Assembly (NCBI RefSeq): GCF_002197985.1
Contig: NZ_NBYK01000002.1
Location: 1-64,000 of the forward strand
Source of the DNA: Halopseudomonas aestusnigri
GTDB taxonomy: Bacteria; Pseudomonadota; Gammaproteobacteria; Pseudomonadales; Pseudomonadaceae
Reading direction: 5' to 3'
Length of the DNA: 64,000 nt
The position numbers were made by a program, and so were the translations under genes. The notes beneath the pieces are model-generated. The model ran no database searches. It saw only the letters and a list, made by a program, of their open reading frames with translations, and had not been told where the DNA came from. Below are positions 1 to 64,000 of this stretch, one piece after another. Position 1 is the first letter of the stretch; each line of letters starts with the position of its first letter.

Positions 1-16
1 CTAGATTTAACAAATA

Positions 17-40
17 AACCGTCTTTGAGGCGGTTTTTTT
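17..40 (+). terminator. Rho-independent terminator at the left edge
   Basis: An 8-bp stem (AACCGTCT / AGGCGGTT, one G-U pair) with a 3-nt loop runs directly into seven T residues. It would end a rightward gene lying left of the window. Confidence 0.75.
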
Positions 41-118
41 GTGCCCGAAATTCGGGTGCGCAGTAAGGGCAGGGCGGCAGGGCCGGCCTTGCCTCAATGA
101 GGCAGGCCGGTGATCGAC

Positions 119-520
119 TCAGCGCGCCTGCAGCAACTGGCGGGCCTGCTCCCAGTCGAAGGGTTCGCCGCGGGCTTCCGCTTCGGCACGGTGTTCATCC
201 AGCAACTGATATTGGGCGATTTCTTCGTCAGGCATGAAGTGCAGGCAGTCGCCGCCAAAGTACCAGAGCAGGTCGCGGGGAATCAGGTGGGCGATCTGTG
301 GGTAGCGGGCGATAATCTGGCAGAGGATATCCTGGCCCAGATACATATCATCGTGATTGCCCTGTTGCAGCTGGTTCAGCAGCTCATTGAAACGCTCCAT
401 AAACAGCTCGTTGCTTTCTTCCGGTAGCTGTTCAAGCAGTGCTGACTGGGTGCGGATGGTGTCGTACAGGCTCTGCAACAGAGCCAGGTGATAGTCGTGA
501 TAGCCGAGTGTGTTGTTCAT
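119..520 (-). CDS. Conserved hypothetical protein, PA2817 family
   Basis: A 133-residue soluble protein with no signal peptide or membrane segment. The reading frame is open further upstream, but the ATG at 520 has a good AGGAG eight bases before it, so I start there. It is acidic and mostly helical, with a central stretch reading YLGQDILCQIIARYPQIAH and then PRDLLWYFGGDC. It lies 105 bp downstream of fadE on the same strand, and from memory P. aeruginosa has the same pairing (PA2815/PA2817). No function is known; co-occurrence with fadE hints at a fatty-acid-related role, which is inference only. Confidence 0.8.
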   Translation of the reverse strand: MNNTLGYHDYHLALLQSLYDTIRTQSALLEQLPEESNELFMERFNELLNQLQQGNHDDMYLGQDILCQIIARYPQIAHLIPRDLLWYFGGDCLHFMPDEEIAQYQLLDEHRAEAEARGEPFDWEQARQLLQAR

Positions 521-624
521 GAAGGACTCCTGATAGCGCAATGGCGGGGAGTCTATCAGGTTGTGAGCTGCACCGCGCGGCGCGCGCAGAGGGTGGCCGG
601 CGCGGTGGCCGGCCACCTGTCGCA

Positions 625-3096
625 CTAGGTGCTTTCGGTTTTGCCGGCCTTGCGGCGAGCGGGTTTATGCGGAGTCATTTCTTCCTTCGAAAAATCATCG
701 ACGGTAATCACCGCCAGGCGCGCAGCACGAGCCTCGCGCACCAGTTCGGCTTCCTCCGGGCTGATCACGCCGCTTTCGGCTGCGACTGCCAGCGTATCGG
801 CATCGCTGTCATGATCCAGCTCGCCCGAGCGCAGGGCCTTGTGCAGACGTGCTTCGATAGGATCGGCGAGGATGACCTTGCTCAGCGCGCTGTTGAGCAG
901 GCCGGTTACGTCGTTTGGATCCGCGCTCTGATAGCAGCCGGCAATCAGCCGATCACGTGAGGCGCCCGGGCGCATCAGGCGGCGGGCTATTTCGGCGCCG
1001 ATCCGGTCACTCGGCGGATCAAGCCTGCGACCGAGCGGGAAGACAACGGCGCGAAGCAGGCAGCCCATCGATCGGTTCGGGAAGTTGCGCAGCACCTCGT
1101 GCAGGCTGGTTTCGATCCGATGCAGGAGGTCTTCCAGTCCCCACTGTACGAAGGGCAGATCCTCCTCCTGGCGCCCCTGGTCGTCGAAGTGCTTGAGTGT
1201 CGCGCTGGCAAGATAAAGATTGCTCATGATATCGCCCAGGCGTGCGGAGAGTCGCTCACGACGTTTCAGCTCACCGCCCAGCATCAGCATGGTGCAGTCT
1301 GTCAGCGTGGCAAAAGTGGCCGCCAGACGTGAAAGCTGCTGGTAGTAACGGCGGGTTTGCGGGTAGTCCGGCGCTCCGGCCAGACGTCCACCGGTCAGGC
1401 CCAGCAGCAGGCTGGCGGACGCATTGCTGAGCGAGAAGCCAATGTGCTCGAACAGCAGTCGATCAAAGCGGGTTAGTGCCTCGTTCTGATCGTCCAGTGC
1501 GGCGGCCTGCATTTCCCGCAGGACATAAGGATGGCAGCGAATGGCGCCCTGGCCGAAGATCATCATGTTGCGGGTCAGAATGTTGGCGCCCTCGACGGTG
1601 ATCGAGATCGGCACGGACTGATAGGCGCGGCCGAGGTAATTTCGTGGACCCATGCAGATGCCCTTGCCGCCGTGCACGTCCATGGCATCGTTGATGCACT
1701 GGCGCATGCGCTCGGTAAGGTGGTACTTGACCACTGCGGACAGCACCGAGGGCTTTTCGCCCAGATCGACGGCGCCGGCGGTCATGGTGCGCGCGGCATC
1801 CATAACATAGGTGTTGCCGCCGATCCGGGCCAGCGCTTCCTGAATGCCTTCAAACTCGCCAATTGGCAGATTGAACTGCTGGCGGATTCGGGCATAGGCG
1901 CCGGTGGTCATGCTGGCCATCTTGGCGGCGCCAATGCTGCCGGCCGGCAGCGAGATGGAGCGCCCGACCGACAGACAGTTCATCAGCATCATCCAGCCCT
2001 GGCCGATGCGTTCCTGCCCGCCGATCAGGTAGTCCATGGGGATGAACACGTCTGTGCCCGAGTTGGGACCGTTCATGAAGGCAGCATTGAGCGGGAAGTG
2101 GCGTCGCCCGATGTTGACACCCTCGGTGTTGGTGGGAATCAGCGCAAGGGTGATGCCAAGCGACTCTTCGTCGCCGAGCAGGTGATCCGGATCATAGGCC
2201 TTGAAGGCCAGGCCCAGCACCGTTGCCACGGGGCCAAGGGTGATATAGCGCTTCTCCCAGGTAACGCGCAGGCCGATGACTTCCTCGCCGTTCCACTGGC
2301 CCTTGCAGATGATGCCCTTGTCGGGCATGGCTCCGGCATCGGACCCGGCTTCAGGCGCAGTCAGGGCAAAGCAGGGGACCTCTTCGCCACGGGCCAGGCG
2401 GGGCAGGTAGTGCTGTTTCTGCTCCTCGGTGCCGTAGTGCATCAGCAGCTCGGCAGGGCCCAGCGAGTTGGGCACCATGACTGTCGAGCCCAGATCGCCG
2501 CTGCGGCTGGCCAGTTTCATCGCGATCTGGGAGTGGGCGTAGGCCGAGAAGCCCTTGCCGCCGTACTCCTTGGGAATGATCAGGCCAAAGAAGCCGTTGT
2601 CCTTGATGAATTGCCAGACCTGCGGCGGCAGGTCCTGTAATTCGGTAGTGACTTGCCACTCGTTGGTCATTTGGCACAGCTGTTCAACCGGGCCATCGAG
2701 AAATGCCTGCTCATCATCGCTCAGGCGCGGGGTCGGGAAATTGTGCAGTTTGCCCCAGTCAGGGCGACCGCTGAACAGCTCGCCGTCCCACCAGACGGTG
2801 CCGGCATCCAGGGCTTGCTGTTCGGTGTCCGATAACGGGGGCAGTACCTTGCGGAACCACCCGAGCAAGGGCGCGCTGATACTCTGGCGACGCCAGTCCG
2901 GCAGGTTGAGCGGCACGGCGATGCCAAGGAATACAGCCCACAACAGCAGATCAAGCAGCCAGTGGGTAGAGCCGAGTAGCGTCATTACGGCGAGATAGGC
3001 TGCTACGCCGATGGTGGCATTGAGCAGGCTCGTTCGGATGTAGGCCAGGCCGGCGATACACAGTAGCAGGCCGATCAGCCAAAGCAGGGTCATCAT
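625..3096 (-). CDS. fadE: Acyl-CoA dehydrogenase FadE
   Basis: FadE catalyses the first, FAD-dependent step of fatty-acid beta-oxidation, making trans-2-enoyl-CoA. The 823-residue length matches the FadE type (E. coli about 814), which is much longer than ordinary 380-residue acyl-CoA dehydrogenases. Two or more hydrophobic segments occupy residues 1-70, so the enzyme is probably bound to the inner membrane. The dehydrogenase core follows, with YGTEEQKQHYLPRL and the substrate/FAD motif CFALTAPEAGSDAG near residue 245. The C-terminal third is the FadE-specific extension. I chose the ATGATG at 3096 because AAGGAG lies eight bases upstream; an upstream ATG at 3120 lacks this. The 240-bp upstream region presumably holds its promoter; I saw no clear PsrA box. 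Confidence 0.93.
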   Translation of the reverse strand: MMTLLWLIGLLLCIAGLAYIRTSLLNATIGVAAYLAVMTLLGSTHWLLDLLLWAVFLGIAVPLNLPDWRRQSISAPLLGWFRKVLPPLSDTEQQALDAGTVWWDGELFSGRPDWGKLHNFPTPRLSDDEQAFLDGPVEQLCQMTNEWQVTTELQDLPPQVWQFIKDNGFFGLIIPKEYGGKGFSAYAHSQIAMKLASRSGDLGSTVMVPNSLGPAELLMHYGTEEQKQHYLPRLARGEEVPCFALTAPEAGSDAGAMPDKGIICKGQWNGEEVIGLRVTWEKRYITLGPVATVLGLAFKAYDPDHLLGDEESLGITLALIPTNTEGVNIGRRHFPLNAAFMNGPNSGTDVFIPMDYLIGGQERIGQGWMMLMNCLSVGRSISLPAGSIGAAKMASMTTGAYARIRQQFNLPIGEFEGIQEALARIGGNTYVMDAARTMTAGAVDLGEKPSVLSAVVKYHLTERMRQCINDAMDVHGGKGICMGPRNYLGRAYQSVPISITVEGANILTRNMMIFGQGAIRCHPYVLREMQAAALDDQNEALTRFDRLLFEHIGFSLSNASASLLLGLTGGRLAGAPDYPQTRRYYQQLSRLAATFATLTDCTMLMLGGELKRRERLSARLGDIMSNLYLASATLKHFDDQGRQEEDLPFVQWGLEDLLHRIETSLHEVLRNFPNRSMGCLLRAVVFPLGRRLDPPSDRIGAEIARRLMRPGASRDRLIAGCYQSADPNDVTGLLNSALSKVILADPIEARLHKALRSGELDHDSDADTLAVAAESGVISPEEAELVREARAARLAVITVDDFSKEEMTPHKPARRKAGKTEST

Positions 3097-3307
3097 AATA
3101 CGCACTCCTTTTCGGTACATCTCTGCAGACCAGAGGATGTGCTGAAAAATTCCGTTCGACCTTCGATCCCCGACGGACGCAGGCGATGACGCGCTCGGTG
3201 CCGGGCGATGTGTGGTAATGCCGCGGAGGAATATCGTTGTTCAGCACCCTTTCAGCATAGCCGGTTTGGGTGGCAGGGGCGGGAGTGGAGCAGTGACAGG
3301 GTATTAA

Positions 3308-3325
3308 GGGCGCCATAAGGCGCCC
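3308..3325 (-). terminator. Hairpin downstream of the MFS gene
   Basis: A perfect 7-bp stem (GGGCGCC / GGCGCCC) with a 4-nt loop lies 13 bp past the stop codon of the leftward MFS gene. On the minus strand it is followed by TTAATAC, a weak U-tract. It is probably a terminator separating that gene from fadE. Confidence 0.5.
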
Positions 3326-3337
3326 GTAACGGAGGCG

Positions 3338-4648
3338 TCAGGCGTCGACGGTGTCGAGGTCCTGACGGATAGTGCGACCGGCGAGATAGTAGTGCGCGCA
3401 GGCCCAGATGTTGACGAATGCCGCGCCGATCAAAGCATAGCGCAGGCTGTCAGAGCCGAACGGGCCGCTGACCAGGTCACTGACAATGCCGATCAGTTGC
3501 GGGCCCAGGCCCAGGCCGACCAGATTCAGTACCAGCAGCATGATGGCCGAGGCCAGGGCGCGGCTACGCAGCGGGGTCAGGCTTTGGATCATGGCGAAGC
3601 TGGGGCCGAGATAGAAGGCGCCAAGGAACACCGCCGGGCAATACACAACCAGGGCCCAGAAGGTGCTGTCTACCATATAAAAGGCAATGATGAACGGAAT
3701 CGCCAGCAGTTTGGCCACGCCAACAATCCATGCGTTCCAGCTGGCGTCGCGTGCTGCCAGTTTGTCTGCCAGCATGCCGCCAATCCAGGCGCCCAGGCCG
3801 CCAACAACGCCCATGAGCGGACCAAGGAAAAGACCTACCTGGCCAGGAGTCAGGCCGTGGCTGCGAATCAGGAACGCCGGGTTCCAGACGATGGTGCCAT
3901 AACCGACCAGTGCCGTCAGGGTAACCCCCAAAACCACGTGGCGCGTGGTGCGCACGCGCCACAATACGGCAAAACCGGCCTTGATATTGACCTTGCCCAT
4001 CGGCGGCGGCTTGACGCCATCCGCGAAGCCGCGCGGCGGCTCGATCATGGTGAAACGCACCAGCAGGGCAATCAGGATGCCGGGCAGGCCAACCACGAAG
4101 AAGGCAGCACGCCAGCCCCACCATTCAGCGACAAAACCTCCGACGATAAAGCCAATCATGATCCCGAGGTAGACGCCCAGGGCATAGATCGACATGGCGC
4201 TGGAGCGTTGCTCCTTCGGATAGAGGTCGGCAATCATCGAGTGCGACGGCGGACTGGAGCCGGCTTCACCGATGCCGACGCCGATGCGGGCGATTGCCAG
4301 TTGCCAGAAGTTCTGCGCAAGACCGCACACCGCAGTCATTGCACTCCAGATAGCAATGGACCAGGCAATAATGTTGCGGCGGTTGGAGCGGTCGGCAAAG
4401 ATCGCGATCGGAATACCAAGGGTTGCGTAGAACAGGGCAAAGGCGATGCCGGACAGGAAGCCCAGCTGGGTGTCCGACAGCAACAGGTCGGCCTTCAAGG
4501 GTTCGATCAGGATACCGACGATGTTGCGGTCGACGTGGCTGGACGTGTAGGCCAGGACCAGAATAAACAACGCGTAGCGTCGATAGGCGGGGGTAATGCG
4601 ATAACTGACGTCTTGCGTGTCAGCTGCGGTGTCTGGCGTTTGGGCCAT
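3338..4648 (-). CDS. MFS transporter, spinster-like
   Basis: A 436-residue major facilitator superfamily protein with about 12 transmembrane helices, inner membrane. Typical signatures are the cytoplasmic loop after helix 2 (FADRSNRRN, the A-motif region) and GVGIGEAGSSP in helix 4, which is common in the spinster-like (sphingolipid/organic anion) branch. Substrate cannot be told from sequence. The frame is open far upstream across the divergent ABC gene, but that stretch is antisense to yadG; the ATG at 4648 with GGAG eight bases upstream is the real start. The 228 bp to the divergent ABC gene should hold both promoters. A second MFS of the same subfamily lies at 60.6 kb. Confidence 0.88.
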   Translation of the reverse strand: MAQTPDTAADTQDVSYRITPAYRRYALFILVLAYTSSHVDRNIVGILIEPLKADLLLSDTQLGFLSGIAFALFYATLGIPIAIFADRSNRRNIIAWSIAIWSAMTAVCGLAQNFWQLAIARIGVGIGEAGSSPPSHSMIADLYPKEQRSSAMSIYALGVYLGIMIGFIVGGFVAEWWGWRAAFFVVGLPGILIALLVRFTMIEPPRGFADGVKPPPMGKVNIKAGFAVLWRVRTTRHVVLGVTLTALVGYGTIVWNPAFLIRSHGLTPGQVGLFLGPLMGVVGGLGAWIGGMLADKLAARDASWNAWIVGVAKLLAIPFIIAFYMVDSTFWALVVYCPAVFLGAFYLGPSFAMIQSLTPLRSRALASAIMLLVLNLVGLGLGPQLIGIVSDLVSGPFGSDSLRYALIGAAFVNIWACAHYYLAGRTIRQDLDTVDA

Positions 4649-4876
4649 GTGTTGTCTCCGGCGTTTGTTGTTCTGCGGCGAGAATACGTTGTCCCGCAGA
4701 TCGTAACAATCAACCGCATGGCTGCATTTGTAGCAAAATTGTAAGCCGCTTATTCCGCACAGCGGTATTTGTATTCGCGGTTTAGGTGCGAATTCCTCGA
4801 GGTTCGAGCAGTTGGACTTGATTCCTGCGTATCTGCCCCCATAGTTAGCCCTCCACTTCCAAGCGTGAGGCAAGGC

Positions 4877-5809
4877 ATGACAGCAGCTATACGTATCCGG
4901 GGGCTTGAGAAGACCTACGCCACCGGGATGCGCGCTCTCAAGGGCATTGATCTGGAGGTGCGCGAGGGCGATTTTTTTGCTCTGCTGGGACCCAATGGGG
5001 CAGGCAAGTCGACGACGATCGGGATTCTGTCTTCTCTGGTCAACAAGTCGGCAGGTGAGGTCAGCATCTTCGGGCATGACATTGATCGCGAGCTGCTTGC
5101 AGCCAAGCGCTGCATCGGGGTAGTGCCGCAGGAGTTCAACTTCAGCCAGTTCGAGAAGGTGATCGACATTCTGGTCAGCCAGGCCGGCTATTACGGTATA
5201 CCGCTGGCCCGCGCACGTGAGCGCGCCGAGCATTATCTCAAGCGACTTGGTTTGTGGGAAAAACGCGACGTACCCTCTCGTATGCTGTCCGGTGGCATGA
5301 AGCGTCGGCTGATGATTGCCCGCGCGCTGATCCACGAGCCCAAACTGTTGATTCTGGATGAGCCCACCGCCGGCGTTGATATCGAAATCCGCCGCTCGAT
5401 GTGGCAGTTCCTTCAGGAGATCAACGCCCAAGGCATCACCATTGTGCTGACCACGCACTATCTGGAAGAGGCTGAGCAGCTGTGCCGCCACATCGCGATT
5501 ATCGATGAGGGCCGGATCATTCATAACACCAGCATGCGCGCGCTGCTGAAAGAGCTGCATGTCGAAACCTTCCTGCTCGATACGCGCCAGACCCTGACCG
5601 ACGCGCCGGCACTGGCAGGTTACGCCGCGCGGTTGGTTGACGAGCATACGCTTGAGGTACAGGTGGACAAGGCGCAAGGCCTGAATGCGTTGTTTGCAGC
5701 GCTCACAGAGTCCGGAATCGAGGTGGTGAGCATGCGCAACAAAAGTAACCGGCTGGAGGAGTTGTTTCTTACGCTGGTGGATGAAAACGCCGAGAAGAAG
5801 GGGGCCTGA
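4877..5809 (+). CDS. yadG: ABC transporter ATP-binding protein, YadG-like
   Basis: The nucleotide-binding subunit of an ABC-2 type exporter (310 residues, like E. coli YadG at 308). Visible motifs are Walker A GPNGAGKST (residues 38-46), Q-loop VPQEFNF, signature LSGGMKRR near 138, Walker B LLILDEPTAGVD near 157 and the H-loop TTHYLEEAE. The frame is open 36 codons further upstream, but the ATG at 4877 has GAGG upstream and begins where the family begins. The permease gene follows after 2 bp, so the two form one transcription unit. Substrate is unknown. Confidence 0.92.
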   Translation: MTAAIRIRGLEKTYATGMRALKGIDLEVREGDFFALLGPNGAGKSTTIGILSSLVNKSAGEVSIFGHDIDRELLAAKRCIGVVPQEFNFSQFEKVIDILVSQAGYYGIPLARARERAEHYLKRLGLWEKRDVPSRMLSGGMKRRLMIARALIHEPKLLILDEPTAGVDIEIRRSMWQFLQEINAQGITIVLTTHYLEEAEQLCRHIAIIDEGRIIHNTSMRALLKELHVETFLLDTRQTLTDAPALAGYAARLVDEHTLEVQVDKAQGLNALFAALTESGIEVVSMRNKSNRLEELFLTLVDENAEKKGA

Positions 5810-5811
5810 GC

Positions 5812-6588
5812 ATGCAGTACTGGCAACAGGGCTGGGTGGCATTCACGACCATCCTGACCAAGGAGATTCGCCGCTTTACCCGGATCTGGGCGCAGACATT
5901 GCTCCCGCCGGCGATCACCATGACGCTGTATTTCGTCATCTTTGGTCACCTGATCGGCAGTCGCATTGGCGAGATGGGCGGGTTCCGTTATATCGATTAC
6001 ATCGTACCGGGCCTGATCATGATGTCGGTGATTACCAACAGCTATTCCAACGTGGTCTCGAGTTTCTTCAGTACCAAGTTTCAGCGCTCTATAGAGGAGC
6101 TGATGGTCGCGCCGGTTTCTCCGCATGTGATCCTGCTTGGCTACACCTTTGGCGGCGTTGCCCGCGGGCTGGCCGTCGGGCTGATTGTAACGCTGACGTC
6201 ACTGTTCTTCACCAAGCTGCGTGTTGAGCACGTTTGGCTGACCATTGTGGTGGTCTTCTTTACCTCGCTGGTGTTTTCGCTGGGCGGCTTTATCAACGCG
6301 GTATTCGCCCGGACCTTCGACGATATCTCGATCGTGCCGACCTTCGTGCTGACGCCGCTGACCTATCTCGGCGGGGTGTTCTACTCGATCAACCTGTTGC
6401 CGCCGTTCTGGCATGCGGTGTCGCAGGTCAACCCGATCCTGCATATGGTCAACGCGTTCCGTTACGGCATTTTGGGGGTGTCCGATATTCCAATCGCGAC
6501 TGCCCTGATCATCATGGCTATCTTTACCGTGGCGCTCTACAGCGTGAGCTACTGGTTGCTGGTCAGAGGCACGGGTATGCGGCAATAA
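5812..6588 (+). CDS. yadH: ABC-2 type permease, YadH-like
   Basis: The inner-membrane permease partner of the preceding ATPase (258 residues; E. coli YadH is 256). About six hydrophobic helices are visible, and the ABC-2 permease signature is in the second half ([18 protein letters not shown], then [13 protein letters not shown]). It starts 2 bp after the ATPase stop, so translation is probably coupled. The pair is expected to act as a 2+2 exporter; substrate is unknown. Confidence 0.92.
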
Positions 6589-6638
6589 TGGGCGCGGGCC
6601 GTCAGCCGGCGGCCCGTTGTCGATCCCCGGGGTATTCC

Positions 6639-7475
6639 ATGTCTGATCATCCTGCGACCGAGTCGCCGCTGGGCAAGTCCAGTACCTACATCAGCGTTTA
6701 CACGCCGTCGCTGCTGTATCCAATCTCACGACTGCCGAAATGGCAGGAGTTGGGGCTGGATCCGCAGCAACTGCCGTTTCACGGCGCTGATATCTGGAAC
6801 TGCTTCGAATTGTCCTGGCTGACACCCTCTGGCAAGCCCGTGGTGGCTGCGGCCGAGTTCGTGTTCCCGATCAAGGCGGCGCGGATTGTCGAATCCAAGT
6901 CCTTCAAGCTGTACCTGAACTCACTCAATCAGACGGTTTTTCGTGATCGCCATGACCTGTTGAAGACGCTGGAAACCGACCTGTCGGTTGCGGCGCAGGG
7001 GCCGGTCATGGTCCGCTTGCTGAGCATGCAGCAGCTGCATCAGGCGGGTTTGCTGGCATTGCCCGGCACCTGTATCGATGATCTGGAGGTTGAGGTATCC
7101 GAGTACAGTTACGATCCGTCGCTGCTGACCCTTGCACCCAACGCAGGGCCGGTGACCGAGGTCCTTCACAGTCATTTGCTGAAATCCAACTGCCCGGTGA
7201 CAGGGCAGCCGGATTGGGGTTCTGTGCAGATCAGCTACAGCGGGCCTCAACTCGATCACGCGTCTCTGCTGCGCTACCTGGTGTCGTTCAGGCAGCACTC
7301 GGATTTCCACGAGCAATGCGTGGAACGTATCTTCCTGGATATTCTCAAGCTGTTGGGTGAAGGGGCGACGCTGACGGTTTATGCGCGCTATGTTCGTCGG
7401 GGCGGATTGGACATCAATCCCTGGCGCTCAACGCAACCCGGCATGCCGGAAAACCTGCGATTGGCTCGACAGTAG
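6639..7475 (+). CDS. queF: NADPH-dependent 7-cyano-7-deazaguanine reductase QueF
   Basis: QueF reduces preQ0 to preQ1 in queuosine biosynthesis, using NADPH. At 278 residues this is the long, two-T-fold (YqcD) type. The catalytic cysteine is in [13 protein letters not shown] (Cys185) and the proton-relay aspartate is Asp192 in the same motif. The substrate/NADPH-binding motif [11 protein letters not shown] is at 85-95. The frame is open further upstream through yadH, but that part is antisense-like and hydrophobic; the ATG at 6639 gives the family N-terminus. It lies 50 bp after yadH and may share its transcript. Confidence 0.95.
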
Positions 7476-7483
7476 GAAAAGGA

Positions 7484-7511
7484 CCGGTGCTCCGCCGCAG
7501 CGGAGCACCGG
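7484..7511. terminator. Bidirectional terminator hairpin
   Basis: A perfect 11-bp inverted repeat (CCGGTGCTCCG / CGGAGCACCGG) with a 6-nt loop lies between the convergent stop codons of queF and the DUF4404 gene. No strong T-tract follows in either direction, but the position supports a shared terminator. Confidence 0.65.
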
Positions 7512-7516
7512 GATTG

Positions 7517-7795
7517 TCAGATGCCCATGTCGGCCAGGCTCTGCATCACGCTGCGCAGGGTACTTGCAAGGGTGGGATGACGGGCCTCGAATTGTTCGGC
7601 CATCAGGTTGACGCCGTCCACCAGGCTTGGGTCTTCATCAACTTGCAGATCCGTGGTTTCATTCAGCAGTCGTGCCTCAAGGCTGGTTGCCAGCGCCTGC
7701 AGGGCTTCATGCTCTTCGCTGCTGAGCGGCGAGTTGCTTTCATTCAGTGTTTGCTGCAAAGACTCCAGCTGAGACTTCAAACGATCTGAGGGCAT
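7517..7795 (-). CDS. DUF4404 family protein
   Basis: A 92-residue small acidic, helical protein beginning MPSDRLKSQLESLQQTL, with a heptad-like N-terminal half and the C-terminal part FEARHPTLASTLRSVMQSLADMGI typical of DUF4404. An upstream in-frame ATG exists, but the one at 7795 has AGGAG at proper spacing. Function is unknown; the family is widespread in pseudomonads at this chromosomal position. Confidence 0.8.
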   Translation of the reverse strand: MPSDRLKSQLESLQQTLNESNSPLSSEEHEALQALATSLEARLLNETTDLQVDEDPSLVDGVNLMAEQFEARHPTLASTLRSVMQSLADMGI

Positions 7796-7869
7796 ACGGT
7801 TCTCCTGTCCATCCGGTTTGGTTCCACTATACCCCCAGATCAATACGACGTCCGCCGCTTTTGCGCCAA

Positions 7870-8424
7870 TCAGCCCGTTGTCTGACGCAGCGCAATATCC
7901 CGCAGACAGCTGTCAAGTTCGCTAATGTCATCAATGACATAGTGAGCGCCAGCGTTCATCAGCGTCATGGTTGCCTGCAGCCGTATGCGATCCTGTTCGT
8001 CATGTGTCAGTGTTGCCCAGCGCTCGTTGCCATGTCGGTCCAGAGCGCCGCTGAGTGCGGTACCAACCGTCCAAAGGCCGGCGTTGAGCCCCGCGCTGAT
8101 GCCGTCGGCGCAGCCGCTCACAAGAATGCAGCGTTTCAGGGCGCTGGCCTTGAGGCGCACGGCAACGGCGGCGGGAAGGTCGGGCGCAGGGAAGGGGCGC
8201 AGCTGGTCGTCGCTGCGAACGGTGGCGTCGGTTAGCGCGTCCAGCGAGGCGAACGGATGGTCAGGAGCTTGAATAATCAGGCCGGTGCGAATGCCCTCAC
8301 TGCGTAGCCGCTCCAGGGCAGGAATAGCCCGTGGCAGCAATGTGGCGGCGCTGGCCTGCGGTCGGGCCGTTGTCAAGGTGCCTGAAAGATCGAAGATAAC
8401 AGCCTCGATCTGCTGTGCGGTCAT
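7870..8424 (-). CDS. HAD-superfamily hydrolase, truncated phosphonatase-like
   Basis: A 184-residue HAD protein. Its second half closely resembles phosphonoacetaldehyde hydrolase (PhnX): SGCADGISAGLNAGLWTVG and then NAGAHYVIDDISEL. It is about 85 residues shorter than PhnX (about 270) and lacks the cap domain carrying the Schiff-base lysine, so phosphonatase activity is unlikely. The nucleophile motif is present as FDLSGTLT, with Ser where many HADs have the second Asp. The start ATG at 8424 has AGGAG upstream. Substrate is unknown. P. aeruginosa has a comparable gene (PA2803, from memory). Confidence 0.8.
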   Translation of the reverse strand: MTAQQIEAVIFDLSGTLTTARPQASAATLLPRAIPALERLRSEGIRTGLIIQAPDHPFASLDALTDATVRSDDQLRPFPAPDLPAAVAVRLKASALKRCILVSGCADGISAGLNAGLWTVGTALSGALDRHGNERWATLTHDEQDRIRLQATMTLMNAGAHYVIDDISELDSCLRDIALRQTTG

Positions 8425-8487
8425 GTGCGGTGCTCCTGGTCGCAAACGCGTGTTGACCGCACATGATGGTTACAGAATGTGTCAGAT

Positions 8488-8922
8488 TTATGACCCGGCT
8501 TCGTCCAGCGGCTCGGCTCCCATGGCAAGCCGAACGCTGTTGGGTACCGGAATCGGGCGCTGATTGTCGACGGTAATCCAGACCATCTTGACGTCGCCGT
8601 ACCCTATCACATCGGGCTGGCCCTTGATGTAAAGCTTGTGCTCGAGCGTCAGACTGGTGCGACCAACCACGCCGGCGTACAGCTCAACAATGATGGTGCC
8701 CGGGTGGAAGGCCGGCTTCAGAAAATGGTGGGTGCAGGTCAGCAGCACCAGGCCCTGGCCTACCTCGCGCCGTGGCGCCCCCAGGCCGTCCAGCCACTCG
8801 ATGCGGGCGTCTTCCAGATACTGGTAATACCGGGTGTTGTTGACGTGCTGGTTGCTGTCCATATCGCCATAGCGAATGGGGATTTCGGTGGTATAGAGCA
8901 GGGTCTTGTTCGGATCGGTCAT
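8488..8922 (-). CDS. Acyl-CoA thioesterase, 4-hydroxybenzoyl-CoA thioesterase fold
   Basis: A 144-residue hot-dog-fold thioesterase. The motif IPIRYGDMDSNQHVNN (residues 15-30) contains the catalytic aspartate and the HVNN signature of the YbgC/4HBT type, followed by YYQYLEDARIEWL. It probably hydrolyses short or medium acyl-CoAs in the cytoplasm; the exact substrate is unknown. It lies 63 bp upstream of the HAD gene on the same strand and divergent from mlaA. The ribosome binding site is weak. Confidence 0.87.
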   Translation of the reverse strand: MTDPNKTLLYTTEIPIRYGDMDSNQHVNNTRYYQYLEDARIEWLDGLGAPRREVGQGLVLLTCTHHFLKPAFHPGTIIVELYAGVVGRTSLTLEHKLYIKGQPDVIGYGDVKMVWITVDNQRPIPVPNSVRLAMGAEPLDEAGS

Positions 8923-9024
8923 GGTAAATATCGCTGAAATTCACGGAAATTATGCATTACACTGGCAGGCCCGCAGAGCCCTTCGGCGACTGCATCTCAA
9001 AAGCGAAGAATGGAGAAACCGCTG

Positions 9025-9753
9025 ATGAATCTGTTGAATACAGGAGCCTTGGCAATGGTGTTGTCGGCGCTGTCGCTGACCTGTATTACACCCGTTTTTG
9101 CCGCCGATGACTACGACGATTACGCGTCGGAGTATGCGGACCCGGATCCGTGGGAGCGTTTCAATCGCGTCACCTTCAGCTTCAACGACACGCTAGACCG
9201 CTATACGCTCAAGCCGGTTGCCAAGGGCTACAAGGCGGTAACCCCGCAGTTTGTGCGCGATGGGGTGGGCAACTTCTTCAACAACCTCGAAGAACCGGCC
9301 AACTTCCTGAACAATGGCCTGCAGGGCAAGTTCAACGAAGCCGGCGTCGACATGTCGCGCTTCCTGTTCAATACCTTGCTGGGTGGTTTCGGTCTGGTGG
9401 ATGTGGCTACTCGCATGGGGCTGGAGCGCAACGATGAGGACCTGGGGCAGACCCTTGGTTACTGGGGGGTTGAGAGCGGTCCGTATCTGGTTTTGCCCTT
9501 CCTTGGGCCCAATACAGTGCGTGATACGGCGTCGAAGCTTCCGGAGAACTTCTTCAATTACACCTATACCGGCTACATGAACGACGTGCGCGTTCGTAAC
9601 CAGATGTTTGCGCTGGAGACGGTTGATATCCGCAGTGGTCTGCTGGATCAGGAGCGCCTGATTACCGGAGATCGCTACACCTTTGTTCGCAATGCCTTTC
9701 TTCAGAATCGCGAATACAAGGTGCGTGACGGTAACGTCCCCGACGAGTTCTGA
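9025..9753 (+). CDS. mlaA: Outer-membrane lipid asymmetry protein MlaA (VacJ)
   Basis: MlaA removes misplaced phospholipids from the outer leaflet of the outer membrane and hands them to the Mla pathway. The protein is 242 residues and starts with a signal peptide ending at about VFA|ADDY. A Cys (SLTC) in the signal region might form an unusual lipobox. The family motif DPWERFNRVTFSFNDTLDRY is followed by FFNNLEEP and SRFLFNTLLGG, then the conserved GYWGVESGPYLVLPFLGP. I chose the second ATG (9025), which has GGAG nine bases upstream; an in-frame ATG at 9010 is the alternative. It stands alone, away from mlaBCDEF, as is usual in pseudomonads. Confidence 0.93.
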   Translation: MNLLNTGALAMVLSALSLTCITPVFAADDYDDYASEYADPDPWERFNRVTFSFNDTLDRYTLKPVAKGYKAVTPQFVRDGVGNFFNNLEEPANFLNNGLQGKFNEAGVDMSRFLFNTLLGGFGLVDVATRMGLERNDEDLGQTLGYWGVESGPYLVLPFLGPNTVRDTASKLPENFFNYTYTGYMNDVRVRNQMFALETVDIRSGLLDQERLITGDRYTFVRNAFLQNREYKVRDGNVPDEF

Positions 9754-9777
9754 TCGCCGGGGTGGGGCACGGCTGTC

Positions 9778-10083
9778 TCAGTTCAGGCTGTCGAATCGCA
9801 GCCCGATACTGAAGCGGCCGTTGTTCTCTGCCTGGCAGCGTACTACCTCTCCCTTGGCCTGCAGCCCTTGCATGCCGGGGGTGGGTGAGGGAATCGACAG
9901 GGTGATGAGCGTGCCAGCGGCGACGGCTTCACCCGCCGTGACCTGGGCTCCCTGGTTGGAAAGGTCGCGGCAAATAACGTCGCACGAATGGTTATCGGCA
10001 CCAAAGGTAAGTGTGGCGGCAGTTTCCACCGTCATACGCATGAAATCACGCTTCTCACTGTACTGCTGATCATGAAACGACAT
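9778..10083 (-). CDS. PilZ domain protein
   Basis: A 101-residue single-domain PilZ protein, a likely cyclic-di-GMP receptor. An N-terminal EKRDFMRM resembles the RxxxR half of the ligand motif, and CRDLSNQGAQV matches the (D/N)xSxxG half. The ATG at 10083 (MSFHDQQ) has GGAG eight bases upstream; upstream in-frame ATGs lack this. It is convergent with mlaA and divergent from rssB, so 10084-10313 carries both promoters. Confidence 0.85.
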   Translation of the reverse strand: MSFHDQQYSEKRDFMRMTVETAATLTFGADNHSCDVICRDLSNQGAQVTAGEAVAAGTLITLSIPSPTPGMQGLQAKGEVVRCQAENNGRFSIGLRFDSLN

Positions 10084-10225
10084 CGGCGACTCCGGCTCTG
10101 GCAGATATGTCGGTTTTTCTGGTTTTCTACCCGTCATCCTAGTTCCGAGTCGAGACCTCGACAAGCACCCTGCGGTCCTTCTGCAACGGTTGCTTGCGGC
10201 AACGGATGGGAGTAGTGTTTCCCCC

Positions 10226-10255
10226 TTGAAAACGCCGGGTTATTTCCGGTTTATC
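10226..10255 (+). promoter_or_regulatory. Possible sigma-70 promoter of rssB-rssC
   Basis: TTGAAA (10226-10231), an 18-bp spacer, then TTTATC (10250-10255), about 59 bp before the rssB start. The -10 match is moderate. The rest of the 230-bp divergent region shows no other recognisable element. Confidence 0.35.
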
Positions 10256-10313
10256 CAAATCACCCTGTGGTCGCCGCGAATGATGCGCGCAGCGACAATG
10301 ACGTAGGGATTCT

Positions 10314-11504
10314 ATGCAGCCTCCAGGCACCACACTGCTGGTGATCGATGACGACGACAAGGCTCGTCAGAGTCTGTCGGCACTGTTGGAAGGGAACGGG
10401 TATGACGTGCTCCAGGCGACGAACGCCGGTAGCGGCCTGACCCTGTTCAACACCCGGCATCCCGAGCTGATCCTGTGTGATCTGCAACTCGGCGACAATC
10501 AGGGCTTTGAGCTGGTTCGCCAGATGACCGAGTCGGCGCATGGCGCCCCGGTTATTGTCATGTCCGCCGACGGCGCAATGAATGACGTGGTGCAGGCGCT
10601 CAGGCTGGGTGCCAGCGACTTTCTGCTCAATCCCCTGAATGACCCCGAGGTGCTGGAGCACGCGGTGCGGCGAGCGCTTGACCGTTATCGTCTGCGTCTG
10701 GAGAACGAACGGATTCGCGAGCGGCTTGAACGTGCCAACCGCGAGCTTGAGGTCCACCTCAAGGAGCTGCGTGACGATCAGGCTGCCGGGCATCAGGTGC
10801 AGCTCAACATGCTGCCTGTCACACCCTGGGTCAGTGGCGAGTACACCCTTGAGCACAAACTGATTCCGTCGTTGTACCTCTCGGGGGACTTTGTTGACTA
10901 TTTCCGAGTATCCGACTCGCAGCTGGCGTTCTATTTGGCAGACGTGTCCGGGCATGGGTCTTCTTCCGCCTTCGTGACCGTGTTGCTCAAGTTCATGACC
11001 ACCCGTTTGCTTTATGAGCGTCGCAAGCTGGAAGGCCAGGGACGTATCGAGTTCAAGCCCTCAGACGTGCTGGGCCACATCAACCGCAGTCTGATCAGCT
11101 GCAAGCTTGGCAAGCATGTAACCATGCTCGGTGGTGTGATTGATGAGCAGGACCAGACTCTGACCTACAGTATTGGTGGTCATCTGCCGCTACCGGTGAT
11201 CTACGCCGATGGCGAGGCGCACTATCTGACAGGCAAGGGGCGGCCGGTAGGATTGTTCGAGGATGCCGAGTATCAGGATCAGACCATCCCTTTGCCGGAA
11301 CGCTTCAGTCTTACCTTGTGTTCCGATGGTGTGCTGGACTGTCTGCAAGGGGCTACCCTGAAGGAGAAGGAAGCGCGTCTTCCTGTGCTGATAGCCGAGC
11401 AGGATGGCCGCATGCAAGGTATCATGGCGTCCCTCGGGCTGGGGCCCGATAAAACGATGCCCGATGATATATCCGTATTGGTGTTGAGCAGGAACGCAGA
11501 ATGA
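10314..11504 (+). CDS. rssB: Response regulator with PP2C-type phosphatase output, RssB-like
   Basis: A 396-residue two-domain regulator. Residues about 1-125 form a receiver domain: LLVIDDDDKARQSL holds the acidic pocket, the phospho-acceptor Asp is in ELILCDLQLGDNQG, and the Lys position of the canonical KP pair reads LNPLNDP. A helical linker (about 130-165) leads to a PPM/SpoIIE-like phosphatase domain with GDFVDYF, DVSGHGSSSAF and the C-terminal DDISVLVL. It is followed by an overlapping STAS-domain gene, so the pair forms a partner-switch module (phosphatase acting on an anti-sigma antagonist). In Pseudomonas the equivalents are called RssB and RssC and are linked to RpoS control. Confidence 0.88.
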   Translation: MQPPGTTLLVIDDDDKARQSLSALLEGNGYDVLQATNAGSGLTLFNTRHPELILCDLQLGDNQGFELVRQMTESAHGAPVIVMSADGAMNDVVQALRLGASDFLLNPLNDPEVLEHAVRRALDRYRLRLENERIRERLERANRELEVHLKELRDDQAAGHQVQLNMLPVTPWVSGEYTLEHKLIPSLYLSGDFVDYFRVSDSQLAFYLADVSGHGSSSAFVTVLLKFMTTRLLYERRKLEGQGRIEFKPSDVLGHINRSLISCKLGKHVTMLGGVIDEQDQTLTYSIGGHLPLPVIYADGEAHYLTGKGRPVGLFEDAEYQDQTIPLPERFSLTLCSDGVLDCLQGATLKEKEARLPVLIAEQDGRMQGIMASLGLGPDKTMPDDISVLVLSRNAE

Positions 11505-11992
11505 TGACGACTGGCAAGATTCAGTTTGCGGAAGCGCAAGGCACCTTTGTGCTCAAGTTTATCGGTGACGTGCGCCTGACGCTGTGTGCGGCGCTGGATG
11601 CCTATATCGAAAAGATCTTCAGTGTGCTGACCTTCAAGGCCATTGTGATCGATCTGACAGAGACAGAGTGCATCGACAGCACCTCGCTGGGGCTGCTTGC
11701 CAAGCTTTCAATCCTGTCGCGGCAGAAGGTTGGTTTTTTGCCGACGCTGGTATCCAACCATGAAGACATGAACCGTCTGCTGCAGAGCATGGGGTTTGAT
11801 CAGGTCTTCAATATCGTGTCCGAATCCACGCCGACCTGCGAGGAGCTGCAGGATTTGCCGGCGCAGATGCTTTCCGAAGACAAGGTCAAACACAAGGTGC
11901 TGGAGGCCCATCGCATTCTGATGGACCTCAACGACAGTAACCGTGAAGCGTTTCGCGACCTGGTCAGTGCACTGGAAAAGTCAGACAGCTAA
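11501..11992 (+). CDS. rssC: STAS-domain anti-sigma factor antagonist, RssC-like
   Basis: A 163-residue protein with an N-terminal STAS domain. The phosphorylatable region reads [20 protein letters not shown] (residues 47-66), with a Ser-Thr-Ser at the usual acceptor position. A C-terminal helical tail of about 60 residues is extra. The start overlaps the rssB stop (ATGATG/TGA), indicating coupling, so RssB is its likely phosphatase. Its 3' end overlaps the convergent tal gene by 12 bp. Confidence 0.85.
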
Positions 11993-12931
11993 GCCCAGTC
12001 GGCTTGCAACCAACTGTTCCAGCTTGAGCTGGTCTGCCGCGAAAGCCCGAATTCCCTCAGCCAGCTTCTCGGTTGCCATGGCGTCCTCATTGTGAGTCCA
12101 GCGAAAGCCGATCTGATCCAGCTCGATACGGGGATCGGCAGACCCTTCCCGCAGCAATCGTGACGGCGTCAATGTGCCGGCCTGATCGGCCAGACTCTCC
12201 AGTAGTTGCGGGCTGATGGTCAGGCGGTCACAGCCGGCCAGGGCTTCGATTTGTCCGGTATTGCGGAAGCTGGCACCCATCACGACTGTCTCGTACATGT
12301 GCGCCTTGTAGTAACGGAAGATGCGCGCCACCGATTGCACGCCCGGATCATCAAACCCGCTGAAGTCGCGGCCTTCGTGTTGTTTGTACCAGTCATAGAT
12401 GCGGCCCACGAATGGCGAAATCAGATAGACCCCGGCATCGGCACAGGCCTGGGCCTGCGCAAACGAGAACAGCAGTGTCAGGTTGCACTGGATGCCTTCG
12501 CGCTCCAGCGCGGCGGCCGCCTGAATCCCTTCCCAGGTGGCGGCAATCTTGATCAGCACCCGATCACGGGTGATGCCGGCACGTTCGTACAGCTCGATCA
12601 GCTCGCAGGCCTTGCGAAAGGTCGCGTCCTGATCAAACGACAGACGGGCATCCACCTCGGTGGAAATGCGGCCCGGGATCAGCCCCAGGATTTCACTGCC
12701 AACCGCTACCGCAAAGCGATCGCAGGCGTTACTGAGTGGCTCTACGCTGCCTTTTGCCTCGCCGATTGAGCGATCCAGCAGAGGCGCGCAGCTGGGCAGG
12801 CTTGCGGCCTTGAGCAGCAGTGAGGGGTTGGTGGTCGCGTCGATCGGCTGGTGCTGGCGGATGGCATCGATGTCACCGGTGTCGGCGACGATCAGGGTGT
12901 GTTGTTTCAGGCTTTCGAGTTTTGAGGTCAT
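11981..12931 (-). CDS. tal: Transaldolase
   Basis: Transaldolase B type (316 residues) of the non-oxidative pentose phosphate pathway, cytoplasmic. Visible motifs: [12 protein letters not shown] (31-42), the signature [10 protein letters not shown] (91-100) and the Schiff-base lysine in [11 protein letters not shown] (Lys128). Length is normal for class I TalB. It is convergent with rssC, overlapping by 12 bp, and 59 bp downstream of dusA on the same strand. Confidence 0.96.
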
Positions 12932-12990
12932 GGTGCGGTGGTACTCCCTAGTATGCTCCGACCTTACCTCATAGGCTTTGACAGCCGCAA

Positions 12991-14007
12991 TCAGCCAACG
13001 CGTGCCTGCATCTGCTCCAGCAGCGCATCGTACAGCGCCAGCGGCTTGTCGGTGCGGTGGATCGTGGTGCTCAGCTCGCGGCGGAAGTGGCGTGCGCCGG
13101 GCAAGCCTTGAAACAGCCCGAGCATGTGACGGGTGATGTGGTGCATCTGGCCACCGGCGGCGATGTGGCGCTCAATATACGGCCGCATCAGTGCCATCAC
13201 CTCAATCCGTGACGGCAGCGGATGGTCGTCACCGAAGAAGCGGTGATCCACCTCGGATAGCAGCCAAGGGTTGTGGTACGCCTCGCGACCGACCATAACC
13301 CCATCAACGTAAGACAGCTGAGCTTGCATGACCTCCAGGTCGGTCAGGCCGCCATTGAGGCTGATTTCCAGCTGCGGGAAGTCGCGCTTGAGCTGATGCA
13401 CTACCTCGTACTTCAGCGGCGGTATCTCGCGATTCTCCTTCGGCGACAGCCCCTCCAGAATGGCAATGCGCGCATGCACTGTGAAGCTGGTGCAGCCTGC
13501 GGCGTGAACAGTGCCAACGAAATCGCACAGTTCCTCGTAACTCTCCCTGCCGTTAATGCCGATGCGATGCTTGACCGTAATCGGCGTGCTGCAGGCATCC
13601 TGCATCGCCTTCACACAGTCACCCACCAGCGCCGGATGCGCCATCAGGCAGGCGCCGATCATATTGTTCTGCACCCGGTCGCTGGGGCAGCCGACGTTCA
13701 GGTTGACCTCGGCGTAGCCGGCTCGCTCGGCCAGCACCGCGCACTGAGCCAGCTCCTGCGGATTACTGCCGCCCAATTGCAACGCCAGCGGCTGCTCCTC
13801 GGCGCTGTATCCCAGAAACCGCTCGGGATCACCATGCAGCACCGCACCGGTTGTCACCATCTCGGTATACAGCAATGCGTGCCGGCTGATCAGCCGCGCA
13901 AAGTAGCGATAGTGGCGATCAGTCCAGTCCATCATCGGCGCAACGCTGAAGCGGCGATTGGGCTCTTGGCGCGTGGTTACTGGGCTGGAGGGCGATTCTG
14001 CGTGCAT
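12991..14007 (-). CDS. dusA: tRNA-dihydrouridine synthase A, chimeric 5' end
   Basis: DusA makes dihydrouridine at positions 20/20a of tRNA, using FMN and NADPH. The 338-residue enzyme has [13 protein letters not shown] (FMN site), the catalytic cysteine in [10 protein letters not shown] (Cys107), [12 protein letters not shown] and [13 protein letters not shown]. The prophage is integrated in codons 10-26. DNA encoding the first nine or so residues (MHAESPSSP) therefore comes from the phage attP, and the displaced host 5' end (MHPEPTSSP) is at 59103-59195. The recombined gene is complete and should work, but its promoter must now lie in phage DNA between 14008 and 14109. Confidence 0.95.
13928..13978. 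repeat. attL core (51 bp)
   Basis: Identical over 51 bp to 59116-59166. It lies inside the dusA coding sequence (codons around [11 protein letters not shown]). Sequence similarity between the two ends continues patchily beyond the core on the dusA-start side. Confidence 0.93.
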
Positions 14008-14065
14008 TTTCTACTGCCTGTTTATTGCCTGTTTTATGCCATTTTCGCCCGTTTTTGATAGGTCG

Positions 14066-14103
14066 TTGCTACAATGTAGCAAGGCGATCAAAAAATGTAG
14101 CAA
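14066..14103. promoter_or_regulatory. Probable integrase arm-type sites, left
   Basis: Three copies of the octamer TTGCTACA: 14066-14073 (plus orientation), 14075-14082 and 14096-14103 (inverted). The first two form a near-perfect palindrome with a 1-bp centre. The same octamer occurs twice just inside attR. The last copy ends 6 bp before the int start codon, so integrase could autoregulate its own promoter here. Confidence 0.6.
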
Positions 14104-14109
14104 GGGAAA

Positions 14110-15231
14110 ATGGGCTCAATTATTACGCGCAAGCGCAAGAACGGATCATCGAGTCACACCGCCCAGATCAGGATCATGCGGGGTGGGGTGACAGTTTATC
14201 AGGAAAGCCAGACCTTCGACCGCAAGCAAGCGGCCAGCGCCTGGCTGAAGCGACGGGAAGGGGAGCTGGCTCAGCCGGGTGCACTTGATCGGGCGATGCG
14301 AGAGGGTGCGTCGGTTGCTGAGATGATCGATCAGTACATCGAGCAGGTTGGCGCCATGCGTCCGCTCGGCAAGACGAAGCTGGCCACCCTGAAAGCGATC
14401 GCATCGAGTTGGCTCGGTGAGGTGATGGATTGTGACCTGACCAGCCAGGTGCTGGTTGAGTACGCCATCTGGCGCGCTGGGCCGGAGGGTGGCGGTGTCA
14501 CGCCTCAAACCGTGGGCAATGATCTGTCGCACCTGGGTGCGGTACTGGCGGTGGCCAAGCCGGCGTGGGGTTATGAGGTTGACCCGCACGCGATGACGGA
14601 TGCACGCAAGGTGCTGCGCAAGATGGGCCTGACCTCCCGTAGCAAAGAGCGTAACCGGCGCCCGACACTCGATGAGCTGAACCAACTGCTACAGCACTTT
14701 GCCGATATGCAGCAGCGGCGCCCGAGTTCTATCAACATGCTGAAGGTGATCGGCTTCGCGCTATTCTCTACGCGCCGGCAGGATGAGATTACCCGGATCC
14801 TCTGGGCAGACGTGGACGACGAGCATCAGCGGGTCATGGTGCGAGACATGAAGAACCCAGGCCAGAAGATCGGCAACAATGTCTGGTGCTCGCTGCCGGA
14901 TGAAGCTTGGGCAATCCTGCAGAGCATGCCGCGGGGGTGTGCCGAAGTCTTCCCCTACAACAGCTCATCAGTCAGTGCTGCTTGGTTGCGTGCCTGCAAG
15001 TTTCTGCAGATCGATGACCTGCACTTTCACGACCTGCGGCATGAGGGTGTGAGCCGGTTGTTTGAGATGGCTTGGGATATCCCTCGGGTGGCCAGCGTGT
15101 CAGGCCATCGAGATTGGAACTCGCTGCGGCGCTACACGCACCTGCGCAAGCAGGGTGACAAGTACGCTGAGTGGGAATGGCTGCAGCGGATTATTGATGC
15201 GCCGGTTGATCTGGGTGCGCGAGCATCCTGA
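14110..15231 (+). CDS. int: Tyrosine-recombinase integrase
   Basis: A 373-residue phage integrase that carries out site-specific recombination at dusA. The N-terminal part (1-60) resembles an arm-binding domain, about 65-150 is the core-binding SAM-like domain, and the catalytic domain follows. The catalytic set is complete: Arg in FSTRRQDEITR (about 222), HDLRHEG (His307, Arg310), His333 in SGHRDW and the nucleophile Tyr342 in RRYTHLR. It starts 103 bp from the dusA start, divergently, with AAGGGAAA just before the ATG. Its 3' end overlaps a convergent small gene by 41 bp. Integration at dusA is a known habit of one integrase group. Confidence 0.95.
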   Translation: MGSIITRKRKNGSSSHTAQIRIMRGGVTVYQESQTFDRKQAASAWLKRREGELAQPGALDRAMREGASVAEMIDQYIEQVGAMRPLGKTKLATLKAIASSWLGEVMDCDLTSQVLVEYAIWRAGPEGGGVTPQTVGNDLSHLGAVLAVAKPAWGYEVDPHAMTDARKVLRKMGLTSRSKERNRRPTLDELNQLLQHFADMQQRRPSSINMLKVIGFALFSTRRQDEITRILWADVDDEHQRVMVRDMKNPGQKIGNNVWCSLPDEAWAILQSMPRGCAEVFPYNSSSVSAAWLRACKFLQIDDLHFHDLRHEGVSRLFEMAWDIPRVASVSGHRDWNSLRRYTHLRKQGDKYAEWEWLQRIIDAPVDLGARAS

Positions 15232-15547
15232 TCGGCAACGTTAGCTGTTCTGGCGGCTGCTTAGTGTAGCCTGCGCCCATGCAGGCAAGGCCAAGCTGAT
15301 TGTGGTTCATGGTCGTTATCGGGTTGACGGTACAAGGTAGCGCCTGAGCAGTGCACCAGCCGCCACGGCGGTGCCTGCAAGTTCTGCAAGTCTGGTCAGG
15401 CGTTGCCCAGTAGCGGGCGCTTTCCGGTTGATCCGCTGATCTGGTCAGCTGCAGCCAGCGCGCCCATCTTTGGCGGCGTTCACTTGCGGATGATGCCGCT
15501 GGCAGCAGGTCGTGCCAGCTGATCGAAAGTGACACAGGGCCGGGCAC
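15191..15547 (-). CDS. Small cysteine-containing phage protein
   Basis: A 118-residue protein if started at the GTG at 15547, two bases after the stop of the PrtN-like gene. The frame is open further upstream, but that stretch is out of frame with and overlaps the PrtN-like gene. It has CRTCRHRRGGWC (a CxxC...C set suggesting zinc or iron binding) near the middle. It is the last gene of the leftward early operon and overlaps the integrase 3' end. I do not recognise a named family; a GTG start is inferred from position only. Confidence 0.5.
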   Translation of the reverse strand: MPGPVSLSISWHDLLPAASSASERRQRWARWLQLTRSADQPESARYWATPDQTCRTCRHRRGGWCTAQALPCTVNPITTMNHNQLGLACMGAGYTKQPPEQLTLPIRMLAHPDQPAHQ

Positions 15548-15548
15548 G

Positions 15549-15827
15549 TCAGCTGGCCTTCTTGAAGCGGCCGTGTAGCTTGTCGTTTTCCACGACTGCC
15601 CGCCGGCGCTGCTCGTCCAGGTAGTTCGCCAGATCCTGCAGGTGCACTCCCTTTGCCGCTTTTTGGCTCCCCTCAATCCGCGTTATCGGCAGGTCGATCT
15701 CGCCGGCCATGACTTTGCGCTGCATCTTCTCCGGCGTCAGGTGCTGGAAGTAGTCGTTGCAGACTCTCTCCAGCGGCACGATGGCCAAGCCGTTGTACTG
15801 CGCCATCAGTAGAAACAGCGTGTTCAT
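15549..15827 (-). CDS. PrtN-family protein (pyocin activator-like)
   Basis: A 92-residue protein matching the pyocin activator PrtN family: LLMAQYNGLAIVPLERVCNDYF, then LTPEKMQRKVMAGEIDLPITRIEGSQ and KGVHLQDLANYLDEQRR. PrtN activates pyocin genes in P. aeruginosa. In phages, relatives next to the integrase are small DNA-binding proteins that could serve as excisionase or regulator. It starts in an ATGA overlap with the upstream gene. Its position, at the operon end facing int, fits a Xis-like role, which is inference. Confidence 0.85.
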   Translation of the reverse strand: MNTLFLLMAQYNGLAIVPLERVCNDYFQHLTPEKMQRKVMAGEIDLPITRIEGSQKAAKGVHLQDLANYLDEQRRRAVVENDKLHGRFKKAS

Positions 15828-16294
15828 GCTGCAGCCCTCCGCATTGTCCGCAGCGCAGCAGCAAACAGGCGCTCGGCTTTCTCGTCTTCAACGTCTTGCT
15901 GACGTGGCATTGCGATCCATCCGAATGAGTGGACCTGCACGCCGTTGCCTTCCAGCCCTATCTCAATCTTTACCTTGGCCAGCAGCCGCTGGTGCTCTTC
16001 TTCCAGCGTGGGCGTCAGGTCGGCCTGTACCATTGGTGAACTGAGGTTTACGACAGCTGTGTGCATGCGCTTGTCGTCGGTCATCACGGCCATGAACACA
16101 CACCATGGGTGCGCCCATTCTGCGATCGCGCCGGCCTGGTGCCGGTCGAGCAGGGAGACGCGCTCGAGCTTCATGTCGACCGTGCGCACCTCACCGTAGC
16201 CGAGGGCGCTGTGATGCACGATGGCGACGGTGCGCAGCAGTATCTCCGTCATCTTGTTCCGGCGCTTCTGGATGCTGTGTTTGCGCGCTGTCAT
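15824..16294 (-). CDS. Phage hypothetical protein, 156 residues
   Basis: The frame runs in continuity with the broken dam gene, but the real start is the ATG at 16294, which has AGGAGG just upstream and overlaps the stop of the preceding small gene (ATGA). The protein has a basic N-terminus (TARKHSIQKRRNK), then a beta-rich body with KLERVSLLDRHQ and AHPWCVFMAVM. It ends in an ATGA overlap with the PrtN-like gene. I do not recognise it. Confidence 0.65.
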   Translation of the reverse strand: MTARKHSIQKRRNKMTEILLRTVAIVHHSALGYGEVRTVDMKLERVSLLDRHQAGAIAEWAHPWCVFMAVMTDDKRMHTAVVNLSSPMVQADLTPTLEEEHQRLLAKVKIEIGLEGNGVQVHSFGWIAMPRQQDVEDEKAERLFAAALRTMRRAAA

Positions 16295-16437
16295 TGGGCC
16301 TCCTGCTTGCGGCGCAGCTGGCCGATCTGTTGGCGTTTGCGGGAGCAGGGTTGGTGGTCGCCCTGGTTGCGGCGTTGGCCGCAGATATCGCAGTGCTGTG
16401 GCAGGTCGAGGTTGCGCAGGATGAGTGGGGTTTTCAT
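16291..16437 (-). CDS. 48-residue putative zinc-finger protein
   Basis: A short gene starting at ATG 16437 (MKTPLILRN) with GGAGG seven bases upstream. It holds CDICGQRRNQGDHQPC (C-x2-C-x9-H-x2-C), a plausible zinc site, and a basic C-terminus (RKRQQIGQLRRK). Its start overlaps the original stop of dam and its stop overlaps the next start, so it fits a tightly coupled operon. Function unknown. Confidence 0.6.
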   Translation of the reverse strand: MKTPLILRNLDLPQHCDICGQRRNQGDHQPCSRKRQQIGQLRRKQEAQ

Positions 16438-17020
16438 GCGGTCGCCTCCAGTGCCAGCCCGCGCTGGCCGAGTCGGTCCATACATGCGGGGTGTCTGGCG
16501 TGTCGTGCGCCTGCATGACTTCAATGGCAGGGCGTTGCTCAATGAGCACGCCCGCCAGGCGTTGCCAGATCGCGGCGATGCGGTCGGGGAAGCGCGCCCA
16601 GATGTGCTGCGCGGTGGCGTACTCGCGTTTGGTATCGATCCGGAAACCTGTGCGCCCTTTGGTTGCGCCGGCAGAGCCGAAACCCATTTCAGCCCTGATG
16701 ATAGTGCGGCGGGCCTGTTCAATTGGGTCGTTGGTTTCATCAAAGGCCCGCTCAAACTCAGATCGAGCGTAGGGCGTGAGCACCAGCAGTTCGGTGAGTT
16801 GGTCGCGTTGCCCTGCGTCTTGCAGAACCTGGAACAGGTTGACGATATCGCCGTCCAGATCGTTGTAGACCTCTGCGAAGCTGCGCGGCTTTTGCATCAG
16901 CACGCCGGCAGCGCCTCCGAAGGGCTCAACGTAGACGCGATGCTCCGGGAAGTGCTGCAAGATCCAGCTTGCAAGCCTGAACTTGCCGCCGTGGTAGCGG
17001 ATGACGGGGGTGGTGATCAT
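16436..17020 (-). pseudogene. dam: DNA adenine methylase (D12 class), internally deleted
   Basis: Residues 1-175 are a good D12-class N6-adenine methyltransferase: motif I region KFRLASWILQHF and VEPFGGAAGVLMQKP, then EVYNDLDGDIVNLF and RTGFRIDTKRE. At AHDTPDT, just before the expected DPPY catalytic motif, similarity stops. In another frame the sequence continues PACMDRLGQRGLALEATA-stop, which resembles a normal C-terminal tail and ends in an ATGA overlap with the next gene. The simplest reading is an internal deletion of about 85-100 codons, including DPPY, with a frame change; the junction is near 16488. No methylase activity is expected. Confidence 0.75.
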
Positions 17021-18831
17021 GCCGCCACCCCCTGCATCAGCTGCTGATCGTGCTCGTTGGCTTTCACCAGCGCGGCCATGGGGTAGGGGCTGACGCTGTT
17101 GCCGACCATCTTCACCTGGTCCGACTTGCTGAAGGTGCGTCCGTCGTGGCCGCGGTCGATGATGTAGTTGCTGGGCATGCCTTGGCAGCCGTATAGCTCG
17201 CGGGGCTGGAGCATGCGCAGGCCGATATCGATGATGACGTAGGGCGTGCCCTGGTACACCACGGTTACTAGCGCGAGCCGGTCTTTGGTGGTGATGGTGG
17301 GCAGCGGGGCGTCAGCAGCTGAGAGGTTGTCGGTGCCGTAGTAGCTCATGAGGAACGCTGCAACGCGCAGGGCTTTCTCTTCGATCACCTCGGGGGAGAG
17401 GGTACATTCAACCAGGGCGTGATGCTCCGCGCCGGCGGTGATGGCTGGCAGTGGTGCCGTTGCCGGTTGGCCGGTGCAGTTACGGCGCAGGGTGACCAAG
17501 TTGGCGGTGACCAGCTGCTGCTGGCTGGCTTTGCCGACGATGGTGCTGGCTGGCCGGGTGATCGGGTGGCCGGGGGTGGTGTTGTAGCCGCCGTTCATTT
17601 GGGCCATGAAGGCGCAGGCGATTGCCCGGTGATTCTCGGTCAAGATCGCACCGAGTGGTTTGCCGCCGTCTGTGGGCTTGCCGGAGTATGCTGGCCCGCC
17701 AACGCCAACCAGCACTGGCGACGCAACCATTAGCTCACCCCGGTTGGCGCAGGTGATGACTGGCAGTGGCTGCCGAGCGTCTTGCACCCGGTCTGACCCT
17801 TGATGGGTTGCCGGTGCAATGACAGCAGAGGTCAGCGCAAACGCCCCGCCCTTGGGTTGGCCGGTGATAGTGCGCAGCGGTTCGTCGACGGGGTGTACGC
17901 GGTCGCTGCTCCAGTTGGCAATCGGCACGATGAAGGGCTGCGCAGAGTCGAGCACAAAGCGGCGGATGCCTTTGGCGATGCGGCGCATGGTGGCATCGGC
18001 CAGCGGTCGGGGCCGGTCAAAGATCGACGGGCAGGGCAGGCTGAAGTCGAGGTGGTCCGCTGCTGCTGGCCAGCGCTTTTGGCCGCGCTTGGGCTTCTCG
18101 AAGTGGGTTGGCTCGGGCCAGCAGATCGGCAGGCCGTCGCGGCGGGCGACCAGAAACAGGCGCTCGCGGGTGGTGGCTGCGCCGTAGTCGCAGGCGCGCA
18201 GCAGCTGGTGCTCCACCTGGTACCCAAGCCCGCGCAGGTGCTTAAGGAAGGCGCGCCACGTTTTGCCCTTGCGCTTCGGGTCGGGGATCAGGAACTGGTT
18301 CTGCACCGGTACCCGCTCGCCCGGGTCGGCAACGCGGTTGATGGTCTTGTTTGTGCGGGGGCAGGTGATGCGGTCGAGTGTGACCACGCGCCCGGTGACC
18401 TTGCAGCGCTTAGCTACCAGTGGCCCCCAGTTGCGGATCTGCTTGACGTTTTCCATCGTGATCATTGCCGGCGCCGCCTGGCCTGCCCACATGGCGATAA
18501 CCCACGACAGTGACCGGCTTGCGGTGCTACGCGGTTGGCCGCCTGCTGCCTGGCTGTGGTGGGTGCAGTCTGGAGAGGCGTGCAGGTGTGCCACTCGGCG
18601 CCCGCCGGTGACCTCGTGCGGCTTCACTTCGTACACGTCGCACGTGAAGTGCTGGGTGTAGGGGTGATTCACGCGGTGCATGCTGATCGCGTTCTCGTTG
18701 TGGTTGACCGCGATGTCCACCGGCTTGCCGGTCGCCATTTCGGTACCGGTGCTGGCCCCGCCGCCGCCTGCGAACAGATCGATGCGCAGGTCGTTGGCGT
18801 AGTTGAGCTGGTATTGGGTGTGGAGATTCAT
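17017..18831 (-). CDS. DNA (cytosine-5) methyltransferase
   Basis: A 604-residue phage C5-methyltransferase. Motif I is DLFAGGGGAS (18-27), the catalytic cysteine is in the phage-style SPDCTHHS (Cys89, instead of PCQ), motif IV is ITMENVKQI, motif VIII is ATTRERLFLVA, and motif X near the C-terminus is VGNSVSPYP. The long target-recognition region (about 300-520) contains several degenerate repeats ending in P-x-IT (EPLRTITG, QPLPVITC, APLPAITA, APLPTITT). The start at 18831 has GGGAGG and overlaps the previous stop (ATGA). It probably protects phage DNA from host restriction. No cognate nuclease is adjacent. Confidence 0.9.
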   Translation of the reverse strand: MNLHTQYQLNYANDLRIDLFAGGGGASTGTEMATGKPVDIAVNHNENAISMHRVNHPYTQHFTCDVYEVKPHEVTGGRRVAHLHASPDCTHHSQAAGGQPRSTASRSLSWVIAMWAGQAAPAMITMENVKQIRNWGPLVAKRCKVTGRVVTLDRITCPRTNKTINRVADPGERVPVQNQFLIPDPKRKGKTWRAFLKHLRGLGYQVEHQLLRACDYGAATTRERLFLVARRDGLPICWPEPTHFEKPKRGQKRWPAAADHLDFSLPCPSIFDRPRPLADATMRRIAKGIRRFVLDSAQPFIVPIANWSSDRVHPVDEPLRTITGQPKGGAFALTSAVIAPATHQGSDRVQDARQPLPVITCANRGELMVASPVLVGVGGPAYSGKPTDGGKPLGAILTENHRAIACAFMAQMNGGYNTTPGHPITRPASTIVGKASQQQLVTANLVTLRRNCTGQPATAPLPAITAGAEHHALVECTLSPEVIEEKALRVAAFLMSYYGTDNLSAADAPLPTITTKDRLALVTVVYQGTPYVIIDIGLRMLQPRELYGCQGMPSNYIIDRGHDGRTFSKSDQVKMVGNSVSPYPMAALVKANEHDQQLMQGVAA

Positions 18832-19112
18832 GGCTTCGGCCTCCCGCAGTCTGCGCACTGGATGTGGCCGGTGGTGCGGTTGCCGCTCCGAGTCAGGCAG
18901 TAGCCTTTGCACGGTGTGGGCTGTGTCGGTTGCAGCACTGCCCCGTCCTTGCCGTAAAAGTTGGCCTTGTCCAGATACTCGGCGTGCTTATAGATAACGT
19001 CGCAGTCGCACAGCACGCCGCCGTTGGTCACGTTGAAGCTGCATGCGTTGTGGTGATACTCGGGAGATACAGATCGAGCGATCTCCCAGGCGCGGGGGAT
19101 GTCGATGCTCAT
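18828..19112 (-). CDS. Small cysteine-rich phage protein
   Basis: A 94-residue protein with CDCDV in the middle and CKGYCLTRSGNRTTGHIQC plus a final CADCGRPKP at the C-terminus, probably a metal-binding site. Both ends overlap neighbours in ATGA junctions, so it belongs to the leftward operon. I do not recognise the family. Confidence 0.65.
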   Translation of the reverse strand: MSIDIPRAWEIARSVSPEYHHNACSFNVTNGGVLCDCDVIYKHAEYLDKANFYGKDGAVLQPTQPTPCKGYCLTRSGNRTTGHIQCADCGRPKP

Positions 19113-20269
19113 CGCTGCGCCCCTTCGGTCTGCTGCTCCGGCCGCTTCTCGTCCAGGCAGTACAGTTGCAGGAACTCATCCACCACAGAGATATCTCCGG
19201 CGTAGTAACGGTCGGCCATTTCTTCGAGGTGCTTGAGCATCTCGCGTGCGCCGAACTGGAGGCGGCCGCGAACGCGGGCAAGCAAGCCCTGTGCGCTGAT
19301 GCACATGCCCTGGTGTTTGGCTGCGAGTGGCACGGGGGTGGGTGCGTGTTGTGGGGTGCATACATGGCTCATGGCTTCAAGTACGCACACCTGAACCATA
19401 GCGAGCAGCTGAGTAGATCCGCCTTTTGGCATATCGCCATACATGATCTGAATGATTTTTCGCGCCTTATCCAGCGCTATAGCGTCATGGCCCTGCTCCA
19501 CCCGCTCAACAGGTGGGCGCATTATCGACATGATCGCGTCCGCCGCTACCGCCTCCGATTGGCCAGTTGTCGACAGCAGGACATCGATGATGGACTGTCG
19601 AACCGACAAGGATTTCTTGTGAGTTGCTTGCTCAACAGGCGCATGGGCGGGTGGCGTTTCTGCCTGCTCCCCAGTTGCAGCAGCCAGTACGGCCAGTGCC
19701 TGGGTTTGCGTTGGCCAGGTCAGGCGCACTTCGGTACCGGGGGCGGTGAACAGCAGGCAGGCCACCTCCTCTTCATCCGGCCCCAGCATCAAGCAGGGTT
19801 CTACGGTGACGCCGGGTTGCCCGAGGTGGATGGTCTGGCAGAGCGTTGGCGGGGTGGTGTCGGTTGCGCTTGGTTCTGCATGCAGGTTATTTGGCGAGCC
19901 ATACATGCGCGCGACAGCCTCGGCGTGCTGCACTTGCATAGCTGAGAGTGGAGCGTGCTGCTTTATCCCAAGCAGGCGGCGGATAGGCTGGCCAATGGTG
20001 CTTTTGCCGCCTTGGTGGTGATACAGGATCCACAGCAGCATGCCCTCGTACATGCTGAAGCGCTGCGCAAAGGTATCAGGCGCCGCGTTGTTCATCGCTG
20101 CCTGCACATAGTTGGCCGCGTCCAGCAGCTCTTCCAGCAGGTGCTGCAGCCATTCGTTCAGGGTCAGGTCGTCGCGCTCGGTGGTGACGCCGTACTTCTT
20201 GAGGCCGACAAGGGAGCGGTCCAGCAGCAGCTGCCGGTTGCGTTCGACGTTCTGGTCAGGTGACTGCAT
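19109..20269 (-). CDS. MazG-like N-terminal domain protein, phage
   Basis: A 386-residue protein. The first 60 residues (LVGLKKYGVTTERDDL, then EWLQHLLEELLDAANYVQ) match the all-alpha NTP-pyrophosphohydrolase type seen in phage MazG/DUF550 proteins, with the EELLDA acidic motif. The middle (about 125-230) is low in recognisable motifs. The C-terminal helix LARVRGRLQFGAREMLKHLE is of unknown role. It might adjust nucleotide pools during replication; no 2-aminoadenine pathway genes are present, so a MazZ role is not supported. The start is preceded by GAGGGGG. Confidence 0.6.
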   Translation of the reverse strand: MQSPDQNVERNRQLLLDRSLVGLKKYGVTTERDDLTLNEWLQHLLEELLDAANYVQAAMNNAAPDTFAQRFSMYEGMLLWILYHHQGGKSTIGQPIRRLLGIKQHAPLSAMQVQHAEAVARMYGSPNNLHAEPSATDTTPPTLCQTIHLGQPGVTVEPCLMLGPDEEEVACLLFTAPGTEVRLTWPTQTQALAVLAAATGEQAETPPAHAPVEQATHKKSLSVRQSIIDVLLSTTGQSEAVAADAIMSIMRPPVERVEQGHDAIALDKARKIIQIMYGDMPKGGSTQLLAMVQVCVLEAMSHVCTPQHAPTPVPLAAKHQGMCISAQGLLARVRGRLQFGAREMLKHLEEMADRYYAGDISVVDEFLQLYCLDEKRPEQQTEGAQR

Positions 20270-20270
20270 A

Positions 20271-20474
20271 TCACACCCCCTCTGCGCATTCTTCGCGCAT
20301 CAGCTGGATGTCGATGTCCAGCATCTGGTTGCGCAGGTTGTCGATTGTCTTCTGCTGGCGAAAGCGTGCGGCTTCGCCCTTGGGCGGGGTGCGCAGCAGC
20401 AGGGCGATGTTGGCGGCATGGGCGGCGTGTTGCTGCATCAGCTCTTGCCGGGTGCGGATGGCTTGGCCTGTCAT
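20271..20474 (-). CDS. Phage hypothetical protein, 67 residues
   Basis: A small, helical protein (MTGQAIRTRQELMQQHAAHA start). Its ATG overlaps the previous stop (ATGA) and a GAGGGGG sequence at its end serves the next gene. I do not recognise it. Confidence 0.55.
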   Translation of the reverse strand: MTGQAIRTRQELMQQHAAHAANIALLLRTPPKGEAARFRQQKTIDNLRNQMLDIDIQLMREECAEGV

Positions 20475-20965
20475 GCTGCCTCCTGCGTGGCGCGGGCGCG
20501 GGTGAGGTCGTCGACGATGCGGAAGCCGCTGGAGGCGAGGTTTTTGGCCTCGCGTGATTCCTTGAAACTGCCGGTGGCGTGCAGGGCGTTGGCGGCGAGG
20601 TTCAGCTTCTCGGCCATCTTCCCGATGGTGCTGATGTCGCGCTCGCTGAGCGGGGTGAGATTGGCGCGCAGGGCTTGGAGCTCCTGCTCGTGGTTCAGCT
20701 GCTGCTGTTCCAGTGCCTGGGCGTAGTCCGACTTGGTGCGCTCCAGCTGGTTCTTCAGGCTGACTGTCTCGCGGCGTAGGTCGTTGTTGTTGCGGTTTGC
20801 CGAGTTCATGCCTGCGCGCAGCTTGCTGAGTTCGGCTCGGCCCATGCTGCTGCCGCGCTCAAATGCGTCATAGGCCCACCAGCAGGCGATAGCCAGCAGG
20901 ACGATCAGGACGAGGATGGCGGCGCCCAAGTAGTGAATGGCGGTGAGGGTGGTTGGTTCGGTCAT
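20471..20965 (-). CDS. Membrane-anchored coiled-coil phage protein
   Basis: A 164-residue protein with one transmembrane helix near residues 12-32 (GAAILVLIVLLAIACWWAY), then a long coiled-coil region (SKLRAGMNSANRNNNDLRRE and following, about 45-110). I start at ATG 20965, with GGGAG nine bases upstream, rather than the ATG at 21010. Topology suggests an N-in inner membrane protein with a large soluble part. The function is unknown. Confidence 0.6.
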   Translation of the reverse strand: MTEPTTLTAIHYLGAAILVLIVLLAIACWWAYDAFERGSSMGRAELSKLRAGMNSANRNNNDLRRETVSLKNQLERTKSDYAQALEQQQLNHEQELQALRANLTPLSERDISTIGKMAEKLNLAANALHATGSFKESREAKNLASSGFRIVDDLTRARATQEAA

Positions 20966-21034
20966 TGGCTGTGTCTCCCTGCGCCCGGTGCGCAGTGGTA
21001 GGTGCTGCACCGGGCTGGCTGCTGTTGTTGGTGG

Positions 21035-21853
21035 TTACTTGCCGATGGCGAAGGTGCCGACGGTGAGGTCTGCGACTTCGCTCAGCTCGTTCAGTAGTAC
21101 TTGCTTGAACTCCTGCGCCATGTCTTCTTCGTTCTGTTCCTGCATGGCCCAGCGGGGCATCAGCGTTGGCTTCTCGCCGGTGCGGATGCTGATCCGCAGG
21201 ATGAAGGTGCGTGCTGCAAGGCCCTCATACGGCACAGTGGTGAAGTGCAGTTCGGCCGGCTGCTTCTCGGCGTGCTTGGCTTCAATGGAGTCCATCGCAC
21301 TGCGGCTGGTACCGAAGTTGCTCTCGGAGCTGGTGCGCTCTGCCTTCGCAGTGATGGTGATGGTGCGGATCTTCTGTACGGCATCGGCGACTTCCATCTT
21401 CTCGCCGTTGGCGTCGATCACGACCAGGCTGCCGTGCCAGTCCTCCATCCATTCGGCCAGTTTGGTCTGGCCGAGGTGTTCGCCGGCGATCTGCTTCATG
21501 GCCTTGAACGCAGCGGTGGGCTTGAGCTGCAGCAGCGCTTCGTCGTCACCGTGGCCTGGCTCTTCGATGTGGCCGAGATTGAAGATGACATTGCAGGCCA
21601 TGCGCTCTGCGTCTACGAATCCGATGGTGGCGAAGGTTTCTACGCGGTGCTCTTTGACGTACTTGCAGAAGTCGGCGATGGATTTGGTGCGCAGTTGCCC
21701 GCGGAAGCGACTGCGGAACTCTTGCAGATGCTCGATGTTCTTCAGCGAGTAGCTATCAGGAACCAGCAGTGCGGGAGTGAACGACTCCAGCGGCTTGCCG
21801 TAGGCGACGTTGGCGGCGTCTGTGATTTGCTTGAGTGTTTCTGCTGTCAGCAT
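21035..21853 (-). CDS. DUF2303 family protein (YfdQ-like)
   Basis: A 272-residue protein of the DUF2303 family common in early operons of temperate phages of Gram-negatives. Recognisable parts are SLKNIEHLQEFRSRFRG, the FCKYVKEH stretch and VVIDANGEKMEVADAVQKI. The family's function is not established. AAGGAAA lies before the ATG. Confidence 0.8.
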   Translation of the reverse strand: MLTAETLKQITDAANVAYGKPLESFTPALLVPDSYSLKNIEHLQEFRSRFRGQLRTKSIADFCKYVKEHRVETFATIGFVDAERMACNVIFNLGHIEEPGHGDDEALLQLKPTAAFKAMKQIAGEHLGQTKLAEWMEDWHGSLVVIDANGEKMEVADAVQKIRTITITAKAERTSSESNFGTSRSAMDSIEAKHAEKQPAELHFTTVPYEGLAARTFILRISIRTGEKPTLMPRWAMQEQNEEDMAQEFKQVLLNELSEVADLTVGTFAIGK

Positions 21854-21894
21854 TAGGTCTTTCCTTGTGGTAGGTGGATTGGTGCTGCTGGCGG

Positions 21895-22239
21895 TCAGTC
21901 GCGGGCGACGACCGGGGCGTCCTGCTTGGTAAACAGCTGGCCGCTGGGGTTGTCTGCGAACAGCTGCAGGCCGTTGGCAGTGACGAAGAACGGCGTCTCG
22001 GTGGCCGTGTCTTCACGCTTGCTGCCGCGCTTGGTTGGCTCGGTAAAGTCCAGCTTGTGTGCCACTTTCACCTGGTGGCTGTCGCCGATCTGGCTCAGCT
22101 CAAGCGTGAGGGTGACTTTGCCCTTCTTGCCGTGCTCAACGACGCCGGCGGCGACGTGCGACAGGGCCATGCCCATCTGGTTGGCGAGTACGCCGGCGTT
22201 CAAGCTGGCGATGAACTCGCCCGGGTCGGTAGGTTTCAT
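21895..22239 (-). CDS. Phage hypothetical protein, 114 residues
   Basis: A 114-residue protein with an alternating beta-type pattern (KVTLTLELSQIGDSHQVKV) and C-terminal TPFFVTANGLQLFADNP. It directly precedes the DUF2303 gene, a frequent pairing in phages. GAGGAAG precedes the ATG. Function unknown. Confidence 0.65.
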   Translation of the reverse strand: MKPTDPGEFIASLNAGVLANQMGMALSHVAAGVVEHGKKGKVTLTLELSQIGDSHQVKVAHKLDFTEPTKRGSKREDTATETPFFVTANGLQLFADNPSGQLFTKQDAPVVARD

Positions 22240-22268
22240 TGCGGTGCTTCCTCTTTGGTAGGGGGTGA

Positions 22269-22574
22269 TCAGGCTTCGCTGGGCTGGGCTACAGCACGGA
22301 CGAGGGCCATGATTCCGGTTTGAATGTCGGTCTTGCCGATGGCTGCCCAGCGCTCTGGTTCTGCGCGGGAGAAACGAACGAACTCATGCACTGCGGCCTG
22401 CTGGCCATTCTCTGAAGCGATGGCCTTTTTTTGCCGCTGATCGAGTAGGTGATTAGCCAGTTCGGCCTGCAGCTGCAGCAGCTCTGTGCCTTTGGCCTTG
22501 ATGCGGTTCATCAGGTCAACTTCTTCCTGACTCAGCTCGCGGTAGCCGCTGATCTTGCGGTGTTGGTTTTCCAC
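22269..22574 (-). CDS. acb2: Acb2-like anti-CBASS cyclic-nucleotide sponge
   Basis: A 101-residue protein starting at GTG 22574 with GAGG upstream. It has the two conserved halves I associate with the Acb2/Tad1 hairpin family: QHRKISGYRELSQEEVDLMN at the N-terminus and ERWAAIGKTDIQTGIMALVR followed by AVAQP at the C-terminus, with a variable helical middle. Acb2 of Pseudomonas phages and T4 forms hexamers that sequester cyclic di- and trinucleotides made by CBASS cyclases. Some members also bind Thoeris signals. Its place in the early leftward operon suits expression soon after infection. The assignment is from remembered sequence patterns. Confidence 0.75.
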   Translation of the reverse strand: MENQHRKISGYRELSQEEVDLMNRIKAKGTELLQLQAELANHLLDQRQKKAIASENGQQAAVHEFVRFSRAEPERWAAIGKTDIQTGIMALVRAVAQPSEA

Positions 22575-22600
22575 GTGGGTTTCCTCTGGTTGTGTGCCGC

Positions 22601-22849
22601 TTAGGCGGCGTTGGCCCGTTGGAGCTGGGCGTCGAGGTATCGGGCCAGCTCTTCCAGGGTGACGACCAGCGGGCTGCGCTTGGATGCGTGCAGCCGCTGG
22701 AGCGTGATTTGCAGCTCACCGGTATCGATCAGCCGGCGCAGGTGGCGGTCTGTGCGAATGTGCGGGAAGTGCTCGGCGCGCAGTTCGCTCAGGGTGAGAT
22801 ACGGCAGCGTGTAGCGGCGCTGCAGCTGTGCCAGGGTGGCGGTTGTCAT
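22601..22849 (-). CDS. Second PrtN-family-like protein
   Basis: An 82-residue protein with the same layout as the PrtN-like protein at 15.5 kb: an N-terminal YLTLSELRAEHFPHIRTDRH, then RRLIDTGELQITLQRLHASK and the ending PLVVTLEELARYLDAQL. It is probably a small winged-helix DNA-binding regulator. It starts in an ATGA overlap and is more diverged from PrtN than the 15.5-kb copy. Its target is unknown. Confidence 0.65.
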   Translation of the reverse strand: MTTATLAQLQRRYTLPYLTLSELRAEHFPHIRTDRHLRRLIDTGELQITLQRLHASKRSPLVVTLEELARYLDAQLQRANAA

Positions 22850-23226
22850 GCTGCCACCTCTGGCAGGTAGCCCACTGCAAGCAGCTCGCGCAGACCATCT
22901 ACTGTTTTGGCCTGGACCATGTGCATTACATGCTGGCCGTCCATTACGGTGAGTTGCAGCTGCTCCTGGCCGCGCCCTGCAAACCCGACGCTGACGGTGA
23001 GCGGGTGCGGGAAGCGGGCCATGCCAATATGCAGGGCCTCGGCCAGGCGCAGGGCTGTGTTGTCCAGGCGACGCAGGTGCTCCAGTGCTTCATCTGCTGC
23101 GGCTGCGGCCTGCTTGGCATCGACGGCGGTCGGGTGCTTGAGGCGCAGTTGCAGCAGGGCAACGGCACCGGTGATGCGATCGATCAGCGGCTGCGGGTTG
23201 AGCGGGGCTTTGTTGGGGTTGATCAC
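22846..23226 (-). CDS. Phage hypothetical protein, 126 residues
   Basis: A helical N-terminal half (AVDAKQAAAAADEALEHLRR) and a beta-type C-terminal half with FAGRGQEQLQLTVMDGQHVM. ATGA junctions on both sides place it in the leftward operon. I do not recognise a family. Confidence 0.6.
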   Translation of the reverse strand: MINPNKAPLNPQPLIDRITGAVALLQLRLKHPTAVDAKQAAAAADEALEHLRRLDNTALRLAEALHIGMARFPHPLTVSVGFAGRGQEQLQLTVMDGQHVMHMVQAKTVDGLRELLAVGYLPEVAA

Positions 23227-23507
23227 GCTGCCTCCTCGATCTCTACGCCCATCAGGTCGGCGAGCCAGCGCAAACCCTTTTGGGTGACGTAGGTTTGGCC
23301 GTAGATCTGGCCGTTGCCGTTGTTGATCTGCGGGTTGCCGTTGTGGTGCTTGAGCTGAACGCGAAAGCGGCCGCGGTCAACGTCTGACGTGTTGTAGGGC
23401 AGGCAGTGCTGATCAAGGATTTTGCGGGCCTTGAGGTCTGCGGTCAGGCGCTTGAGGCCGGTGTTCAGCAGCTTGGCTGTGGTGGCCAGGTCGTATTCAT
23501 GCGGCAT
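23223..23507 (-). CDS. KilAC-like phage antirepressor domain protein
   Basis: A 94-residue protein resembling the C-terminal DNA-binding domain of phage antirepressors: TTAKLLNTGLKRLTADLKAR, a middle CLPYNTSDVDRGRFRVQ, and the ending YVTQKGLRWLADLMGV, comparable to the VTxKGxxWL ending of KilAC. It could modulate the repressor or bind DNA. The match is moderate. Confidence 0.5.
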   Translation of the reverse strand: MPHEYDLATTAKLLNTGLKRLTADLKARKILDQHCLPYNTSDVDRGRFRVQLKHHNGNPQINNGNGQIYGQTYVTQKGLRWLADLMGVEIEEAA

Positions 23508-23751
23508 GGGTGGGCTCCTGTGCTGCTGCGCGGGCCTTTCTGGCGTAGGAGGCGGCGTTTAGGTTCAGCTTGCCGAGACGGATTCGCTCCGCAAAGCTAA
23601 TCAAACCCAACGAATAGGCGAGGCTGATCATGCCTAAAGCTACGCCGAAGTATTCACTGGAGATTGGTTCCTTATCCGATGCGTAGCGCGCGTCATTCAG
23701 TGATTGGAGGATGCCGCCCACGGCGATGTCTCGCTGTTCTTCCCGGCTCAC
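23497..23751 (-). CDS. Phage hypothetical protein, 84 residues
   Basis: I start this at GTG 23751, which forms a GTGA overlap with the upstream stop and has GGAG nine bases before it; an ATG 14 codons upstream is less likely. The middle is mildly hydrophobic (YFGVALGMISLAYSLGLISF), perhaps one membrane helix, with a basic C-terminus. Function unknown. Confidence 0.5.
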   Translation of the reverse strand: MSREEQRDIAVGGILQSLNDARYASDKEPISSEYFGVALGMISLAYSLGLISFAERIRLGKLNLNAASYARKARAAAQEPTHAA

Positions 23752-24032
23752 GCTGCACGCTCCAGCTGGCCATTGGCGCAGTCGTCGATCCATTTCTCAA
23801 TGCGCGCCACCGGGTTAGTGGCTTCGGCCTGGGGAATGGTCAGGGTGTGCAGCTCGCCGTCTACGCGCAGATGCAGGCGCAGCTGTTTGGCCTCGCGATG
23901 CACCTGCAGGGTGCCGTAGTTCTGCGTGCTGGTGCCGTAGATGCGTGTGTGGGTAAACGCCACGCTGAACGCGCCACCGGCGTTGACCTGGGCGGGCAGT
24001 AGTTTTTTGCTGAGGTCGGTAAGGGTATTCAC
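23748..24032 (-). CDS. Phage hypothetical protein, 94 residues
   Basis: A mixed alpha/beta protein (FTHTRIYGTSTQNYGTLQV, later RLHLRVDGELHTLTIPQ). It overlaps both neighbours by four bases. I do not recognise it. Confidence 0.55.
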   Translation of the reverse strand: MNTLTDLSKKLLPAQVNAGGAFSVAFTHTRIYGTSTQNYGTLQVHREAKQLRLHLRVDGELHTLTIPQAEATNPVARIEKWIDDCANGQLERAA

Positions 24033-24223
24033 GCTGCCGACCCTCCGTCCCAGGGGCCGACGTCATCGACCGGTTGAACAGGGCGCAGGGCGGCGCCGGC
24101 GCGATTGCCACCGATAACGATGGCAAGGCCGGTGCGCTTGATGATGGCTGCGATAGTGGCCGGGCTAGTGGCCGCTGTGGGGTGCAGGTATACCCTGCAG
24201 GTGTTGCTTGGCTGTGTCCGCAT
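24029..24223 (-). CDS. First gene of the leftward operon, 64 residues
   Basis: A 64-residue protein (MRTQPSNTCRVYLHPTAATS) that begins directly after a perfect 11-bp hairpin in the leader and has no Shine-Dalgarno sequence. The middle (PATIAAIIKRTGLAIVIGG) is alpha/beta. It is the first gene after PL. Function unknown. Confidence 0.5.
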   Translation of the reverse strand: MRTQPSNTCRVYLHPTAATSPATIAAIIKRTGLAIVIGGNRAGAALRPVQPVDDVGPWDGGSAA

Positions 24224-24258
24224 TGTGTTGAACCTGTGTGGTAGGTGGGTTCAACACA
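24224..24258 (-). promoter_or_regulatory. Leader hairpin abutting the first start codon
   Basis: A perfect 11-bp inverted repeat (TGTGTTGAACC / GGTTCAACACA, 13-nt loop) fills the space between the PL -10 box and the ATG at 24223. It would form in the mRNA with its base touching the start codon, so it may limit translation or protect the 5' end. Confidence 0.55.
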
Positions 24259-24301
24259 AATCTAGTTTACCTTTGGGTAGTTTGCAATACCTGATAGGTA
24301 G
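24259..24301 (-). promoter_or_regulatory. PL promoter with two operators
   Basis: On the minus strand, TTGCAA (24282-24287), a 17-bp spacer and TAGATT (24259-24264). One operator-like palindrome (TTACCTTTGGGTAG, 24267-24280) lies in the spacer and a second (TACCTGATAGGTA, 24288-24300) lies just upstream of -35. They match the half-sites at PR, so the S24 repressor should shut off the leftward operon here. Confidence 0.7.
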
Positions 24302-24319
24302 TTTTTTAGGTTGTTTCGA

Positions 24320-24955
24320 TCAGAGGTCTGATATCTTCCAGCGGGCGCGGCCGCAGATATGCCACTCCTCATCCAGTTTGATCACGCGATCTGGCCAGCT
24401 GTCGTTTAGGGCGTAGAGGTAGTATTCGTCGCCTTCGCGGCGCAGTTGCTTGAAGGTCACGCCGTTGTCTCTGGTGCGCTTTGCCACCACGAAGCAGCCG
24501 GGGGTTGCCTCCAGTGATGGGTCAATAACGACCTTGTCGCCATCAACAAACTTGGGCTCCATGCTGATGCCTTCGATCCGAAGGATGAATGCGTTGGGGC
24601 CAACTGGGCCGGGGGCTTCGATCCACTCTTCGGCGTCGCCTGGGTGGAATTGGTCGAATGCTTCGCAAAAGGTACCTGCCACCACGCTTCCTATCACTGG
24701 TAGCTGCCGTCCGGCTGGGCGACCGTCTGACACGTTCTGATGTTCTGGGAAGTCCAAGGCGCCCTTCGGGATGTTGAATGCCTTTTCGATCTCCCGCGCT
24801 ACCTGCTCCCCGATTTTCTTGTGGGGGTTTCTTCCTGCGAAAGCTGAGACCTGAGCAGGGGATTTGCCAAGCAGCTCGGCAAATTCCTTCAGCTTTAGCT
24901 TGCGCTCTGCCAGCAGGCGCAGGGTGTTTTGGTAGCGAATGTCTTGGACTGTCAT
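24320..24955 (-). CDS. CI-like repressor, S24/LexA-type autoprotease
   Basis: A 211-residue lysogeny repressor. Residues about 8-65 form a helix-turn-helix of the Cro/CI kind (LKEFAELLGKSPAQVSAFAG). The S24 peptidase domain has an Ala-Gly cleavage site in SVVAGTF (93-94), the nucleophile in GISMEPKF (Ser131) and the lysine in GVTFKQL (about Lys169). It should therefore be cleaved with RecA after DNA damage, giving SOS induction. It is flanked on both sides by matching operators (OL at 24267-24300, OR at 24975-25030). Confidence 0.9.
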   Translation of the reverse strand: MTVQDIRYQNTLRLLAERKLKLKEFAELLGKSPAQVSAFAGRNPHKKIGEQVAREIEKAFNIPKGALDFPEHQNVSDGRPAGRQLPVIGSVVAGTFCEAFDQFHPGDAEEWIEAPGPVGPNAFILRIEGISMEPKFVDGDKVVIDPSLEATPGCFVVAKRTRDNGVTFKQLRREGDEYYLYALNDSWPDRVIKLDEEWHICGRARWKISDL

Positions 24956-24974
24956 GGCGTCAGTATCTGGTTAG

Positions 24975-25033
24975 TTACCTCTTAGGTAAATTGCCAATAG
25001 GGTATTGCGTGAAAACTACCTATCAGGTAGCTT
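24975..25033 (+). promoter_or_regulatory. PR promoter and operators
   Basis: On the plus strand, TTGCGT (25005-25010), a 17-bp spacer and TAGCTT (25028-25033). The palindrome CTACCTATCAGGTAG (25016-25030) sits in the spacer, the same design as PL. A second palindrome TTACCTCTTAGGTAA (24975-24989) lies towards the repressor gene and probably also controls its promoter. The shared core is TACCT-N3-AGGTA. Confidence 0.7.
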
Positions 25034-25054
25034 TGTCGGCAGGAGGATCACGCC

Positions 25055-25282
25055 ATGACCTTAAAAGACTTCATTAAGGGCCTGGACGCTCAAGCCCTTG
25101 AGGCTTACGCGGCGGCCTGCAACACCACGGTGAACTATCTCACCACTCACATTCTGTATGCGACCAAGGAGCCCAGCGTGCGCTTGATGAAAAGCCTTGC
25201 GCAGCAGAGCTGCGGCGCAGTAGCCATGCAGGATGTGCTGTTGCATTACGGACTGCTTGGCCCGGAGCCGGTAGCAGCCTGA
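25055..25282 (+). CDS. Cro-like DNA-binding protein
   Basis: A 75-residue protein, first gene of the rightward operon, with AGGAGG nine bases upstream. It resembles the YdaS/Cro-like group: ALEAYAAACNTTVNYLTTHI reads as a helix-turn-helix and PSVRLMKSLAQQS as the following helix. It is expected to bind the same operators as the repressor and favour lytic growth. Confidence 0.7.
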   Translation: MTLKDFIKGLDAQALEAYAAACNTTVNYLTTHILYATKEPSVRLMKSLAQQSCGAVAMQDVLLHYGLLGPEPVAA

Positions 25283-25288
25283 GTAACA

Positions 25289-25535
25289 CCCGCCGGAGAC
25301 ACAGCCAACTCAAGCACGGCGGGAGCCGGTAGCGGGAGCCTCACCAGCAGACCGCTACCGGCACAGAGCAAGAAACAAAGCCAGCCGCGTTGCGACTGGC
25401 TGAATAGGTGTCAGAGCCAAGGGACCACCTACCACGGAAGACCCTGACTCTGACGGGGTTGGTGAGCAGCTACCACACCGCTCACCGCACAACAGTCAGC
25501 CCCTGACACAGCCAGTGCAAAGGGGCCGGCGACTG
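25289..25535 (+). other. Non-coding run of six stem-loops
   Basis: No plausible gene lies between 25283 and 25599. Six consecutive inverted repeats fill it: 25289-25295/25317-25323 (7 bp), 25325-25335/25352-25362 (11 bp, perfect), 25379-25384/25396-25401 (6 bp plus 3 more inside), 25410-25416/25448-25454 (7 bp), 25461-25467/25480-25486 (7 bp), and 25493-25497/25531-25535 enclosing 25499-25503/25522-25526. None has a T-tract. They would all be in the PR transcript. A structured leader, an antitermination RNA of the put type or a small RNA are possible. Confidence 0.5.
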
Positions 25536-25599
25536 CTGTAGACCAAGGATAAGCGCCCCTGCGCCCCTTGGCTACGGCGATAAAGGGGAAATAAGACCT

Positions 25600-26088
25600 A
25601 TGAGCCGTAAAGACTTGCTGCCGGACGCCGGGCCGGTGCTGTCACTCAGGGCCGCGCTGTATCGCGCGTGCCGTGATTTTCGCGGGGGTATCACTGCTGT
25701 TGCCCTGGAAATGGGAGTGTCACCCGATGCGCTGACCAAGGCGCTCAGCCCCAGCCTTAATCGCCCGATCATGCCGGAGTGGATCGAGGACATTCTCACC
25801 ATCACCCAAGACGAACGCCTTGCTGCAGCGCTGGTGCGCCCCGGTGGAGCGGTCGCGTTCAAGCCGATGCCTGTCAAGGTCACGCCGCAGGCGCTGCTTG
25901 GGTTGGCGGCAATGGCCGGCGCAGACGCAAGCTTTGTTGCGAGCCTGCATGAGGGCGTGGCTGATGGGCGGTGGGATCTGCACGAGGTGCTGAAGCTGGA
26001 GCACTGCGCCGGGCGCGTGATCGCCGAGCTGCTGGGCATCTGCGCTGGGGCGCGGCAGGCGATGGAGGAGGGCGCAGACCATGGCTGA
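25600..26088 (+). CDS. CII-like phage regulatory protein
   Basis: A 162-residue protein of the phage regulatory CII family: GPVLSLRAALYRACRDFRGG, then ITAVALEMGVSPDALTKALS (helix-turn-helix) and LNRPIMPEWIEDILTITQDE. In related phages it activates repressor-establishment transcription or regulates early genes. It follows the stem-loop region and overlaps the start of the TraR-like gene by 8 bp. Confidence 0.75.
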   Translation: MSRKDLLPDAGPVLSLRAALYRACRDFRGGITAVALEMGVSPDALTKALSPSLNRPIMPEWIEDILTITQDERLAAALVRPGGAVAFKPMPVKVTPQALLGLAAMAGADASFVASLHEGVADGRWDLHEVLKLEHCAGRVIAELLGICAGARQAMEEGADHG

Positions 26089-26325
26089 TGCATGTGATCT
26101 TGGCAGCGATCGCGCCCAGCAGTTGCTTGATGATGCCCTCGCGGCCCGCCGCCAGAAAGCCTCGCGGCCCGCCGCCAGAAAGCCTCGCGGCCCGCTATCG
26201 ACCACCCGTACTGCCTCGATTGTGATGAAGCCATTCCCCTCAAGCGGCGCGAGGCGCTGCCGGGGGTTGAGTGCTGTGTGGATTGCCAGCAGTTGCGCGA
26301 ACGGTCGGGGGTAGGCAATGGCTGA
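26081..26325 (+). pseudogene. TraR/DksA-type zinc-finger protein, frameshifted by a 23-bp duplication
   Basis: The start MADACDLGSDRAQQLLDDAL is typical of small phage TraR/DksA-like proteins. The matching C-terminal half (YCLDCDEAIPLKRREALPG, then CCVDCQQLRERS) is in another frame and ends at 26325. Removing one copy of the 23-bp tandem repeat at 26138-26183 joins the halves in frame with all four zinc cysteines, giving about 73 residues. As it stands, the frame from the ATG ends at 26314 in unrelated sequence. Family members bind RNA polymerase and mimic DksA plus ppGpp. Confidence 0.8.
26137..26195 (+). repeat. 23-bp tandem repeat, about 2.5 copies
   Basis: Unit CTCGCGGCCCGCCGCCAGAA plus AGC: copies at 26138-26160 and 26161-26183 are identical, followed by 12 matching bases at 26184-26195. 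Because 23 is not a multiple of 3, the extra copy shifts the reading frame of the TraR-like gene. Confidence 0.95.
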
Positions 26326-27367
26326 TCTACCCGACATTACCCTCGATGACCTGCCGGGGCTGCTGGCCCATATCGATGCACATGACCGCGAGACCTGGGT
26401 GCAGGTGGCCATGGGCGTTAAGTCCGAGTTTGGTGAGGCTGGGTTTGATGATTGGAACAGCTGGAGCCAGAACGGCGACTCATACAAGGCAGCCGATGCT
26501 AAGTCGGTCTGGAAGAGCTGCAAGCGCGGGAAGACGGGCATCGGTACCGTTATCCATCTGGCAAAGGAGCGGGGTTGGAAGCCGCGCAAGCAGAGCCTGA
26601 CCGCTGAAGAAAAGCGCCGCCAGCGCGCGGAGCAGGAGGCCCGCCGCAAGCAGCGTGAGGCTGAGGTGCTGGCGGACGAAGAGCGCAAGGCGACTATGCA
26701 GCAGCAGATCCAGGTGGCAACCGTTCGGCTGTTGTCTGAGTTCACCAAAGCGCGGGGCAAATCTGCGTACCTGGAGCGCAAGCAGGCGCCGGCATTTGGG
26801 GTGCGCTTTGTGACGCAGCCGGTGCTGATGGTGACCGACGACAAGCGCGGGGTGTGTGAGATCTGGACCGGGGAGAGTATCGGCCAGTTCTTCGGGGCGC
26901 TGCCGAAGCCAACGCCAGACCACCTTTCATTCCGCAAGTACGGGCCGGGTGACATTCTGATTCCGCTGGCCGATCTGGACGGCACCGTGTGGAGCCACCA
27001 GAGCATTAACGGCAATGGCACCAAGCTGTTCCCGAAGTTTGCGCGCAAGCAGGGTTGCTGCCATTGGGTTGGCCGGTCGGATGATATGCCGGTGATCGCG
27101 CTGGCCGAGGGTTACGCGACGGCCTGCAGCGTGTACCAGGCGACGCAATGGCCGACGATCATGTGCGTGGACCTGGGCAACATGGCGCACATTGCCCGCG
27201 GCATCCGTGAGCGGTACCCACATGCGCAGCTGGTGATTGCCGGTGATGATGACCCGAAGGCCAACGGGGATAACCCGGGCCGGGTGCTGGCTGAGGCGCT
27301 GGCGTTGGAGTTTGACGCGGTTGCGGTGTTTCCGGTCGCGCCGGAGCAGAGCAGGGAGGCAGCATGA
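26318..27367 (+). CDS. Phage primase with PriCT and Toprim domains
   Basis: A 349-residue replication protein. Residues 1-90 form a PriCT_2-type domain (RETWVQVAMGVKSEFGEAGF, WSQNGDSYKAADAKSVWKSC). A charged helical linker (about 90-150) leads to a Toprim domain with the glutamate motif VIALAEGYATACSVY and the aspartates in VIAGDDDPKANGDN. It should make RNA primers together with the following helicase, whose start overlaps its stop (ATGA). Confidence 0.85.
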   Translation: MADLPDITLDDLPGLLAHIDAHDRETWVQVAMGVKSEFGEAGFDDWNSWSQNGDSYKAADAKSVWKSCKRGKTGIGTVIHLAKERGWKPRKQSLTAEEKRRQRAEQEARRKQREAEVLADEERKATMQQQIQVATVRLLSEFTKARGKSAYLERKQAPAFGVRFVTQPVLMVTDDKRGVCEIWTGESIGQFFGALPKPTPDHLSFRKYGPGDILIPLADLDGTVWSHQSINGNGTKLFPKFARKQGCCHWVGRSDDMPVIALAEGYATACSVYQATQWPTIMCVDLGNMAHIARGIRERYPHAQLVIAGDDDPKANGDNPGRVLAEALALEFDAVAVFPVAPEQSREAA

Positions 27368-29136
27368 CGGCATCCCGCAAGATCGATTGGAATGACCTGC
27401 ATGTAGAGTTTGGGCTGGACGTGGTGCGCGAGCAGTTGCAGCGGGCTGCGGCCAATGCGCCGTTGCCGCGTGTGCGCACGGCGGGCGAGCCTGACGCGGC
27501 TGATGACCTTCCCCCGGCCCCATCCGACACAGCGCCCGCCGCTGGTGCGGCACCGCCAGAAGAGGGGGCGGGGGAGGCTTCGGGCTGGACGCTGGAGAAG
27601 TTGACAAGCCGGTTTGCGCTGGTGGAGGGCGAGACGAAGGTATTCGACCTGCACCGTAAGGTGGTCGTGAAGAAGACGGGCTTTCTGGCGATGGTGGGTA
27701 AGGCTCTGGGCAACCAGTGGTATGACCTGCCGAGCAAGAAGGGCGTGGACCCTGAACACGCGAAGCGGCTGGAGACGGATGCGAAGCTGGGCAAGCGGCT
27801 GGGCAAGTCGAAGGGGCAGGTCAGCAGCGAGGATTTGTACTGGCGCTATGTGTACCTGGACGGTTCGCAAGATATTTACGACCGCCAGCTGCGGCAGCGT
27901 TTGCCGGCGGCGGCGGTGAAGTTGGCGCTGGGTGATGCGTTCTCGCTCTGGCAGAACTCGGACCAGCGGCAGGTGATCCCGGCTGCGAATCTGGTGTTTG
28001 ACCCGCGCATGACGGAAAGCCCCAAGGATACGATCAACACCTTTGAGGGCCTGCCTCTTACCCCGAACCCCGATCTTGATCTGTGCCGTGGCATCGTCTG
28101 GCTGTTGGGCTTCCTCTGCAATGGCCAGCAGGATGCGGTCGACTGGCTGACGAAGTGGCTGGCCTTCCCGCTGCAGCATGTGGGCGCGAAGTTGGACACG
28201 GCGGTGCTGATGCACTCGACGATGGAGGGCTCGGGTAAGAGCCTGCTGTTCGGCGATATCATGCGGCCGATCTATGGCGAGTACGGCGCGACGGTCGGCC
28301 AGGTGCAGCTGGAGAGCAGCTGGAGCCAGTGGCAGTCGAGCAAGCTGTATGGCCTGTTTGAGGAGGTCGTCAGCCGGGACCAACGCTACAACCAGACCGG
28401 CAAGATCAAGCACATGGTCACCGGCAAGACGGTGCGCATCGAGTCGAAGTTTATGAACGGGTGGGAAGAGGCGAACTATATGAACGCCGTGTTCCTGTCG
28501 AACGAGATCCTGCCCTGGCCGATCGGGGAGAACGACCGGCGCATGCTGGTGCTGTGGCCAGAGCTGACGCTGCCCGAGAAGGCGCAGAAGCGCATCGGCT
28601 GGGAGCTGGCGAACGGTGGCATTGAGGCGTTTTACCAGTATCTGCTGGATTACGACCTGGGCGACTTTGACGAGCGCACCCGACCACCGAAGACGCCAGC
28701 GCGGCAGCGGCTGGTTGAGCTGAGCTTTACCGCCTGGGAGACGTTCTACAACCTGTGGAAGACTGACGGGCTGGGTATTCCGTTCAGCCCTTGCCGCACG
28801 CAGGACCTTTACGGCCTTTTCACTGAGTGGTGCTCGCGGGGCGGTGAACACAAGCTGAGCGAGACCAAGTTCGGGCTGTTCCTCGGTACCAAGCCAGATA
28901 CATACAAGTCTCCGGGGCAGTACTTCTGGTACGACGACTTCAACAACCGAAGGCGCTCGATGTTCTTTGTCCCTAACCCGCCTGACGGGCTCGACCTGTC
29001 GGATGGCAAGCGGCTGGGCCAGTTGGTGCGCGATTGGCGCAGGCAGGCCGCTGAGGCCGGCTGGCACCCGGAGAAGTGGGACGGTTGCATCGGCTACAGC
29101 GCGCCACTGCGTAATGCGGGAGGCCCTGATGCTTAA
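27364..29136 (+). CDS. SF3-type phage helicase (DUF5906/D5-like)
   Basis: A 590-residue protein. After a low-complexity Ala/Pro stretch (about 35-75), the C-terminal two thirds hold the helicase core: Walker A STMEGSGKS (285-293), the Walker B-like YGLFEEVVSR, and motif C AVFLSNEILPWPI with the downstream arginine NDRRMLV. It probably acts as the replicative helicase loaded at the iteron region immediately downstream. GGAGG lies just before the overlapping start. Confidence 0.87.
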   Translation: MTASRKIDWNDLHVEFGLDVVREQLQRAAANAPLPRVRTAGEPDAADDLPPAPSDTAPAAGAAPPEEGAGEASGWTLEKLTSRFALVEGETKVFDLHRKVVVKKTGFLAMVGKALGNQWYDLPSKKGVDPEHAKRLETDAKLGKRLGKSKGQVSSEDLYWRYVYLDGSQDIYDRQLRQRLPAAAVKLALGDAFSLWQNSDQRQVIPAANLVFDPRMTESPKDTINTFEGLPLTPNPDLDLCRGIVWLLGFLCNGQQDAVDWLTKWLAFPLQHVGAKLDTAVLMHSTMEGSGKSLLFGDIMRPIYGEYGATVGQVQLESSWSQWQSSKLYGLFEEVVSRDQRYNQTGKIKHMVTGKTVRIESKFMNGWEEANYMNAVFLSNEILPWPIGENDRRMLVLWPELTLPEKAQKRIGWELANGGIEAFYQYLLDYDLGDFDERTRPPKTPARQRLVELSFTAWETFYNLWKTDGLGIPFSPCRTQDLYGLFTEWCSRGGEHKLSETKFGLFLGTKPDTYKSPGQYFWYDDFNNRRRSMFFVPNPPDGLDLSDGKRLGQLVRDWRRQAAEAGWHPEKWDGCIGYSAPLRNAGGPDA

Positions 29137-29147
29137 TCTGTCCGGGG

Positions 29148-29423
29148 TGTCTAGGGTGTGTCTAGGGTTGCAGAATCAAACCCTAGACAGCTACAGCCCG
29201 CGTGCTAGAGCGGCTGGCGTTCAAGTGTCTAGGGTTGCACGGGTTTTTACGCGCGCGCGGGCGTGTATTTATCGCAATCGGCTTTGGTGTTTTTTGTTCA
29301 TGCGTGAGCAAAAAACCCTATCAACCCTAGACACCCTAGACAGTTATAAAAAAGTGTTTGTTTTTAAAAGGGTTTTGCTGTCTGGGGTTGTGTCTAGGGT
29401 TGGCGGATTTGTGTCTAGGGTTG
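29148..29423. other. Iteron array, probable replication origin
   Basis: Between the helicase and the next gene there are nine copies of the 12-mer TGTCTAGGGTTG or near variants. Direct copies are at 29148, 29159, 29226, 29379 (one mismatch), 29391 and 29412; inverted ones at 29179-29189, 29322-29333 and 29331-29342. An AT-rich tract (29343-29370) lies between the inverted and right-hand direct copies. Irregular spacing and mixed orientation rule out a CRISPR array. This is the pattern of an initiator-bound origin next to replication genes. Confidence 0.7.
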
Positions 29424-29442
29424 GAAAACAGGGGGTGTTGCG

Positions 29443-29880
29443 ATGATCGAGCGGGTTGAAATGGCCCTGATTACCTGGGGAGACCAGTATCGGCGGCGGG
29501 GCACGGTGGCGATGCTGCAGTGCACTCTGGGTGCAATGATCGATGCGCAGGGCGAGATGATCAGGAGTACGGCGCTTGGTGCTGGCTACGGCGTTGGCCT
29601 TGAGAGCGGCCCGCTTGGCGCTGTTGGTGAGGCGGTCGAGCGCGCCCTGGTGATGATCCGGCAGCCGGTGGAGGCGGGCGGGCACGGCAAGGTTGGCGCA
29701 GAGCTGGTTAAGCTGGCCCGGGTGCGGTACCTGACCGACCCGATGCCGCTGGTGGAGCAGCAGGCCAAGCGCATGGGCTGGCGGTCGCAGGCGACCTATC
29801 GCAGCAAGCTGCACCAGTTGCATGTGCTGCTGGAGCCGCTGCTGCTGGCTGAGCTGCCCTGGCTTCGGCGGGCATCTTGA
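29443..29880 (+). CDS. Phage protein, possible late antiterminator (Q-like)
   Basis: A 145-residue protein with MALITWGDQYRRRG near the start and a C-terminal half containing RYLTDPMPLVEQQAKRMG and WRSQATYRSKLHQLHVLL, a helix-turn-helix-like arrangement. Its place, after replication and before lysis/packaging genes, is where lambda-like phages carry Q. That role is inferred from position and the HTH pattern, not a firm family match. Confidence 0.5.
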   Translation: MIERVEMALITWGDQYRRRGTVAMLQCTLGAMIDAQGEMIRSTALGAGYGVGLESGPLGAVGEAVERALVMIRQPVEAGGHGKVGAELVKLARVRYLTDPMPLVEQQAKRMGWRSQATYRSKLHQLHVLLEPLLLAELPWLRRAS

Positions 29881-29985
29881 AAATAGTCGTTACCGTTAGT
29901 CGGGCATGTTTTGGCGCTAACGCACGTTCAACACACGTTGCACGCACTGCCCACGCAAAGCACCGGAAAGGGCGTTAATTGATGG

Positions 29986-30012
29986 TTTACGCCTTTGACG
30001 GTCTAGCGTAAA
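29986..30012. promoter_or_regulatory. Inverted repeat in the pre-late intergenic region
   Basis: TTTACGC (29986-29992) and GCGTAAA (30006-30012) form a 7-bp inverted repeat with a 13-bp spacer, in the 273-bp gap after the Q-like gene. It may be a regulatory site for late transcription. No clear promoter hexamers were seen. Confidence 0.3.
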
Positions 30013-30091
30013 AAGTCAGCTAAGTTTTTGATTCGTGCGTAAGCAGCACGGCAAACCGCTTCCCCTGCTGGACTGGCTGCCAGCAAACCCC

Positions 30092-30119
30092 AAACCCCGC
30101 TCCGGCGGGGTTTTCTATT
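30092..30119 (+). terminator. Rho-independent terminator before the late genes
   Basis: A 9-bp stem (AAACCCCGC / GCGGGGTTT) with a 4-nt loop, followed by TTCTATTT. It lies between the Q-like gene and the holin, the position where a Q-type antiterminator would act. Confidence 0.75.
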
Positions 30120-30153
30120 TCAGCGCCAGGGAAGGTTCAACCCGGGAGCATCC

Positions 30154-30540
30154 ATGAGGATTCAGAACATGAGCGAGCCGACCACCGCAGGGCTGGCCGG
30201 CATTGGGCTGGGCAAGCTGCTGGGCATCAGCGTTGGCGCGATCCTGGCCGCGGTCGTGGTGATGGCGATGACGCTGCCGAAGACCTCACGCGAGTGGGTG
30301 GCCGGTCTGATCAGCACGCTGGTCTCGTCCATCTGTGGAGGGGCTGGTTTGGTTCAGTGGCTTGGCTTCACCAGCTGGGTCGATACGTTTGAAGGCACGG
30401 TAGCGATGATCGGCCTGTGCTTTGCCTGCGGCCTGCCGGCTTGGGTGTTCGTCCGGGCGTGGTTTGCTTACGCAGCAAAGAGCCAAGGCATGTCGCTGAT
30501 CGACATGATCAAAGAGATTCGTGAGGCGCTGGGGCGGTGA
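30154..30540 (+). CDS. Putative holin
   Basis: A 128-residue membrane protein with three hydrophobic segments, around residues 20-42, 52-72 and 80-102, and a charged C-terminus (SLIDMIKEIREALGR). This fits a phage holin forming inner-membrane lesions for the endolysin. I start at 30154 with GGGAG upstream; an ATG at 30169 is the alternative. Unusually, it lies 25 kb from the endolysin and spanins, although this split is seen in other Pseudomonas phages. Confidence 0.65.
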   Translation: MRIQNMSEPTTAGLAGIGLGKLLGISVGAILAAVVVMAMTLPKTSREWVAGLISTLVSSICGGAGLVQWLGFTSWVDTFEGTVAMIGLCFACGLPAWVFVRAWFAYAAKSQGMSLIDMIKEIREALGR

Positions 30541-31271
30541 TCGGCGCTGGTCTGGCTGTCACCGACCTGGATGATGCGCTGGCAGACTTGGCGAAGCTGG
30601 GCCAGCAGGCTAACCCTGCGCTGGCATGGGCGGTCAACGAGGTTGGCGGCGAGGCCATCAAGATGCTGCAGGCCGAGGCCCGCACTGCTTTTGACCGGCC
30701 CACGCGCTTTACCCTCAACGCCTTCAGGCTGCTGCGTGCCAAACCATCGGCACCCGAGGCGGCGGTCTGGGTGAAGGACGAGAAGGACGGGGCAGGCGGC
30801 GGCCAGGCACCCGAGGCATGGTTCGAGCCGCAAGTCTACGGCGGAGGCAGATCGGTCAAGCGGTCTGAGTACCGGTTGCGGGAAAAGGGCATCTTGCCTT
30901 CGGGTATGTTCCTGGCCCCGGGGCCGGGCGCGCGGATGGACGCCTACGGCAACATGTCTCGCGGCCACATGCAGCAAGTGCTTTCTGGTCTGGGTGCAGA
31001 CAATCCGTCTGGCTCGACCATCGTCGCAACCCGCAGCGCTCGGTCCCTGAAGAAGGGGCACGCGAAGGCGTTCTTCGTGATGAAGCGCGGCAAGACCCCC
31101 ATTGGTATCGCCGAGCGAAGAGGCAAGACCCTCGCTCTGGTGCTGTTGTTCGTGAAGCAACCCAACTACTCGGCTCGCTTCGACTTCCATCGCGTGGTGC
31201 GGCAGGTGGCCGAGAACGATGCGCTGGTGGAAGCGGCCATCGGTCGTGCCATCGAGCGGTTCGGGGGGTAG
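30537..31271 (+). CDS. Putative minor virion protein
   Basis: A 244-residue protein starting at GTG 30537, overlapping the holin stop. The first half (ALAWAVNEVGGEAIKMLQAE, then FDRPTRFTLNAFRLLRAKPS) resembles head-tail connector/HK97-gp10-like or DUF6441 phage proteins. The middle includes LAPGPGARMDAYGNMSRGHM. It probably belongs to the virion assembly set, despite lying upstream of the terminase genes. Exact role unknown. Confidence 0.5.
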   Translation: MIGAGLAVTDLDDALADLAKLGQQANPALAWAVNEVGGEAIKMLQAEARTAFDRPTRFTLNAFRLLRAKPSAPEAAVWVKDEKDGAGGGQAPEAWFEPQVYGGGRSVKRSEYRLREKGILPSGMFLAPGPGARMDAYGNMSRGHMQQVLSGLGADNPSGSTIVATRSARSLKKGHAKAFFVMKRGKTPIGIAERRGKTLALVLLFVKQPNYSARFDFHRVVRQVAENDALVEAAIGRAIERFGG

Positions 31272-31413
31272 GGGCAGCGGGCGCACCGATTTGGGGCGTC
31301 CGGATATTTACGGGTCCTCCCCGGCCCCCCTGACCCTACACGGGTTATTCGGCTCGTGTTTTGGCTCTAGCTGAAATTTGTCTAGGGGTGTCCGTCTTTT
31401 CAAGGTGTGTGTC
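31272..31413. other. Candidate cos region
   Basis: A 142-bp gap just before the terminase genes. It contains a GC-rich segment CGGGTCCTCCCCGGCCCCCC at about 31310-31329 and an extra iteron-like TGTCTAGGGGTG at 31379-31390. Phages with GpA-type terminases usually have cos next to the small terminase gene; the nick site cannot be fixed from sequence alone. Confidence 0.35.
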
Positions 31414-31941
31414 ATGGGCAAGCAAGTCACTAAGGCTGAGCTCGGTGAGATTGTTGGCCGTGATGAGCGCACGCTATCTCGCTGGCAGAACGCTGGCATG
31501 CCGGTGGTCGAGGTTGGCCTCGGGCGCGGCAATGAAAACGTGTATGACACGGCCGCGGTGATCGAGTGGCTGGTGCAGGCTGCCGCACTCAACGGCAAGC
31601 GTGAGACAGCCCGCGAGCGGCTGGACCGCATCAAGGGTGACCGCGAGGAACTGGCGCTGGCCCGTGAGTTGGAAGAAGTGGTGCTGGCCGAGGAACTGGT
31701 CGAGCGCTTCGAGGCGATGATTACCGCCGCAAAGATCGAACTACTGAACACCTTGCCGGAGAACCTGGCGAGCGAACTTTCTGCCCGATACGGGGTTGAG
31801 GTGGATGACCAACTGATCCGCGACCCTATCGAGGCCATCCTCCGAGAGCTGGCGAACTATGACCCTGATGACGAAGACCCGTCAGACGGGGATCCTGACG
31901 AACCGGACGATCCGGAGGCTGCTGAAGAAGACGGCGACTAA
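31414..31941 (+). CDS. Terminase small subunit, Nu1-like
   Basis: A 175-residue protein that recognises phage DNA for packaging. The N-terminal winged helix reads VTKAELGEIVGRDERTLSRW followed by QNAGMPVVE, typical of the Nu1 family. A long helical middle follows, and the tail is strongly acidic (DPDDEDPSDGDPDEPDDPEA). I start at ATG 31414 (AAGG eight bases upstream), not the open frame at 31378. Confidence 0.85.
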   Translation: MGKQVTKAELGEIVGRDERTLSRWQNAGMPVVEVGLGRGNENVYDTAAVIEWLVQAAALNGKRETARERLDRIKGDREELALARELEEVVLAEELVERFEAMITAAKIELLNTLPENLASELSARYGVEVDDQLIRDPIEAILRELANYDPDDEDPSDGDPDEPDDPEAAEEDGD

Positions 31942-33874
31942 GTCGCTGCGCCGAGTCTGCCGCAAGTGGTCTCCACCACCCCGGCTGAGCACCATCCAGT
32001 GGGCAACCAAGTATCGCTGGCTTGCCCCGGAAGAAGCTGCGCGCCCAGGCAAGTATCGGTTTGAGATTACCCCGCACCTGATCTGGCCAGGCGGCCCGCT
32101 TGAGGCGCTGGACGATCCAGCTGTTAACGAGATCGTTGGCAGGAAGTCGGCACAGGTGGCCTGGACAAGCGGCGTGCTTGGTAATGCGCTGGGCAAGTGG
32201 ATCGACATTGACCCATCGCCGATCCTGGTGCTGTTCCCCAAAGCCGAGGCTGCAAAGCAGTACGTGGCGGAAAAGCTGGAGCCAATGATCGAGGCGACGC
32301 CTCGGTTGCGGAAGAAGGTAGACCTGCGCAGCCGCAAGCTGCAGCAGCGGCAGGACTTTAAGAAGTTCCCCGGTGGCTTCCTCAAGCTGGTCGGCTCCAA
32401 CAGCCCGGCCAGTGTTAAGTCCACCCCGGTACCGCGGGTGGCGGTTGAAGAGCCGGACGACTGCAACCTGAACCTGCGCGGGCAGGGCGACAGCATCAAG
32501 CTGGCGAAGGAGCGCCTGAAAACGTTCCGGCGCTCGAAGATCATCATCGGTGGTACGCCGACGATCAAAGGGCTGTCGGCCATCGATGCCGAACTGGAGT
32601 TGTCGGACAAGCGCGTTGGCTTGGTGCCGTGCCACGAGTGCGGCCAGGAGCACGCGCTCAGCTTTGACCACCTGCACTGCCCGGAGGATCCGGATTACCA
32701 GCACGAGGTGTACGGCAACCATCGCCCAGAGCAGAGCTACTACGCCTGCCCGCATTGTGGCGCGATCTGGGACGACAACCAGAAGAACGCCAACCTGAAA
32801 CATGGGCGCTGGGAGGCGACCGCCGAGTTTCGCGGCATCGCCGGTTACATTCTCAATGAGCTCTACGCGACCTTCTACGGCTCGCGCTTTGAAGTACTCA
32901 TGGAGAAGAAGCTGCAGGCCGAGCACGCAGCAGCCCAAGGCAACATCGGGCCGATGATCGCCTACGTGAACAGCTCCAAGGGCGAGAGTTACGAATACCA
33001 GAGCGACGCGCCAAAGACCGACGAGCTTGAGCGCCGAGCCGAAGCCTATGGCGAGTTGACCGCGCCGAAAGGTGTGCTGCTGATCACTGTGGGTGTAGAC
33101 GTGCAGCACGATCGTCTGGCTGTGCTGATGGTTGGCTGGGGGCGTGGTGAGGAGTCATGGCGCCTGTACTGGGGCGAGCTGCATGGCAATCCGCTGGATG
33201 TGAAAGACCCGGTGTGGGTCGAGCTGGACAAGCTGCTGGCGACTCAGGTCAAGAGCGAGCACGGATGCCAGATGGTTGTGAGTGCAGCGGGCATCGACTG
33301 CTCTGACGGCACATCCAGCGACGCGGTGTACACCTACGTACGCGCCCGGATGCGCTTCAACATCATGGCGGTCAAAGGGGCATCGGTAGACAGCCGGGAG
33401 CGCGAGATTTTCGTAAAGCCCGCACCGACCTCCGACACCAACGCAGCGAACACCAAGGCATCGAAGTACGGCCTGCGCCCGTTCATCGTTGGTACCCACA
33501 AGGCCAAGTCGCTGATTGATCAGCGGCTGCGCCTGAAGGGCACCGGCCCTGGCCGTATGCACTGGTATAGCGATATCCGCAGCGACTACTACGAGCAGAT
33601 CACCAACGAGGTGCTGGCTCCGCACCCGCGCAACCCGAGCAAGATGGTCTGGCAGAAAAAGGCAGGCCGTCGCAATGAGGCGCTGGACTGCGAGGTGTAC
33701 GCGCTGCATGCGGCGCGCAGCTTGAAGACACACATCCTGCGCGACGCCGATTGGGACGCGCTGGAGCAGCAACTGCTGCAACCCAACCTTTTCAATAGCG
33801 AAGAGCCCGTCGCGCCCATACCCCGCAAGGCCGCCAAGAGCGGAGGACGCAGGGTGCGCGGTCGGGCGCACTGA
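31859..33874 (+). CDS. Terminase large subunit, GpA family
   Basis: A 671-residue packaging motor and nuclease of the lambda GpA type. Residues about 30-300 are the ATPase, with a Walker A-like RKSAQVAWTSG. Two CxxC pairs (CHECGQEH and CPHCGAIW) suggest a zinc site. The nuclease part begins near VGVDVQHDRLAVL, with acidic residues, and DCEVYALHAARS follows near the end. It overlaps the small subunit by 83 bp if started at 31859; a slightly later start is possible. Confidence 0.9.
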   Translation: MTLMTKTRQTGILTNRTIRRLLKKTATKSLRRVCRKWSPPPRLSTIQWATKYRWLAPEEAARPGKYRFEITPHLIWPGGPLEALDDPAVNEIVGRKSAQVAWTSGVLGNALGKWIDIDPSPILVLFPKAEAAKQYVAEKLEPMIEATPRLRKKVDLRSRKLQQRQDFKKFPGGFLKLVGSNSPASVKSTPVPRVAVEEPDDCNLNLRGQGDSIKLAKERLKTFRRSKIIIGGTPTIKGLSAIDAELELSDKRVGLVPCHECGQEHALSFDHLHCPEDPDYQHEVYGNHRPEQSYYACPHCGAIWDDNQKNANLKHGRWEATAEFRGIAGYILNELYATFYGSRFEVLMEKKLQAEHAAAQGNIGPMIAYVNSSKGESYEYQSDAPKTDELERRAEAYGELTAPKGVLLITVGVDVQHDRLAVLMVGWGRGEESWRLYWGELHGNPLDVKDPVWVELDKLLATQVKSEHGCQMVVSAAGIDCSDGTSSDAVYTYVRARMRFNIMAVKGASVDSREREIFVKPAPTSDTNAANTKASKYGLRPFIVGTHKAKSLIDQRLRLKGTGPGRMHWYSDIRSDYYEQITNEVLAPHPRNPSKMVWQKKAGRRNEALDCEVYALHAARSLKTHILRDADWDALEQQLLQPNLFNSEEPVAPIPRKAAKSGGRRVRGRAH

Positions 33875-33882
33875 GGTGAACC

Positions 33883-34098
33883 ATGACCGATGCACAACAG
33901 CGCTTGGCTGACGTTCGGGCGTCGATCAAGACGATCCTTGAGAAGGGCCAGCGCTTCCGCAAGGGCGACCGCGAATTGCAACGCGCCGAACTGGCCAGTC
34001 TCCGGATTCTGGAAGCGCAGATCGCCCGTGAAGTGGCTGCGGAGCAAGCAGCCCTGCGCGGTCGCGGGCGCAGCCGCATCACCTACGGGAAGATTTGA
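33883..34098 (+). CDS. gpW-like head-tail connector
   Basis: A 71-residue protein matching gpW of lambda: two helices (RLADVRASIKTILEKGQRF; LQRAELASLRILEAQIAREV) and the C-terminus GRGRSRITYGKI. gpW binds the filled head before tail joining. It lies between the terminase and the portal genes, as in lambda. Confidence 0.85.
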   Translation: MTDAQQRLADVRASIKTILEKGQRFRKGDRELQRAELASLRILEAQIAREVAAEQAALRGRGRSRITYGKI

Positions 34099-34100
34099 TC

Positions 34101-35705
34101 ATGGGCATTTTCAAAAAATCTCCCGAGCAGTTGCTCATGCAGGAGGCGCTCAAGCTGGCTCAGGATATCGCACAGCCGAAGATCGTCACGCAGGGCGGTG
34201 GCGGAGGCAGCGAGACACGCTGGCGTGGTGCATCGCGCATGCTGCGCAGCATGGTTAGCTGGATTCCGGGGCTTGGTAGCCCGCGGCGCGACCTGGCAAG
34301 CAGCGAGCGCAGCATGCTGGTGGCGCGGTCCCGCGACGCGATGCGTAACCACCTGATCGCCCGTGCGGCAATCATGCGGCTGCGCACGAATGTTGTCGGT
34401 ACCGGGCTGGTGTGTCGGGCTCAGGTCGATACCGAGGCGCTTGGTTTGAGCGAGGAAGAAGGCGATGCGCTGAATGCAAAGCTGGACCGGGTCTGGTCAA
34501 TCTATGCGGATGACCCACGCGAGTGCGACGCCGAGGCCACGCTCAACCACTACCAGCTGCAAGCGCTGGTGCTGGTGTCGTCGCTGGTGGGTGGTGATGT
34601 GCTGGTGTCTACCCCAGATGAGGAGCGCACCGGCTGCGTTTTCAGCACTCGCCTGCAACTGATCGAGACAGACCGCTTGTCAAACCCTGGGCGCGCGCTC
34701 GATACCGCTCGCATTGTGGAGGGCGTTGAGTTCGATGCACTGGGCGCTCCTGTGCGGTACCACGTGTGCAGCGGCTACCCGAATGAGCTGACGCTTGGTG
34801 CTGAGTTGCGTTGGGACAAGCTGGAAGCCTTCGGCGCCGTAACAGGGCGTCGCAGGGTGCTGCACATCATGGCAGACAAAGAGCGGCCCGGTCAGAAGCG
34901 TGGCGCACCTTACCTCGCGCCTGTGCTTGAGCCATTGCAGAAGCTGGAGCGCTACAGCAGTGCCGAGCTGATGGCTGCGGTGGTGTCGGCCATGTTCACC
35001 GTCTTCATCGAAAAGAGCAGCGAGTTCGATGATGAAAAGATGAACCTTGCCAGCCTGGTGAATGGCGGCGAAGGCGCATCGACCGATGACGACGACGGTG
35101 GAGATATTCAGCTTGGTGAAGGGGCAATCATCGATCTTGGTCGTGGTGAGAAGGCGACCACCGTCAACCCCGGCCGACCCAACGCGCAGTTTGATCCGTT
35201 CTTTATGGCCGTGGTGAAGGAGATCGGCGCAGCGCTGGAGCTGCCGGCAGAAGAGATTCTGTTGTTCTACAGCTCAAGCTACAGCGCCGCCCGCGCAGCA
35301 ATGCTGCAGGCATGGCGGTTCTACAGCCTGCGCCGCTGGTGGCTGACCTGCGACTTCTGCCAGCCCAGCCGTGAATTGATCATCGACGAAGCTGTCGCGC
35401 GTGGGCTGATCGATCTGCCTGGCTATGCCGACCCTCTCAAGCGCAAGGCCTACTGCCAGGCGCTGTGGATTGGCCCAGCCCGTGGCGCTATCGACGAGCT
35501 CAAAGAAGCCAACGCAGCAGGCAAGCGGATTGAGATCGGCGTCAGCAACGAAACACTGGAAACAGCAGCTATGACCGGCGAGCCATGGCAGCAGGTGTAT
35601 CGCCAGCGCGCCCGCGAGATTGACCAGCGCCGGCAGGATGGCAACTACCAGTTGCCCAAGGGCGCCCAGCCCGAGCCAGAAGCACCAAACACCAATCAGG
35701 AGTAA
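34101..35705 (+). CDS. Portal protein, lambda family
   Basis: A 534-residue lambda gpB-type portal through which DNA enters the head. Signatures include MLRSMVSWIPGLGSPRRDL, MRNHLIARAAIMRLRTNVVG, the DRLSNP stretch and SSYSAARAAMLQAWRFY. I use ATG 34101; the TTG at 34095 that opens the frame is less likely. It is directly followed by the protease/scaffold gene. Confidence 0.92.
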   Translation: MGIFKKSPEQLLMQEALKLAQDIAQPKIVTQGGGGGSETRWRGASRMLRSMVSWIPGLGSPRRDLASSERSMLVARSRDAMRNHLIARAAIMRLRTNVVGTGLVCRAQVDTEALGLSEEEGDALNAKLDRVWSIYADDPRECDAEATLNHYQLQALVLVSSLVGGDVLVSTPDEERTGCVFSTRLQLIETDRLSNPGRALDTARIVEGVEFDALGAPVRYHVCSGYPNELTLGAELRWDKLEAFGAVTGRRRVLHIMADKERPGQKRGAPYLAPVLEPLQKLERYSSAELMAAVVSAMFTVFIEKSSEFDDEKMNLASLVNGGEGASTDDDDGGDIQLGEGAIIDLGRGEKATTVNPGRPNAQFDPFFMAVVKEIGAALELPAEEILLFYSSSYSAARAAMLQAWRFYSLRRWWLTCDFCQPSRELIIDEAVARGLIDLPGYADPLKRKAYCQALWIGPARGAIDELKEANAAGKRIEIGVSNETLETAAMTGEPWQQVYRQRAREIDQRRQDGNYQLPKGAQPEPEAPNTNQE

Positions 35706-35710
35706 ACCCC

Positions 35711-36925
35711 ATGCCACGTGCATTTGAGCTGGCCGCGTCGCGGTCATGGCTGATGCTGCCTGACGCCCTGGATAACCTGATGGCGATTGCTGATCGCCAA
35801 GGTCAGCCGGAGGCGCTGGAAGCCCGGATCGGCAAGCCGCTGGAGAACGCCCGCAGCGTGACCGTGCGCGATGGGATCGCAGTGATCCCCGTGACCGGCC
35901 CGATCATGCGTTACGCCAACCTGTTCACGCGTATCAGCGGCGCCACCAGCACTCAGGAGCTGGCGACTGATCTTCAAGTCGCGCTCGATGACCCGAAGAT
36001 CAAGGGCATCGTGCTGAATATCGACAGCCCGGGTGGTGAGGCCAGCGGCATCAACGAGCTGGCCGACATGATCTATGCAGCTCGGGAGCGCAAACCGATC
36101 AAGGCATACGGTGGCGGGTATGTCGCCAGCGGAGCCTACTGGCTCGCCAGTGCGGCTGGCGAACTGGTGATCGATGACACTGCACTGGTGGGCAGCATCG
36201 GTGTTGTCACCGAGGTGCTGATCCGCGACGCCAAAGAAGGCGAAAAGCGATACACCATCACCAGCCAGAACGCCCCCAACAAGCGCCCGGACCTCTCCAC
36301 CGAAGAGGGGCGGGCCGTTCTCAGTAAAACCATCGACTCCATGTCCGGCGTGTTCGTCGCCAAGGTTGCTCGCAACCTGGGCGTTGATGTTGAGCGTATC
36401 CCAGAGATGGGCGACCACGGCGGCCTGAGAGTGGGCGCCGAGGCGGTAGACGCCGGGCTCGCACACCGTTTGGGCTCTCTTGAGGGCCTGATCACCGAAA
36501 TGGCCAAAGCGGCCGCAACCCCGAGGAAACTCACCATGACAACCGTAAAGACCACGGCGGAACTGCAGGCGGCTCTGGCTGCTGGTACCGACCCGAACAC
36601 CATTCAAATTGCCGCGCCTGAGCCGGTAGACGAGAAGGCCATTACCGCTGCTGCGGTGGCCGCTGAACGCGACCGGGTCAAGGGTATTCAGGCGCTGGCC
36701 GCTACCGGCTTCGAGAAGGAGATCGAAGCGGCCATCGACGATGGCTCCAGTGTTGAAGCCACAGCCCTGCAGTTGTTCAAGGCGGCGCAGGATCGTGGCA
36801 TCAGCCTGGCAGGCATCAAGGCTGATGCAACCCGCACCACTACCCAAACCCCGCCGGCGGAGAGCGAAGCCGCTGAACGGACTGCTGCCGCCAGCGCGAT
36901 TGCCGCTGGTGCAAACCGTCGTTGA
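35711..36925 (+). CDS. Capsid maturation protease (S49) with scaffold tail
   Basis: A 404-residue lambda gpC-like protein. The N-terminal 270 residues are a signal-peptide-peptidase-A-type S49 protease: GIVLNIDSPGGEASG, the nucleophile in YVASGAYWLAS (Ser140) and a lysine in the NKRPDLS region (about 192). The remaining 130 residues are helical and Ala-rich, like a scaffold. An internal ATG at 36536 could make the scaffold separately, as Nu3 does in lambda. Confidence 0.88.
   Translation: MPRAFELAASRSWLMLPDALDNLMAIADRQGQPEALEARIGKPLENARSVTVRDGIAVIPVTGPIMRYANLFTRISGATSTQELATDLQVALDDPKIKGIVLNIDSPGGEASGINELADMIYAARERKPIKAYGGGYVASGAYWLASAAGELVIDDTALVGSIGVVTEVLIRDAKEGEKRYTITSQNAPNKRPDLSTEEGRAVLSKTIDSMSGVFVAKVARNLGVDVERIPEMGDHGGLRVGAEAVDAGLAHRLGSLEGLITEMAKAAATPRKLTMTTVKTTAELQAALAAGTDPNTIQIAAPEPVDEKAITAAAVAAERDRVKGIQALAATGFEKEIEAAIDDGSSVEATALQLFKAAQDRGISLAGIKADATRTTTQTPPAESEAAERTAAASAIAAGANRR
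36536..36925 (+). CDS. Putative internal scaffold protein (Nu3-like)
   Basis: An in-frame ATG inside the protease gene (MTTVKTTAELQAALAAG) has GAGG about 10 bases upstream and would give a 129-residue helical scaffold identical to the protease C-terminus. This copies the lambda C/Nu3 arrangement. Separate synthesis is inferred. Confidence 0.45.
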   Translation: MTTVKTTAELQAALAAGTDPNTIQIAAPEPVDEKAITAAAVAAERDRVKGIQALAATGFEKEIEAAIDDGSSVEATALQLFKAAQDRGISLAGIKADATRTTTQTPPAESEAAERTAAASAIAAGANRR

Positions 36926-36936
36926 TAGGAGGCCAC

Positions 36937-37287
36937 ATGGCTAACCCGATCCGTAATACCTATGTGCCGGCTCAGCTTGCTGCTGGCCACTTCCCCGTCG
37001 TCATGGACTCGGTGGTGATCGCTCAGGGCATGGTCCTGGCTGCGGGCGCCGTACTCGGCAAGGTCACTGCCGATGACGAATACGTCCTGTCGCTGTCGGC
37101 TGCCACAGATGGCTCGCAGAACCCCGAGGTGATCTTGGCTGAGGCAGTGGATACCACTGATGCCCCGGCCCCGGCCCCGGTGATGCTGACCGGTGAAGTG
37201 CTCGGCGACAAGCTGACCATTGGCACTGGCCACACCATCGCAAGCGTGAAGGCTGCGCTGCGTCCGCTTTCTCTGTTCATCCGCTGA
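36937..37287 (+). CDS. Head decoration protein, gpD-like
   Basis: A 116-residue capsid-stabilising protein. ANPIRNTYVPAQLAAGHFPV and the ending SVKAALRPLSLFIR fit gpD-type decoration proteins; the centre (GMVLAAGAVLGKV) is the usual gpD core. The ATG at 36937 has AGGAGG five bases upstream. It lies between scaffold and major capsid, as in lambda. Confidence 0.85.
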   Translation: MANPIRNTYVPAQLAAGHFPVVMDSVVIAQGMVLAAGAVLGKVTADDEYVLSLSAATDGSQNPEVILAEAVDTTDAPAPAPVMLTGEVLGDKLTIGTGHTIASVKAALRPLSLFIR

Positions 37288-37302
37288 TAGGAGCACTGAC
37301 AG

Positions 37303-38331
37303 ATGGATATTTTTGATACCCGCACGATGCTCGAAGCCGTCGAGCAGATGAAGACCCCGCGCCGCTTCCTGATGGCGACATTCTTCAACGGCTCCAACCC
37401 GCGCACCTTCCCCACCAAAACCGTTGACATCGACATCGTCAAAGGCAAGCGGAAGATGGCGCCGTTCGTGCACCCGAAATTGCCTGGCAGCGTATCGCTG
37501 GGCGAAGGCTACAGCAGCAGCACCTACGCGCCGCCGTATGTTCAGCCCAAGCGCGAAACCACTGCCGACCTGATCCTCAAGCGCGCAGCCGGTGAATCAC
37601 CCTATGCGGCCAAGCCGCCGGCGCAGCGTGCAGCTGAGAAGCTGGGCGCGGATCTGCGCGACCTGGACGAAGAGATCATCCGTCGCGAGGAATGGCAGTG
37701 CGCTCAGGCCCTGACCACTGGCCAGATTCGTGTGGTCGGCGAGGGTGTTGATGACACCATCGACTTCCTCATGGCCGCTGATCACAAGATCACGCTCACC
37801 ACTGGCAAGTGGGATGCCGATGGTTCTGACCCTATCGCCAACCTGCGCGCCTGGAAGCGCAAGATCGCCAAGGACTCTGGCCGGACTGCCAACACTGCAG
37901 TGCTGAGCGCCGAAGCGGTTGCGGCCTTCCAGGCCAACGACATGGTGATGAAGCAACTCAACACCCGTCGCGTAGACATGGGCATGATCAAGCCGGAAGA
38001 GCTGCCGGACGGTGTGACCTATCTGGGTTACCTGAATGACCCGGGTCTGGACCTGTATGCCTACGACGAGTGGTACCTGGACGAGGAAGACGTCGAGCAG
38101 CCGATGATCCCGGCGGGTGGCCTGATTCTCGGTGCCAGCAATACCCGCAACGCGATGCTGTACGGCGCGATTCAGGATCTTGACGCAATCGAGAGCGGAA
38201 TGGTGGAAGCGGCCCGCTTCCCGAAAAGCTGGGTCACTCCGGAGCCGTCTGCACGCTGGCTGAAGCTGCAAAGCGCGCCCATGGCCGGCTTCCTCGAGCC
38301 GGACGCTTTCATCTTCGCCAAGGTGGTGTGA
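37303..38331 (+). CDS. Major capsid protein, gpE family
   Basis: A 342-residue lambda gpE-type capsid protein with the HK97 fold. Signatures: RRFLMATFFNGSNPRTFPTK, then PFVHPKLPGSVSLGEGY, the EEIIRREEWQCAQALTTG helix and the C-terminal MAGFLEPDAFIFAKVV. GGAG precedes the start. Confidence 0.92.
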   Translation: MDIFDTRTMLEAVEQMKTPRRFLMATFFNGSNPRTFPTKTVDIDIVKGKRKMAPFVHPKLPGSVSLGEGYSSSTYAPPYVQPKRETTADLILKRAAGESPYAAKPPAQRAAEKLGADLRDLDEEIIRREEWQCAQALTTGQIRVVGEGVDDTIDFLMAADHKITLTTGKWDADGSDPIANLRAWKRKIAKDSGRTANTAVLSAEAVAAFQANDMVMKQLNTRRVDMGMIKPEELPDGVTYLGYLNDPGLDLYAYDEWYLDEEDVEQPMIPAGGLILGASNTRNAMLYGAIQDLDAIESGMVEAARFPKSWVTPEPSARWLKLQSAPMAGFLEPDAFIFAKVV

Positions 38332-38332
38332 C

Positions 38333-38680
38333 GTGGCTGGCAAAGCGGCTAAGAAGCCGCAAGCCGACTTGGTACCCGTCGAAGATGCTGACGTTCCTGC
38401 AGCTGACTCGGCTGACGCTGTGGAAGCGCCAGGAGCTGGTGCAGTGGAAGCCCAGGCTGGTGCTGATTCCGGTGCTGCATCCACTGGGCAGGATGTTGCC
38501 CTGGAAGCGGCGGCGCAAGTCACCTCTGCTGGTTTTGTGGTTGCCTGGGGCTGCATTCAGGAAGCCGGCAAAACCTACGTCCAGGGCGATCCGTACCAGC
38601 CGCCAACCCCTGAGCTCGAGGAAGAGCTTCTGGGGCAAGGCATCATCAAGCGCGCCGGAGCAGTGGAGGAGTGGCCATGA
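38333..38680 (+). CDS. Phage head-module protein, 115 residues
   Basis: Starts at GTG two bases after the capsid stop. The first 65 residues are low-complexity Ala/Asp/Glu-rich; the second half (SAGFVVAWGCIQEAGKTYVQ, then PPTPELEEELLGQGIIKR) is compact. It occupies the position of lambda FI. Function is unknown. Confidence 0.6.
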   Translation: MAGKAAKKPQADLVPVEDADVPAADSADAVEAPGAGAVEAQAGADSGAASTGQDVALEAAAQVTSAGFVVAWGCIQEAGKTYVQGDPYQPPTPELEEELLGQGIIKRAGAVEEWP

Positions 38681-39018
38681 GCGACTTCTCCGCAGCCATG
38701 GACGACATGGACGCCACCCTGCTGGACTCGCTCAAGGATGGGCGCGTCGACTTCCTCACCGCATCCGGGTCGGTTGCGGTTGAGGGGCTCGATGCCATCG
38801 TCGAGCAGGATGTCGAGCGCATCAACGAGCTGTCCGGTGCGGTTGATCGCGTGGTCACCATCTGCGTGCTGAAAGGCGCGCTGGGCAGCTACGACCGCAA
38901 GGGCGCGTTCCGCAGCAATGCGGGCGAGCCGGTCAAGCTGATCGCCGGCAAGACCATGCACCTGGACGGCATCGAATCTGATGACGGTTCCCTGATCACC
39001 TTCTACGTGAGGCCCTGA
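38677..39018 (+). CDS. Head-tail joining protein, gpFII-like
   Basis: A 113-residue protein starting at ATG 38677 with AGGAG upstream, overlapping the previous stop. The body (VDFLTASGSVAVEGLDAIVE) and ending (TMHLDGIESDDGSLITFYVR) match the beta-rich head-tail connector type placed after the capsid gene in lambda-like phages. Confidence 0.6.
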   Translation: MSDFSAAMDDMDATLLDSLKDGRVDFLTASGSVAVEGLDAIVEQDVERINELSGAVDRVVTICVLKGALGSYDRKGAFRSNAGEPVKLIAGKTMHLDGIESDDGSLITFYVRP

Positions 39019-39019
39019 T

Positions 39020-39457
39020 ATGCCTGCTGACGTACAGAGCCAGCTGCTTGCAGAGCTGGAACAGCGGTTGGCCGCGGTGCCCGACTTTGGCGCGCTGGTG
39101 TTTGAAGACAGCGTGCTGCGGGTGCTGGATGAGGCCGATCCCGCGCTGCCGGACAGCTTCATCATCCTGCAGCCAGGCGACACGCAGGAGGTGCAGCGCG
39201 TCGGCGACGCCGGGGTGCGCGAGCAAACCACGGTAAGCGTGACCCTGGTCACCAAGCTCCGTGCGTTCGCCCCGGCGCTGCGTGCTGGGCGGCTGGCGGT
39301 GAAAGTCGCGCTGGCAGGGCCAAAGGCAGGGCTGACGGTTCAGGGCGTGCAGCAGGTTGCTATGCCCAGCGAGTCATCGTTGCCGCCCGCGCCTGGTCGC
39401 CTCTGGGCCGCCCACGTCATGCAACTGCAAATCAACTACCAACAACCCCTCAAATAA
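39020..39457 (+). CDS. Putative tail terminator / minor tail protein U-like
   Basis: A 145-residue protein in the position of gpU. Features are LAELEQRLAAVPDFGALVFE, a central beta region (TTVSVTLVTKLRAFAP) and the end LWAAHVMQLQINYQQPL. It probably caps the tail tube where it joins the head. Assignment rests mainly on position and size. Confidence 0.55.
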   Translation: MPADVQSQLLAELEQRLAAVPDFGALVFEDSVLRVLDEADPALPDSFIILQPGDTQEVQRVGDAGVREQTTVSVTLVTKLRAFAPALRAGRLAVKVALAGPKAGLTVQGVQQVAMPSESSLPPAPGRLWAAHVMQLQINYQQPLK

Positions 39458-39469
39458 CCGGAGGCATTC

Positions 39470-39667
39470 ATGCCGAAGCACAACGTCACCGCGCCATTCA
39501 ATTGGAATGCGGGCGGCAAGGTCGTGGCCTATCCAAAGGGCGAGCAGAATCTGCCGCCGGATGTGGCCGCCCACGCTATTAAGAACGGGTTTGTTGCCAA
39601 GCCCACCGACGCAACCGCCAAGCAGCCGGCCGCGCCTGAGAAGGCCGAGCCAGCCACCAAGGCCTAA
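39470..39667 (+). CDS. Small tail-module protein, DUF2635-like
   Basis: A 65-residue protein (MPKHNVTAPFNWNAGGKVVA, PPDVAAHAIKNGFVAKP) with an Ala/Pro/Lys tail. The pattern resembles the short Mu gp38-type proteins that precede the major tail gene. Role unknown. Confidence 0.55.
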   Translation: MPKHNVTAPFNWNAGGKVVAYPKGEQNLPPDVAAHAIKNGFVAKPTDATAKQPAAPEKAEPATKA

Positions 39668-39682
39668 CGGGAGTAACCCTTT

Positions 39683-40426
39683 ATGGCACAAGTAGATCGT
39701 TCGTTTATCGGCGAGGGCATTGCCTACGCTCGCGCCTATCAGAGCCAGGATGCGCTGCTGGATATCGGCAACTGCGATGTCTTCAACATCTCCTACCAGA
39801 CCAACCGCATTGCCCTGCCGAACTACCGTGGCGGTGGCGGCAACCGTAACGTCCGTGATCGTGTGACGGATGTGAACACCACGCTCGGCCTGTGGGATCT
39901 GACGCCTGAGAACATCGCGCGTGCGACCCGTGCGACTGTGACCGAAGTCGATACCACGCCCATCGTGGACGAAGCCCTGGCATGCGCCGGTGTGCTGGGT
40001 GAGCTGATTCCGTTCAAGCACCTGCCGGACCTCACGGTTGCGCCGGTACTGAAAACAGCGTCAGACACTGCGCTGGTTGCCGGTACCGACTACCTGCTGA
40101 ACCAGCACGGCATCATCGTGTTGAGCACCACCAACATCACCAGCGCCGGCGTCAAAGCCAGCTACACTCCGCGCGGTGCAAGCGTCATTCAGATGCTGAC
40201 TGCGCCTGCGGTCGAGCTGGAGATTTACATTGCCGGCTTGAACGAAGCCCAGTCGGGTGAGCCCTACAGCCTGCGCGTTCATCGCGTGAAGCTGGGCCTT
40301 GTCAGCCAGATGCAAGCCTTCGGTCAGGAGTACCTGAAACTGGAGATCCCGGGCGAAGCGCTGGCGGATGACCGCATCACCGGTACCGGCATCAGCAAGT
40401 TCTGCCAGATGGATATGGCGGCTTGA
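39683..40426 (+). CDS. Major tail tube protein
   Basis: A 247-residue protein that should polymerise into the tail tube. Features: MAQVDRSFIGEGIAYARAYQ, NVRDRVTDVNTTLGLWDLTP, and the C-terminus EYLKLEIPGEALADDRITGT. It is followed by a strong hairpin terminator and the first accessory insert. Tail-tube identity rests on size and on its place before the tape measure module. Confidence 0.7.
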   Translation: MAQVDRSFIGEGIAYARAYQSQDALLDIGNCDVFNISYQTNRIALPNYRGGGGNRNVRDRVTDVNTTLGLWDLTPENIARATRATVTEVDTTPIVDEALACAGVLGELIPFKHLPDLTVAPVLKTASDTALVAGTDYLLNQHGIIVLSTTNITSAGVKASYTPRGASVIQMLTAPAVELEIYIAGLNEAQSGEPYSLRVHRVKLGLVSQMQAFGQEYLKLEIPGEALADDRITGTGISKFCQMDMAA

Positions 40427-40430
40427 TGGT

Positions 40431-40462
40431 GAGGGAGGGGGTGGAGTGCCGCCCCCTTCCTC
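40431..40462. terminator. Bidirectional terminator after the tail tube gene
   Basis: An 11-bp stem (GAGGGAGGGGG / CCCCCTTCCTC, one G-U pair) with a 10-nt loop between the convergent tail tube and TerB-like genes. It isolates the leftward moron from the late operon. Confidence 0.65.
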
Positions 40463-40471
40463 GGTTGCTGG

Positions 40472-41332
40472 TTAGCCGAGCCTTTTGGCGATGTAATCCA
40501 AAGCCTCTTGCTCCAACGCCGTCACGGTTTTGCCGGTAGCGACAATATCGGATGCGCCCTGTTTGAAGATGCTTTGAATTTCATTGCTCAGATTGCCGAC
40601 TTTCCCCACGGACACTTTGAACGTCCTGAGGCTTGGTACTTCCCAGTCAGCCATCATTTTTTGAACGACAGATTCGCTGACTCGGTCGTCGCCTGTCAGG
40701 GACTGGAGAAAGGTGGCAATGATCTCGCGCTCTGGTTTGCGCATCTGGCCGTCAGCCTTGGCGATGTAGAAAAGCGCATCAATGGCATCGGGAGCTTCGT
40801 TGTATGCCCTGTCCAGCGAGGCGTCAACGCTGCTGGAATAGCGCTCATGTAGGTAGTCGTAAAGGTTGTCGATAATCTCGCCGGACTCTTCGTCAACGCA
40901 GTTCTCGATGCGGCTAATGCGGAATGTTCTGTTGTTGTTTCTTAGTCTGCAAAAAGCGACAAGGGTGGGTTCGCCCAGGTGACTGCCTACCGCCTGAACG
41001 GTGATGGGGCGCTCGGTTACCTTTCCTTCAACGTCGCGAAACGTAATGAATAGATTGGCCTTAACGGGGAAGGATTCTTGCACCTCCCAGGCGCCTGCCT
41101 CCCAAGGGTCACGGTCTGGGTTGCCTTGGTGACTTTGCTGCTCAAAGTCACTTGGCTCGGTTTCAGGGCCGCCGTATTGCGTTACCTGGATGGTGACCCC
41201 GGAACCGGTTCTTGCTGGGTTTGTGTTGTTCGCAGATGGGGCCGGCTCCTGCGGTTTCTTGCGTGACTTGACTGACAGGATGGCGATAAGCGTTGCGACG
41301 ACGCCGAGTATTACTCCACTTAGAAAGTCCAT
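40472..41332 (-). CDS. Membrane-anchored WYL-like plus TerB-like protein (moron)
   Basis: A 286-residue protein on the strand opposite to the tail genes. One transmembrane helix at residues 2-22 (DFLSGVILGVVATLIAILSV) is followed by a Pro/Thr-rich linker, a WYL-like beta domain (about 90-160: NLFITFRDVEGKVTERPITV, FCRLRNNNRTFRISRIENC) and a TerB-type helical domain (about 185-285: AIDALFYIAKADGQMRKPER). AAGGAA precedes the start, and TATAAT lies at 41371-41376 on the minus strand. An independently transcribed gene in a tail operon suggests lysogenic conversion, perhaps superinfection exclusion or stress sensing. That function is inference. Confidence 0.6.
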   Translation of the reverse strand: MDFLSGVILGVVATLIAILSVKSRKKPQEPAPSANNTNPARTGSGVTIQVTQYGGPETEPSDFEQQSHQGNPDRDPWEAGAWEVQESFPVKANLFITFRDVEGKVTERPITVQAVGSHLGEPTLVAFCRLRNNNRTFRISRIENCVDEESGEIIDNLYDYLHERYSSSVDASLDRAYNEAPDAIDALFYIAKADGQMRKPEREIIATFLQSLTGDDRVSESVVQKMMADWEVPSLRTFKVSVGKVGNLSNEIQSIFKQGASDIVATGKTVTALEQEALDYIAKRLG

Positions 41333-41390
41333 TTTCAGTTCCTTGGTAAGCGCTTGTTGAATAGCGGTCGATTATAGCTTTGTTCTTATA

Positions 41391-41412
41391 CCCTGCCCCG
41401 GCAGGGTTTTTT
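41391..41412 (+). terminator. Terminator at the left IS border
   Basis: A GC stem (CCCTGCC / GGCAGGG) followed by TTTTTT (41407-41412). The same stem recurs at 48353. The T-tract plus AT is the 8-bp target duplication of the ISL3 element. Confidence 0.85.
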
Positions 41413-41414
41413 AT
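41407..41414. repeat. Target site duplication, left copy
   Basis: TTTTTTAT immediately left of the ISL3 element, repeated exactly at 43427-43434. Eight bases is the usual duplication size for the ISL3 family. Confidence 0.85.
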
Positions 41415-41494
41415 GGGTTATCGGTTTTACGTGTTGTTGCAGGTAAAACGCATCCTTAAAGCATAATGGCAATAACTTCGGCTTTACGTGTTGT

Positions 41495-41500
41495 TATAAT
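41495..41500 (+). promoter_or_regulatory. Likely -10 box of the IS operon
   Basis: TATAAT 31 bp upstream of the passenger gene start, directly after the second copy of the 18-bp subterminal repeat. No good -35 is seen, so transposase binding to the repeat could control it. Confidence 0.4.
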
Positions 41501-41530
41501 GAAGGCTCATCCCTTTGAAGGAGAGAAATC

Positions 41531-42025
41531 ATGGACAAGGTATTGGTTGATCGGGAGCTGCTGGCTGGACTTGTCAGTAATGACCGCGAGACTCGGCTAG
41601 ATGCAGAGCGTCGCATGTATGGCGTCCTCGCCAACCAGCCCGCAGAGGCGGAAGGGGTGGATGCGCCGATTGTGGTTGGTGTGCGTATTAGCTCTGACGG
41701 ATTCGGCTCTTACATTGCAGATTCAGCCATGGGGATTGGGGCTCTCTATCCTGGTGACGTCCGTGAGCCCCTGACGACCGTCTCCCAGCACGAACGCATC
41801 GTGGCGTCACTGGCCTGGCCCGCGAAGACCGAGCAGCAGCCGGAGCAGAGTGCGCTGGTTGAGGCGCTGAAAGGAATGCTTGCTATCCACGACGAGCCAT
41901 CAGGCTTCGCGGGCAAGTACGGTAGAGCGCTCGATGATGCAATCGCCGCGCAGCAAGTGAAGATAGATCAGCGCATTGCTGCCGCTCGATTAGCGCTCGC
42001 CGCTCAAGGGGACGTCGGTGCCTGA
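41531..42025 (+). CDS. IS passenger protein of phage-accessory type
   Basis: A 164-residue protein inside the ISL3 element, with AAGGAG upstream (GAAGGAGAGAAATC before the ATG). It reads like accessory proteins of phage early regions: MDKVLVDRELLAGLVSNDRE, APIVVGVRISSDGFGSY, and EPLTTVSQHERIVASL. It overlaps the transposase start by 8 bp, so the two are translationally coupled. It has no transposition motif. A captured phage gene is the likely origin; its role is unknown. Confidence 0.7.
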   Translation: MDKVLVDRELLAGLVSNDRETRLDAERRMYGVLANQPAEAEGVDAPIVVGVRISSDGFGSYIADSAMGIGALYPGDVREPLTTVSQHERIVASLAWPAKTEQQPEQSALVEALKGMLAIHDEPSGFAGKYGRALDDAIAAQQVKIDQRIAAARLALAAQGDVGA

Positions 42026-43358
42026 CTCGCTGTCCCTGCTTCACCCGCTCAAAGTCAAGATCGTGGAATTCCTAGAGGATGAACACGATCTGCAATTCAA
42101 GGTTGAATTTCCGGCCCCCGAGTTCTGTACCGCCTGCGGCGCTATTGGCCAATCGATCCGCTTCTCGAAGAAGCTGACCAAGTACGTTGACCTGCCAATC
42201 AGGGGCAAGCGCACCGTGCTGTGGGGCATGCGGCGGCGCTACAAGTGCAAGACATGCAGCAAAGTGTTCTCGCCGGCCTTGCTGGACTTCGACGAGAAGC
42301 ACCGCATGACGAAGCGCTGCCATGCGCACATCATCAAGCAGGCCATGACGACCACTAACTCAGCTGTAGCCCGCGATCTAGGCGTTGATGAGTCGGTGGT
42401 GCGCCGGGCCTTGCGCGACTACTGCGCCGAGCAGGAGGTGGGCTACAGGCCCATGCTTCCGCGTGTTCTTGGCATTGACGAACTGCTTGTTGGCGGTGAG
42501 TACAGGTGCGTCCTGATCAACCTGGAAGAAAGAACGATCATCGACGTCCTGCCTAACCGCAAGAAAATCGTAATCCATAACTACATCTCCAACATGCGCG
42601 GCCGGGATAGGGTCCAGATCGTCTGCCAGGACATGTTCCATCCGTACAAAGACGTGTCGCTAGAGCTGTTCCCTAACGCCACTGTCATCGTCGATAAGTT
42701 CCACGTTGTGCGGTACGCCAACGATGCAATGGACCAGATACGAAAGCGGATCAAGCGAGGCCTCACTGTTCCGCAAAAGCGCACCCTGAAAGGCGACCGC
42801 AAGCTAATGCTGATGCGGCGGCGTGATTTGGACGTTTGGGCGCACCTGAAGATTAAGACGTGGTTCGATCAGTTCCCCGAGCTAGGTACCGCCTACAACC
42901 TCAAGGAAGGCTTCTACAACATTTGGAATAGCAAGACCCACAATGCAGCCAGGCAAGCCTATGACGAATGGCGTCAACGCATCCCTGCCGAGCAAGAGAA
43001 GGACTGGAAGGTTGTCACGACCATGATGACCAACTGGGGCGAGTACATTTTCAACTACTTCAAGTTCATCCCCCAGCGGTACACCAACGCGCTAACCGAG
43101 TCGATCAACCGCTACCTGCGCGACGTAAACCGTAACGCACGAGGCCTGAGCTTCGAGATGTTCCGCGCCAAGATCATGTTCACCCTAGAGCACAAAGTGA
43201 AGCCGCCAGAAACCAAGCGGCTAGCGCCGTTCCTGGCCAGGGAAATCATGGCAGTCGAGCCCATCGAGGACGAGCTGGTGGATTACGGAGTTCCGATTTT
43301 CAGCATCCTGCAGCTGTACTCAGAACCAGAAACGGGAGCTTTCCAAGAGGAAGGCTAA
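42018..43358 (+). CDS. tnpA: ISL3 family transposase
   Basis: A 446-residue DDE transposase starting at GTG 42018. The N-terminal zinc-binding part has CTACGAIG and CKTCSKVFSP, followed by a helix-turn-helix (SAVARDLGVDESVVRRALRD). The catalytic acids are in VLGIDELLVGG, VIVDKFHVVRY and NALTESINRYLRD. Length and motifs are normal for ISL3, and the frame is intact, so the element may still be active. Confidence 0.92.
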   Translation: MPDSLSLLHPLKVKIVEFLEDEHDLQFKVEFPAPEFCTACGAIGQSIRFSKKLTKYVDLPIRGKRTVLWGMRRRYKCKTCSKVFSPALLDFDEKHRMTKRCHAHIIKQAMTTTNSAVARDLGVDESVVRRALRDYCAEQEVGYRPMLPRVLGIDELLVGGEYRCVLINLEERTIIDVLPNRKKIVIHNYISNMRGRDRVQIVCQDMFHPYKDVSLELFPNATVIVDKFHVVRYANDAMDQIRKRIKRGLTVPQKRTLKGDRKLMLMRRRDLDVWAHLKIKTWFDQFPELGTAYNLKEGFYNIWNSKTHNAARQAYDEWRQRIPAEQEKDWKVVTTMMTNWGEYIFNYFKFIPQRYTNALTESINRYLRDVNRNARGLSFEMFRAKIMFTLEHKVKPPETKRLAPFLAREIMAVEPIEDELVDYGVPIFSILQLYSEPETGAFQEEG

Positions 43359-43383
43359 CAACACAACCAACCACCTCACCTAG

Positions 43384-43434
43384 GGGTATTCAGAAAGGGC
43401 CTAACAACACCCTTTCCCGAATACCCTTTTTTAT
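43384..43434 (+). terminator. Terminator formed by the IS right end and target T-tract
   Basis: GGGTATTC...AAAGGG (43384-43399) pairs with CCCTTT...GAATACCC (43410-43426, the terminal repeat) around a 10-nt loop. The target duplication TTTTTT follows at once. The element end plus target sequence therefore makes a complete intrinsic terminator after tnpA. Confidence 0.75.
43427..43434. repeat. Target site duplication, right copy
   Basis: TTTTTTAT directly right of the element, identical to 41407-41414. The tape measure RBS (CCCGGAGAAAA) follows after 3 bp. Confidence 0.85.
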
Positions 43435-43450
43435 TGCCCGGAGAAAACCC

Positions 43451-46400
43451 ATGGCTGGCATCAAAGACCGCCTGATTCAGTTCATCCTGCGCGGCAAGGA
43501 TGATCTGTCGCCCGAGGCCCGCAAGGCGGCGCAGGCGCTGGAGGATGTGCAGTCACAGAGCCAGAGCCTGCGTGATGAGTTTGACCGGGCACGTTCTGCC
43601 CGCGGTCTGGCTGAGACCCTGAAGCAAACCCAGCGCGCTGCCGAGCAGGCCGAGCAGGCACTGGTGCAGAATGACCTGCAGGTGCGTGAGCTGCGTGAGG
43701 CGCTGAACCAGTCGCCGGAAGCGGCTGGTTTGGCGCAGTCCCTCAAGGATGCCGAGCGCGAAGGCCGCAAGCTGGCAAAGCAAGTGACCGCGCTCAACGC
43801 AAGCCTGAGCGATCACGAAGCCGCAGCCCGTGATGCGGGTATCGATACTGCGGATCTGGCCAACGAAGAGAAGCGGCTGGCCGCAGAGCTGGCCAAGGCC
43901 AAGGCAGCAGTGGGCGACAACACCGATGAGGTGCGGCGCCTGGAGAATGAGCTGCGCAAGGCGTCGCGGGCATCCTCTGAGTATCGTTCGCGCGTTGATG
44001 CCGCCCGCTCGGCTATGACCTCCGGTGCCAAGCAAGTGCTGGCCTTTGCTGCGGCCTACGTCTCGCTCAATGCTGCGTTCAGCCTGGTGCAGAAAGGCCT
44101 GAATCTGGTGCGCGATGGCATCTACTCGATGCTGCAAACAGGCGACCAGTTCGAGGGCATGCAGACCCAGCTCACTGCCTTGATGGGCTCCATCGAGGGC
44201 GGCGAGCAAGCAACGGAGTGGATCAAGCGCTTTACCCGTGACACGCCCCTGCAGCTGAAGGACGTGACCGAAGCGTTCACGCTGCTCAAGGCATTTGGCC
44301 TTGATCCAATGGACGGCACCCTGCAGGCCATTACCGACCAGTCCGAGAAGCTCGGCGGCGGTATGGAAAAGCTGACCGGTATCTCGTCGGCCCTCGGCCA
44401 GGCGTGGGCCAAGCAGAAGCTCCAGGGCGAAGAGATTCTGCAGCTGGTCGAACGCGGTGTGCCCGTGTGGGATCTGCTGCAGAAGGTAACCGGCAAAAAC
44501 ACCGAGCAGCTGCAGGAGCTGAGCAGCAAGGGCAAGCTGGGCCGCGATGTAATCCGCGATCTGATCACCGAGATTGGCAAGGCAGCCGAAGGCTCGGCAG
44601 CGGCCAACATGAGCCGCCTGGCAGGTATCGTCAGCAACCTGCGTGACGTGGCGGCTGACTTCCTCGATCGCATCGCCAAAAGCGGCGCGCTCGATTACGT
44701 CAAGCAGCAGCTGTTGGGCGTGGCCGATGCCATCGACCAGATGGATCGTGACGGCAAGTTGGATCAGCTGGCCACCACCCTGTCCGATGCATTCATCGAG
44801 GCGTCGGAGTGGGTCAAGCGGTTCATCGGAGACATTGCAGACTTTGACCTCAGCGAGCTGAGCGACAAGGCCAGCACCTGGCTGAGCGATCTGGGTGCCA
44901 AGCTGGACGACGCCCGCATGCGGGTGCAGCTGTTTGTGGCGCCGTTCACCACCCTGTTTCAAGGGCTGGTGGCTGGCTTCGCGGCCATTGGGCTTGCTGC
45001 CGTGACGCTGGCTAAGAACATCGCTGACCCGTTCTTGGCAGCAGGGGAGGTAATCGCTGATGCCTTCAATCTGGATTCCCTGAAAGAGAGGATCACCAAC
45101 GCCCGCAGCGAGATCACAATGCTGCAGGGCGCGCTGGTCAATCAGATCGAGCAGTCTGGCGAGAGCATCCGCAACGCATGGGACGTAACCACGCGGCATC
45201 AGGTGCGGGGCGCGCGGGATGTGACCGAGGCGGTCAAGGCCGAGACTGATCAGCAGCGCATGATGAATCAAGCGCTGGCTGATGAAATGGTCAACAACCA
45301 GCAGCTGGTGAAGAACGCCGCGATTGAAGCGGCCATCGCCGGCACTCAGGCCATCGCTGACTTTGCCGAAGCCCAGAAGCTGATCGATACCGCCACCACG
45401 GTGGAGCAGCTGCAAGGCCTGCGCGCGGCCATGCTGAGCGCGTACCAGGACGGCGCAATCACCCAGCAGGAATACGCAGCCGGCCTCGGCATCGTTGCCG
45501 ACAAGCTGGACGAAGTAGGGGGCGAGGCCGCCAAAACCGCCAAGTCCCTCTCTGATGTGATCGACGAGCTGGAAGACTTCGCCGGCGTCCAGAAGGCCAT
45601 CAGCAGCGCCAAAACAGACGTTGATATCAGCAAGCTGCGCACCGCCATCAGCTCGCTGTATGAAGACGGCAAGCTGTCGGTTGACGAGTACAACAAAGCC
45701 ATCAAGGCGCTGGAGAAGCAACAGGACAAGCTGAGCGAATCGACCGGCAACCAGGCCGACGCCCAGACAAACCTTGAGAAGCAACTGCAGGCCGTGACCG
45801 ACGCGCTGGCCGAGCAGGCAGCTGCAGAGCAAGCCGCAGCAGATGCCAGGGCAGAGCAGCAAGCAGTCTTCCGCGACGCCTTCAGCACCTTCTTCGACGA
45901 GGTGATGACCGCCGCCCGCTCGCCGCTGGCCGAGCTGAGTGATAAAGCCCTGCAAGCGTTTGACGCGCTCAAGGGCATCAGCAGCGTTGATGTGGATCTG
46001 GACACCAGCAGTCTCGAAGGCACCGCCGCGTCGCTGAACATCGTCAACGACCAGCTGGCGGACCTGCAAAACAACCTCGATAACCGCATGCGTGGGCCGT
46101 TTGCGCGCTGGGCAGATGAAACCCTGTTCGCCAGCCGCAAGCTGCAGGAACAGTTCCTCGAGCAGAAGCTGGCACTGCAGCGGCTGATGGACGGGTATGA
46201 GAAGGGAGCGGTCTCGCTGGCCAGCTTCAAGGTGCAGGCCGTTGGCCTCAAGTCCAGCCTTGACCTGCTGGACGCCTCCGACTTCTCGGAGCTGGACAGC
46301 GCCCTGGAGTCGGTCAAGCAGCAGTTTGAGTCGGTGGCCGATAGCGCCAAGGGCACGCTCGCCAGCATCAGGGACGAGCTGGACAAAGTGCGCGGCAACG

Positions 46401-46744
46401 AAGAAGCGATCGAGCGCCGGCGTATGCAAAGCCGGCAGGCTGAACTGCAGGCCCAGATTGCCGAAGCGCAGGCGGTGGGCAATCAGGCCGCCGTTGCAGA
46501 CCTGCGGCAAGCCCTCGGCATGCTGCGCGCCATTCAGTCCGAGACCGAACTGGCCCGTGAAACCGAAGCCCGGCAGCAACGGCGTGAATCCGTTGCAGCG
46601 GCAGCGCCGGAAGCTGCGCCCGCGCCCAGCACGATCATCAGGCTGGAAACGGCGCAGGGCCGTTCTGTCGATGTGAGCGTGCCCACTGGGCAGCAAGACG
46701 CACTGCTGGGCATTCTTGAACAGGCTGGATTGAGGAGCGTGTGA
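43451..46744 (+). CDS. Tail tape measure protein
   Basis: A 1097-residue protein setting tail length. The first 180 residues are coiled coil (KAAQALEDVQSQSQSLRDEF; LREALNQSPEAAGLAQSLKD), the region about 190-330 is the conserved tape-measure domain (YVSLNAAFSLVQKGLNLVRD; QTQLTALMGSIEGGEQATEW; GISSALGQAWAKQKLQGEEI), and hydrophobic helices occur near 490-530 (LFQGLVAGFAAIGLAAVTLA). The rest is long coiled coil. CCGGAGAAAA precedes the start. It is now separated from the tail tube gene by a moron and an IS. Confidence 0.92.
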   Translation: MAGIKDRLIQFILRGKDDLSPEARKAAQALEDVQSQSQSLRDEFDRARSARGLAETLKQTQRAAEQAEQALVQNDLQVRELREALNQSPEAAGLAQSLKDAEREGRKLAKQVTALNASLSDHEAAARDAGIDTADLANEEKRLAAELAKAKAAVGDNTDEVRRLENELRKASRASSEYRSRVDAARSAMTSGAKQVLAFAAAYVSLNAAFSLVQKGLNLVRDGIYSMLQTGDQFEGMQTQLTALMGSIEGGEQATEWIKRFTRDTPLQLKDVTEAFTLLKAFGLDPMDGTLQAITDQSEKLGGGMEKLTGISSALGQAWAKQKLQGEEILQLVERGVPVWDLLQKVTGKNTEQLQELSSKGKLGRDVIRDLITEIGKAAEGSAAANMSRLAGIVSNLRDVAADFLDRIAKSGALDYVKQQLLGVADAIDQMDRDGKLDQLATTLSDAFIEASEWVKRFIGDIADFDLSELSDKASTWLSDLGAKLDDARMRVQLFVAPFTTLFQGLVAGFAAIGLAAVTLAKNIADPFLAAGEVIADAFNLDSLKERITNARSEITMLQGALVNQIEQSGESIRNAWDVTTRHQVRGARDVTEAVKAETDQQRMMNQALADEMVNNQQLVKNAAIEAAIAGTQAIADFAEAQKLIDTATTVEQLQGLRAAMLSAYQDGAITQQEYAAGLGIVADKLDEVGGEAAKTAKSLSDVIDELEDFAGVQKAISSAKTDVDISKLRTAISSLYEDGKLSVDEYNKAIKALEKQQDKLSESTGNQADAQTNLEKQLQAVTDALAEQAAAEQAAADARAEQQAVFRDAFSTFFDEVMTAARSPLAELSDKALQAFDALKGISSVDVDLDTSSLEGTAASLNIVNDQLADLQNNLDNRMRGPFARWADETLFASRKLQEQFLEQKLALQRLMDGYEKGAVSLASFKVQAVGLKSSLDLLDASDFSELDSALESVKQQFESVADSAKGTLASIRDELDKVRGNEEAIERRRMQSRQAELQAQIAEAQAVGNQAAVADLRQALGMLRAIQSETELARETEARQQRRESVAAAAPEAAPAPSTIIRLETAQGRSVDVSVPTGQQDALLGILEQAGLRSV

Positions 46745-47175
46745 TGCCATTAACCCTTGGCGCAGTGGACCTGGCTGCCGATCCGGATCTGGCCGGCGAC
46801 CAGATGGAATGGGTGGACGAGTTCGACTGGGACGCCATCACCCAGAGCCAGGAGCGCGGCCTCACCGGCGCGCTGCTGATTCAGGAGGGCGTCAAGCTGC
46901 ATGGCCGGCCCATCACCCTGCAGAGCAACGGCGGGGCCTGGTTCACCCTGGCCACTGTCCGGGCGCTGGAAGCGCTGCGCGATCAGCCCGGCGCAGTGAT
47001 GCAACTGGTGCTGCCGCGCGGTGATCAGTACTGGGTCACTTGGAACCGCGAGAGCGGCCCGCCCCTTGCTGCCAAGCAGGTGATCCGCTCACAAGACATG
47101 GCTGACACCGTGTATGAGCTGACCCTGCGGCTGATCACCGTCGCGCCGCCGCCAGAGCCAGAGCCTGAAAGCTGA
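46744..47175 (+). CDS. Minor tail protein, 143 residues
   Basis: The start overlaps the tape measure stop (TGATG). Beta-rich with MEWVDEFDWDAITQSQERGL, the GALLIQEGVKLHGRPITLQS stretch and YELTLRLITVAPPPEPEPE at the end. It occupies the place of lambda gpM, at the tail tip. Assignment rests on position. Confidence 0.6.
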   Translation: MPLTLGAVDLAADPDLAGDQMEWVDEFDWDAITQSQERGLTGALLIQEGVKLHGRPITLQSNGGAWFTLATVRALEALRDQPGAVMQLVLPRGDQYWVTWNRESGPPLAAKQVIRSQDMADTVYELTLRLITVAPPPEPEPES

Positions 47176-47263
47176 AAGCTGTCTATAGTGGGATTCGCTG
47201 ATTGGTGGGAAAAAGCATTCAATTGGTGTAGATTCTTCCGCCACGACAGGACAGGGAAGGGTT

Positions 47264-48331
47264 ATGGCTGCTATTGAAATCAGGGACGATGCGGGTGCTT
47301 TGGAGCTTTTGCACGCGTTGTTGGAGTCTCCAGATATGGAGGTTCCAGAGGTCAAGTTTATTGACTGGCCAAAGTTCGAGCTTCATGTAAAGGGCGAGCG
47401 TTATCACTCGACGATTACGCCTGAGTTGATGAAGTCTTTCCTGCTTTTTCAGACAAACCTCAACAAGTCGTATGCGCTTGCAAAGTACGCTGACTCAGGT
47501 CATCGGCTCCGTGATGCTGAACGAGAAGACCTCAAGCTGCTGGTGGAAGTTGGTGAAGGCAGCTCAGGATTCATAGCGAAACTTGAAGATCAGTTCTTAA
47601 AGATAGGTGATGCACTGGCGGAGGGGGTTAAGGATATGGAACCGCGTCAAAAGCTAATCGCCATACTCTTCCTTGGCAGTGCTGCAGTAGGCGGGTGGTC
47701 TGTAGATACTTACCTGCAAAACAAGAAGGAAGTCCGGCTTGCGGAAATCGCGGCTCTTGAACATGAGGCTGAGCGGGAGGAGCGAATTCAGACTCTGCAG
47801 GTAATGCAGCAGATTGACGCCCAGCACACCGAAGCTATGCAGGGTATGTTCAACCGGGTTGTCGACGAGTTGCCGCAACTCACCACTATTTCAGAGCGAA
47901 TGGCGGCCTCGTATGACGAGATTATCGCTAGCACTGCTGACTCAGAGTGGATTGAGATGCAGGGCCGCCGTGTTGATGGCGCAGTTGTCAGTGAGTTGGG
48001 TAACTCTCCCAGAAATCGTTCTGTAGAAGATCGTGTGGCTGGGGTGTACCGAATTCAGAACGTAGATCACTCAAGCCCTACAGATTACCGCTTCAAGCTC
48101 TATGACGTGACCAGGCGTCAGGAGATCGTGGCCACTTTACCCAAAGACGGCAGCATGGTTACCGATCAGATTCTGGACTTACTTCAGGACGCTGAGTGGG
48201 GGCGTAAGGTCGTTGCCTTGCACCTAATCACAAAGGTGCGAAGCGGTAGAGTTGTTAAAGCTGAGATTGAGAAGGTGGCACGAGTCGAAGATCAGGCTCG
48301 CTACGCAGAGCAAGATCCCGCAGCTGAATAA
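47264..48331 (+). CDS. Membrane-anchored moron protein of unknown function
   Basis: A 355-residue protein between tail genes, with visibly lower GC than its neighbours. Parts: an N-terminal region (EVPEVKFIDWPKFELHVKGE; LMKSFLLFQTNLNKSYALAK), one transmembrane helix near 132-150 (KLIAILFLGSAAVGGWSV), a coiled coil (about 155-200) and a beta-rich C-terminal domain (GVYRIQNVDHSSPTDYRFKL; LLQDAEWGRKVVALHLITKV). A strong terminator follows. I do not recognise a named family. Its autonomy suggests expression from the lysogen, possibly for defence or exclusion. Confidence 0.6.
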   Translation: MAAIEIRDDAGALELLHALLESPDMEVPEVKFIDWPKFELHVKGERYHSTITPELMKSFLLFQTNLNKSYALAKYADSGHRLRDAEREDLKLLVEVGEGSSGFIAKLEDQFLKIGDALAEGVKDMEPRQKLIAILFLGSAAVGGWSVDTYLQNKKEVRLAEIAALEHEAEREERIQTLQVMQQIDAQHTEAMQGMFNRVVDELPQLTTISERMAASYDEIIASTADSEWIEMQGRRVDGAVVSELGNSPRNRSVEDRVAGVYRIQNVDHSSPTDYRFKLYDVTRRQEIVATLPKDGSMVTDQILDLLQDAEWGRKVVALHLITKVRSGRVVKAEIEKVARVEDQARYAEQDPAAE

Positions 48332-48352
48332 ATCACATTGGTGTCCCAGAAA

Positions 48353-48375
48353 CCCTGCCCCGGCAGGGTTTTTTT
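48353..48375 (+). terminator. Terminator after the second moron
   Basis: CCCTGCC / GGCAGGG stem followed by seven T residues, then ATGCCCGGAGAAAA and the next tail gene. The stem, T-tract and following RBS nearly match the sequence interrupted by the IS at 41391/43435. Confidence 0.9.
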
Positions 48376-48391
48376 ATGCCCGGAGAAAAGC

Positions 48392-50395
48392 ATGACCATC
48401 ACCGTCAATGACGTGAAAATCCTCAAGTCCCAGCGCCTGACCGATGAAAACGACGGCGGCGGGCGCGCCACCGGTGATGCCGTGGTCGACGGTGAGGTGA
48501 ACAATCTGTTCCCCGATATCAGCCGGCTGGACCGCACCCTTGGTCGCATTGCCCTGCGCAAAGTGTTTGCCGGTGTGCTGACCGAGAATGCCGACGCTTA
48601 CCTGGGTGCGCACTCCATCGTCACCAAGGCCCCGGCGGATCCGCGCGTGGCCGTGCTGCTGTTCAACAGCAACAGCCAGACCGATGAGCGCTCCGACGCC
48701 CGCTCGGTGATCGAGGGCTATGTGGTCCCGTCGACCGTTGCGCAGTTTGAGCTGCTGGGCGATCAGTATGCGGGCCAGCGCGCAATCACTGGTATTCAGC
48801 GGCAAGAGGCCCGGGTGCCGGAGGTGGGTGATGTGTTCCAGCTCACCAGCGGTGCCAACAGCCAATACGTGCGCGTGCAGGCGGTGGAGGCTGCGCTCGA
48901 GGAGTTTGTGTACGACTACGGCAACGGCAACTTTGTTAACTTCACCCGGCGCCGCCTCTCGATCACGATCACCGCGCCGCTGAACGTCAAGTTCCCGGGC
49001 GGGCAGGCTGTGCCCGGTGGCACCAGCGCGACCAACCTGGCCAACGAACCCAAGAGCGTGGTGCTCGCCACGCAGGTTGCAGACTCGGCCCGGTACTACG
49101 GCATCAGCCCGCTGGCTGCCGCGATCACCGCTGGCGACATGACTGTCAATGTGGATTCGGTCTACTCGCAGTTGGTACCCAGCGCGGTGAAAGAAAGCGC
49201 GCTGACCAATCAGCTCGGCGGTGCCCGCAAGCGCTACGTTGTGCCGGCCAGCCCGACCAGCCGCACGGTTACGCTGCAGTTCGCGCAGGTGACGGCGGGC
49301 CAGAGCCGCAGCTTTATCACCCACGGCGCCGCCCTGGGTAGCATGTCGCTCAGCATTAACGGCGGCGTGTATGCAGACGAAGGGCAGGGCGAGCTGACCT
49401 GGCGCAGCGGTGCCAACAACTTCACGCGCATCACCGTTGATTACGAAACGGGCGAGATCAACGCCTACCGGTCCAGCACCTACACCGGCTCGGCCAGCCT
49501 CACCTATCAGCCGGCAGCAGCGGTCACAGGGGAGAGCGTCACCGGCGAGATCGAAGTGGTGCTGGCCACCCGGGGCTTTGCGTACACGCTCAACCTTGCC
49601 GAGGCCAAGCCGCGCCCCGGCACGCTGTCGATCAGCTTTATGGCGCTGGGCAAGTGGTATGATCTGCGGGATCTGGGCAACGGCGAGCTGTCGGGCGAGG
49701 GCAGCGGCACGGTTGACTTTGCCACCGGCGCGGTGAGCATCAGCCTCAACGCCTTGCCGGATGCCAACACCAGCCTGGTCTACACCTACGTTTGCCAGAT
49801 CGACGACAACCTGCAAACCCACACCGGCGCCGGTACCGCGCCGCAGATTCGCGTAGAGCACCAGCTGCCGCATGAGGGCGTAGAGCCTGGCAGCGTGGTG
49901 GTCACCGTGCTGCAGGGCGGCGTCAGCCAGACCCTGCTGGATCAGGGCGACGGCACCCTGGCCGGCGCAGCCGGCACCGGCACCGTGGTCTACCTCACCG
50001 GCACCGTGCGGCTGGAGCTGGCCAGCACGCCCGACCAGGGCAGCAGCATCGTTTTCGACTACAACCGCGGCGGCGTGGATGTCGATACCCCGCTCACGGC
50101 AGCGCCGGACTCGGGCGGCATCGTCAGCGGGGTAATCCCCGGCGCGCCCCTGCAGCCCGGCAGCGTGAACATCCGTTGGCAGTCCACGCGCAAATCGCTG
50201 GTGCCGTCCGGTACCGATGGCGTCGCCTACAGCGGCGTGCAGCTGGTGGACTACGAAGCCAACGACGACGGCGTCGGCAACTGGATCGGCTTCATCGGCA
50301 GCATCAACTACACAACCGGGGCGTTCAGCCTGCAGGTTGAGCAGCTCTACGACTACGTAGAGCACGAAGTCCAATACAACATGACCGAGGTATAA
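48392..50395 (+). CDS. Large tail protein, 667 residues
   Basis: A beta-rich virion protein (MTITVNDVKILKSQRLTDEN; NGGVYADEGQGELTWRSGAN; repeated short units such as YDLRDLGNGELSGEGSGTVD and LLDQGDGTLAGAAGTGTVVY). The repeats suggest tandem Ig-like or beta-sandwich modules. I start at ATG 48392 (GGAG seven bases upstream). It and the next protein have similar repeat content and likely build the tail tip. Exact role is not known. Confidence 0.65.
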   Translation: MTITVNDVKILKSQRLTDENDGGGRATGDAVVDGEVNNLFPDISRLDRTLGRIALRKVFAGVLTENADAYLGAHSIVTKAPADPRVAVLLFNSNSQTDERSDARSVIEGYVVPSTVAQFELLGDQYAGQRAITGIQRQEARVPEVGDVFQLTSGANSQYVRVQAVEAALEEFVYDYGNGNFVNFTRRRLSITITAPLNVKFPGGQAVPGGTSATNLANEPKSVVLATQVADSARYYGISPLAAAITAGDMTVNVDSVYSQLVPSAVKESALTNQLGGARKRYVVPASPTSRTVTLQFAQVTAGQSRSFITHGAALGSMSLSINGGVYADEGQGELTWRSGANNFTRITVDYETGEINAYRSSTYTGSASLTYQPAAAVTGESVTGEIEVVLATRGFAYTLNLAEAKPRPGTLSISFMALGKWYDLRDLGNGELSGEGSGTVDFATGAVSISLNALPDANTSLVYTYVCQIDDNLQTHTGAGTAPQIRVEHQLPHEGVEPGSVVVTVLQGGVSQTLLDQGDGTLAGAAGTGTVVYLTGTVRLELASTPDQGSSIVFDYNRGGVDVDTPLTAAPDSGGIVSGVIPGAPLQPGSVNIRWQSTRKSLVPSGTDGVAYSGVQLVDYEANDDGVGNWIGFIGSINYTTGAFSLQVEQLYDYVEHEVQYNMTEV

Positions 50396-50397
50396 CG

Positions 50398-51969
50398 ATG
50401 GGCGTAGTCGCGGGTAAACGATACAAAAGCACGCCGCGCACGGTTACCACCGTTGTGCCGCGTCAGGAGGTATTCGGCGGAACGCTCATGGTGCGTGCCC
50501 AGGCTGCCGGTGCCACGTATGAAAGCCAGAGCCACTCAGTCAGCACCCCGGCGCTGGAGCTGGACCTGCTGCCCGGTGTGGCAGACCCGATCGTACCCGG
50601 CAGCCTTGTGCTGCAGTGGGGCGGCGAGACCTACATTGATCGCGCTGGCGTGCTGTTCCGCGCGGTCAATACCAGCACCAACGCCGGTGTGGCCGTGGGC
50701 ACGGTCGACTACCTCGGCCGCAAGGCCACGCTGGCCAGCTACCCGGCAGGCATCAGCGGCGGCGTCACGCGCCTCGCCTGCCTCACCAGCAGCGCCGGCT
50801 TCAGCACCACCGAACTCACGTTCCGCACGCCCGGCGCACCTCTGCGGCCTGCCAGCCTGCAGATCACCGTAGTGCGGGCAGACACAGCAGAAATCGTCAC
50901 CGCAACGGCAGACCTTAACGGCAACATCACCGGCGGCATTGTTCACGGCAGCGTAGACATTCAAACCGGCATCGTCCGCCTGCGCTTCACCACCGACCCG
51001 CTGGACGTGAGCGGCGCCGCCAGCGTGCCGGTGATCGCGTCGCTGATCACATACAACGCCGTTGTACAGACCAGCCTGCCAATGTCCGCAGAGCTGCTGG
51101 GGCTCGACCCGGTGCGCCTACCGGCAGACGGGCGAGTGCCGGTGTACCGCGACGGCGACGTGCTGGTGATCCAGCACACCGCCGAGACAGAGGCGACCCC
51201 GGTAGCTGGCGACACGGTGCAGCTGCCGCGTATTTACCAGGCGGCCATCGAAGTGGTCGACGCCAACGGCGTTGCCCTGCGCCCGGATCAGTACACCACT
51301 GACCGTGAGCTGGGCACGCTGACCTGGGCAGACCCGTTCACCGCCGTGGATGCCGAAGGCAACCCGCTGACCAGCCCGCTGGTGATCCGCGACCGCGTGG
51401 AGCACATGACCGTGTGCACCGAGGTGCAGATCACCGGCGCACTCGGCATTGGCTCGCCCGTGCCGTGGGACCTGCCCGCCGCTGAAACGGTGGTCAGCAG
51501 CGCCGTTACCTGGGGCGACCTGCAGGCGCGGGTCTACAACTGGTTCACGCAGAAAGCCTGGAACACCGGCTCACCTAACTGGACGGATGCGCAGCAAGGC
51601 GACAGCACTACCGCCCAGTTCAACCTGCTGAACTACCCGATCGAGATCACCAACATCGGCGCGATCAGCGGCAAGTGGGCAATCATTTTCACCGGCTCCA
51701 GCACCTTCAACGTGGTGGAAGAGCAACTGGGTGTCATCGCCACTGGGACCACCGGCAGCGACTGCTCACCGATCAATCCGGCCACCGGCTCACCATACTT
51801 CGTGATCCGGGCTGCAGGCTGGGGCACCGGCTGGGCGGCCAGCAACGCGGTGCGCTTCAACACCGATGCCTGTCTTGGCCCGATGTGGATCGTGCGCACG
51901 GTGGTGAGCGGGCAGGGCACGGTTGAAGACGACCAGTTCAAGATCCAGATTCGTGGGGATGCAGACTGA
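50398..51969 (+). CDS. Tail tip protein, 523 residues
   Basis: Beta-rich, starting 2 bp after the previous stop with GAGG upstream. Contains IVPGSLVLQWGGETYIDRAG, a segment TADLNGNITGGIVHGSVDIQ and the conserved-looking C-terminal part MWIVRTVVSGQGTVEDDQFK. The repeated SVDIQTGIVRLRF-type units resemble those of the previous protein. Probably part of the tail tip or baseplate. Confidence 0.6.
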   Translation: MGVVAGKRYKSTPRTVTTVVPRQEVFGGTLMVRAQAAGATYESQSHSVSTPALELDLLPGVADPIVPGSLVLQWGGETYIDRAGVLFRAVNTSTNAGVAVGTVDYLGRKATLASYPAGISGGVTRLACLTSSAGFSTTELTFRTPGAPLRPASLQITVVRADTAEIVTATADLNGNITGGIVHGSVDIQTGIVRLRFTTDPLDVSGAASVPVIASLITYNAVVQTSLPMSAELLGLDPVRLPADGRVPVYRDGDVLVIQHTAETEATPVAGDTVQLPRIYQAAIEVVDANGVALRPDQYTTDRELGTLTWADPFTAVDAEGNPLTSPLVIRDRVEHMTVCTEVQITGALGIGSPVPWDLPAAETVVSSAVTWGDLQARVYNWFTQKAWNTGSPNWTDAQQGDSTTAQFNLLNYPIEITNIGAISGKWAIIFTGSSTFNVVEEQLGVIATGTTGSDCSPINPATGSPYFVIRAAGWGTGWAASNAVRFNTDACLGPMWIVRTVVSGQGTVEDDQFKIQIRGDAD

Positions 51970-53225
51970 TGAGTGAAGAGAATCTGCTGGCAGGTGTGCT
52001 GCAGGCGCAGGTGCGGGTGGATAGTTTGCCCGCCGCGCGTCAGATCGTTGCTGTTGAGCGACAGACCGATGGGTCCTGGCGCATTGCGGGTATTGGTACC
52101 AGCGATGAGTCCGGTCTGGCCGAGCTGCATATTCGGGCCCAGTATCGCGAGTCGGATATCTACGCGCTGGCTATCGACGAATGGGGCAGCAAGTGGGAAG
52201 CCAATATGGTTGTCGCTGTTGGCGATCTGCTCCGTCCATCCAGCTTTGTTGGCTGGCTGTATCGGGTAACGCAGGCGGGCACCTTGCCGGCAGCCGAGCC
52301 TGAGTGGTGGAACAGCGCAGCAATTGGCCCGCAGCCAGTTGGTACTGCGACGTTGGAGGCTGTTAGGTACTACCGGCCGTTGGCACACGGGCCGCTGGCT
52401 GTTGAGTACGCTGAGGTGCCATGGACGCCTCTTGATCTTTCTGTGCCGCCGAAGGTTTGGCTCGACTGGGAAAGCGACGTTACGGATGTGTCTGGGGCGG
52501 CGAGTGTCTGGGCGGATCGGAGCGGGAACGGATACGACGTTACCCAATCAAACGCCGCTTGGCGTCCGTCTATTGCTGCGATGAGCGGAGGAACGAAGCG
52601 GGTTCTAGAGTTTGATGGCGCCGCAGACCATTTGGATATCCCGTCTGCGGCTCTGGGCTTATTTCGTAACACCGGAGCGGGCTGGATTTTCGTTATTGAG
52701 AGGGCGTCCGCTTCTGACTCTTCCGACGTTGAACGTCCACTTGTTGTATTCACGGTGGGTGGTGGTACGTCTACTCGGTTTGGGGTCTTTCACGGGCTTA
52801 CGTCCGCCGGCTCTGGAGATAAGCTCACTACCGGTGGACGCCGACTCGATAGCAACGGATTCCAGGCTGCCCCGCCGTCTGCTATCGCTGCTGGATGGAA
52901 CATGGTTCTCGGGGTAGCGAACTGGAGTAGTGCCAGATGCAGCCAATACATTAACGGCGCTCTTGACGGCGAGAACTCTTCTTTTCAGACGCCAGGTCTA
53001 ACAAGTAACTCGGACTCCAATATCGCCCGTATCGGCGGCAATGCGCTTACTTCAGGTTCGACAACAAGGTTCCGAGGTCAGATCGCGGCAGTAATTATCG
53101 GCTCTGGCAGTATTCCGGCTGACGCCGAGATCGACAAGCTGTTCGGTTGGGCAGCATGGGAACTTGGTCTCCAGTCAGTTCTCGGCGAAGGGCACCCATA
53201 CAAGTACGCTCGCCCTTATATCTAA
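51969..53225 (+). CDS. Tail fibre protein with concanavalin/LamG-like tip
   Basis: A 418-residue protein. Residues 1-150 are a virion-attachment part (VDSLPAARQIVAVERQTDGS; AELHIRAQYRESDIYALAID). From about 155 a lectin-like beta-sandwich begins: VWLDWESDVTDVSGAASVWA, DRSGNGYDVTQSN, VLEFDGAADHLDI and FRGQIAAVIIGSGSIPADAE. Such domains bind sugars, so this is the likely receptor-binding protein. The tip-coding part has more AT-rich codons than the rest, pointing to exchange. No retroelement or template repeat is present. Confidence 0.7.
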   Translation: MSEENLLAGVLQAQVRVDSLPAARQIVAVERQTDGSWRIAGIGTSDESGLAELHIRAQYRESDIYALAIDEWGSKWEANMVVAVGDLLRPSSFVGWLYRVTQAGTLPAAEPEWWNSAAIGPQPVGTATLEAVRYYRPLAHGPLAVEYAEVPWTPLDLSVPPKVWLDWESDVTDVSGAASVWADRSGNGYDVTQSNAAWRPSIAAMSGGTKRVLEFDGAADHLDIPSAALGLFRNTGAGWIFVIERASASDSSDVERPLVVFTVGGGTSTRFGVFHGLTSAGSGDKLTTGGRRLDSNGFQAAPPSAIAAGWNMVLGVANWSSARCSQYINGALDGENSSFQTPGLTSNSDSNIARIGGNALTSGSTTRFRGQIAAVIIGSGSIPADAEIDKLFGWAAWELGLQSVLGEGHPYKYARPYI

Positions 53226-53246
53226 TTGCAGCAGGTGACGGACGAC

Positions 53247-55118
53247 ATGAGCTACACGCCATTAACGGCTGTCTTTGAGTTTGAGGGCGGCCATTACGTC
53301 CCGCTGCTACCAGCAGTCTTCGACTTCGGGGGTAGCTATGCTGGCTACGTCCTGCCCCCCAGCCTCGTCACCTCCCTCACCAGCACCTGGTCTCGTCCAT
53401 CGGCAGCAGCAGACGCTGGAGCAGTGGCGGGCTGGAGCGCAGTAGGCCAGCGTGATGCAGTGGGTGTGTCCGGGTGGGGTGTCGGCCAGGTGGTCGACCT
53501 GCAGTGCGACGCGCCGTGGTCTGGGATGCCAGCGAAGGACAGCAGCAACGATCTGGAGTGGGGCACTGCCAGCGCTATGGATGGCGCAGCAACCCGCGCG
53601 CAATGGGGCGATCTGCCAGCCAAGGATCTGGGCGTTGCGCCGGGGTGGGATCAGAGCATTCAGCCGGTCGAGTGGCAGGTGCGGCTGGTCTACAACCCGC
53701 GCGTGCCCGCCAAGGATGCGACCACCCGTGGCCGCTACCAGCGCAGCGCTGAGTATCGCGCGCGCAAGTTGCAGCAGCAGAGCAGCCAGCTGTACGTGCC
53801 GCCGCAGCCATTGGCGTTCGCGTTCGATGGGGGGCTGTACACCCCGTCGGTCAACGGTGCGGTGTTCTTCACCTTCGCGCTGCCGCCAACGGTGGCCGGC
53901 CAGATCGGCCCTGTGGATGCCTCAACTGGGTTGCCCGTCCGCCCTGCGCGCCGGGTCAACCACGGCAGCCGCTTGCCGTGGGGCAGGGCCACGCCGCTCG
54001 ACCCAGTACCAACCGGCATTGAGTACCCAGACTACGAAGGCCCCATCACCATCATCACCCCGCCGGCCGAGCCGGATATTCTGGAGACCTACATGATCGC
54101 CAACAGCGTCAGCGTTGTGGTGCTGCCTGACCGGGTGGCGCTGGATGCGACTAACATCCGCATAGGGCGTGATATCGATAGCTTCGCCTGGACGCTCTCG
54201 GCCAACCTGTTCGGGCGCACGTCGCTCAATCAGGTGCGGCCGGACGCCAGCGGCCCGAAGGAAGTGGAGGTGACCATCAATGGCCACGTCTGGGTGTTCC
54301 TGATCGAGCGCTACAGCGGTGCCCGCCAGTTCGGCAAAGAGGCTTACACCGTCACCGGTGTCAGCCGCACCCAACTGCTGGCCGCGCCATACGCGCCACC
54401 CCGCAGCAGGGTGAACACGGCAGATATCAACGCCGAGCTGGCCGCCAGCAATGAACTGATCAACACCGGCTTCACCCTCAACTGGGACAGCTATACCCTC
54501 GGCCCGCCAGACTGGACGCTACCGGCCGGGGCGTTTAGCTACCAGAGCCAGACCCCGATGCAGGTGATTGCCGCCCTGGCTGAAACCGCCGGCGGTGTAG
54601 TCAGCCCCGCATTGGCCAGCGATGAGCTGGCCATTCTGCCGCGCTACCGCGCGCCGGTCTGGCAGTGGTCCAGCGCAGTAATGGATCGGATCATTCCTGC
54701 CGCAATCATCGACGACCTGGGCAGCGAGTGGCAGCCTCAGCCGGATTGGAACAGTTGCTATGTCAGCGGCACGAACTACGGGGTTGCAGTCGACGTGCGC
54801 CGCACCGGCACCGCAGGCGACAACCCCGCGCCGGACGTGTTCGCAGACTGGATCACCGGTACCGAAGTGGCCCGCAGCCGTGGCATTGCCGAGATCTGCA
54901 AAGGCGGGCAGCAGGAGATTGTCACCCTGAACCTGCCGCTCTTCCCTGCAGAAACCGCCCCCGGCCTTGTCACGCCCGCGCAGCTGTGTGAAGTGCGCGA
55001 CGTTGATGAAACCTGGCGCGGCCTGTGCCTGAGCACAGAGATCACCGCAGAGGGCATTGGCGCAAGCCGGGTCAAGCAAAGCATCCGCCTCGAACGGCAT
55101 CACGCGGAGGGCGCGTAG
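53247..55118 (+). CDS. Tail hub / baseplate-like protein, 623 residues
   Basis: I use ATG 53247 (AGGTGA upstream); the frame opens with a TTG at 53226. The N-terminal third is repetitive and Trp-rich (DAPWSGMPAKDSSNDLEWGT; TRAQWGDLPAKDLGVAPGWD). From about residue 270 the sequence resembles phage tail hub proteins (RIGRDIDSFAWTLSANLFGR; MQVIAALAETAGGVVSPALA; ending LCEVRDVDETWRGLCLSTEI). The hub should sit at the tail tip and guide DNA exit. Confidence 0.65.
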   Translation: MSYTPLTAVFEFEGGHYVPLLPAVFDFGGSYAGYVLPPSLVTSLTSTWSRPSAAADAGAVAGWSAVGQRDAVGVSGWGVGQVVDLQCDAPWSGMPAKDSSNDLEWGTASAMDGAATRAQWGDLPAKDLGVAPGWDQSIQPVEWQVRLVYNPRVPAKDATTRGRYQRSAEYRARKLQQQSSQLYVPPQPLAFAFDGGLYTPSVNGAVFFTFALPPTVAGQIGPVDASTGLPVRPARRVNHGSRLPWGRATPLDPVPTGIEYPDYEGPITIITPPAEPDILETYMIANSVSVVVLPDRVALDATNIRIGRDIDSFAWTLSANLFGRTSLNQVRPDASGPKEVEVTINGHVWVFLIERYSGARQFGKEAYTVTGVSRTQLLAAPYAPPRSRVNTADINAELAASNELINTGFTLNWDSYTLGPPDWTLPAGAFSYQSQTPMQVIAALAETAGGVVSPALASDELAILPRYRAPVWQWSSAVMDRIIPAAIIDDLGSEWQPQPDWNSCYVSGTNYGVAVDVRRTGTAGDNPAPDVFADWITGTEVARSRGIAEICKGGQQEIVTLNLPLFPAETAPGLVTPAQLCEVRDVDETWRGLCLSTEITAEGIGASRVKQSIRLERHHAEGA

Positions 55119-55354
55119 TGGCAACAGTCAACCCGTGGAAACGCTTCATCGGCCTGCTGCCCGGCGGCAGCCGCACAGTCGGTACCGTGGCCAACGTCAA
55201 CAACGCAGCCGGCACAAGCACAGTGACCCTGCGCAATGGCGTGCAAGTGGTGGTGCAGGGCACCAGCGTCGGGGCAGGGCAAAAGGCATTCATCACAGAC
55301 GGCCGCATCACCGGCCAAGCGCCAAGCCTGCCGCAGTACGACATTGAGGTATAG
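55118..55354 (+). CDS. Small tail-tip protein, 78 residues
   Basis: Starts at a GTG that overlaps the hub stop (TAGTG), with GGAGG upstream. Small beta-rich protein: MATVNPWKRFIGLLPGGSRT, then TLRNGVQVVVQGTSVGAGQK. It looks like an OB-fold spike or assembly factor. The frame is open upstream, but the overlapping GTG is the most likely start. Confidence 0.6.
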   Translation: MATVNPWKRFIGLLPGGSRTVGTVANVNNAAGTSTVTLRNGVQVVVQGTSVGAGQKAFITDGRITGQAPSLPQYDIEV

Positions 55355-55486
55355 CGGGGGAGAGTTGCCGGTACTGCATAACCCGGCTTTGGAACAGCTC
55401 ACGTCCCTGTAGAGCCAGCACGATAGTGCCCGCCCACGTGGGCGCTGTCGCTGGCGAAAACCAACAAACGATAACCCCATCACAAC

Positions 55487-55508
55487 AGCCGCCGCAGGGC
55501 GGCTTTTT
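55487..55508 (+). terminator. Terminator before the lysis genes
   Basis: A perfect 7-bp stem (AGCCGCC / GGCGGCT) with a 4-nt loop, then TTTTC. It lies 16 bp before the endolysin start in a 169-bp gap that contains no gene. Confidence 0.75.
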
Positions 55509-55523
55509 CATGTCGAGGTTCCA

Positions 55524-56015
55524 ATGGATTTTGATGAAGCCTTTGACCGGCTGATCAGTCATGAGGGCGGGTACGTCAATCACCCCGCTGACCCGGGCGG
55601 TGCCACCAACTTCGGTATCACTGAGCGGGTGGCTCGGGCGCATGGGTACCTGGATGACATGCGGCAGCTGACCCGCAGTCAGGCCAAAGAGATTTACCGG
55701 GTCGCCTATTGGGGCCGAGCGCGGGCCGACGAATATGACGGCGCTATCGGGTTCCAGCTGTTCGACGCTGCAGTGAATCACGGCATTGAGAACGCGGTGC
55801 GGTTCCTGCAGCGCGCAGTTGATGTTGCCGATGACGGTGACGTGGGCAGCATCACGCTCAATGCAGTGCGAGCGATGACCGTCACGGATGTGCTGATGCG
55901 CTTCAACGCGGAGCGCCTGCAGTTCTACACCAAGCTCTCCACCTGGCCCCAGTTCGGCAAGGGCTGGGCGCGGCGGGTAGTGGGCAACCTACGTTATGGA
56001 GCGGTCGACGCATGA
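55524..56015 (+). CDS. Endolysin, glycoside hydrolase 108
   Basis: A 163-residue muramidase of the GH108 type. The catalytic motif is HEGGYVNHPADPGGATNFGI (Glu14), followed by AKEIYRVAYWGRARAD and GFQLFDAAVNHG. It cuts peptidoglycan once the holin has opened the membrane. It has no clear signal-anchor sequence. Its end overlaps the spanin gene by 4 bp (ATGA). Confidence 0.9.
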   Translation: MDFDEAFDRLISHEGGYVNHPADPGGATNFGITERVARAHGYLDDMRQLTRSQAKEIYRVAYWGRARADEYDGAIGFQLFDAAVNHGIENAVRFLQRAVDVADDGDVGSITLNAVRAMTVTDVLMRFNAERLQFYTKLSTWPQFGKGWARRVVGNLRYGAVDA

Positions 56016-56572
56016 TGGGCTTACCTGGCAAGTACAAGCTGGCAGCGCAGATCGGCCTCACCGTCTTGTTGCTGATCGGTCTGGTCGGGTCAGGCTTCTG
56101 GGTCGGCTGGAGCTGGAACGGCGCAAACGGTCGAGCAGACGTGGCTGCAGCTGAGAAGCTGCACTCCGACACGCTGGGCGAGATTGCCCGAGCCGGGGCG
56201 CAGCAGCTGCGGCAGCAACAGGAGCGCTATGTAGAGCTGCAGGTGCAGCTGGCCGAGCAGGACAAACAGCACAATCAGGAGCTTACCAATGTACAGAAAA
56301 GCAATGTTCAGCTGGCTGTTGATCTCGCTGCTGCTAAGCGGCGGTTGTCAGTCCGTATCACCAGCCCTGCAGCCAGTGCCAGTGGAGTGCCTGCCGGTAC
56401 CAGCGCCGCCAGCGTGGATGATGGAGCCGGAACCAGAGCAGACATACACCCAGCAACTGCAGCAGGTCTTGTCCGAGTGACTGGGCGGGCTGATGAGTGT
56501 CGTATAAGGTTAACTGCGTTGCAGGCTTGGGCGCGAAAGGTGGCGCCCGAGTGGGAGCCGGACGGGCAATAA
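56012..56572 (+). CDS. Inner-membrane spanin (Rz-like)
   Basis: A 186-residue type II membrane protein: one N-terminal helix (AAQIGLTVLLLIGLVGSGFW), then a periplasmic coiled coil (about 45-110: QQLRQQQERYVELQVQLAEQ). The C-terminal part overlaps the embedded Rz1-like gene. Together they would fuse inner and outer membranes at lysis. Confidence 0.82.
   Translation: MMGLPGKYKLAAQIGLTVLLLIGLVGSGFWVGWSWNGANGRADVAAAEKLHSDTLGEIARAGAQQLRQQQERYVELQVQLAEQDKQHNQELTNVQKSNVQLAVDLAAAKRRLSVRITSPAASASGVPAGTSAASVDDGAGTRADIHPATAAGLVRVTGRADECRIRLTALQAWARKVAPEWEPDGQ
56289..56480 (+). CDS. Outer-membrane spanin lipoprotein (Rz1-like), nested
   Basis: A 63-residue protein in a different frame inside the Rz-like gene. 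It has a signal sequence with lipobox LLLSGGC (Cys20) and a short proline-rich mature part (PALQPVPVECLPVPAPPAWM), both typical of Rz1. Full nesting is the lambda arrangement. Confidence 0.85.
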   Translation: MYRKAMFSWLLISLLLSGGCQSVSPALQPVPVECLPVPAPPAWMMEPEPEQTYTQQLQQVLSE

Positions 56573-56591
56573 ACCCGCACTGGGCGGGTTT
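56571..56591. terminator. Terminator between lysis genes and the anti-CRISPR island
   Basis: An 8-bp stem (AAACCCGC / GCGGGTTT) with a 5-nt loop between the rightward spanin gene and the leftward acrIF11-like gene. T-tracts are short, but its convergent position supports a shared terminator. Confidence 0.6.
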
Positions 56592-57012
56592 AAATCACCT
56601 CAATTGTGCAGCCCGGCAGGCAGAGGTAGGTGGTGCCATGCTCGTCCAGCATCTCAACGCTGGTGTAGCCGAGGCGGGCTGCCAGTTGGCCGCGCAGACG
56701 TTGAAACTCCCAGCCCTGATCGGCTACATCTTCCGGCTCGCAATCGTCGAGTGTTTCGCAGCCCGGTGCCATGATTGCGTTGGCAACATCTTCATTGCCG
56801 TCAGCAATTTCCAGAGCCGCGTCCCACGCGCCTTCGATCTCATAGTTCAGTTCGTAATCCGTCAGGTGGCGGGGCGATATAATGCGATGCAGTACGTCGC
56901 CGTGGCAGCCAGCAACGTCTTCATCCGGAGAGGCAAACACGCCACCGAACAGGCCTTCGTTGCGGATCTCGGTTACTGCGCTGAAGCCGCCGTGGAAAAG
57001 TTCTTTGCTCAT
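56590..57012 (-). CDS. acrIF11: AcrIF11-family anti-CRISPR (ADP-ribosyltransferase)
   Basis: A 140-residue homologue of AcrIF11, which ADP-ribosylates Cas8f of the type I-F Cascade and blocks PAM recognition. Compared from memory with the P. aeruginosa protein (132 residues), the N-terminus (MSKELFHGGF), LHRIISPRHLTDYELNYEIE and the C-terminal GYTSVEMLDEHGTTYLCLPG line up almost without gaps. A small insertion lies around 85-100. The aspartate corresponding to AcrIF11 Asp115 is Asp123. It is transcribed leftward from promoter copy A, with AAAGGAG before the ATG. Confidence 0.9.
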   Translation of the reverse strand: MSKELFHGGFSAVTEIRNEGLFGGVFASPDEDVAGCHGDVLHRIISPRHLTDYELNYEIEGAWDAALEIADGNEDVANAIMAPGCETLDDCEPEDVADQGWEFQRLRGQLAARLGYTSVEMLDEHGTTYLCLPGCTIEVI

Positions 57013-57014
57013 GA

Positions 57015-57154
57015 TGTTCTCCTTTCGAGACTCGCCGGGTTCCGCCGGTGCGGTGGGTAGGCTTCTTGCCTCTCCATGGGTCTAATTATATACACACCAA
57101 TTAACCGCGCAAGGATTATGTGTGTATAAATTAAAGAGGCCGACGAACGGTCAT
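57015..57154 (-). repeat. 140-bp promoter/leader repeat, copy A
   Basis: Matches 58872-59011 with only two differences (57023 and 57109). It contains the promoter, an inverted repeat, a leader of about 70 nt and the Shine-Dalgarno of the gene to its left, and extends into the stop codon region of the gene to its right. Confidence 0.95.
57085..57128 (-). promoter_or_regulatory. Promoter and operator of the acrIF11-like gene
   Basis: Minus strand: -35 TTGCGC (57107-57112), 16-bp spacer, -10 TATAAT (57085-57090). The inverted repeat TATACACAC (57089-57097) / GTGTGTATA (57120-57128), with a 22-bp gap, brackets the -35 box and touches the -10. The ribbon-helix-helix protein of the island is the obvious candidate binder. 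Confidence 0.75.
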
Positions 57155-58197
57155 TCCTTCACCGGCCGGACTACCGCTGGCATCGCGTCATAGTCCTCGA
57201 TCCCGACGGGGATCGGCGGCATCCAGCGCAGATCAAACTTGCGCTCCGCAACGCGCTCCGGTGCTTTTGGCCCCTTCCAGAATCCATGCCAGTGCGCGCG
57301 GCGCACATGCGGGCGGGGGCGGGCTTTGCCCGTCTCCGGGTCTATGCTCTGCTGCCCCGTCTCTGCCGCGTGATACGCTCGGCGCAGGGCTGCGCCGATG
57401 CGCACGCCCACGTCCCACTCGCGGGTTTTCTCAGCCGGAAACAGCCGCCAGCCCTGTTTTGTGCGTTTGGGCTGCGGGTTGCTCGGGCGTTGGCCTGGGG
57501 TGCCGATCTCGTCCGGCTGGCTGCACAAAAACAGCAGCAGGCTGATGACGTGCTCCAGCTCGTCCAGCAGCGCGAGCAGGCCGGCCTGATCCTGTCGGCC
57601 CTGCTGCAGCTGCCCGGTCGCCCTGGTGTAGCCGGCCATCGTCGCCTGACGCATGGACTCATCAAGTGCGCGGTCCAGCGCCTCGGCCAGTGGCCAGCTA
57701 CCCAGATGCAGGGGTAGGGGTGTCAGCTGGTCATCGCAATCAAACACCAGCCGCAGCTCATGCCCGCCGGAGTTGACGTCGTATTCCAAGTGCGCGAAAA
57801 ACCCGTGCAGCGGCTGGCCGGTAAACGTCAGCCCGGGCGTCTCGATGTACACGCACCACTCAGGCAGGTGGTAGAGCACCTGGCAGGGTATGTCCCTGTC
57901 CACCGGCGTCTCGGCAACTCGCTCATATAGGGCCGGGTCAAACCGATAGATGCCCTGTGTCACCCGCCACGCGGCCAGCGCTCCAAGCCTGCCCACGTCT
58001 GCTGCCTGCGCAAGCGGGTCAGCGCCCGGGCTGGCAGTCACAATCGCGTGTACCCCGCCGAGCGGCAGAAAGCACCACTCCGGCCAGTCTGGCAGGTCCT
58101 TGCCTTTGTCCTGCCGGAAGGCGTCAATCTGGCGCCACGCGCCGGGGTACAGCTTCCCGGCGGTGATGAGGTGTTGCTTGGGCCGGGGTGCGCTCAC
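57151..58197 (-). CDS. acrVA2: AcrVA2-family protein, putative type V-A anti-CRISPR
   Basis: A 348-residue protein starting at GTG 58197, in a GTGA overlap with the regulator gene. It fits the AcrVA2 family: GKLYPGAWRQIDAFRQDKGK, CFLPLGGVHAIV, GALAAWRVTQGIYRFDPALY, LPEWCVYIETPG, PANPQPKRT-like SNPQPKRTKQGWRLFP, and the terminal RPHVRRAHWHGFWKGPK with DLRWMPPIPV. Moraxella AcrVA2 lowers Cas12a production by acting on its nascent message. Homologues are common on plasmids and phages of hosts without Cas12a, so its target here is open. The assignment is from memory of family sequences. Confidence 0.78.
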   Translation of the reverse strand: MSAPRPKQHLITAGKLYPGAWRQIDAFRQDKGKDLPDWPEWCFLPLGGVHAIVTASPGADPLAQAADVGRLGALAAWRVTQGIYRFDPALYERVAETPVDRDIPCQVLYHLPEWCVYIETPGLTFTGQPLHGFFAHLEYDVNSGGHELRLVFDCDDQLTPLPLHLGSWPLAEALDRALDESMRQATMAGYTRATGQLQQGRQDQAGLLALLDELEHVISLLLFLCSQPDEIGTPGQRPSNPQPKRTKQGWRLFPAEKTREWDVGVRIGAALRRAYHAAETGQQSIDPETGKARPRPHVRRAHWHGFWKGPKAPERVAERKFDLRWMPPIPVGIEDYDAMPAVVRPVKE

Positions 58198-58583
58198 TGC
58201 TCGCCCTCCGCCTGCGCCCGGGCAATCTCGATCGCACGGCGGATCCCGGCAGACAGATTGCCGTCGCCCAGCTGTTGGGCGTATTCGACTGACTCGTCGT
58301 CGATAAACACATTCCGGCGCTTGCCGTTGACTGTCGGCACCGGACCTGGCTTACGCTTTGCGATCTTCATCAGTTCCTTGTTGACCGTCATTTGCTCTCT
58401 CGCTCGCTCTGCAGCTGTCATGGATTTATAAGCTGCTGTCTGTGCAGCCCACGCTTCGGCAAGGGTCGATGCTTCGATATCCATTTCTGCTAGCTTGCTG
58501 TAGTCGCCCTCGAGGGCGGCGCATGCCGCCTTGTATACCGCTTCCGCCCCGTGCTCTCTGACCGCGTGCTGGATAGTGATCAT
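58194..58583 (-). CDS. Ribbon-helix-helix protein, candidate regulator of the island
   Basis: A 129-residue protein. The N-terminal 70 residues are helical (AVREHGAEAVYKAACAALEG). The C-terminal part, NVFIDDESVEYAQQLGDG followed by NLSAGIRRAIEIA, is a typical ribbon-helix-helix DNA-binding domain. A basic linker (KIAKRKPGPVPTVNGKRRN) precedes it. GAGGAGG lies before the ATG. It sits between the unknown 91-residue gene and the acrVA2-like gene, the place of an Aca autorepressor. Binding to the TATACACAC repeats is inferred. Confidence 0.7.
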   Translation of the reverse strand: MITIQHAVREHGAEAVYKAACAALEGDYSKLAEMDIEASTLAEAWAAQTAAYKSMTAAERAREQMTVNKELMKIAKRKPGPVPTVNGKRRNVFIDDESVEYAQQLGDGNLSAGIRRAIEIARAQAEGEQ

Positions 58584-58593
58584 GTCTGCCTCC

Positions 58594-58869
58594 TCAAGCC
58601 ATGCGGGATTTTACGATTTGGATTTCCAGCTGAGTGACGCCAGCCTCCGCTTCGATCTTGGCCAGGTCCTTGGTGGCCACCTGGCCGTTTTTGCTGTACT
58701 TGGCAAGGGCGGCGCCCCATGCAGCTTTGTAGGTGGTGATGTTGCCGATGATGTGCTGGATGCGGGCTTCAGCCTTGGCTTCCGCTTCGGCCTGGGCAGC
58801 AGCCAAATGAGGGTTGTAGCCTTCGCCGCCTTCGTTGTGGGTCAGGTTGTACGCGGTAACTTTGTTCAT
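58594..58869 (-). CDS. Unknown 91-residue protein, first gene of the anti-CRISPR operon
   Basis: Directly behind promoter copy B with GGAG before the ATG. Sequence: MNKVTAYNLTHNEGGEGYNP, an alanine/glutamate-rich helix (AAAQAEAEAKAEARIQHIIG) and a charged C-terminal helix pair. No family recognised. It shares its promoter type with acrIF11 and its operon with the regulator and acrVA2-like genes, so it is a candidate new anti-defence protein. Confidence 0.65.
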   Translation of the reverse strand: MNKVTAYNLTHNEGGEGYNPHLAAAQAEAEAKAEARIQHIIGNITTYKAAWGAALAKYSKNGQVATKDLAKIEAEAGVTQLEIQIVKSRMA

Positions 58870-58871
58870 GG

Positions 58872-59011
58872 TGTTCTCCGTTCGAGACTCGCCGGGTTCC
58901 GCCGGTGCGGTGGGTAGGCTTCTTGCCTCTCCATGGGTCTAATTATATACACACCAATTAACCGCACAAGGATTATGTGTGTATAAATTAAAGAGGCCGA
59001 CGAACGGTCAT
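58872..59011 (-). repeat. 140-bp promoter/leader repeat, copy B
   Basis: Second copy of 57015-57154 (138 of 140 identical). The -10 TATAAT is at 58942-58947, the -35 is TTGTGC at 58964-58969, and the inverted repeat arms are 58946-58954 and 58977-58985. It drives the 91-residue gene, the regulator and the acrVA2-like gene. Confidence 0.95.
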
Positions 59012-59034
59012 GATGGGGTGTGCGCGGATTGGTG

Positions 59035-59053
59035 TTGCTACAAATTTGCTACA
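59035..59053. promoter_or_regulatory. Probable integrase arm-type sites, right
   Basis: Two direct copies of TTGCTACA (59035-59042 and 59046-59053), the octamer found three times near attL. They lie 63-81 bp inside attR. An AT-rich stretch (59058-59100) separates them from the core and could bind IHF. Confidence 0.55.
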
Positions 59054-59102
59054 GGCGGTTTTATATTTATTATATCTGTATGATTTAATTGAAAAATAAA
59101 AC

Positions 59103-59195
59103 TCAGGCGCTCCAATCCATCATCGGCGCAACGCTGAAGCGGCGATTGGGCTCTTGGCGCGTGGTTGCTGGGCTGGATGTGGGTTCCGGGTGCAT
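59103..59195 (-). pseudogene. dusA: Displaced 5' end of host dusA
   Basis: A 30-codon stub starting [20 protein letters not shown] and stopping two codons after the core (DWSA-stop). It is the original host start of dusA left behind by integration. The intact gene now uses a phage-derived start ([10 protein letters not shown]) at attL. Confidence 0.85.
59116..59166. repeat. attR core (51 bp)
   Basis: Exact match to 13928-13978, marking the right end of the prophage. Confidence 0.93.
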
Positions 59196-59458
59196 TTCTG
59201 ACTGCCTGTTAGGTTGCTGAACTCTGCTGCCAACCCCTTTGCGCGCTGCTGGCGTTGATGCTGTGAGAGGCCTGCGATGGTGTCCGACGGGCTGGGGGCG
59301 AGCAGTTTATCAGGAAAGTCGGTGCTCGGCGGTAGCCTGTCCGATCGGCGGGGCTGCTATGCCTTTGGCGTCGGGCTTGCGTTGGGTCTGTATCGATTGC
59401 TGTCCCTGTCACGATTGCATCCTTACAATGCGACCCTTTTCGCAAAAGCTCAGTGTTT
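59167..59458 (+). other. Host flank with a possible integrase-gene scar
   Basis: About 290 bp without a convincing gene. A 16-bp exact match to the int gene (CAGTTTATCAGGAAAG, 59303-59318 versus 14192-14207) lies in a frame reading AVYQES, like TVYQES of the integrase. The sequence just beyond the core also resembles the phage side (GCATTT...ACTGCCTGTT). An older, decayed dusA-integrated element is a possible source. No clear endA promoter was seen. Confidence 0.4.
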
Positions 59459-60400
59459 ATGAAGTCTCTGATCGTTTCCCTTTTTGTTCTGCTGTGTGTT
59501 GTTCCCCATGTGTTTGCCGATGCGCCCGAGGGGTTCTCTGCGGCCAAGGCTGTGGCCAAGCGGCATATTTTCTTTGATGAGTTTGCCTTGGAGCAGGGTG
59601 ACCTGTACTGCGGTTGTCGCTGGGACTGGGTAGGGCGATCCGGGGGGCGAATTGATGCCGATTCCTGCGGCTACGAAACCCGGGCCCAGCAGGTTCGGGC
59701 TGAGCGCATTGAATGGGAGCATATCGTGCCGGCCTGGGTATTCGGTCATCAGCGCCAGTGCTGGCAGAGCGGTGGTCGGCGCAATTGTACGGCGCAGGAC
59801 CCGGTATTCCGTGCCATGGAGGCTGATTTGTTCAACCTCTATCCCGCCGTCGGCGAGGTTAACGGCGATCGCAGCAACTACCAGTATGCGATGGTACGCG
59901 GGGTATCGCCGCAGTATGGTGCCTGCCCGTCAAAGATCGACTTCAAGGGGCGGGCTGCCGAGCCGCGGGATGAGGTCAAGGGGCTGGTCGCGCGGGTGCA
60001 TTTTTACATGTACGACCGTTATGGGTTGTCGATGTCCCGTCAGCAGCAGCAATTGCTGATGGCCTGGGATCGGCAGCATCCGGTGAGTGAGTGGGAGCGT
60101 GAATGGAGCGATCGTACCGCACGGGTGATGGGCCATGAAAATCCGTTTGTGACAGGTGCAGCCGTGTGGACGCGTGGCCATCGGCCGTCCCGTTCTGGCC
60201 TGGTATCGGCAGCGCCGGAGACTGGTCAGCCGGCGTCCATCAGGTCAGGTGTGATCATCGGCAACCGTAACAGCCGGGTATATCACCTGCCGGACGGCTG
60301 CCCGAGCTACGATCGAGTCGCGGAGCGTAATCAGGTGCATTTCGAGAGTGAAGAGCAGGCGCAGAGGGCGGGCTTCAGCAAGGCGGGCAACTGCCGTTAG
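59459..60400 (+). CDS. endA: Endonuclease I family, secreted or periplasmic
   Basis: A 313-residue nuclease with a signal peptide (cleavage near VFA|DAP). The EndA core has CGCRWDWVGRSGGRIDADSC, the active-site region RIEWEHIVPAWVFGHQRQCW, DLFNLYPAVGEVNGDRSNYQ and FKGRAAEPRD. A C-terminal extension (about 255-313) with VIIGNRNSRVYHLPDGCPSY looks like the small Ada-type metal-binding module found on secreted nucleases. It degrades extracellular or periplasmic DNA. It starts at ATG 59459; the GTG six bases earlier is less likely. Confidence 0.88.
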   Translation: MKSLIVSLFVLLCVVPHVFADAPEGFSAAKAVAKRHIFFDEFALEQGDLYCGCRWDWVGRSGGRIDADSCGYETRAQQVRAERIEWEHIVPAWVFGHQRQCWQSGGRRNCTAQDPVFRAMEADLFNLYPAVGEVNGDRSNYQYAMVRGVSPQYGACPSKIDFKGRAAEPRDEVKGLVARVHFYMYDRYGLSMSRQQQQLLMAWDRQHPVSEWEREWSDRTARVMGHENPFVTGAAVWTRGHRPSRSGLVSAAPETGQPASIRSGVIIGNRNSRVYHLPDGCPSYDRVAERNQVHFESEEQAQRAGFSKAGNCR

Positions 60401-60586
60401 TACCTGTCTGCCGGGCGGTGCGCTCTGCGGTGACGCCGCCATTCACCCCGTTGATAGCATCGTGATCACGGCAGGCGTAGTGCTTTCGTACCCGGCAGCG
60501 ATCGGACAGACTCATTGTTAAGCCCGTTCCAGACGGCTTTTGCCCGCCGCAGAGCGAGGCGCTACAACAACAATAGAGGTCAGCCC

Positions 60587-61948
60587 ATGCAGCAGCCACA
60601 ACAAGCCAGAAATGCCTGGCGTGTGCTCTTCCTTCTTTTCCTGGCGAACATGTTCAACTTTTTCGACCGCACCATTCCGGCGATCATTATTGAGCCGCTG
60701 CGCATGGAGTGGGATCTGAGCGACTTTCAGCTCGGCCTGGGCGGTACGGCCTTTACGGTCATCTATGCGCTGGCCGGCATTCAGCTCGGCCGCATGGCTG
60801 ACATCGGCTCGCGCCGCAAGATCATGGGCTGGGGCCTGGCGGTCTGGAGCGGCTTTACTGCGCTGACCGGTGCTGCCTGGAACTTCTGGAGCTTCCTGAT
60901 TATTCGCATGGGTGTCGGCGTGGGCGAGGCAAGCTATGCCCCTGCGGCAAATTCGCTGATTGGCGACCTGTTCCCGGCGCACAAGCGTGCCCGCGCCATG
61001 GGTATTTTCATGCTGGGCCTGCCGCTTGGGCTGCTGCTGGCGTTCTTTACGGTTGGCGCCATGGTCGAGGCATTCGATAGCTGGCGTGCGCCGTTCTACA
61101 TTGCTGCTGTCCCGGGCCTTGTGCTGGCGGTCTTCGTGTTCATGATCAAGGAACCTGCCCGTGGCGCTGCCGAGGTGGTCAGGACCAGCGCGGCACCGGT
61201 CGACAAGCCGATGCGCAAGATATTCGCGGTGCGTACCTTCTGGTGGCTGACGCTGGCCGGGCTGGCCTACAACTTTGCATCCTATGCCTGCAACTCGTTT
61301 ATGGTGCCGATGCTGCAGCGGTACTTTCACCTGTCGTTGCAGCAGGCCGCGGTGTCCACCGGCGTTATCGTGGGTGTGACGGGCCTGATCGGTCTGGTTA
61401 CGGGCGGTTGGATTGCCGACAAGGTTCATCAGCGCTGGGCAACCGGGCGACTGATGTTCGGCGCGATCAGCATGCTGATCTCCGCGCTCGCCACCGGCTA
61501 CGCGTTGCTGCAGGATGAGATTGCGATTGGTCTGTTTATCACCGTGTTCTCGATCGGCTGGCTCTTTTCCTACAACTACTTCACCAGCGTTTACACCGCC
61601 ATTCAGGATGTGATCGAGCCGCGTCTGCGTGGCACGGCGGTGGCCCTGTTCTTCGCCTGTCTGTATCTGCTCGGCGGTGGCATGGGGCCGGTTGTGGTCG
61701 GCTTGCTGTCAGATCAGTTTGCCGAGGCGGCCCGGGTCGCGGCCGGCGCTGCGGAGATGAACGAGCTGTTCAAGGCTCAGGGGCTGCATGACGCCATGAT
61801 TTCTATTCCGGTTGCACTGCTGGCGGCCATGGCCGCGCTGCTGATGGGCGCGCGCTCCTTCGTTGCGGACAGCAAACGGATGGAGGCGTCGATGGCAGCC
61901 GATGCACAGCTGATCGACGAGGCTGATGCTGCTTCAGCACCGGCGTGA
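60587..61948 (+). CDS. MFS transporter, spinster-like
   Basis: A 453-residue inner-membrane transporter with about 12 helices. Motifs: LANMFNFFDRTIPAIIIEPL in helix 1, GRMADIGSRRKIMGWG (A-motif), GVGVGEASYAPAANSL in helix 4. It belongs to the same subfamily as the MFS at 3.3 kb. I start at ATG 60587 with AGAGG upstream; the frame is open 24 codons further. Substrate unknown. Confidence 0.87.
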   Translation: MQQPQQARNAWRVLFLLFLANMFNFFDRTIPAIIIEPLRMEWDLSDFQLGLGGTAFTVIYALAGIQLGRMADIGSRRKIMGWGLAVWSGFTALTGAAWNFWSFLIIRMGVGVGEASYAPAANSLIGDLFPAHKRARAMGIFMLGLPLGLLLAFFTVGAMVEAFDSWRAPFYIAAVPGLVLAVFVFMIKEPARGAAEVVRTSAAPVDKPMRKIFAVRTFWWLTLAGLAYNFASYACNSFMVPMLQRYFHLSLQQAAVSTGVIVGVTGLIGLVTGGWIADKVHQRWATGRLMFGAISMLISALATGYALLQDEIAIGLFITVFSIGWLFSYNYFTSVYTAIQDVIEPRLRGTAVALFFACLYLLGGGMGPVVVGLLSDQFAEAARVAAGAAEMNELFKAQGLHDAMISIPVALLAAMAALLMGARSFVADSKRMEASMAADAQLIDEADAASAPA

Positions 61949-62045
61949 AGCTGGTGCTGCACTTGCTGTCTTCTTGGTGAGGACAGGGCAGGGGCCGCTC
62001 CCCCGGCTTGCCTGAACCGCGCACGGTGTTACCTGTGCAAGCTCA

Positions 62046-63404
62046 TCAGGTGTAACTGTCGTGCCCGGGCTGCAGGGCATCGAGCAGGTTACCAACCTTG
62101 GTGAGGGTTTCCTGGTATTCGGCGTCCAGTTCGGAGTCGGCAACGACGCCGCCGCCGCCCCAGCAGTAGATGCTGCCCTGGTGGCATACCAGGCTGCGAA
62201 TGGCGATATTGAAATCCATCTGGCCTTCGCAGCCAAGGTAGCCAACACTGCCGCAATACAGGCTGCGACGCACCGGTTCCAGCTCCTCGATAATCTGCAT
62301 GGCGCGAATCTTCGGCGCGCCGGTGATCGACCCGCCGGGAAAGGCGCGCATCAGCAGGTCGATGGCATCGCTGTCGCTGCGCAGGCGGCCGGTGATACTG
62401 CTGACCAGATGGTGCACGTTGGGATAGCTTTCCAGGCTGAACAGCTCAGGTACCCGAATGCTGCCGGGCTCGCAGCTGCGACCGAGATCGTTGCGCAGCA
62501 GGTCGACGATCATGAGGTTCTCCGCCCGGTCCTTTTCGCAGCGCTGCAGTTCTTCGGCCAGCGCTTGATCCTGCTGCGGTGAGCTGCCCCGCGGCCGCGT
62601 ACCCTTGATCGGCCGCGTCTCCACCCGGCCGTTCTGAACTTCGATAAAACGCTCGGGCGACAGGCTCAGCAGGGTGCCGCCAGCCATTTCCAGATAGGCA
62701 GAGAAAGGCGTGGGGCTGCGCTCGCGCAGCGCGCAATAGGCGCTGAGGGGATCGCCCTGGTAATGGCTGCTGAACCGTTGGGCCAGGTTGATCTGATAAC
62801 AGTCACCGGCATGAATGTAATCCTGAACCCGGGCGAAGGCCTCAGCGTACTGTGCCTTGCCTTGTTCGGCCGCGAAAGGCTCGCATAGCGAGAATGCTTG
62901 CCTGGGTGCCGGGTTGCTGCCCAATTGCCTGAGCAGCGCCTGCTGCCGTTCGCTGGGCACCTGGGGATGGCAGACCAGCCAGCAGCGCTGAAGCTGATGG
63001 TCGCTGACTACGCTCCAGTCGTAGAGGCCGAAACTGAGGTCCGGCAGAGCAATGTCGTGCCGTGCAAGGCAGGGCAGGGACTCCAGCTGGCGACCGTAGT
63101 CATAGGCCAGGTAACCGACCAGCCCCGCGCCAAACGGTAAACGCAGGTCGCCGGGCCAGCGAGCCGGCCCAAGCTGTTGCAGGGCTGCACGCAGGTGCTG
63201 TTGCACCTGTGCAGCGGGCTGGTCATCGATGATCTGCAGCAGCGGGCCTGCACAAAGGATGCTGTAGCGACCGAGCTGGTTGCGCCGGTCCGCCGAGTCG
63301 AGCAGCACCGGCGCGCCAAGGGCGCGCACGGACTCAAGCCGGGGGGTCGGATCAGCCTGGTAGGGCAGCTCGTGCAGCCGATACGCGGGAGTGTCTCCGG
63401 TCAT
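62046..63404 (-). CDS. pabB: Aminodeoxychorismate synthase component I
   Basis: PabB makes 4-amino-4-deoxychorismate from chorismate for folate synthesis, with ammonia from PabA. The 452-residue protein has the chorismate-binding domain: YQINLAQRFS, SLSPERFIE, PIKGTRPRG (with the PabB-type lysine where TrpE has alanine), ENLMIVDLLRNDLGR, FPGGSITGAPKIRAM and the final GGGGVVADSELDAEYQETL. Its ATG overlaps the end of the upstream ATP-grasp gene by 4 bp. Confidence 0.94.
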   Translation of the reverse strand: MTGDTPAYRLHELPYQADPTPRLESVRALGAPVLLDSADRRNQLGRYSILCAGPLLQIIDDQPAAQVQQHLRAALQQLGPARWPGDLRLPFGAGLVGYLAYDYGRQLESLPCLARHDIALPDLSFGLYDWSVVSDHQLQRCWLVCHPQVPSERQQALLRQLGSNPAPRQAFSLCEPFAAEQGKAQYAEAFARVQDYIHAGDCYQINLAQRFSSHYQGDPLSAYCALRERSPTPFSAYLEMAGGTLLSLSPERFIEVQNGRVETRPIKGTRPRGSSPQQDQALAEELQRCEKDRAENLMIVDLLRNDLGRSCEPGSIRVPELFSLESYPNVHHLVSSITGRLRSDSDAIDLLMRAFPGGSITGAPKIRAMQIIEELEPVRRSLYCGSVGYLGCEGQMDFNIAIRSLVCHQGSIYCWGGGGVVADSELDAEYQETLTKVGNLLDALQPGHDSYT

Positions 63405-64000
63405 GCGGTGCCGGCGTTCGCCTCGTCGCTGGACATCGGCGCATTGGGCAGCTTGCCGAAGTGCTTCTGGGAAAACGCAACGCGCTCTTCAACGGATTCC
63501 TCGCGGCCTTCCTTTTTCAATTGGGCGAGGTGCCGCTCGACGATGTGCGCGCGGGTAGTCAGGCCGGCATCGTTGGCGATCTGAATGTTCAGGCCGGGTC
63601 GGGCGTTGAGCTCCAGAATCAGCGGACCCTTGTCCTGATCCAGCACCAGATCCACGCCGATGTAGCCCAGGCCCGACAGCTCATAGCAGGACGCCGCCAG
63701 ACGCATGAAGCCGTTCCAGTCCGGCAGCTGCACGCCGTCCACCTCGTTGGTGGTGTCCGGGTGCTTGCTGATGATCTTGTTCAGCCAGGTACCCTTGAGG
63801 GTGATGCCGGTTGCCAGATCGACCCCCACACCGATGGCGCCCTGGTGCAGGTTGGCCTTGCCGTTCGATTGCCGAGTCGGCAGTCGCAGCATGGCCATGA
63901 CCGGGTAGCCCATCAGGCAGATAATGCGAATGTCCGGCACACCTTCATAGCTGATGCTCTTGAAGATCTGGTCCGGGGTAACACGGTATTCGATCAGCAC
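63401..64000 (-). CDS. Alpha-L-glutamate ligase-like ATP-grasp protein (3' part only)
   Basis: The last 199 or so codons of a gene that begins beyond the right edge. It is an ATP-grasp enzyme related to RimK: GAIGVGVDLATGITLKGTWL, GLGYIGVDLVLDQDKGPLIL and the metal-binding ELNARPGLNIQIAN. The substrate is unknown; family members are annotated as glutamate-ligase-like. The methionine at 64000 is not the true start. Confidence 0.82.
   Translation of the reverse strand: MLIEYRVTPDQIFKSISYEGVPDIRIICLMGYPVMAMLRLPTRQSNGKANLHQGAIGVGVDLATGITLKGTWLNKIISKHPDTTNEVDGVQLPDWNGFMRLAASCYELSGLGYIGVDLVLDQDKGPLILELNARPGLNIQIANDAGLTTRAHIVERHLAQLKKEGREESVEERVAFSQKHFGKLPNAPMSSDEANAGTA

Follow-up and report, generated by a model that had tools for sequence, protein, structure and literature searches.

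In a Halopseudomonas chromosome, four leftward genes form an island at the attR end of a resident 45-kb prophage, which raises the question of what defence these genes act against and how their expression is controlled. We examined this island within a stretch of 64,000 nucleotides (hereafter the window). The ends of the prophage are marked by a 51-bp perfect direct repeat, one copy forming the attL core (13928-13978) and the other the attR core (59116-59166), and a phage integrase-like ORF, named by eye from its sequence, lies at 14110-15231 on the plus strand. An earlier sequence-only reading had placed the island next to attR and described four leftward ORFs there, and on both points it proved accurate. 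Its further claim of a terminator towards the lysis genes holds in part: a 9-bp perfect inverted repeat (TAAACCCGC-actgg-GCGGGTTTA; 56570-56592), a possible terminator, does lie between the converging stop codons, but its T-run is weak and it is absent from the list produced by the scanner.

The gene at 56590-57012 (minus strand) encodes a protein of 140 aa that had been read as an AcrIF11 homologue retaining the catalytic aspartate as Asp123. Both parts of this assignment are supported. The protein scores 100.9 bits against NCBIfam profile NF052490 (E = 1.1e-28), above the curated family cut-off of 50 bits, and matches AcrF11 of PDB 6kyf with E = 6.5e-52. AcrIF11 of P. aeruginosa is an ADP-ribosyltransferase that inhibits type I-F systems. 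D123 is invariant in an alignment of three sequences and aligns (counted by hand) to D120 of the 6kyf chain; following the sequence-only reading, we take Asp115 to be the number of the catalytic residue in AcrIF11. The two numbers agree if the 137-residue chain carries five extra N-terminal residues relative to the protein of 132 aa given in the table of PMC6538845. The residue targeted by AcrIF11 is given as N250 of Cas8f in PMC13131331, and when the host Cas8f is aligned with that of P. aeruginosa (Csy1, 7jzw), both K247 and N250 (KPQN) are present and in register, with no gaps. The homologue in the window thus shares with AcrIF11 its sequence family, an aligned catalytic aspartate and a host target residue, but differs in being found in Halopseudomonas and in having a ribbon-helix-helix (RHH)-like regulator beside its gene, whereas the Aca families with which AcrIF11 is paired in the AcaFinder listing (Aca1 and Aca4-7; PMC9765179) are all HTH.

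Is there a type I-F system in this host for such a protein to act on? Profile searches of the host genome, among them the search for Cas8f that the earlier reading had called for, found Csy1 (E = 1.7e-129) and Cas1 (E = 1.4e-10); cas2-3, csy2, csy3 and cas6f, named by eye, occupy the same run of ORFs and look full-length, so that the locus appears complete. The host has one CRISPR array, with 49 identical repeats and 48 spacers. Among these spacers, five match the prophage with one or two mismatches each, all at protospacers with a CC PAM. Two of the protospacers are on the minus strand: that of spacer 47, which is probably leader-proximal, at 44006-44037 (one mismatch, position 9), and that of spacer 10 at 44308-44339 (two mismatches, positions 13 and 25). 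The other three are on the plus strand and correspond to spacer 23 (46161-46192; one mismatch, at position 1 in the seed), spacer 18 (46205-46236; one mismatch, position 30) and spacer 6 (49650-49681; two mismatches, positions 13 and 19). The proposal that type I-F is the target of the island is therefore upheld by a complete-looking locus and self-targeting spacers, and because five of the 48 spacers match the prophage with CC PAMs, the host system is probably inhibited in the lysogen. By the route suggested by homology, the AcrIF11 homologue would ADP-ribosylate host Cas8f at N250 and block type I-F target binding, and the phage could therefore lysogenise a host that holds five matching spacers.

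The same situation would arise if the host system were silent or defective, or blocked by an Acr encoded elsewhere in the genome, with the AcrIF11 homologue adding little. The host cas ORFs were checked for presence and length only, and targeting may already be weakened, since every one of the five spacers is mismatched. We nevertheless regard this explanation as unlikely: the type I-F ORFs look full-length and the repeats of the array are all identical, four of the five spacers are free of mismatches at positions 1-8 and have the CC PAM, and the targeted prophage itself encodes an AcrIF11 homologue with the catalytic residue. Inhibition by the AcrIF11 homologue remains our preferred explanation.

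The second anti-CRISPR assignment concerns the protein of 348 aa encoded at 57151-58197 (minus strand, GTG start as called). Its proposed membership of the AcrVA2 family is confirmed by homology to PDB 7ci1 (E = 8.1e-20); the likeness to Moraxella AcrVA2 (7ci1/7ci2) runs across two stretches that include the RPHxRRxHWHxxW region, and identity to a Moraxella phage homologue is 27%. AcrVA2 removes Cas12a mRNA by recognition of the nascent peptide. The homology keeps alive the earlier suggestion that type V-A might be a target of the island, but we grade that suggestion as weak, as the accompanying search for Cas12a (TIGR04330) returned none in any of 37 genomes of the genus. The setting differs from that of Moraxella AcrVA2 in this respect, and because the host genus is without detected Cas12a we class the protein as an AcrVA2 homologue rather than as an anti-Cas12a protein, with a target that is probably not Cas12a. 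By analogy, it would most likely remove some other mRNA through nascent-peptide recognition. It could instead act on the Cas12a of other hosts met by the phage, as its homology to AcrVA2 might suggest; against this stand the result for the genus and the finding that only two of 390 genomes of the order exceed the TIGR04330 cut-off, both of them from one other genus, and we consider it doubtful.

The co-occurrence of the two Acr families, which the sequence-only reading had thought notable, turns out to have precedents. Moraxella phages Mcat1, 2, 4 and 24 are matched by both the AcrIF11 homologue and the AcrVA2-like protein, so that both families occur within one phage there too, although in a different host genus; according to PMC6538845, AcrVA2 itself came to light in Moraxella bovoculi, where acrIF11 served as the guilt-by-association marker. 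In Mcat24 the two genes are ~0.3 kb apart and separated by a gene of 66 aa whose product looks RHH-like by eye. No member of the window's RHH family was found by profile in four Mcat-type IMG/VR contigs (L203-L206), and across AcrVA2-family viral loci that family is present in only three of 61, the phage of the window included. (In aligning AcrVA2 neighbours we used 50 of 72, the others being spurious-looking by eye.)

The proposed regulator is a protein of 129 aa encoded at 58194-58583 (minus strand). The stop codon of its gene runs into the start of the AcrVA2-like gene that follows, and an RHH gene placed in this way is also found in contig L101. The earlier description of this protein as ribbon-helix-helix is plausible from its sequence pattern, but none of the libraries searched confirms it. 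Neither the protein itself (E up to 1) nor 23 members of its family (E up to 0.01) matched any Pfam entry, HTH domains included; searches of PDB sequences gave no meaningful match, one returning mostly designed repeat proteins; and a model of the monomer had no match by Foldseek or VIA-align. The AF2 model is confident over residues 91-120 (pLDDT 94-97) and has helices at 96-105 and 110-127, with no strand assigned in the monomer. Comparison with hhalign against five RHH-like proteins, a small set, gave a probability of 77% over 21 columns and E = 2.1e-5 for one template. Among the 390 genomes of the order, a single-sequence search for relatives recovered only the own genome, and a profile search added one weak match with a stop inside it.

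The island also contains a direct repeat of 152 bp. The copies, at 57003-57154 and 58860-59011 (both minus strand), are 97% identical, and the same promoter region therefore precedes acrIF11 and ORF91, the latter being the first gene of the ORF91-RHH-acrVA2-like series. Each copy contains an operator-promoter core (57085-57128 and 58942-58985, minus strand) of the form TATACACA-N24-TGTGTATATAAT with a TTG... -35-like element inside, so that an inverted repeat sits in the core promoter, as identified by eye, of both copies; a promoter scanner listed neither promoter, and their -35 elements are weak. The 152-bp repeat, the duplicated operator and a regulatory role for the RHH-like protein are not mentioned in the sequence-only reading. 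The repeat has two copies in its own genome and a related form in two of 57 other genomes, with no match in phages and one short match in plasmids (E = 8e-4). We rejected the idea that it is a widespread mobile sequence, given so few other genomes and no phage match. Scanning genome contigs for the leader pattern identified six stretches, only the Halopseudomonas one of which was taken as related; three of the remaining five are from Microbacterium and two from MAGs.

We then asked how often the operator and the RHH family occur together. A scan with the operator at the DNA level only yielded 22 stretches, of which nine have RHH-profile matches; without the two contigs that had seeded the profile the count is seven of 20, two of the seven (L054 and L061) being identical in sequence. 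The reverse test, a search with the RHH profile, recovered 60 loci, of which the 45 flanked on each side by 800 bp or more were kept and the other 15, with too little flanking sequence, were left out. Counting operators at a score of at least 15 out of 20, we found one upstream in 32 of the 45 loci and downstream in none. With the contigs from the DNA scan removed the figures are 26 of 39 upstream versus none downstream, and after deduplication of that set 18 of 31 versus none. Single weak sites prove nothing, because scores as high as 16 also arise in a few loci once the sequence is Markov-shuffled. Deduplication of operators by sequence left 29, and 28 of these are accompanied by an RHH ORF, with one or two small ORFs lying between in 25 of the 28; at the exception, L123, no RHH ORF was parsed, and the site there is probably spurious. 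Among 25 distinct RHH cores (same-core or unparsed loci such as L078 and L097 were set aside), a strand residue is associated with the operator half-site (5/6 versus 2/19; P = 0.002 by Fisher's exact test), an association that is confounded by relatedness.

An acrIF11 island in G028 provides a comparison. It has the leader in common with the window, but its regulator, a gene of 73 aa, is a KORA/TrfB-type HTH (PF16509, E = 2.6e-8), and in place of the window's operator a TATACACTCTTAAGAGTGTATA palindrome is found at both promoters. Aca4 is tabulated with KORA and TrfB in PMC9410906, and the G028 gene, likewise KORA/TrfB-like and next to an acr gene, is Aca4-like by domain description. These observations bear on the possibility that the inverted repeat in the window is bound by a host repressor or that of another phage, the RHH-like gene being a passenger. 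The 13 of 45 RHH loci with no operator at the threshold used would fit such a view; however, the two-way association across other phage contigs, and the change of operator in G028, where an Aca4-like HTH replaces the RHH-like protein, make it quite unlikely. Recognition of the inverted repeat by the RHH-like protein is better in keeping with both.

ORF91 (58594-58869, minus strand) encodes a NEGGEGYNPH-motif protein of 91 aa, a candidate anti-defence gene and possibly a further inhibitor; its predicted structure (mean pLDDT 63) is too poor for use. In other operons, the positions before the RHH gene are taken by small ORFs of diverse kinds. We compared 32 operon genes (29 of 30 listed ORFs, ORF91 and two genes of L008) with NCBIfam and Pfam, and none matched a known Acr; the sole family match had E = 0.008, which is at chance level, and Pfam gave none. 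Many RHH proteins are antitoxins, and the RHH gene has ORF91 as its neighbour in the same orientation, as would be expected if they were a toxin-antitoxin pair beside the acr genes with the operator serving its autoregulation. This is very unlikely, since the identical operator type precedes acrIF11, whose transcript has no RHH gene, the genes before RHH elsewhere show the diversity just described, and the gene that comes after RHH in L101 is AcrVA2-like. Least credible of all is that the 152-bp repeat has no regulatory meaning and simply arose through mosaic recombination: its near-identical copies are as expected from recent duplication, but it contains a promoter-like element and an inverted repeat and extends into both start codons, and in the G028 island, too, both promoters carry a single operator type particular to that island.

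Downstream of the operator, most of the operons examined have a covarying 5' RNA hairpin. In an arm-swap test on 24 leaders, own arms gave -6.03 kcal/mol compared with -3.82 (sd 0.35) for swapped arms, a difference reached in 0 of 20,000 permutations; the leaders were hand-picked, near-identical ones were left out, and the arm lengths of 9 and 18 nt are one choice made. Whole-leader folding energy did not stand out (18 longer leaders, mean z = -0.67; 10 shorter ones added for folding, mean z = -1.20), RNAalifold on a MAFFT alignment of leaders gave two pairs, and an Rfam search of 56400-59300 was empty up to E = 1. As folding energy and RNAalifold gave nothing, the evidence for the hairpin comes from the arm swap only. 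The hairpin probably tunes transcript stability or translation.

Drawing on the computed homologies, self-targeting spacers, duplicated promoter region, two-way RHH-operator co-occurrence and hairpin covariation, we consider it probable that the island serves a temperate Halopseudomonas phage as an anti-defence module expressed as two transcripts, with AcrIF11 directed against type I-F and both promoters repressed by the RHH-like protein. One promoter would drive ORF91, the RHH gene and the acrVA2-like gene, and the near-identical second promoter acrIF11. The biochemical steps, repression and timing are inferred: both promoters would fire upon infection, after which the RHH-like protein would accumulate, bind the inverted repeat around -35/-10 of both promoters and lower expression, in the role that HTH Aca proteins have elsewhere.

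This makes the RHH-like protein a candidate new class of Aca repressor. Like Aca1-Aca12, it is a small, presumed DNA-binding protein encoded in an acr operon, and the window's operator resembles those of Aca systems, described in PMC9410906 as inverted repeats within the -35/-10 region. The 12 Aca families in the 2022 AcaFinder description, which also relates that many acr genes were found via Aca, are all HTH (PMC9765179), whereas the protein of the window looks like RHH; we keep it out of Aca1-12 because it has no HTH match in Pfam. An RHH-type repressor does not appear to have been described for phage anti-CRISPR genes. A parallel, by description only, is Reg_p576 of the pLS20-family conjugative plasmids of Bacillus, which carry ardC: this RHH protein represses several promoters within an establishment (anti-restriction) regulon, and its authors draw a parallel with phage anti-CRISPR control (as presented in PMC8708921). 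In an archaeal virus early anti-defence regulon, a common promoter sequence marks anti-defence genes and is usable as bait, but there the promoters are BRE/TATA and the regulator a predicted wHTH, Aca8 (as outlined in PMC11065993).

For the wider family, we lean somewhat towards the view that anti-defence operons of many different phages are under the control of an RHH repressor family with a 44-bp operator-promoter, mostly accompanied by the covarying hairpin, that the small genes lying between operator and RHH gene, with ORF91 among them, mostly encode anti-CRISPR or other anti-defence proteins yet to be described, and that the operator can serve as a homology-free bait. The host is a natural test case, being a lysogen whose own type I-F array has five spacers against its resident prophage, and the finding makes it more pressing to ask what role AcrVA2-family proteins have where the host lacks Cas12a. 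If the view of the RHH family is true, further phage operons would come within reach of the search for acr genes through a non-HTH Aca family that has an operator of its own.

The prophage is bounded by perfect 51-bp att repeats at 13928-13978 and 59116-59166, with an integrase-like ORF just within attL. Four leftward ORFs occupy the region flanked by the lysis genes (identified by Pfam as Glyco_hydro_108 and Rz) and the attR repeat, as the sequence-only reading had placed them; they encode a 91-residue protein (ORF91), a ribbon-helix-helix (RHH)-like protein, a member of the AcrVA2 family and a homologue of AcrIF11. Profile searches bore out both anti-CRISPR assignments made in that reading: the AcrIF11 homologue exceeds the NCBIfam cut-off and matches PDB 6kyf (E = 6.5e-52) with the catalytic Asp aligned, as had been claimed, and the AcrVA2-family protein matches PDB 7ci1 (E = 8.1e-20) and phrog_6160 (E = 1.3e-56). 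Both belong to established families or are homologous to them, and the combination, earlier considered notable, is already known from Moraxella; the two occur together in 5 of 26 AcrIF11 loci, four of them in Moraxella-type contigs and one in the phage of the window. A further Moraxella-type contig (L202) carries AcrIF13 (PDB 7veh, E = 1.4e-74) at 2437-2781, directly upstream of an AcrVA2-family gene. In a relative of the phage (L208, IMGVR_UViG_3300020369_000012, 1592-1957), identity to the window is 95% over the lysis genes, as far as 56901, beyond which the sequences diverge; its AcrIF11 frame lacks approximately the first 37 residues and adjoins genes that look HTH-like and ImmA-like by eye. 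Outside attR, an ORF at 59453-60400 resembles secreted endonuclease I by eye.

The new part is the RHH-like candidate regulator together with its predicted operator. A 152-bp stretch is present twice at 97% identity and reaches the start codons of ORF91 and acrIF11; on the minus strand it contains TATACACA-N24-TGTGTATATAAT, whose arms enclose a TTG -35-like element. We read the island as two transcripts under one control signal. Its promoter was called by eye and received no listing from the promoter scanner, because the -35 element is weak.

We examined the association of operator and RHH gene in both directions. A scan of IMG/VR using DNA only returned 22 operator stretches, nine of which match the RHH profile (7 of 20 without two contigs in the profile seed, two of these seven being the same sequence); among the others, several are cut short near the site, and others, in which the arms enclose no -35-like element, appear chance-like. 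The reverse search with the RHH profile gave 60 loci, of which 45 had flanks of 800 bp or more on each side and were kept. An operator score of at least 15 of 20 was found upstream in 32 of the 45 and downstream in none (26 of 39 versus 0 without the contigs of the DNA scan; 18 of 31 versus 0 when deduplicated), where Markov-shuffled upstream sequence scored about 12 on average and up to 16 in a few loci. In 25 of the 28 distinct loci, operator and RHH gene are separated by one or two small ORFs, a few of these ORFs being mutually related. Searches of NCBIfam and Pfam with 32 genes (ORF91, two genes of the locus in the congener G025, and 29 of these intervening ORFs) found no known Acr.

The assignment of the 129-residue protein to the RHH class is plausible, resting on a pattern of invariant residues (N-V, D-D-E-like and G-x-G-N-x-S-x-G-I-R) and on two C-terminal helices modelled with confidence. 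The fold itself was not confirmed by Foldseek, VIA-align or PDB sequence searches, and a small hhalign comparison gave a probability of 77%. Neither this protein nor ORF91 matched Pfam, PADLOC or PDB sequences at the thresholds used; in PHROGs and NCBIfam, ORF91 had no match and the RHH-like protein weak matches only. The NEGGEGYNPH motif of ORF91 recurs in other phages, in one of them (L047) under the same operator, and four such phages (L128, L130, L132, L137) have RHH-like genes, called by eye, within about 1.1 kb downstream. Separately, RHH-like proteins with Thr for Val in the presumed beta strand (L073, L075, L082, L109, L110, L116) tend to accompany CG in the right operator half-site (5/6 versus 2/19, a tendency confounded by relatedness).

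Predicted operator and candidate regulator change together between Halopseudomonas islands. Related promoter and leader DNA is found in two congeners, G025 and G028. In G025 it precedes two uncharacterised genes and an RHH-like protein (36% identity to the window's over 84 residues, E = 1e-14). G028 retains the leader and has instead a 22-bp palindrome as operator, found before acrIF11 too; its island encodes an AcrIF11 homologue and a KORA/TrfB-type HTH protein, the domain type given for Aca4 in a table of PMC9410906. A 144-residue G028 gene (L009, 6573-7007) is RHH-like by eye, and its homologues lie directly upstream of RHH genes in L112, L114 and L121.

The leader is more than a binding site for RHH proteins, since the G028 island keeps it while lacking this RHH family. 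In most operons examined, the -10 is followed by CAT and then a hairpin whose arms vary yet remain complementary. Own arms paired better, at -6.03 versus -3.82 kcal/mol (sd 0.35) for arms exchanged among the 24 leaders (0 of 20,000 exchanges, and likewise 0 of 20,000 for the 21 leaders without Halopseudomonas); the hairpin is absent from that stretch in four of the 24 (L068, L069, L091, L106), and whole-leader energies, RNAalifold and Rfam gave it little or no support.

A tight link between AcrVA2-family and RHH genes would be favoured by a contig (L101) in which operator, small gene, RHH gene and AcrVA2-like gene recur in this order, the last truncated by the contig end; by a 185-residue G025 gene whose homologue in L154 (E = 1.7e-27) precedes an AcrVA2-like gene; and by a gene family of two RHH operons (L109, L116) that also precedes AcrVA2-like genes in L165, L166 and L193. 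It is disfavoured because the window's RHH family is present in only 3 of 61 AcrVA2-family loci. Of 50 genes neighbouring those of the AcrVA2 family, Pfam assigned HTH families to several and RHH families to one or two; it also found unrelated domains, for instance ParB_N and a terminase subunit. At L151 15-1283, a TnpB-like ORF (by eye) lies beside an RHH gene, two uncharacterised genes, an AcrVA2-like gene and a small HTH-like gene.

According to the AcaFinder description (PMC9765179), all 12 Aca families contain HTH. Open-access literature on anti-CRISPR with RHH and on Aca families (most subscription papers and all preprints being outside this scope) yielded no recognisable description of a phage RHH Aca, and no paper in that literature combined Halopseudomonas with anti-CRISPR. 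The nearest precedent is Reg_p576 (PMC8708921), which belongs to the RHH class and represses anti-restriction genes in Bacillus plasmids.

The proposed search for CRISPR effectors in the host had divided outcomes. Cas12a was found in none of the 37 genus genomes, the host included, in a run with no control match; across the order, the model scored above its cut-off in 2 of 390 genomes. Cas8f (Csy1) is present in three of the 37, including the host, whose I-F locus comprises csy1 and cas1 (profile matches), ORFs of expected size and order read by eye as cas2-3, csy2, csy3 and cas6f, and one array with 49 identical repeats. Five of its 48 spacers match the window (up to six mismatches allowed; matching covered the window), all within the prophage and each with a CC PAM. 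They have 2, 2, 1, 1 and 1 mismatches, at positions 13 and 19, 13 and 25, 30, 1, and 9; the spacer mismatched at position 9 is probably leader-proximal. In the I-F array of another genome, G018 (L035), two spacers match the G025 locus (L008) at 8362 and 8533, with three and five mismatches and a GG flank.

An active I-F system should kill the lysogen, and natural inhibition of I-F in this strain is therefore likely. The AcrIF11 homologue would be the obvious agent, since the host Cas8f keeps K247 and N250, and N250 is given in PMC13131331 as the residue that AcrIF11 modifies. Self-targeting makes the function of AcrIF11 testable in its own host.
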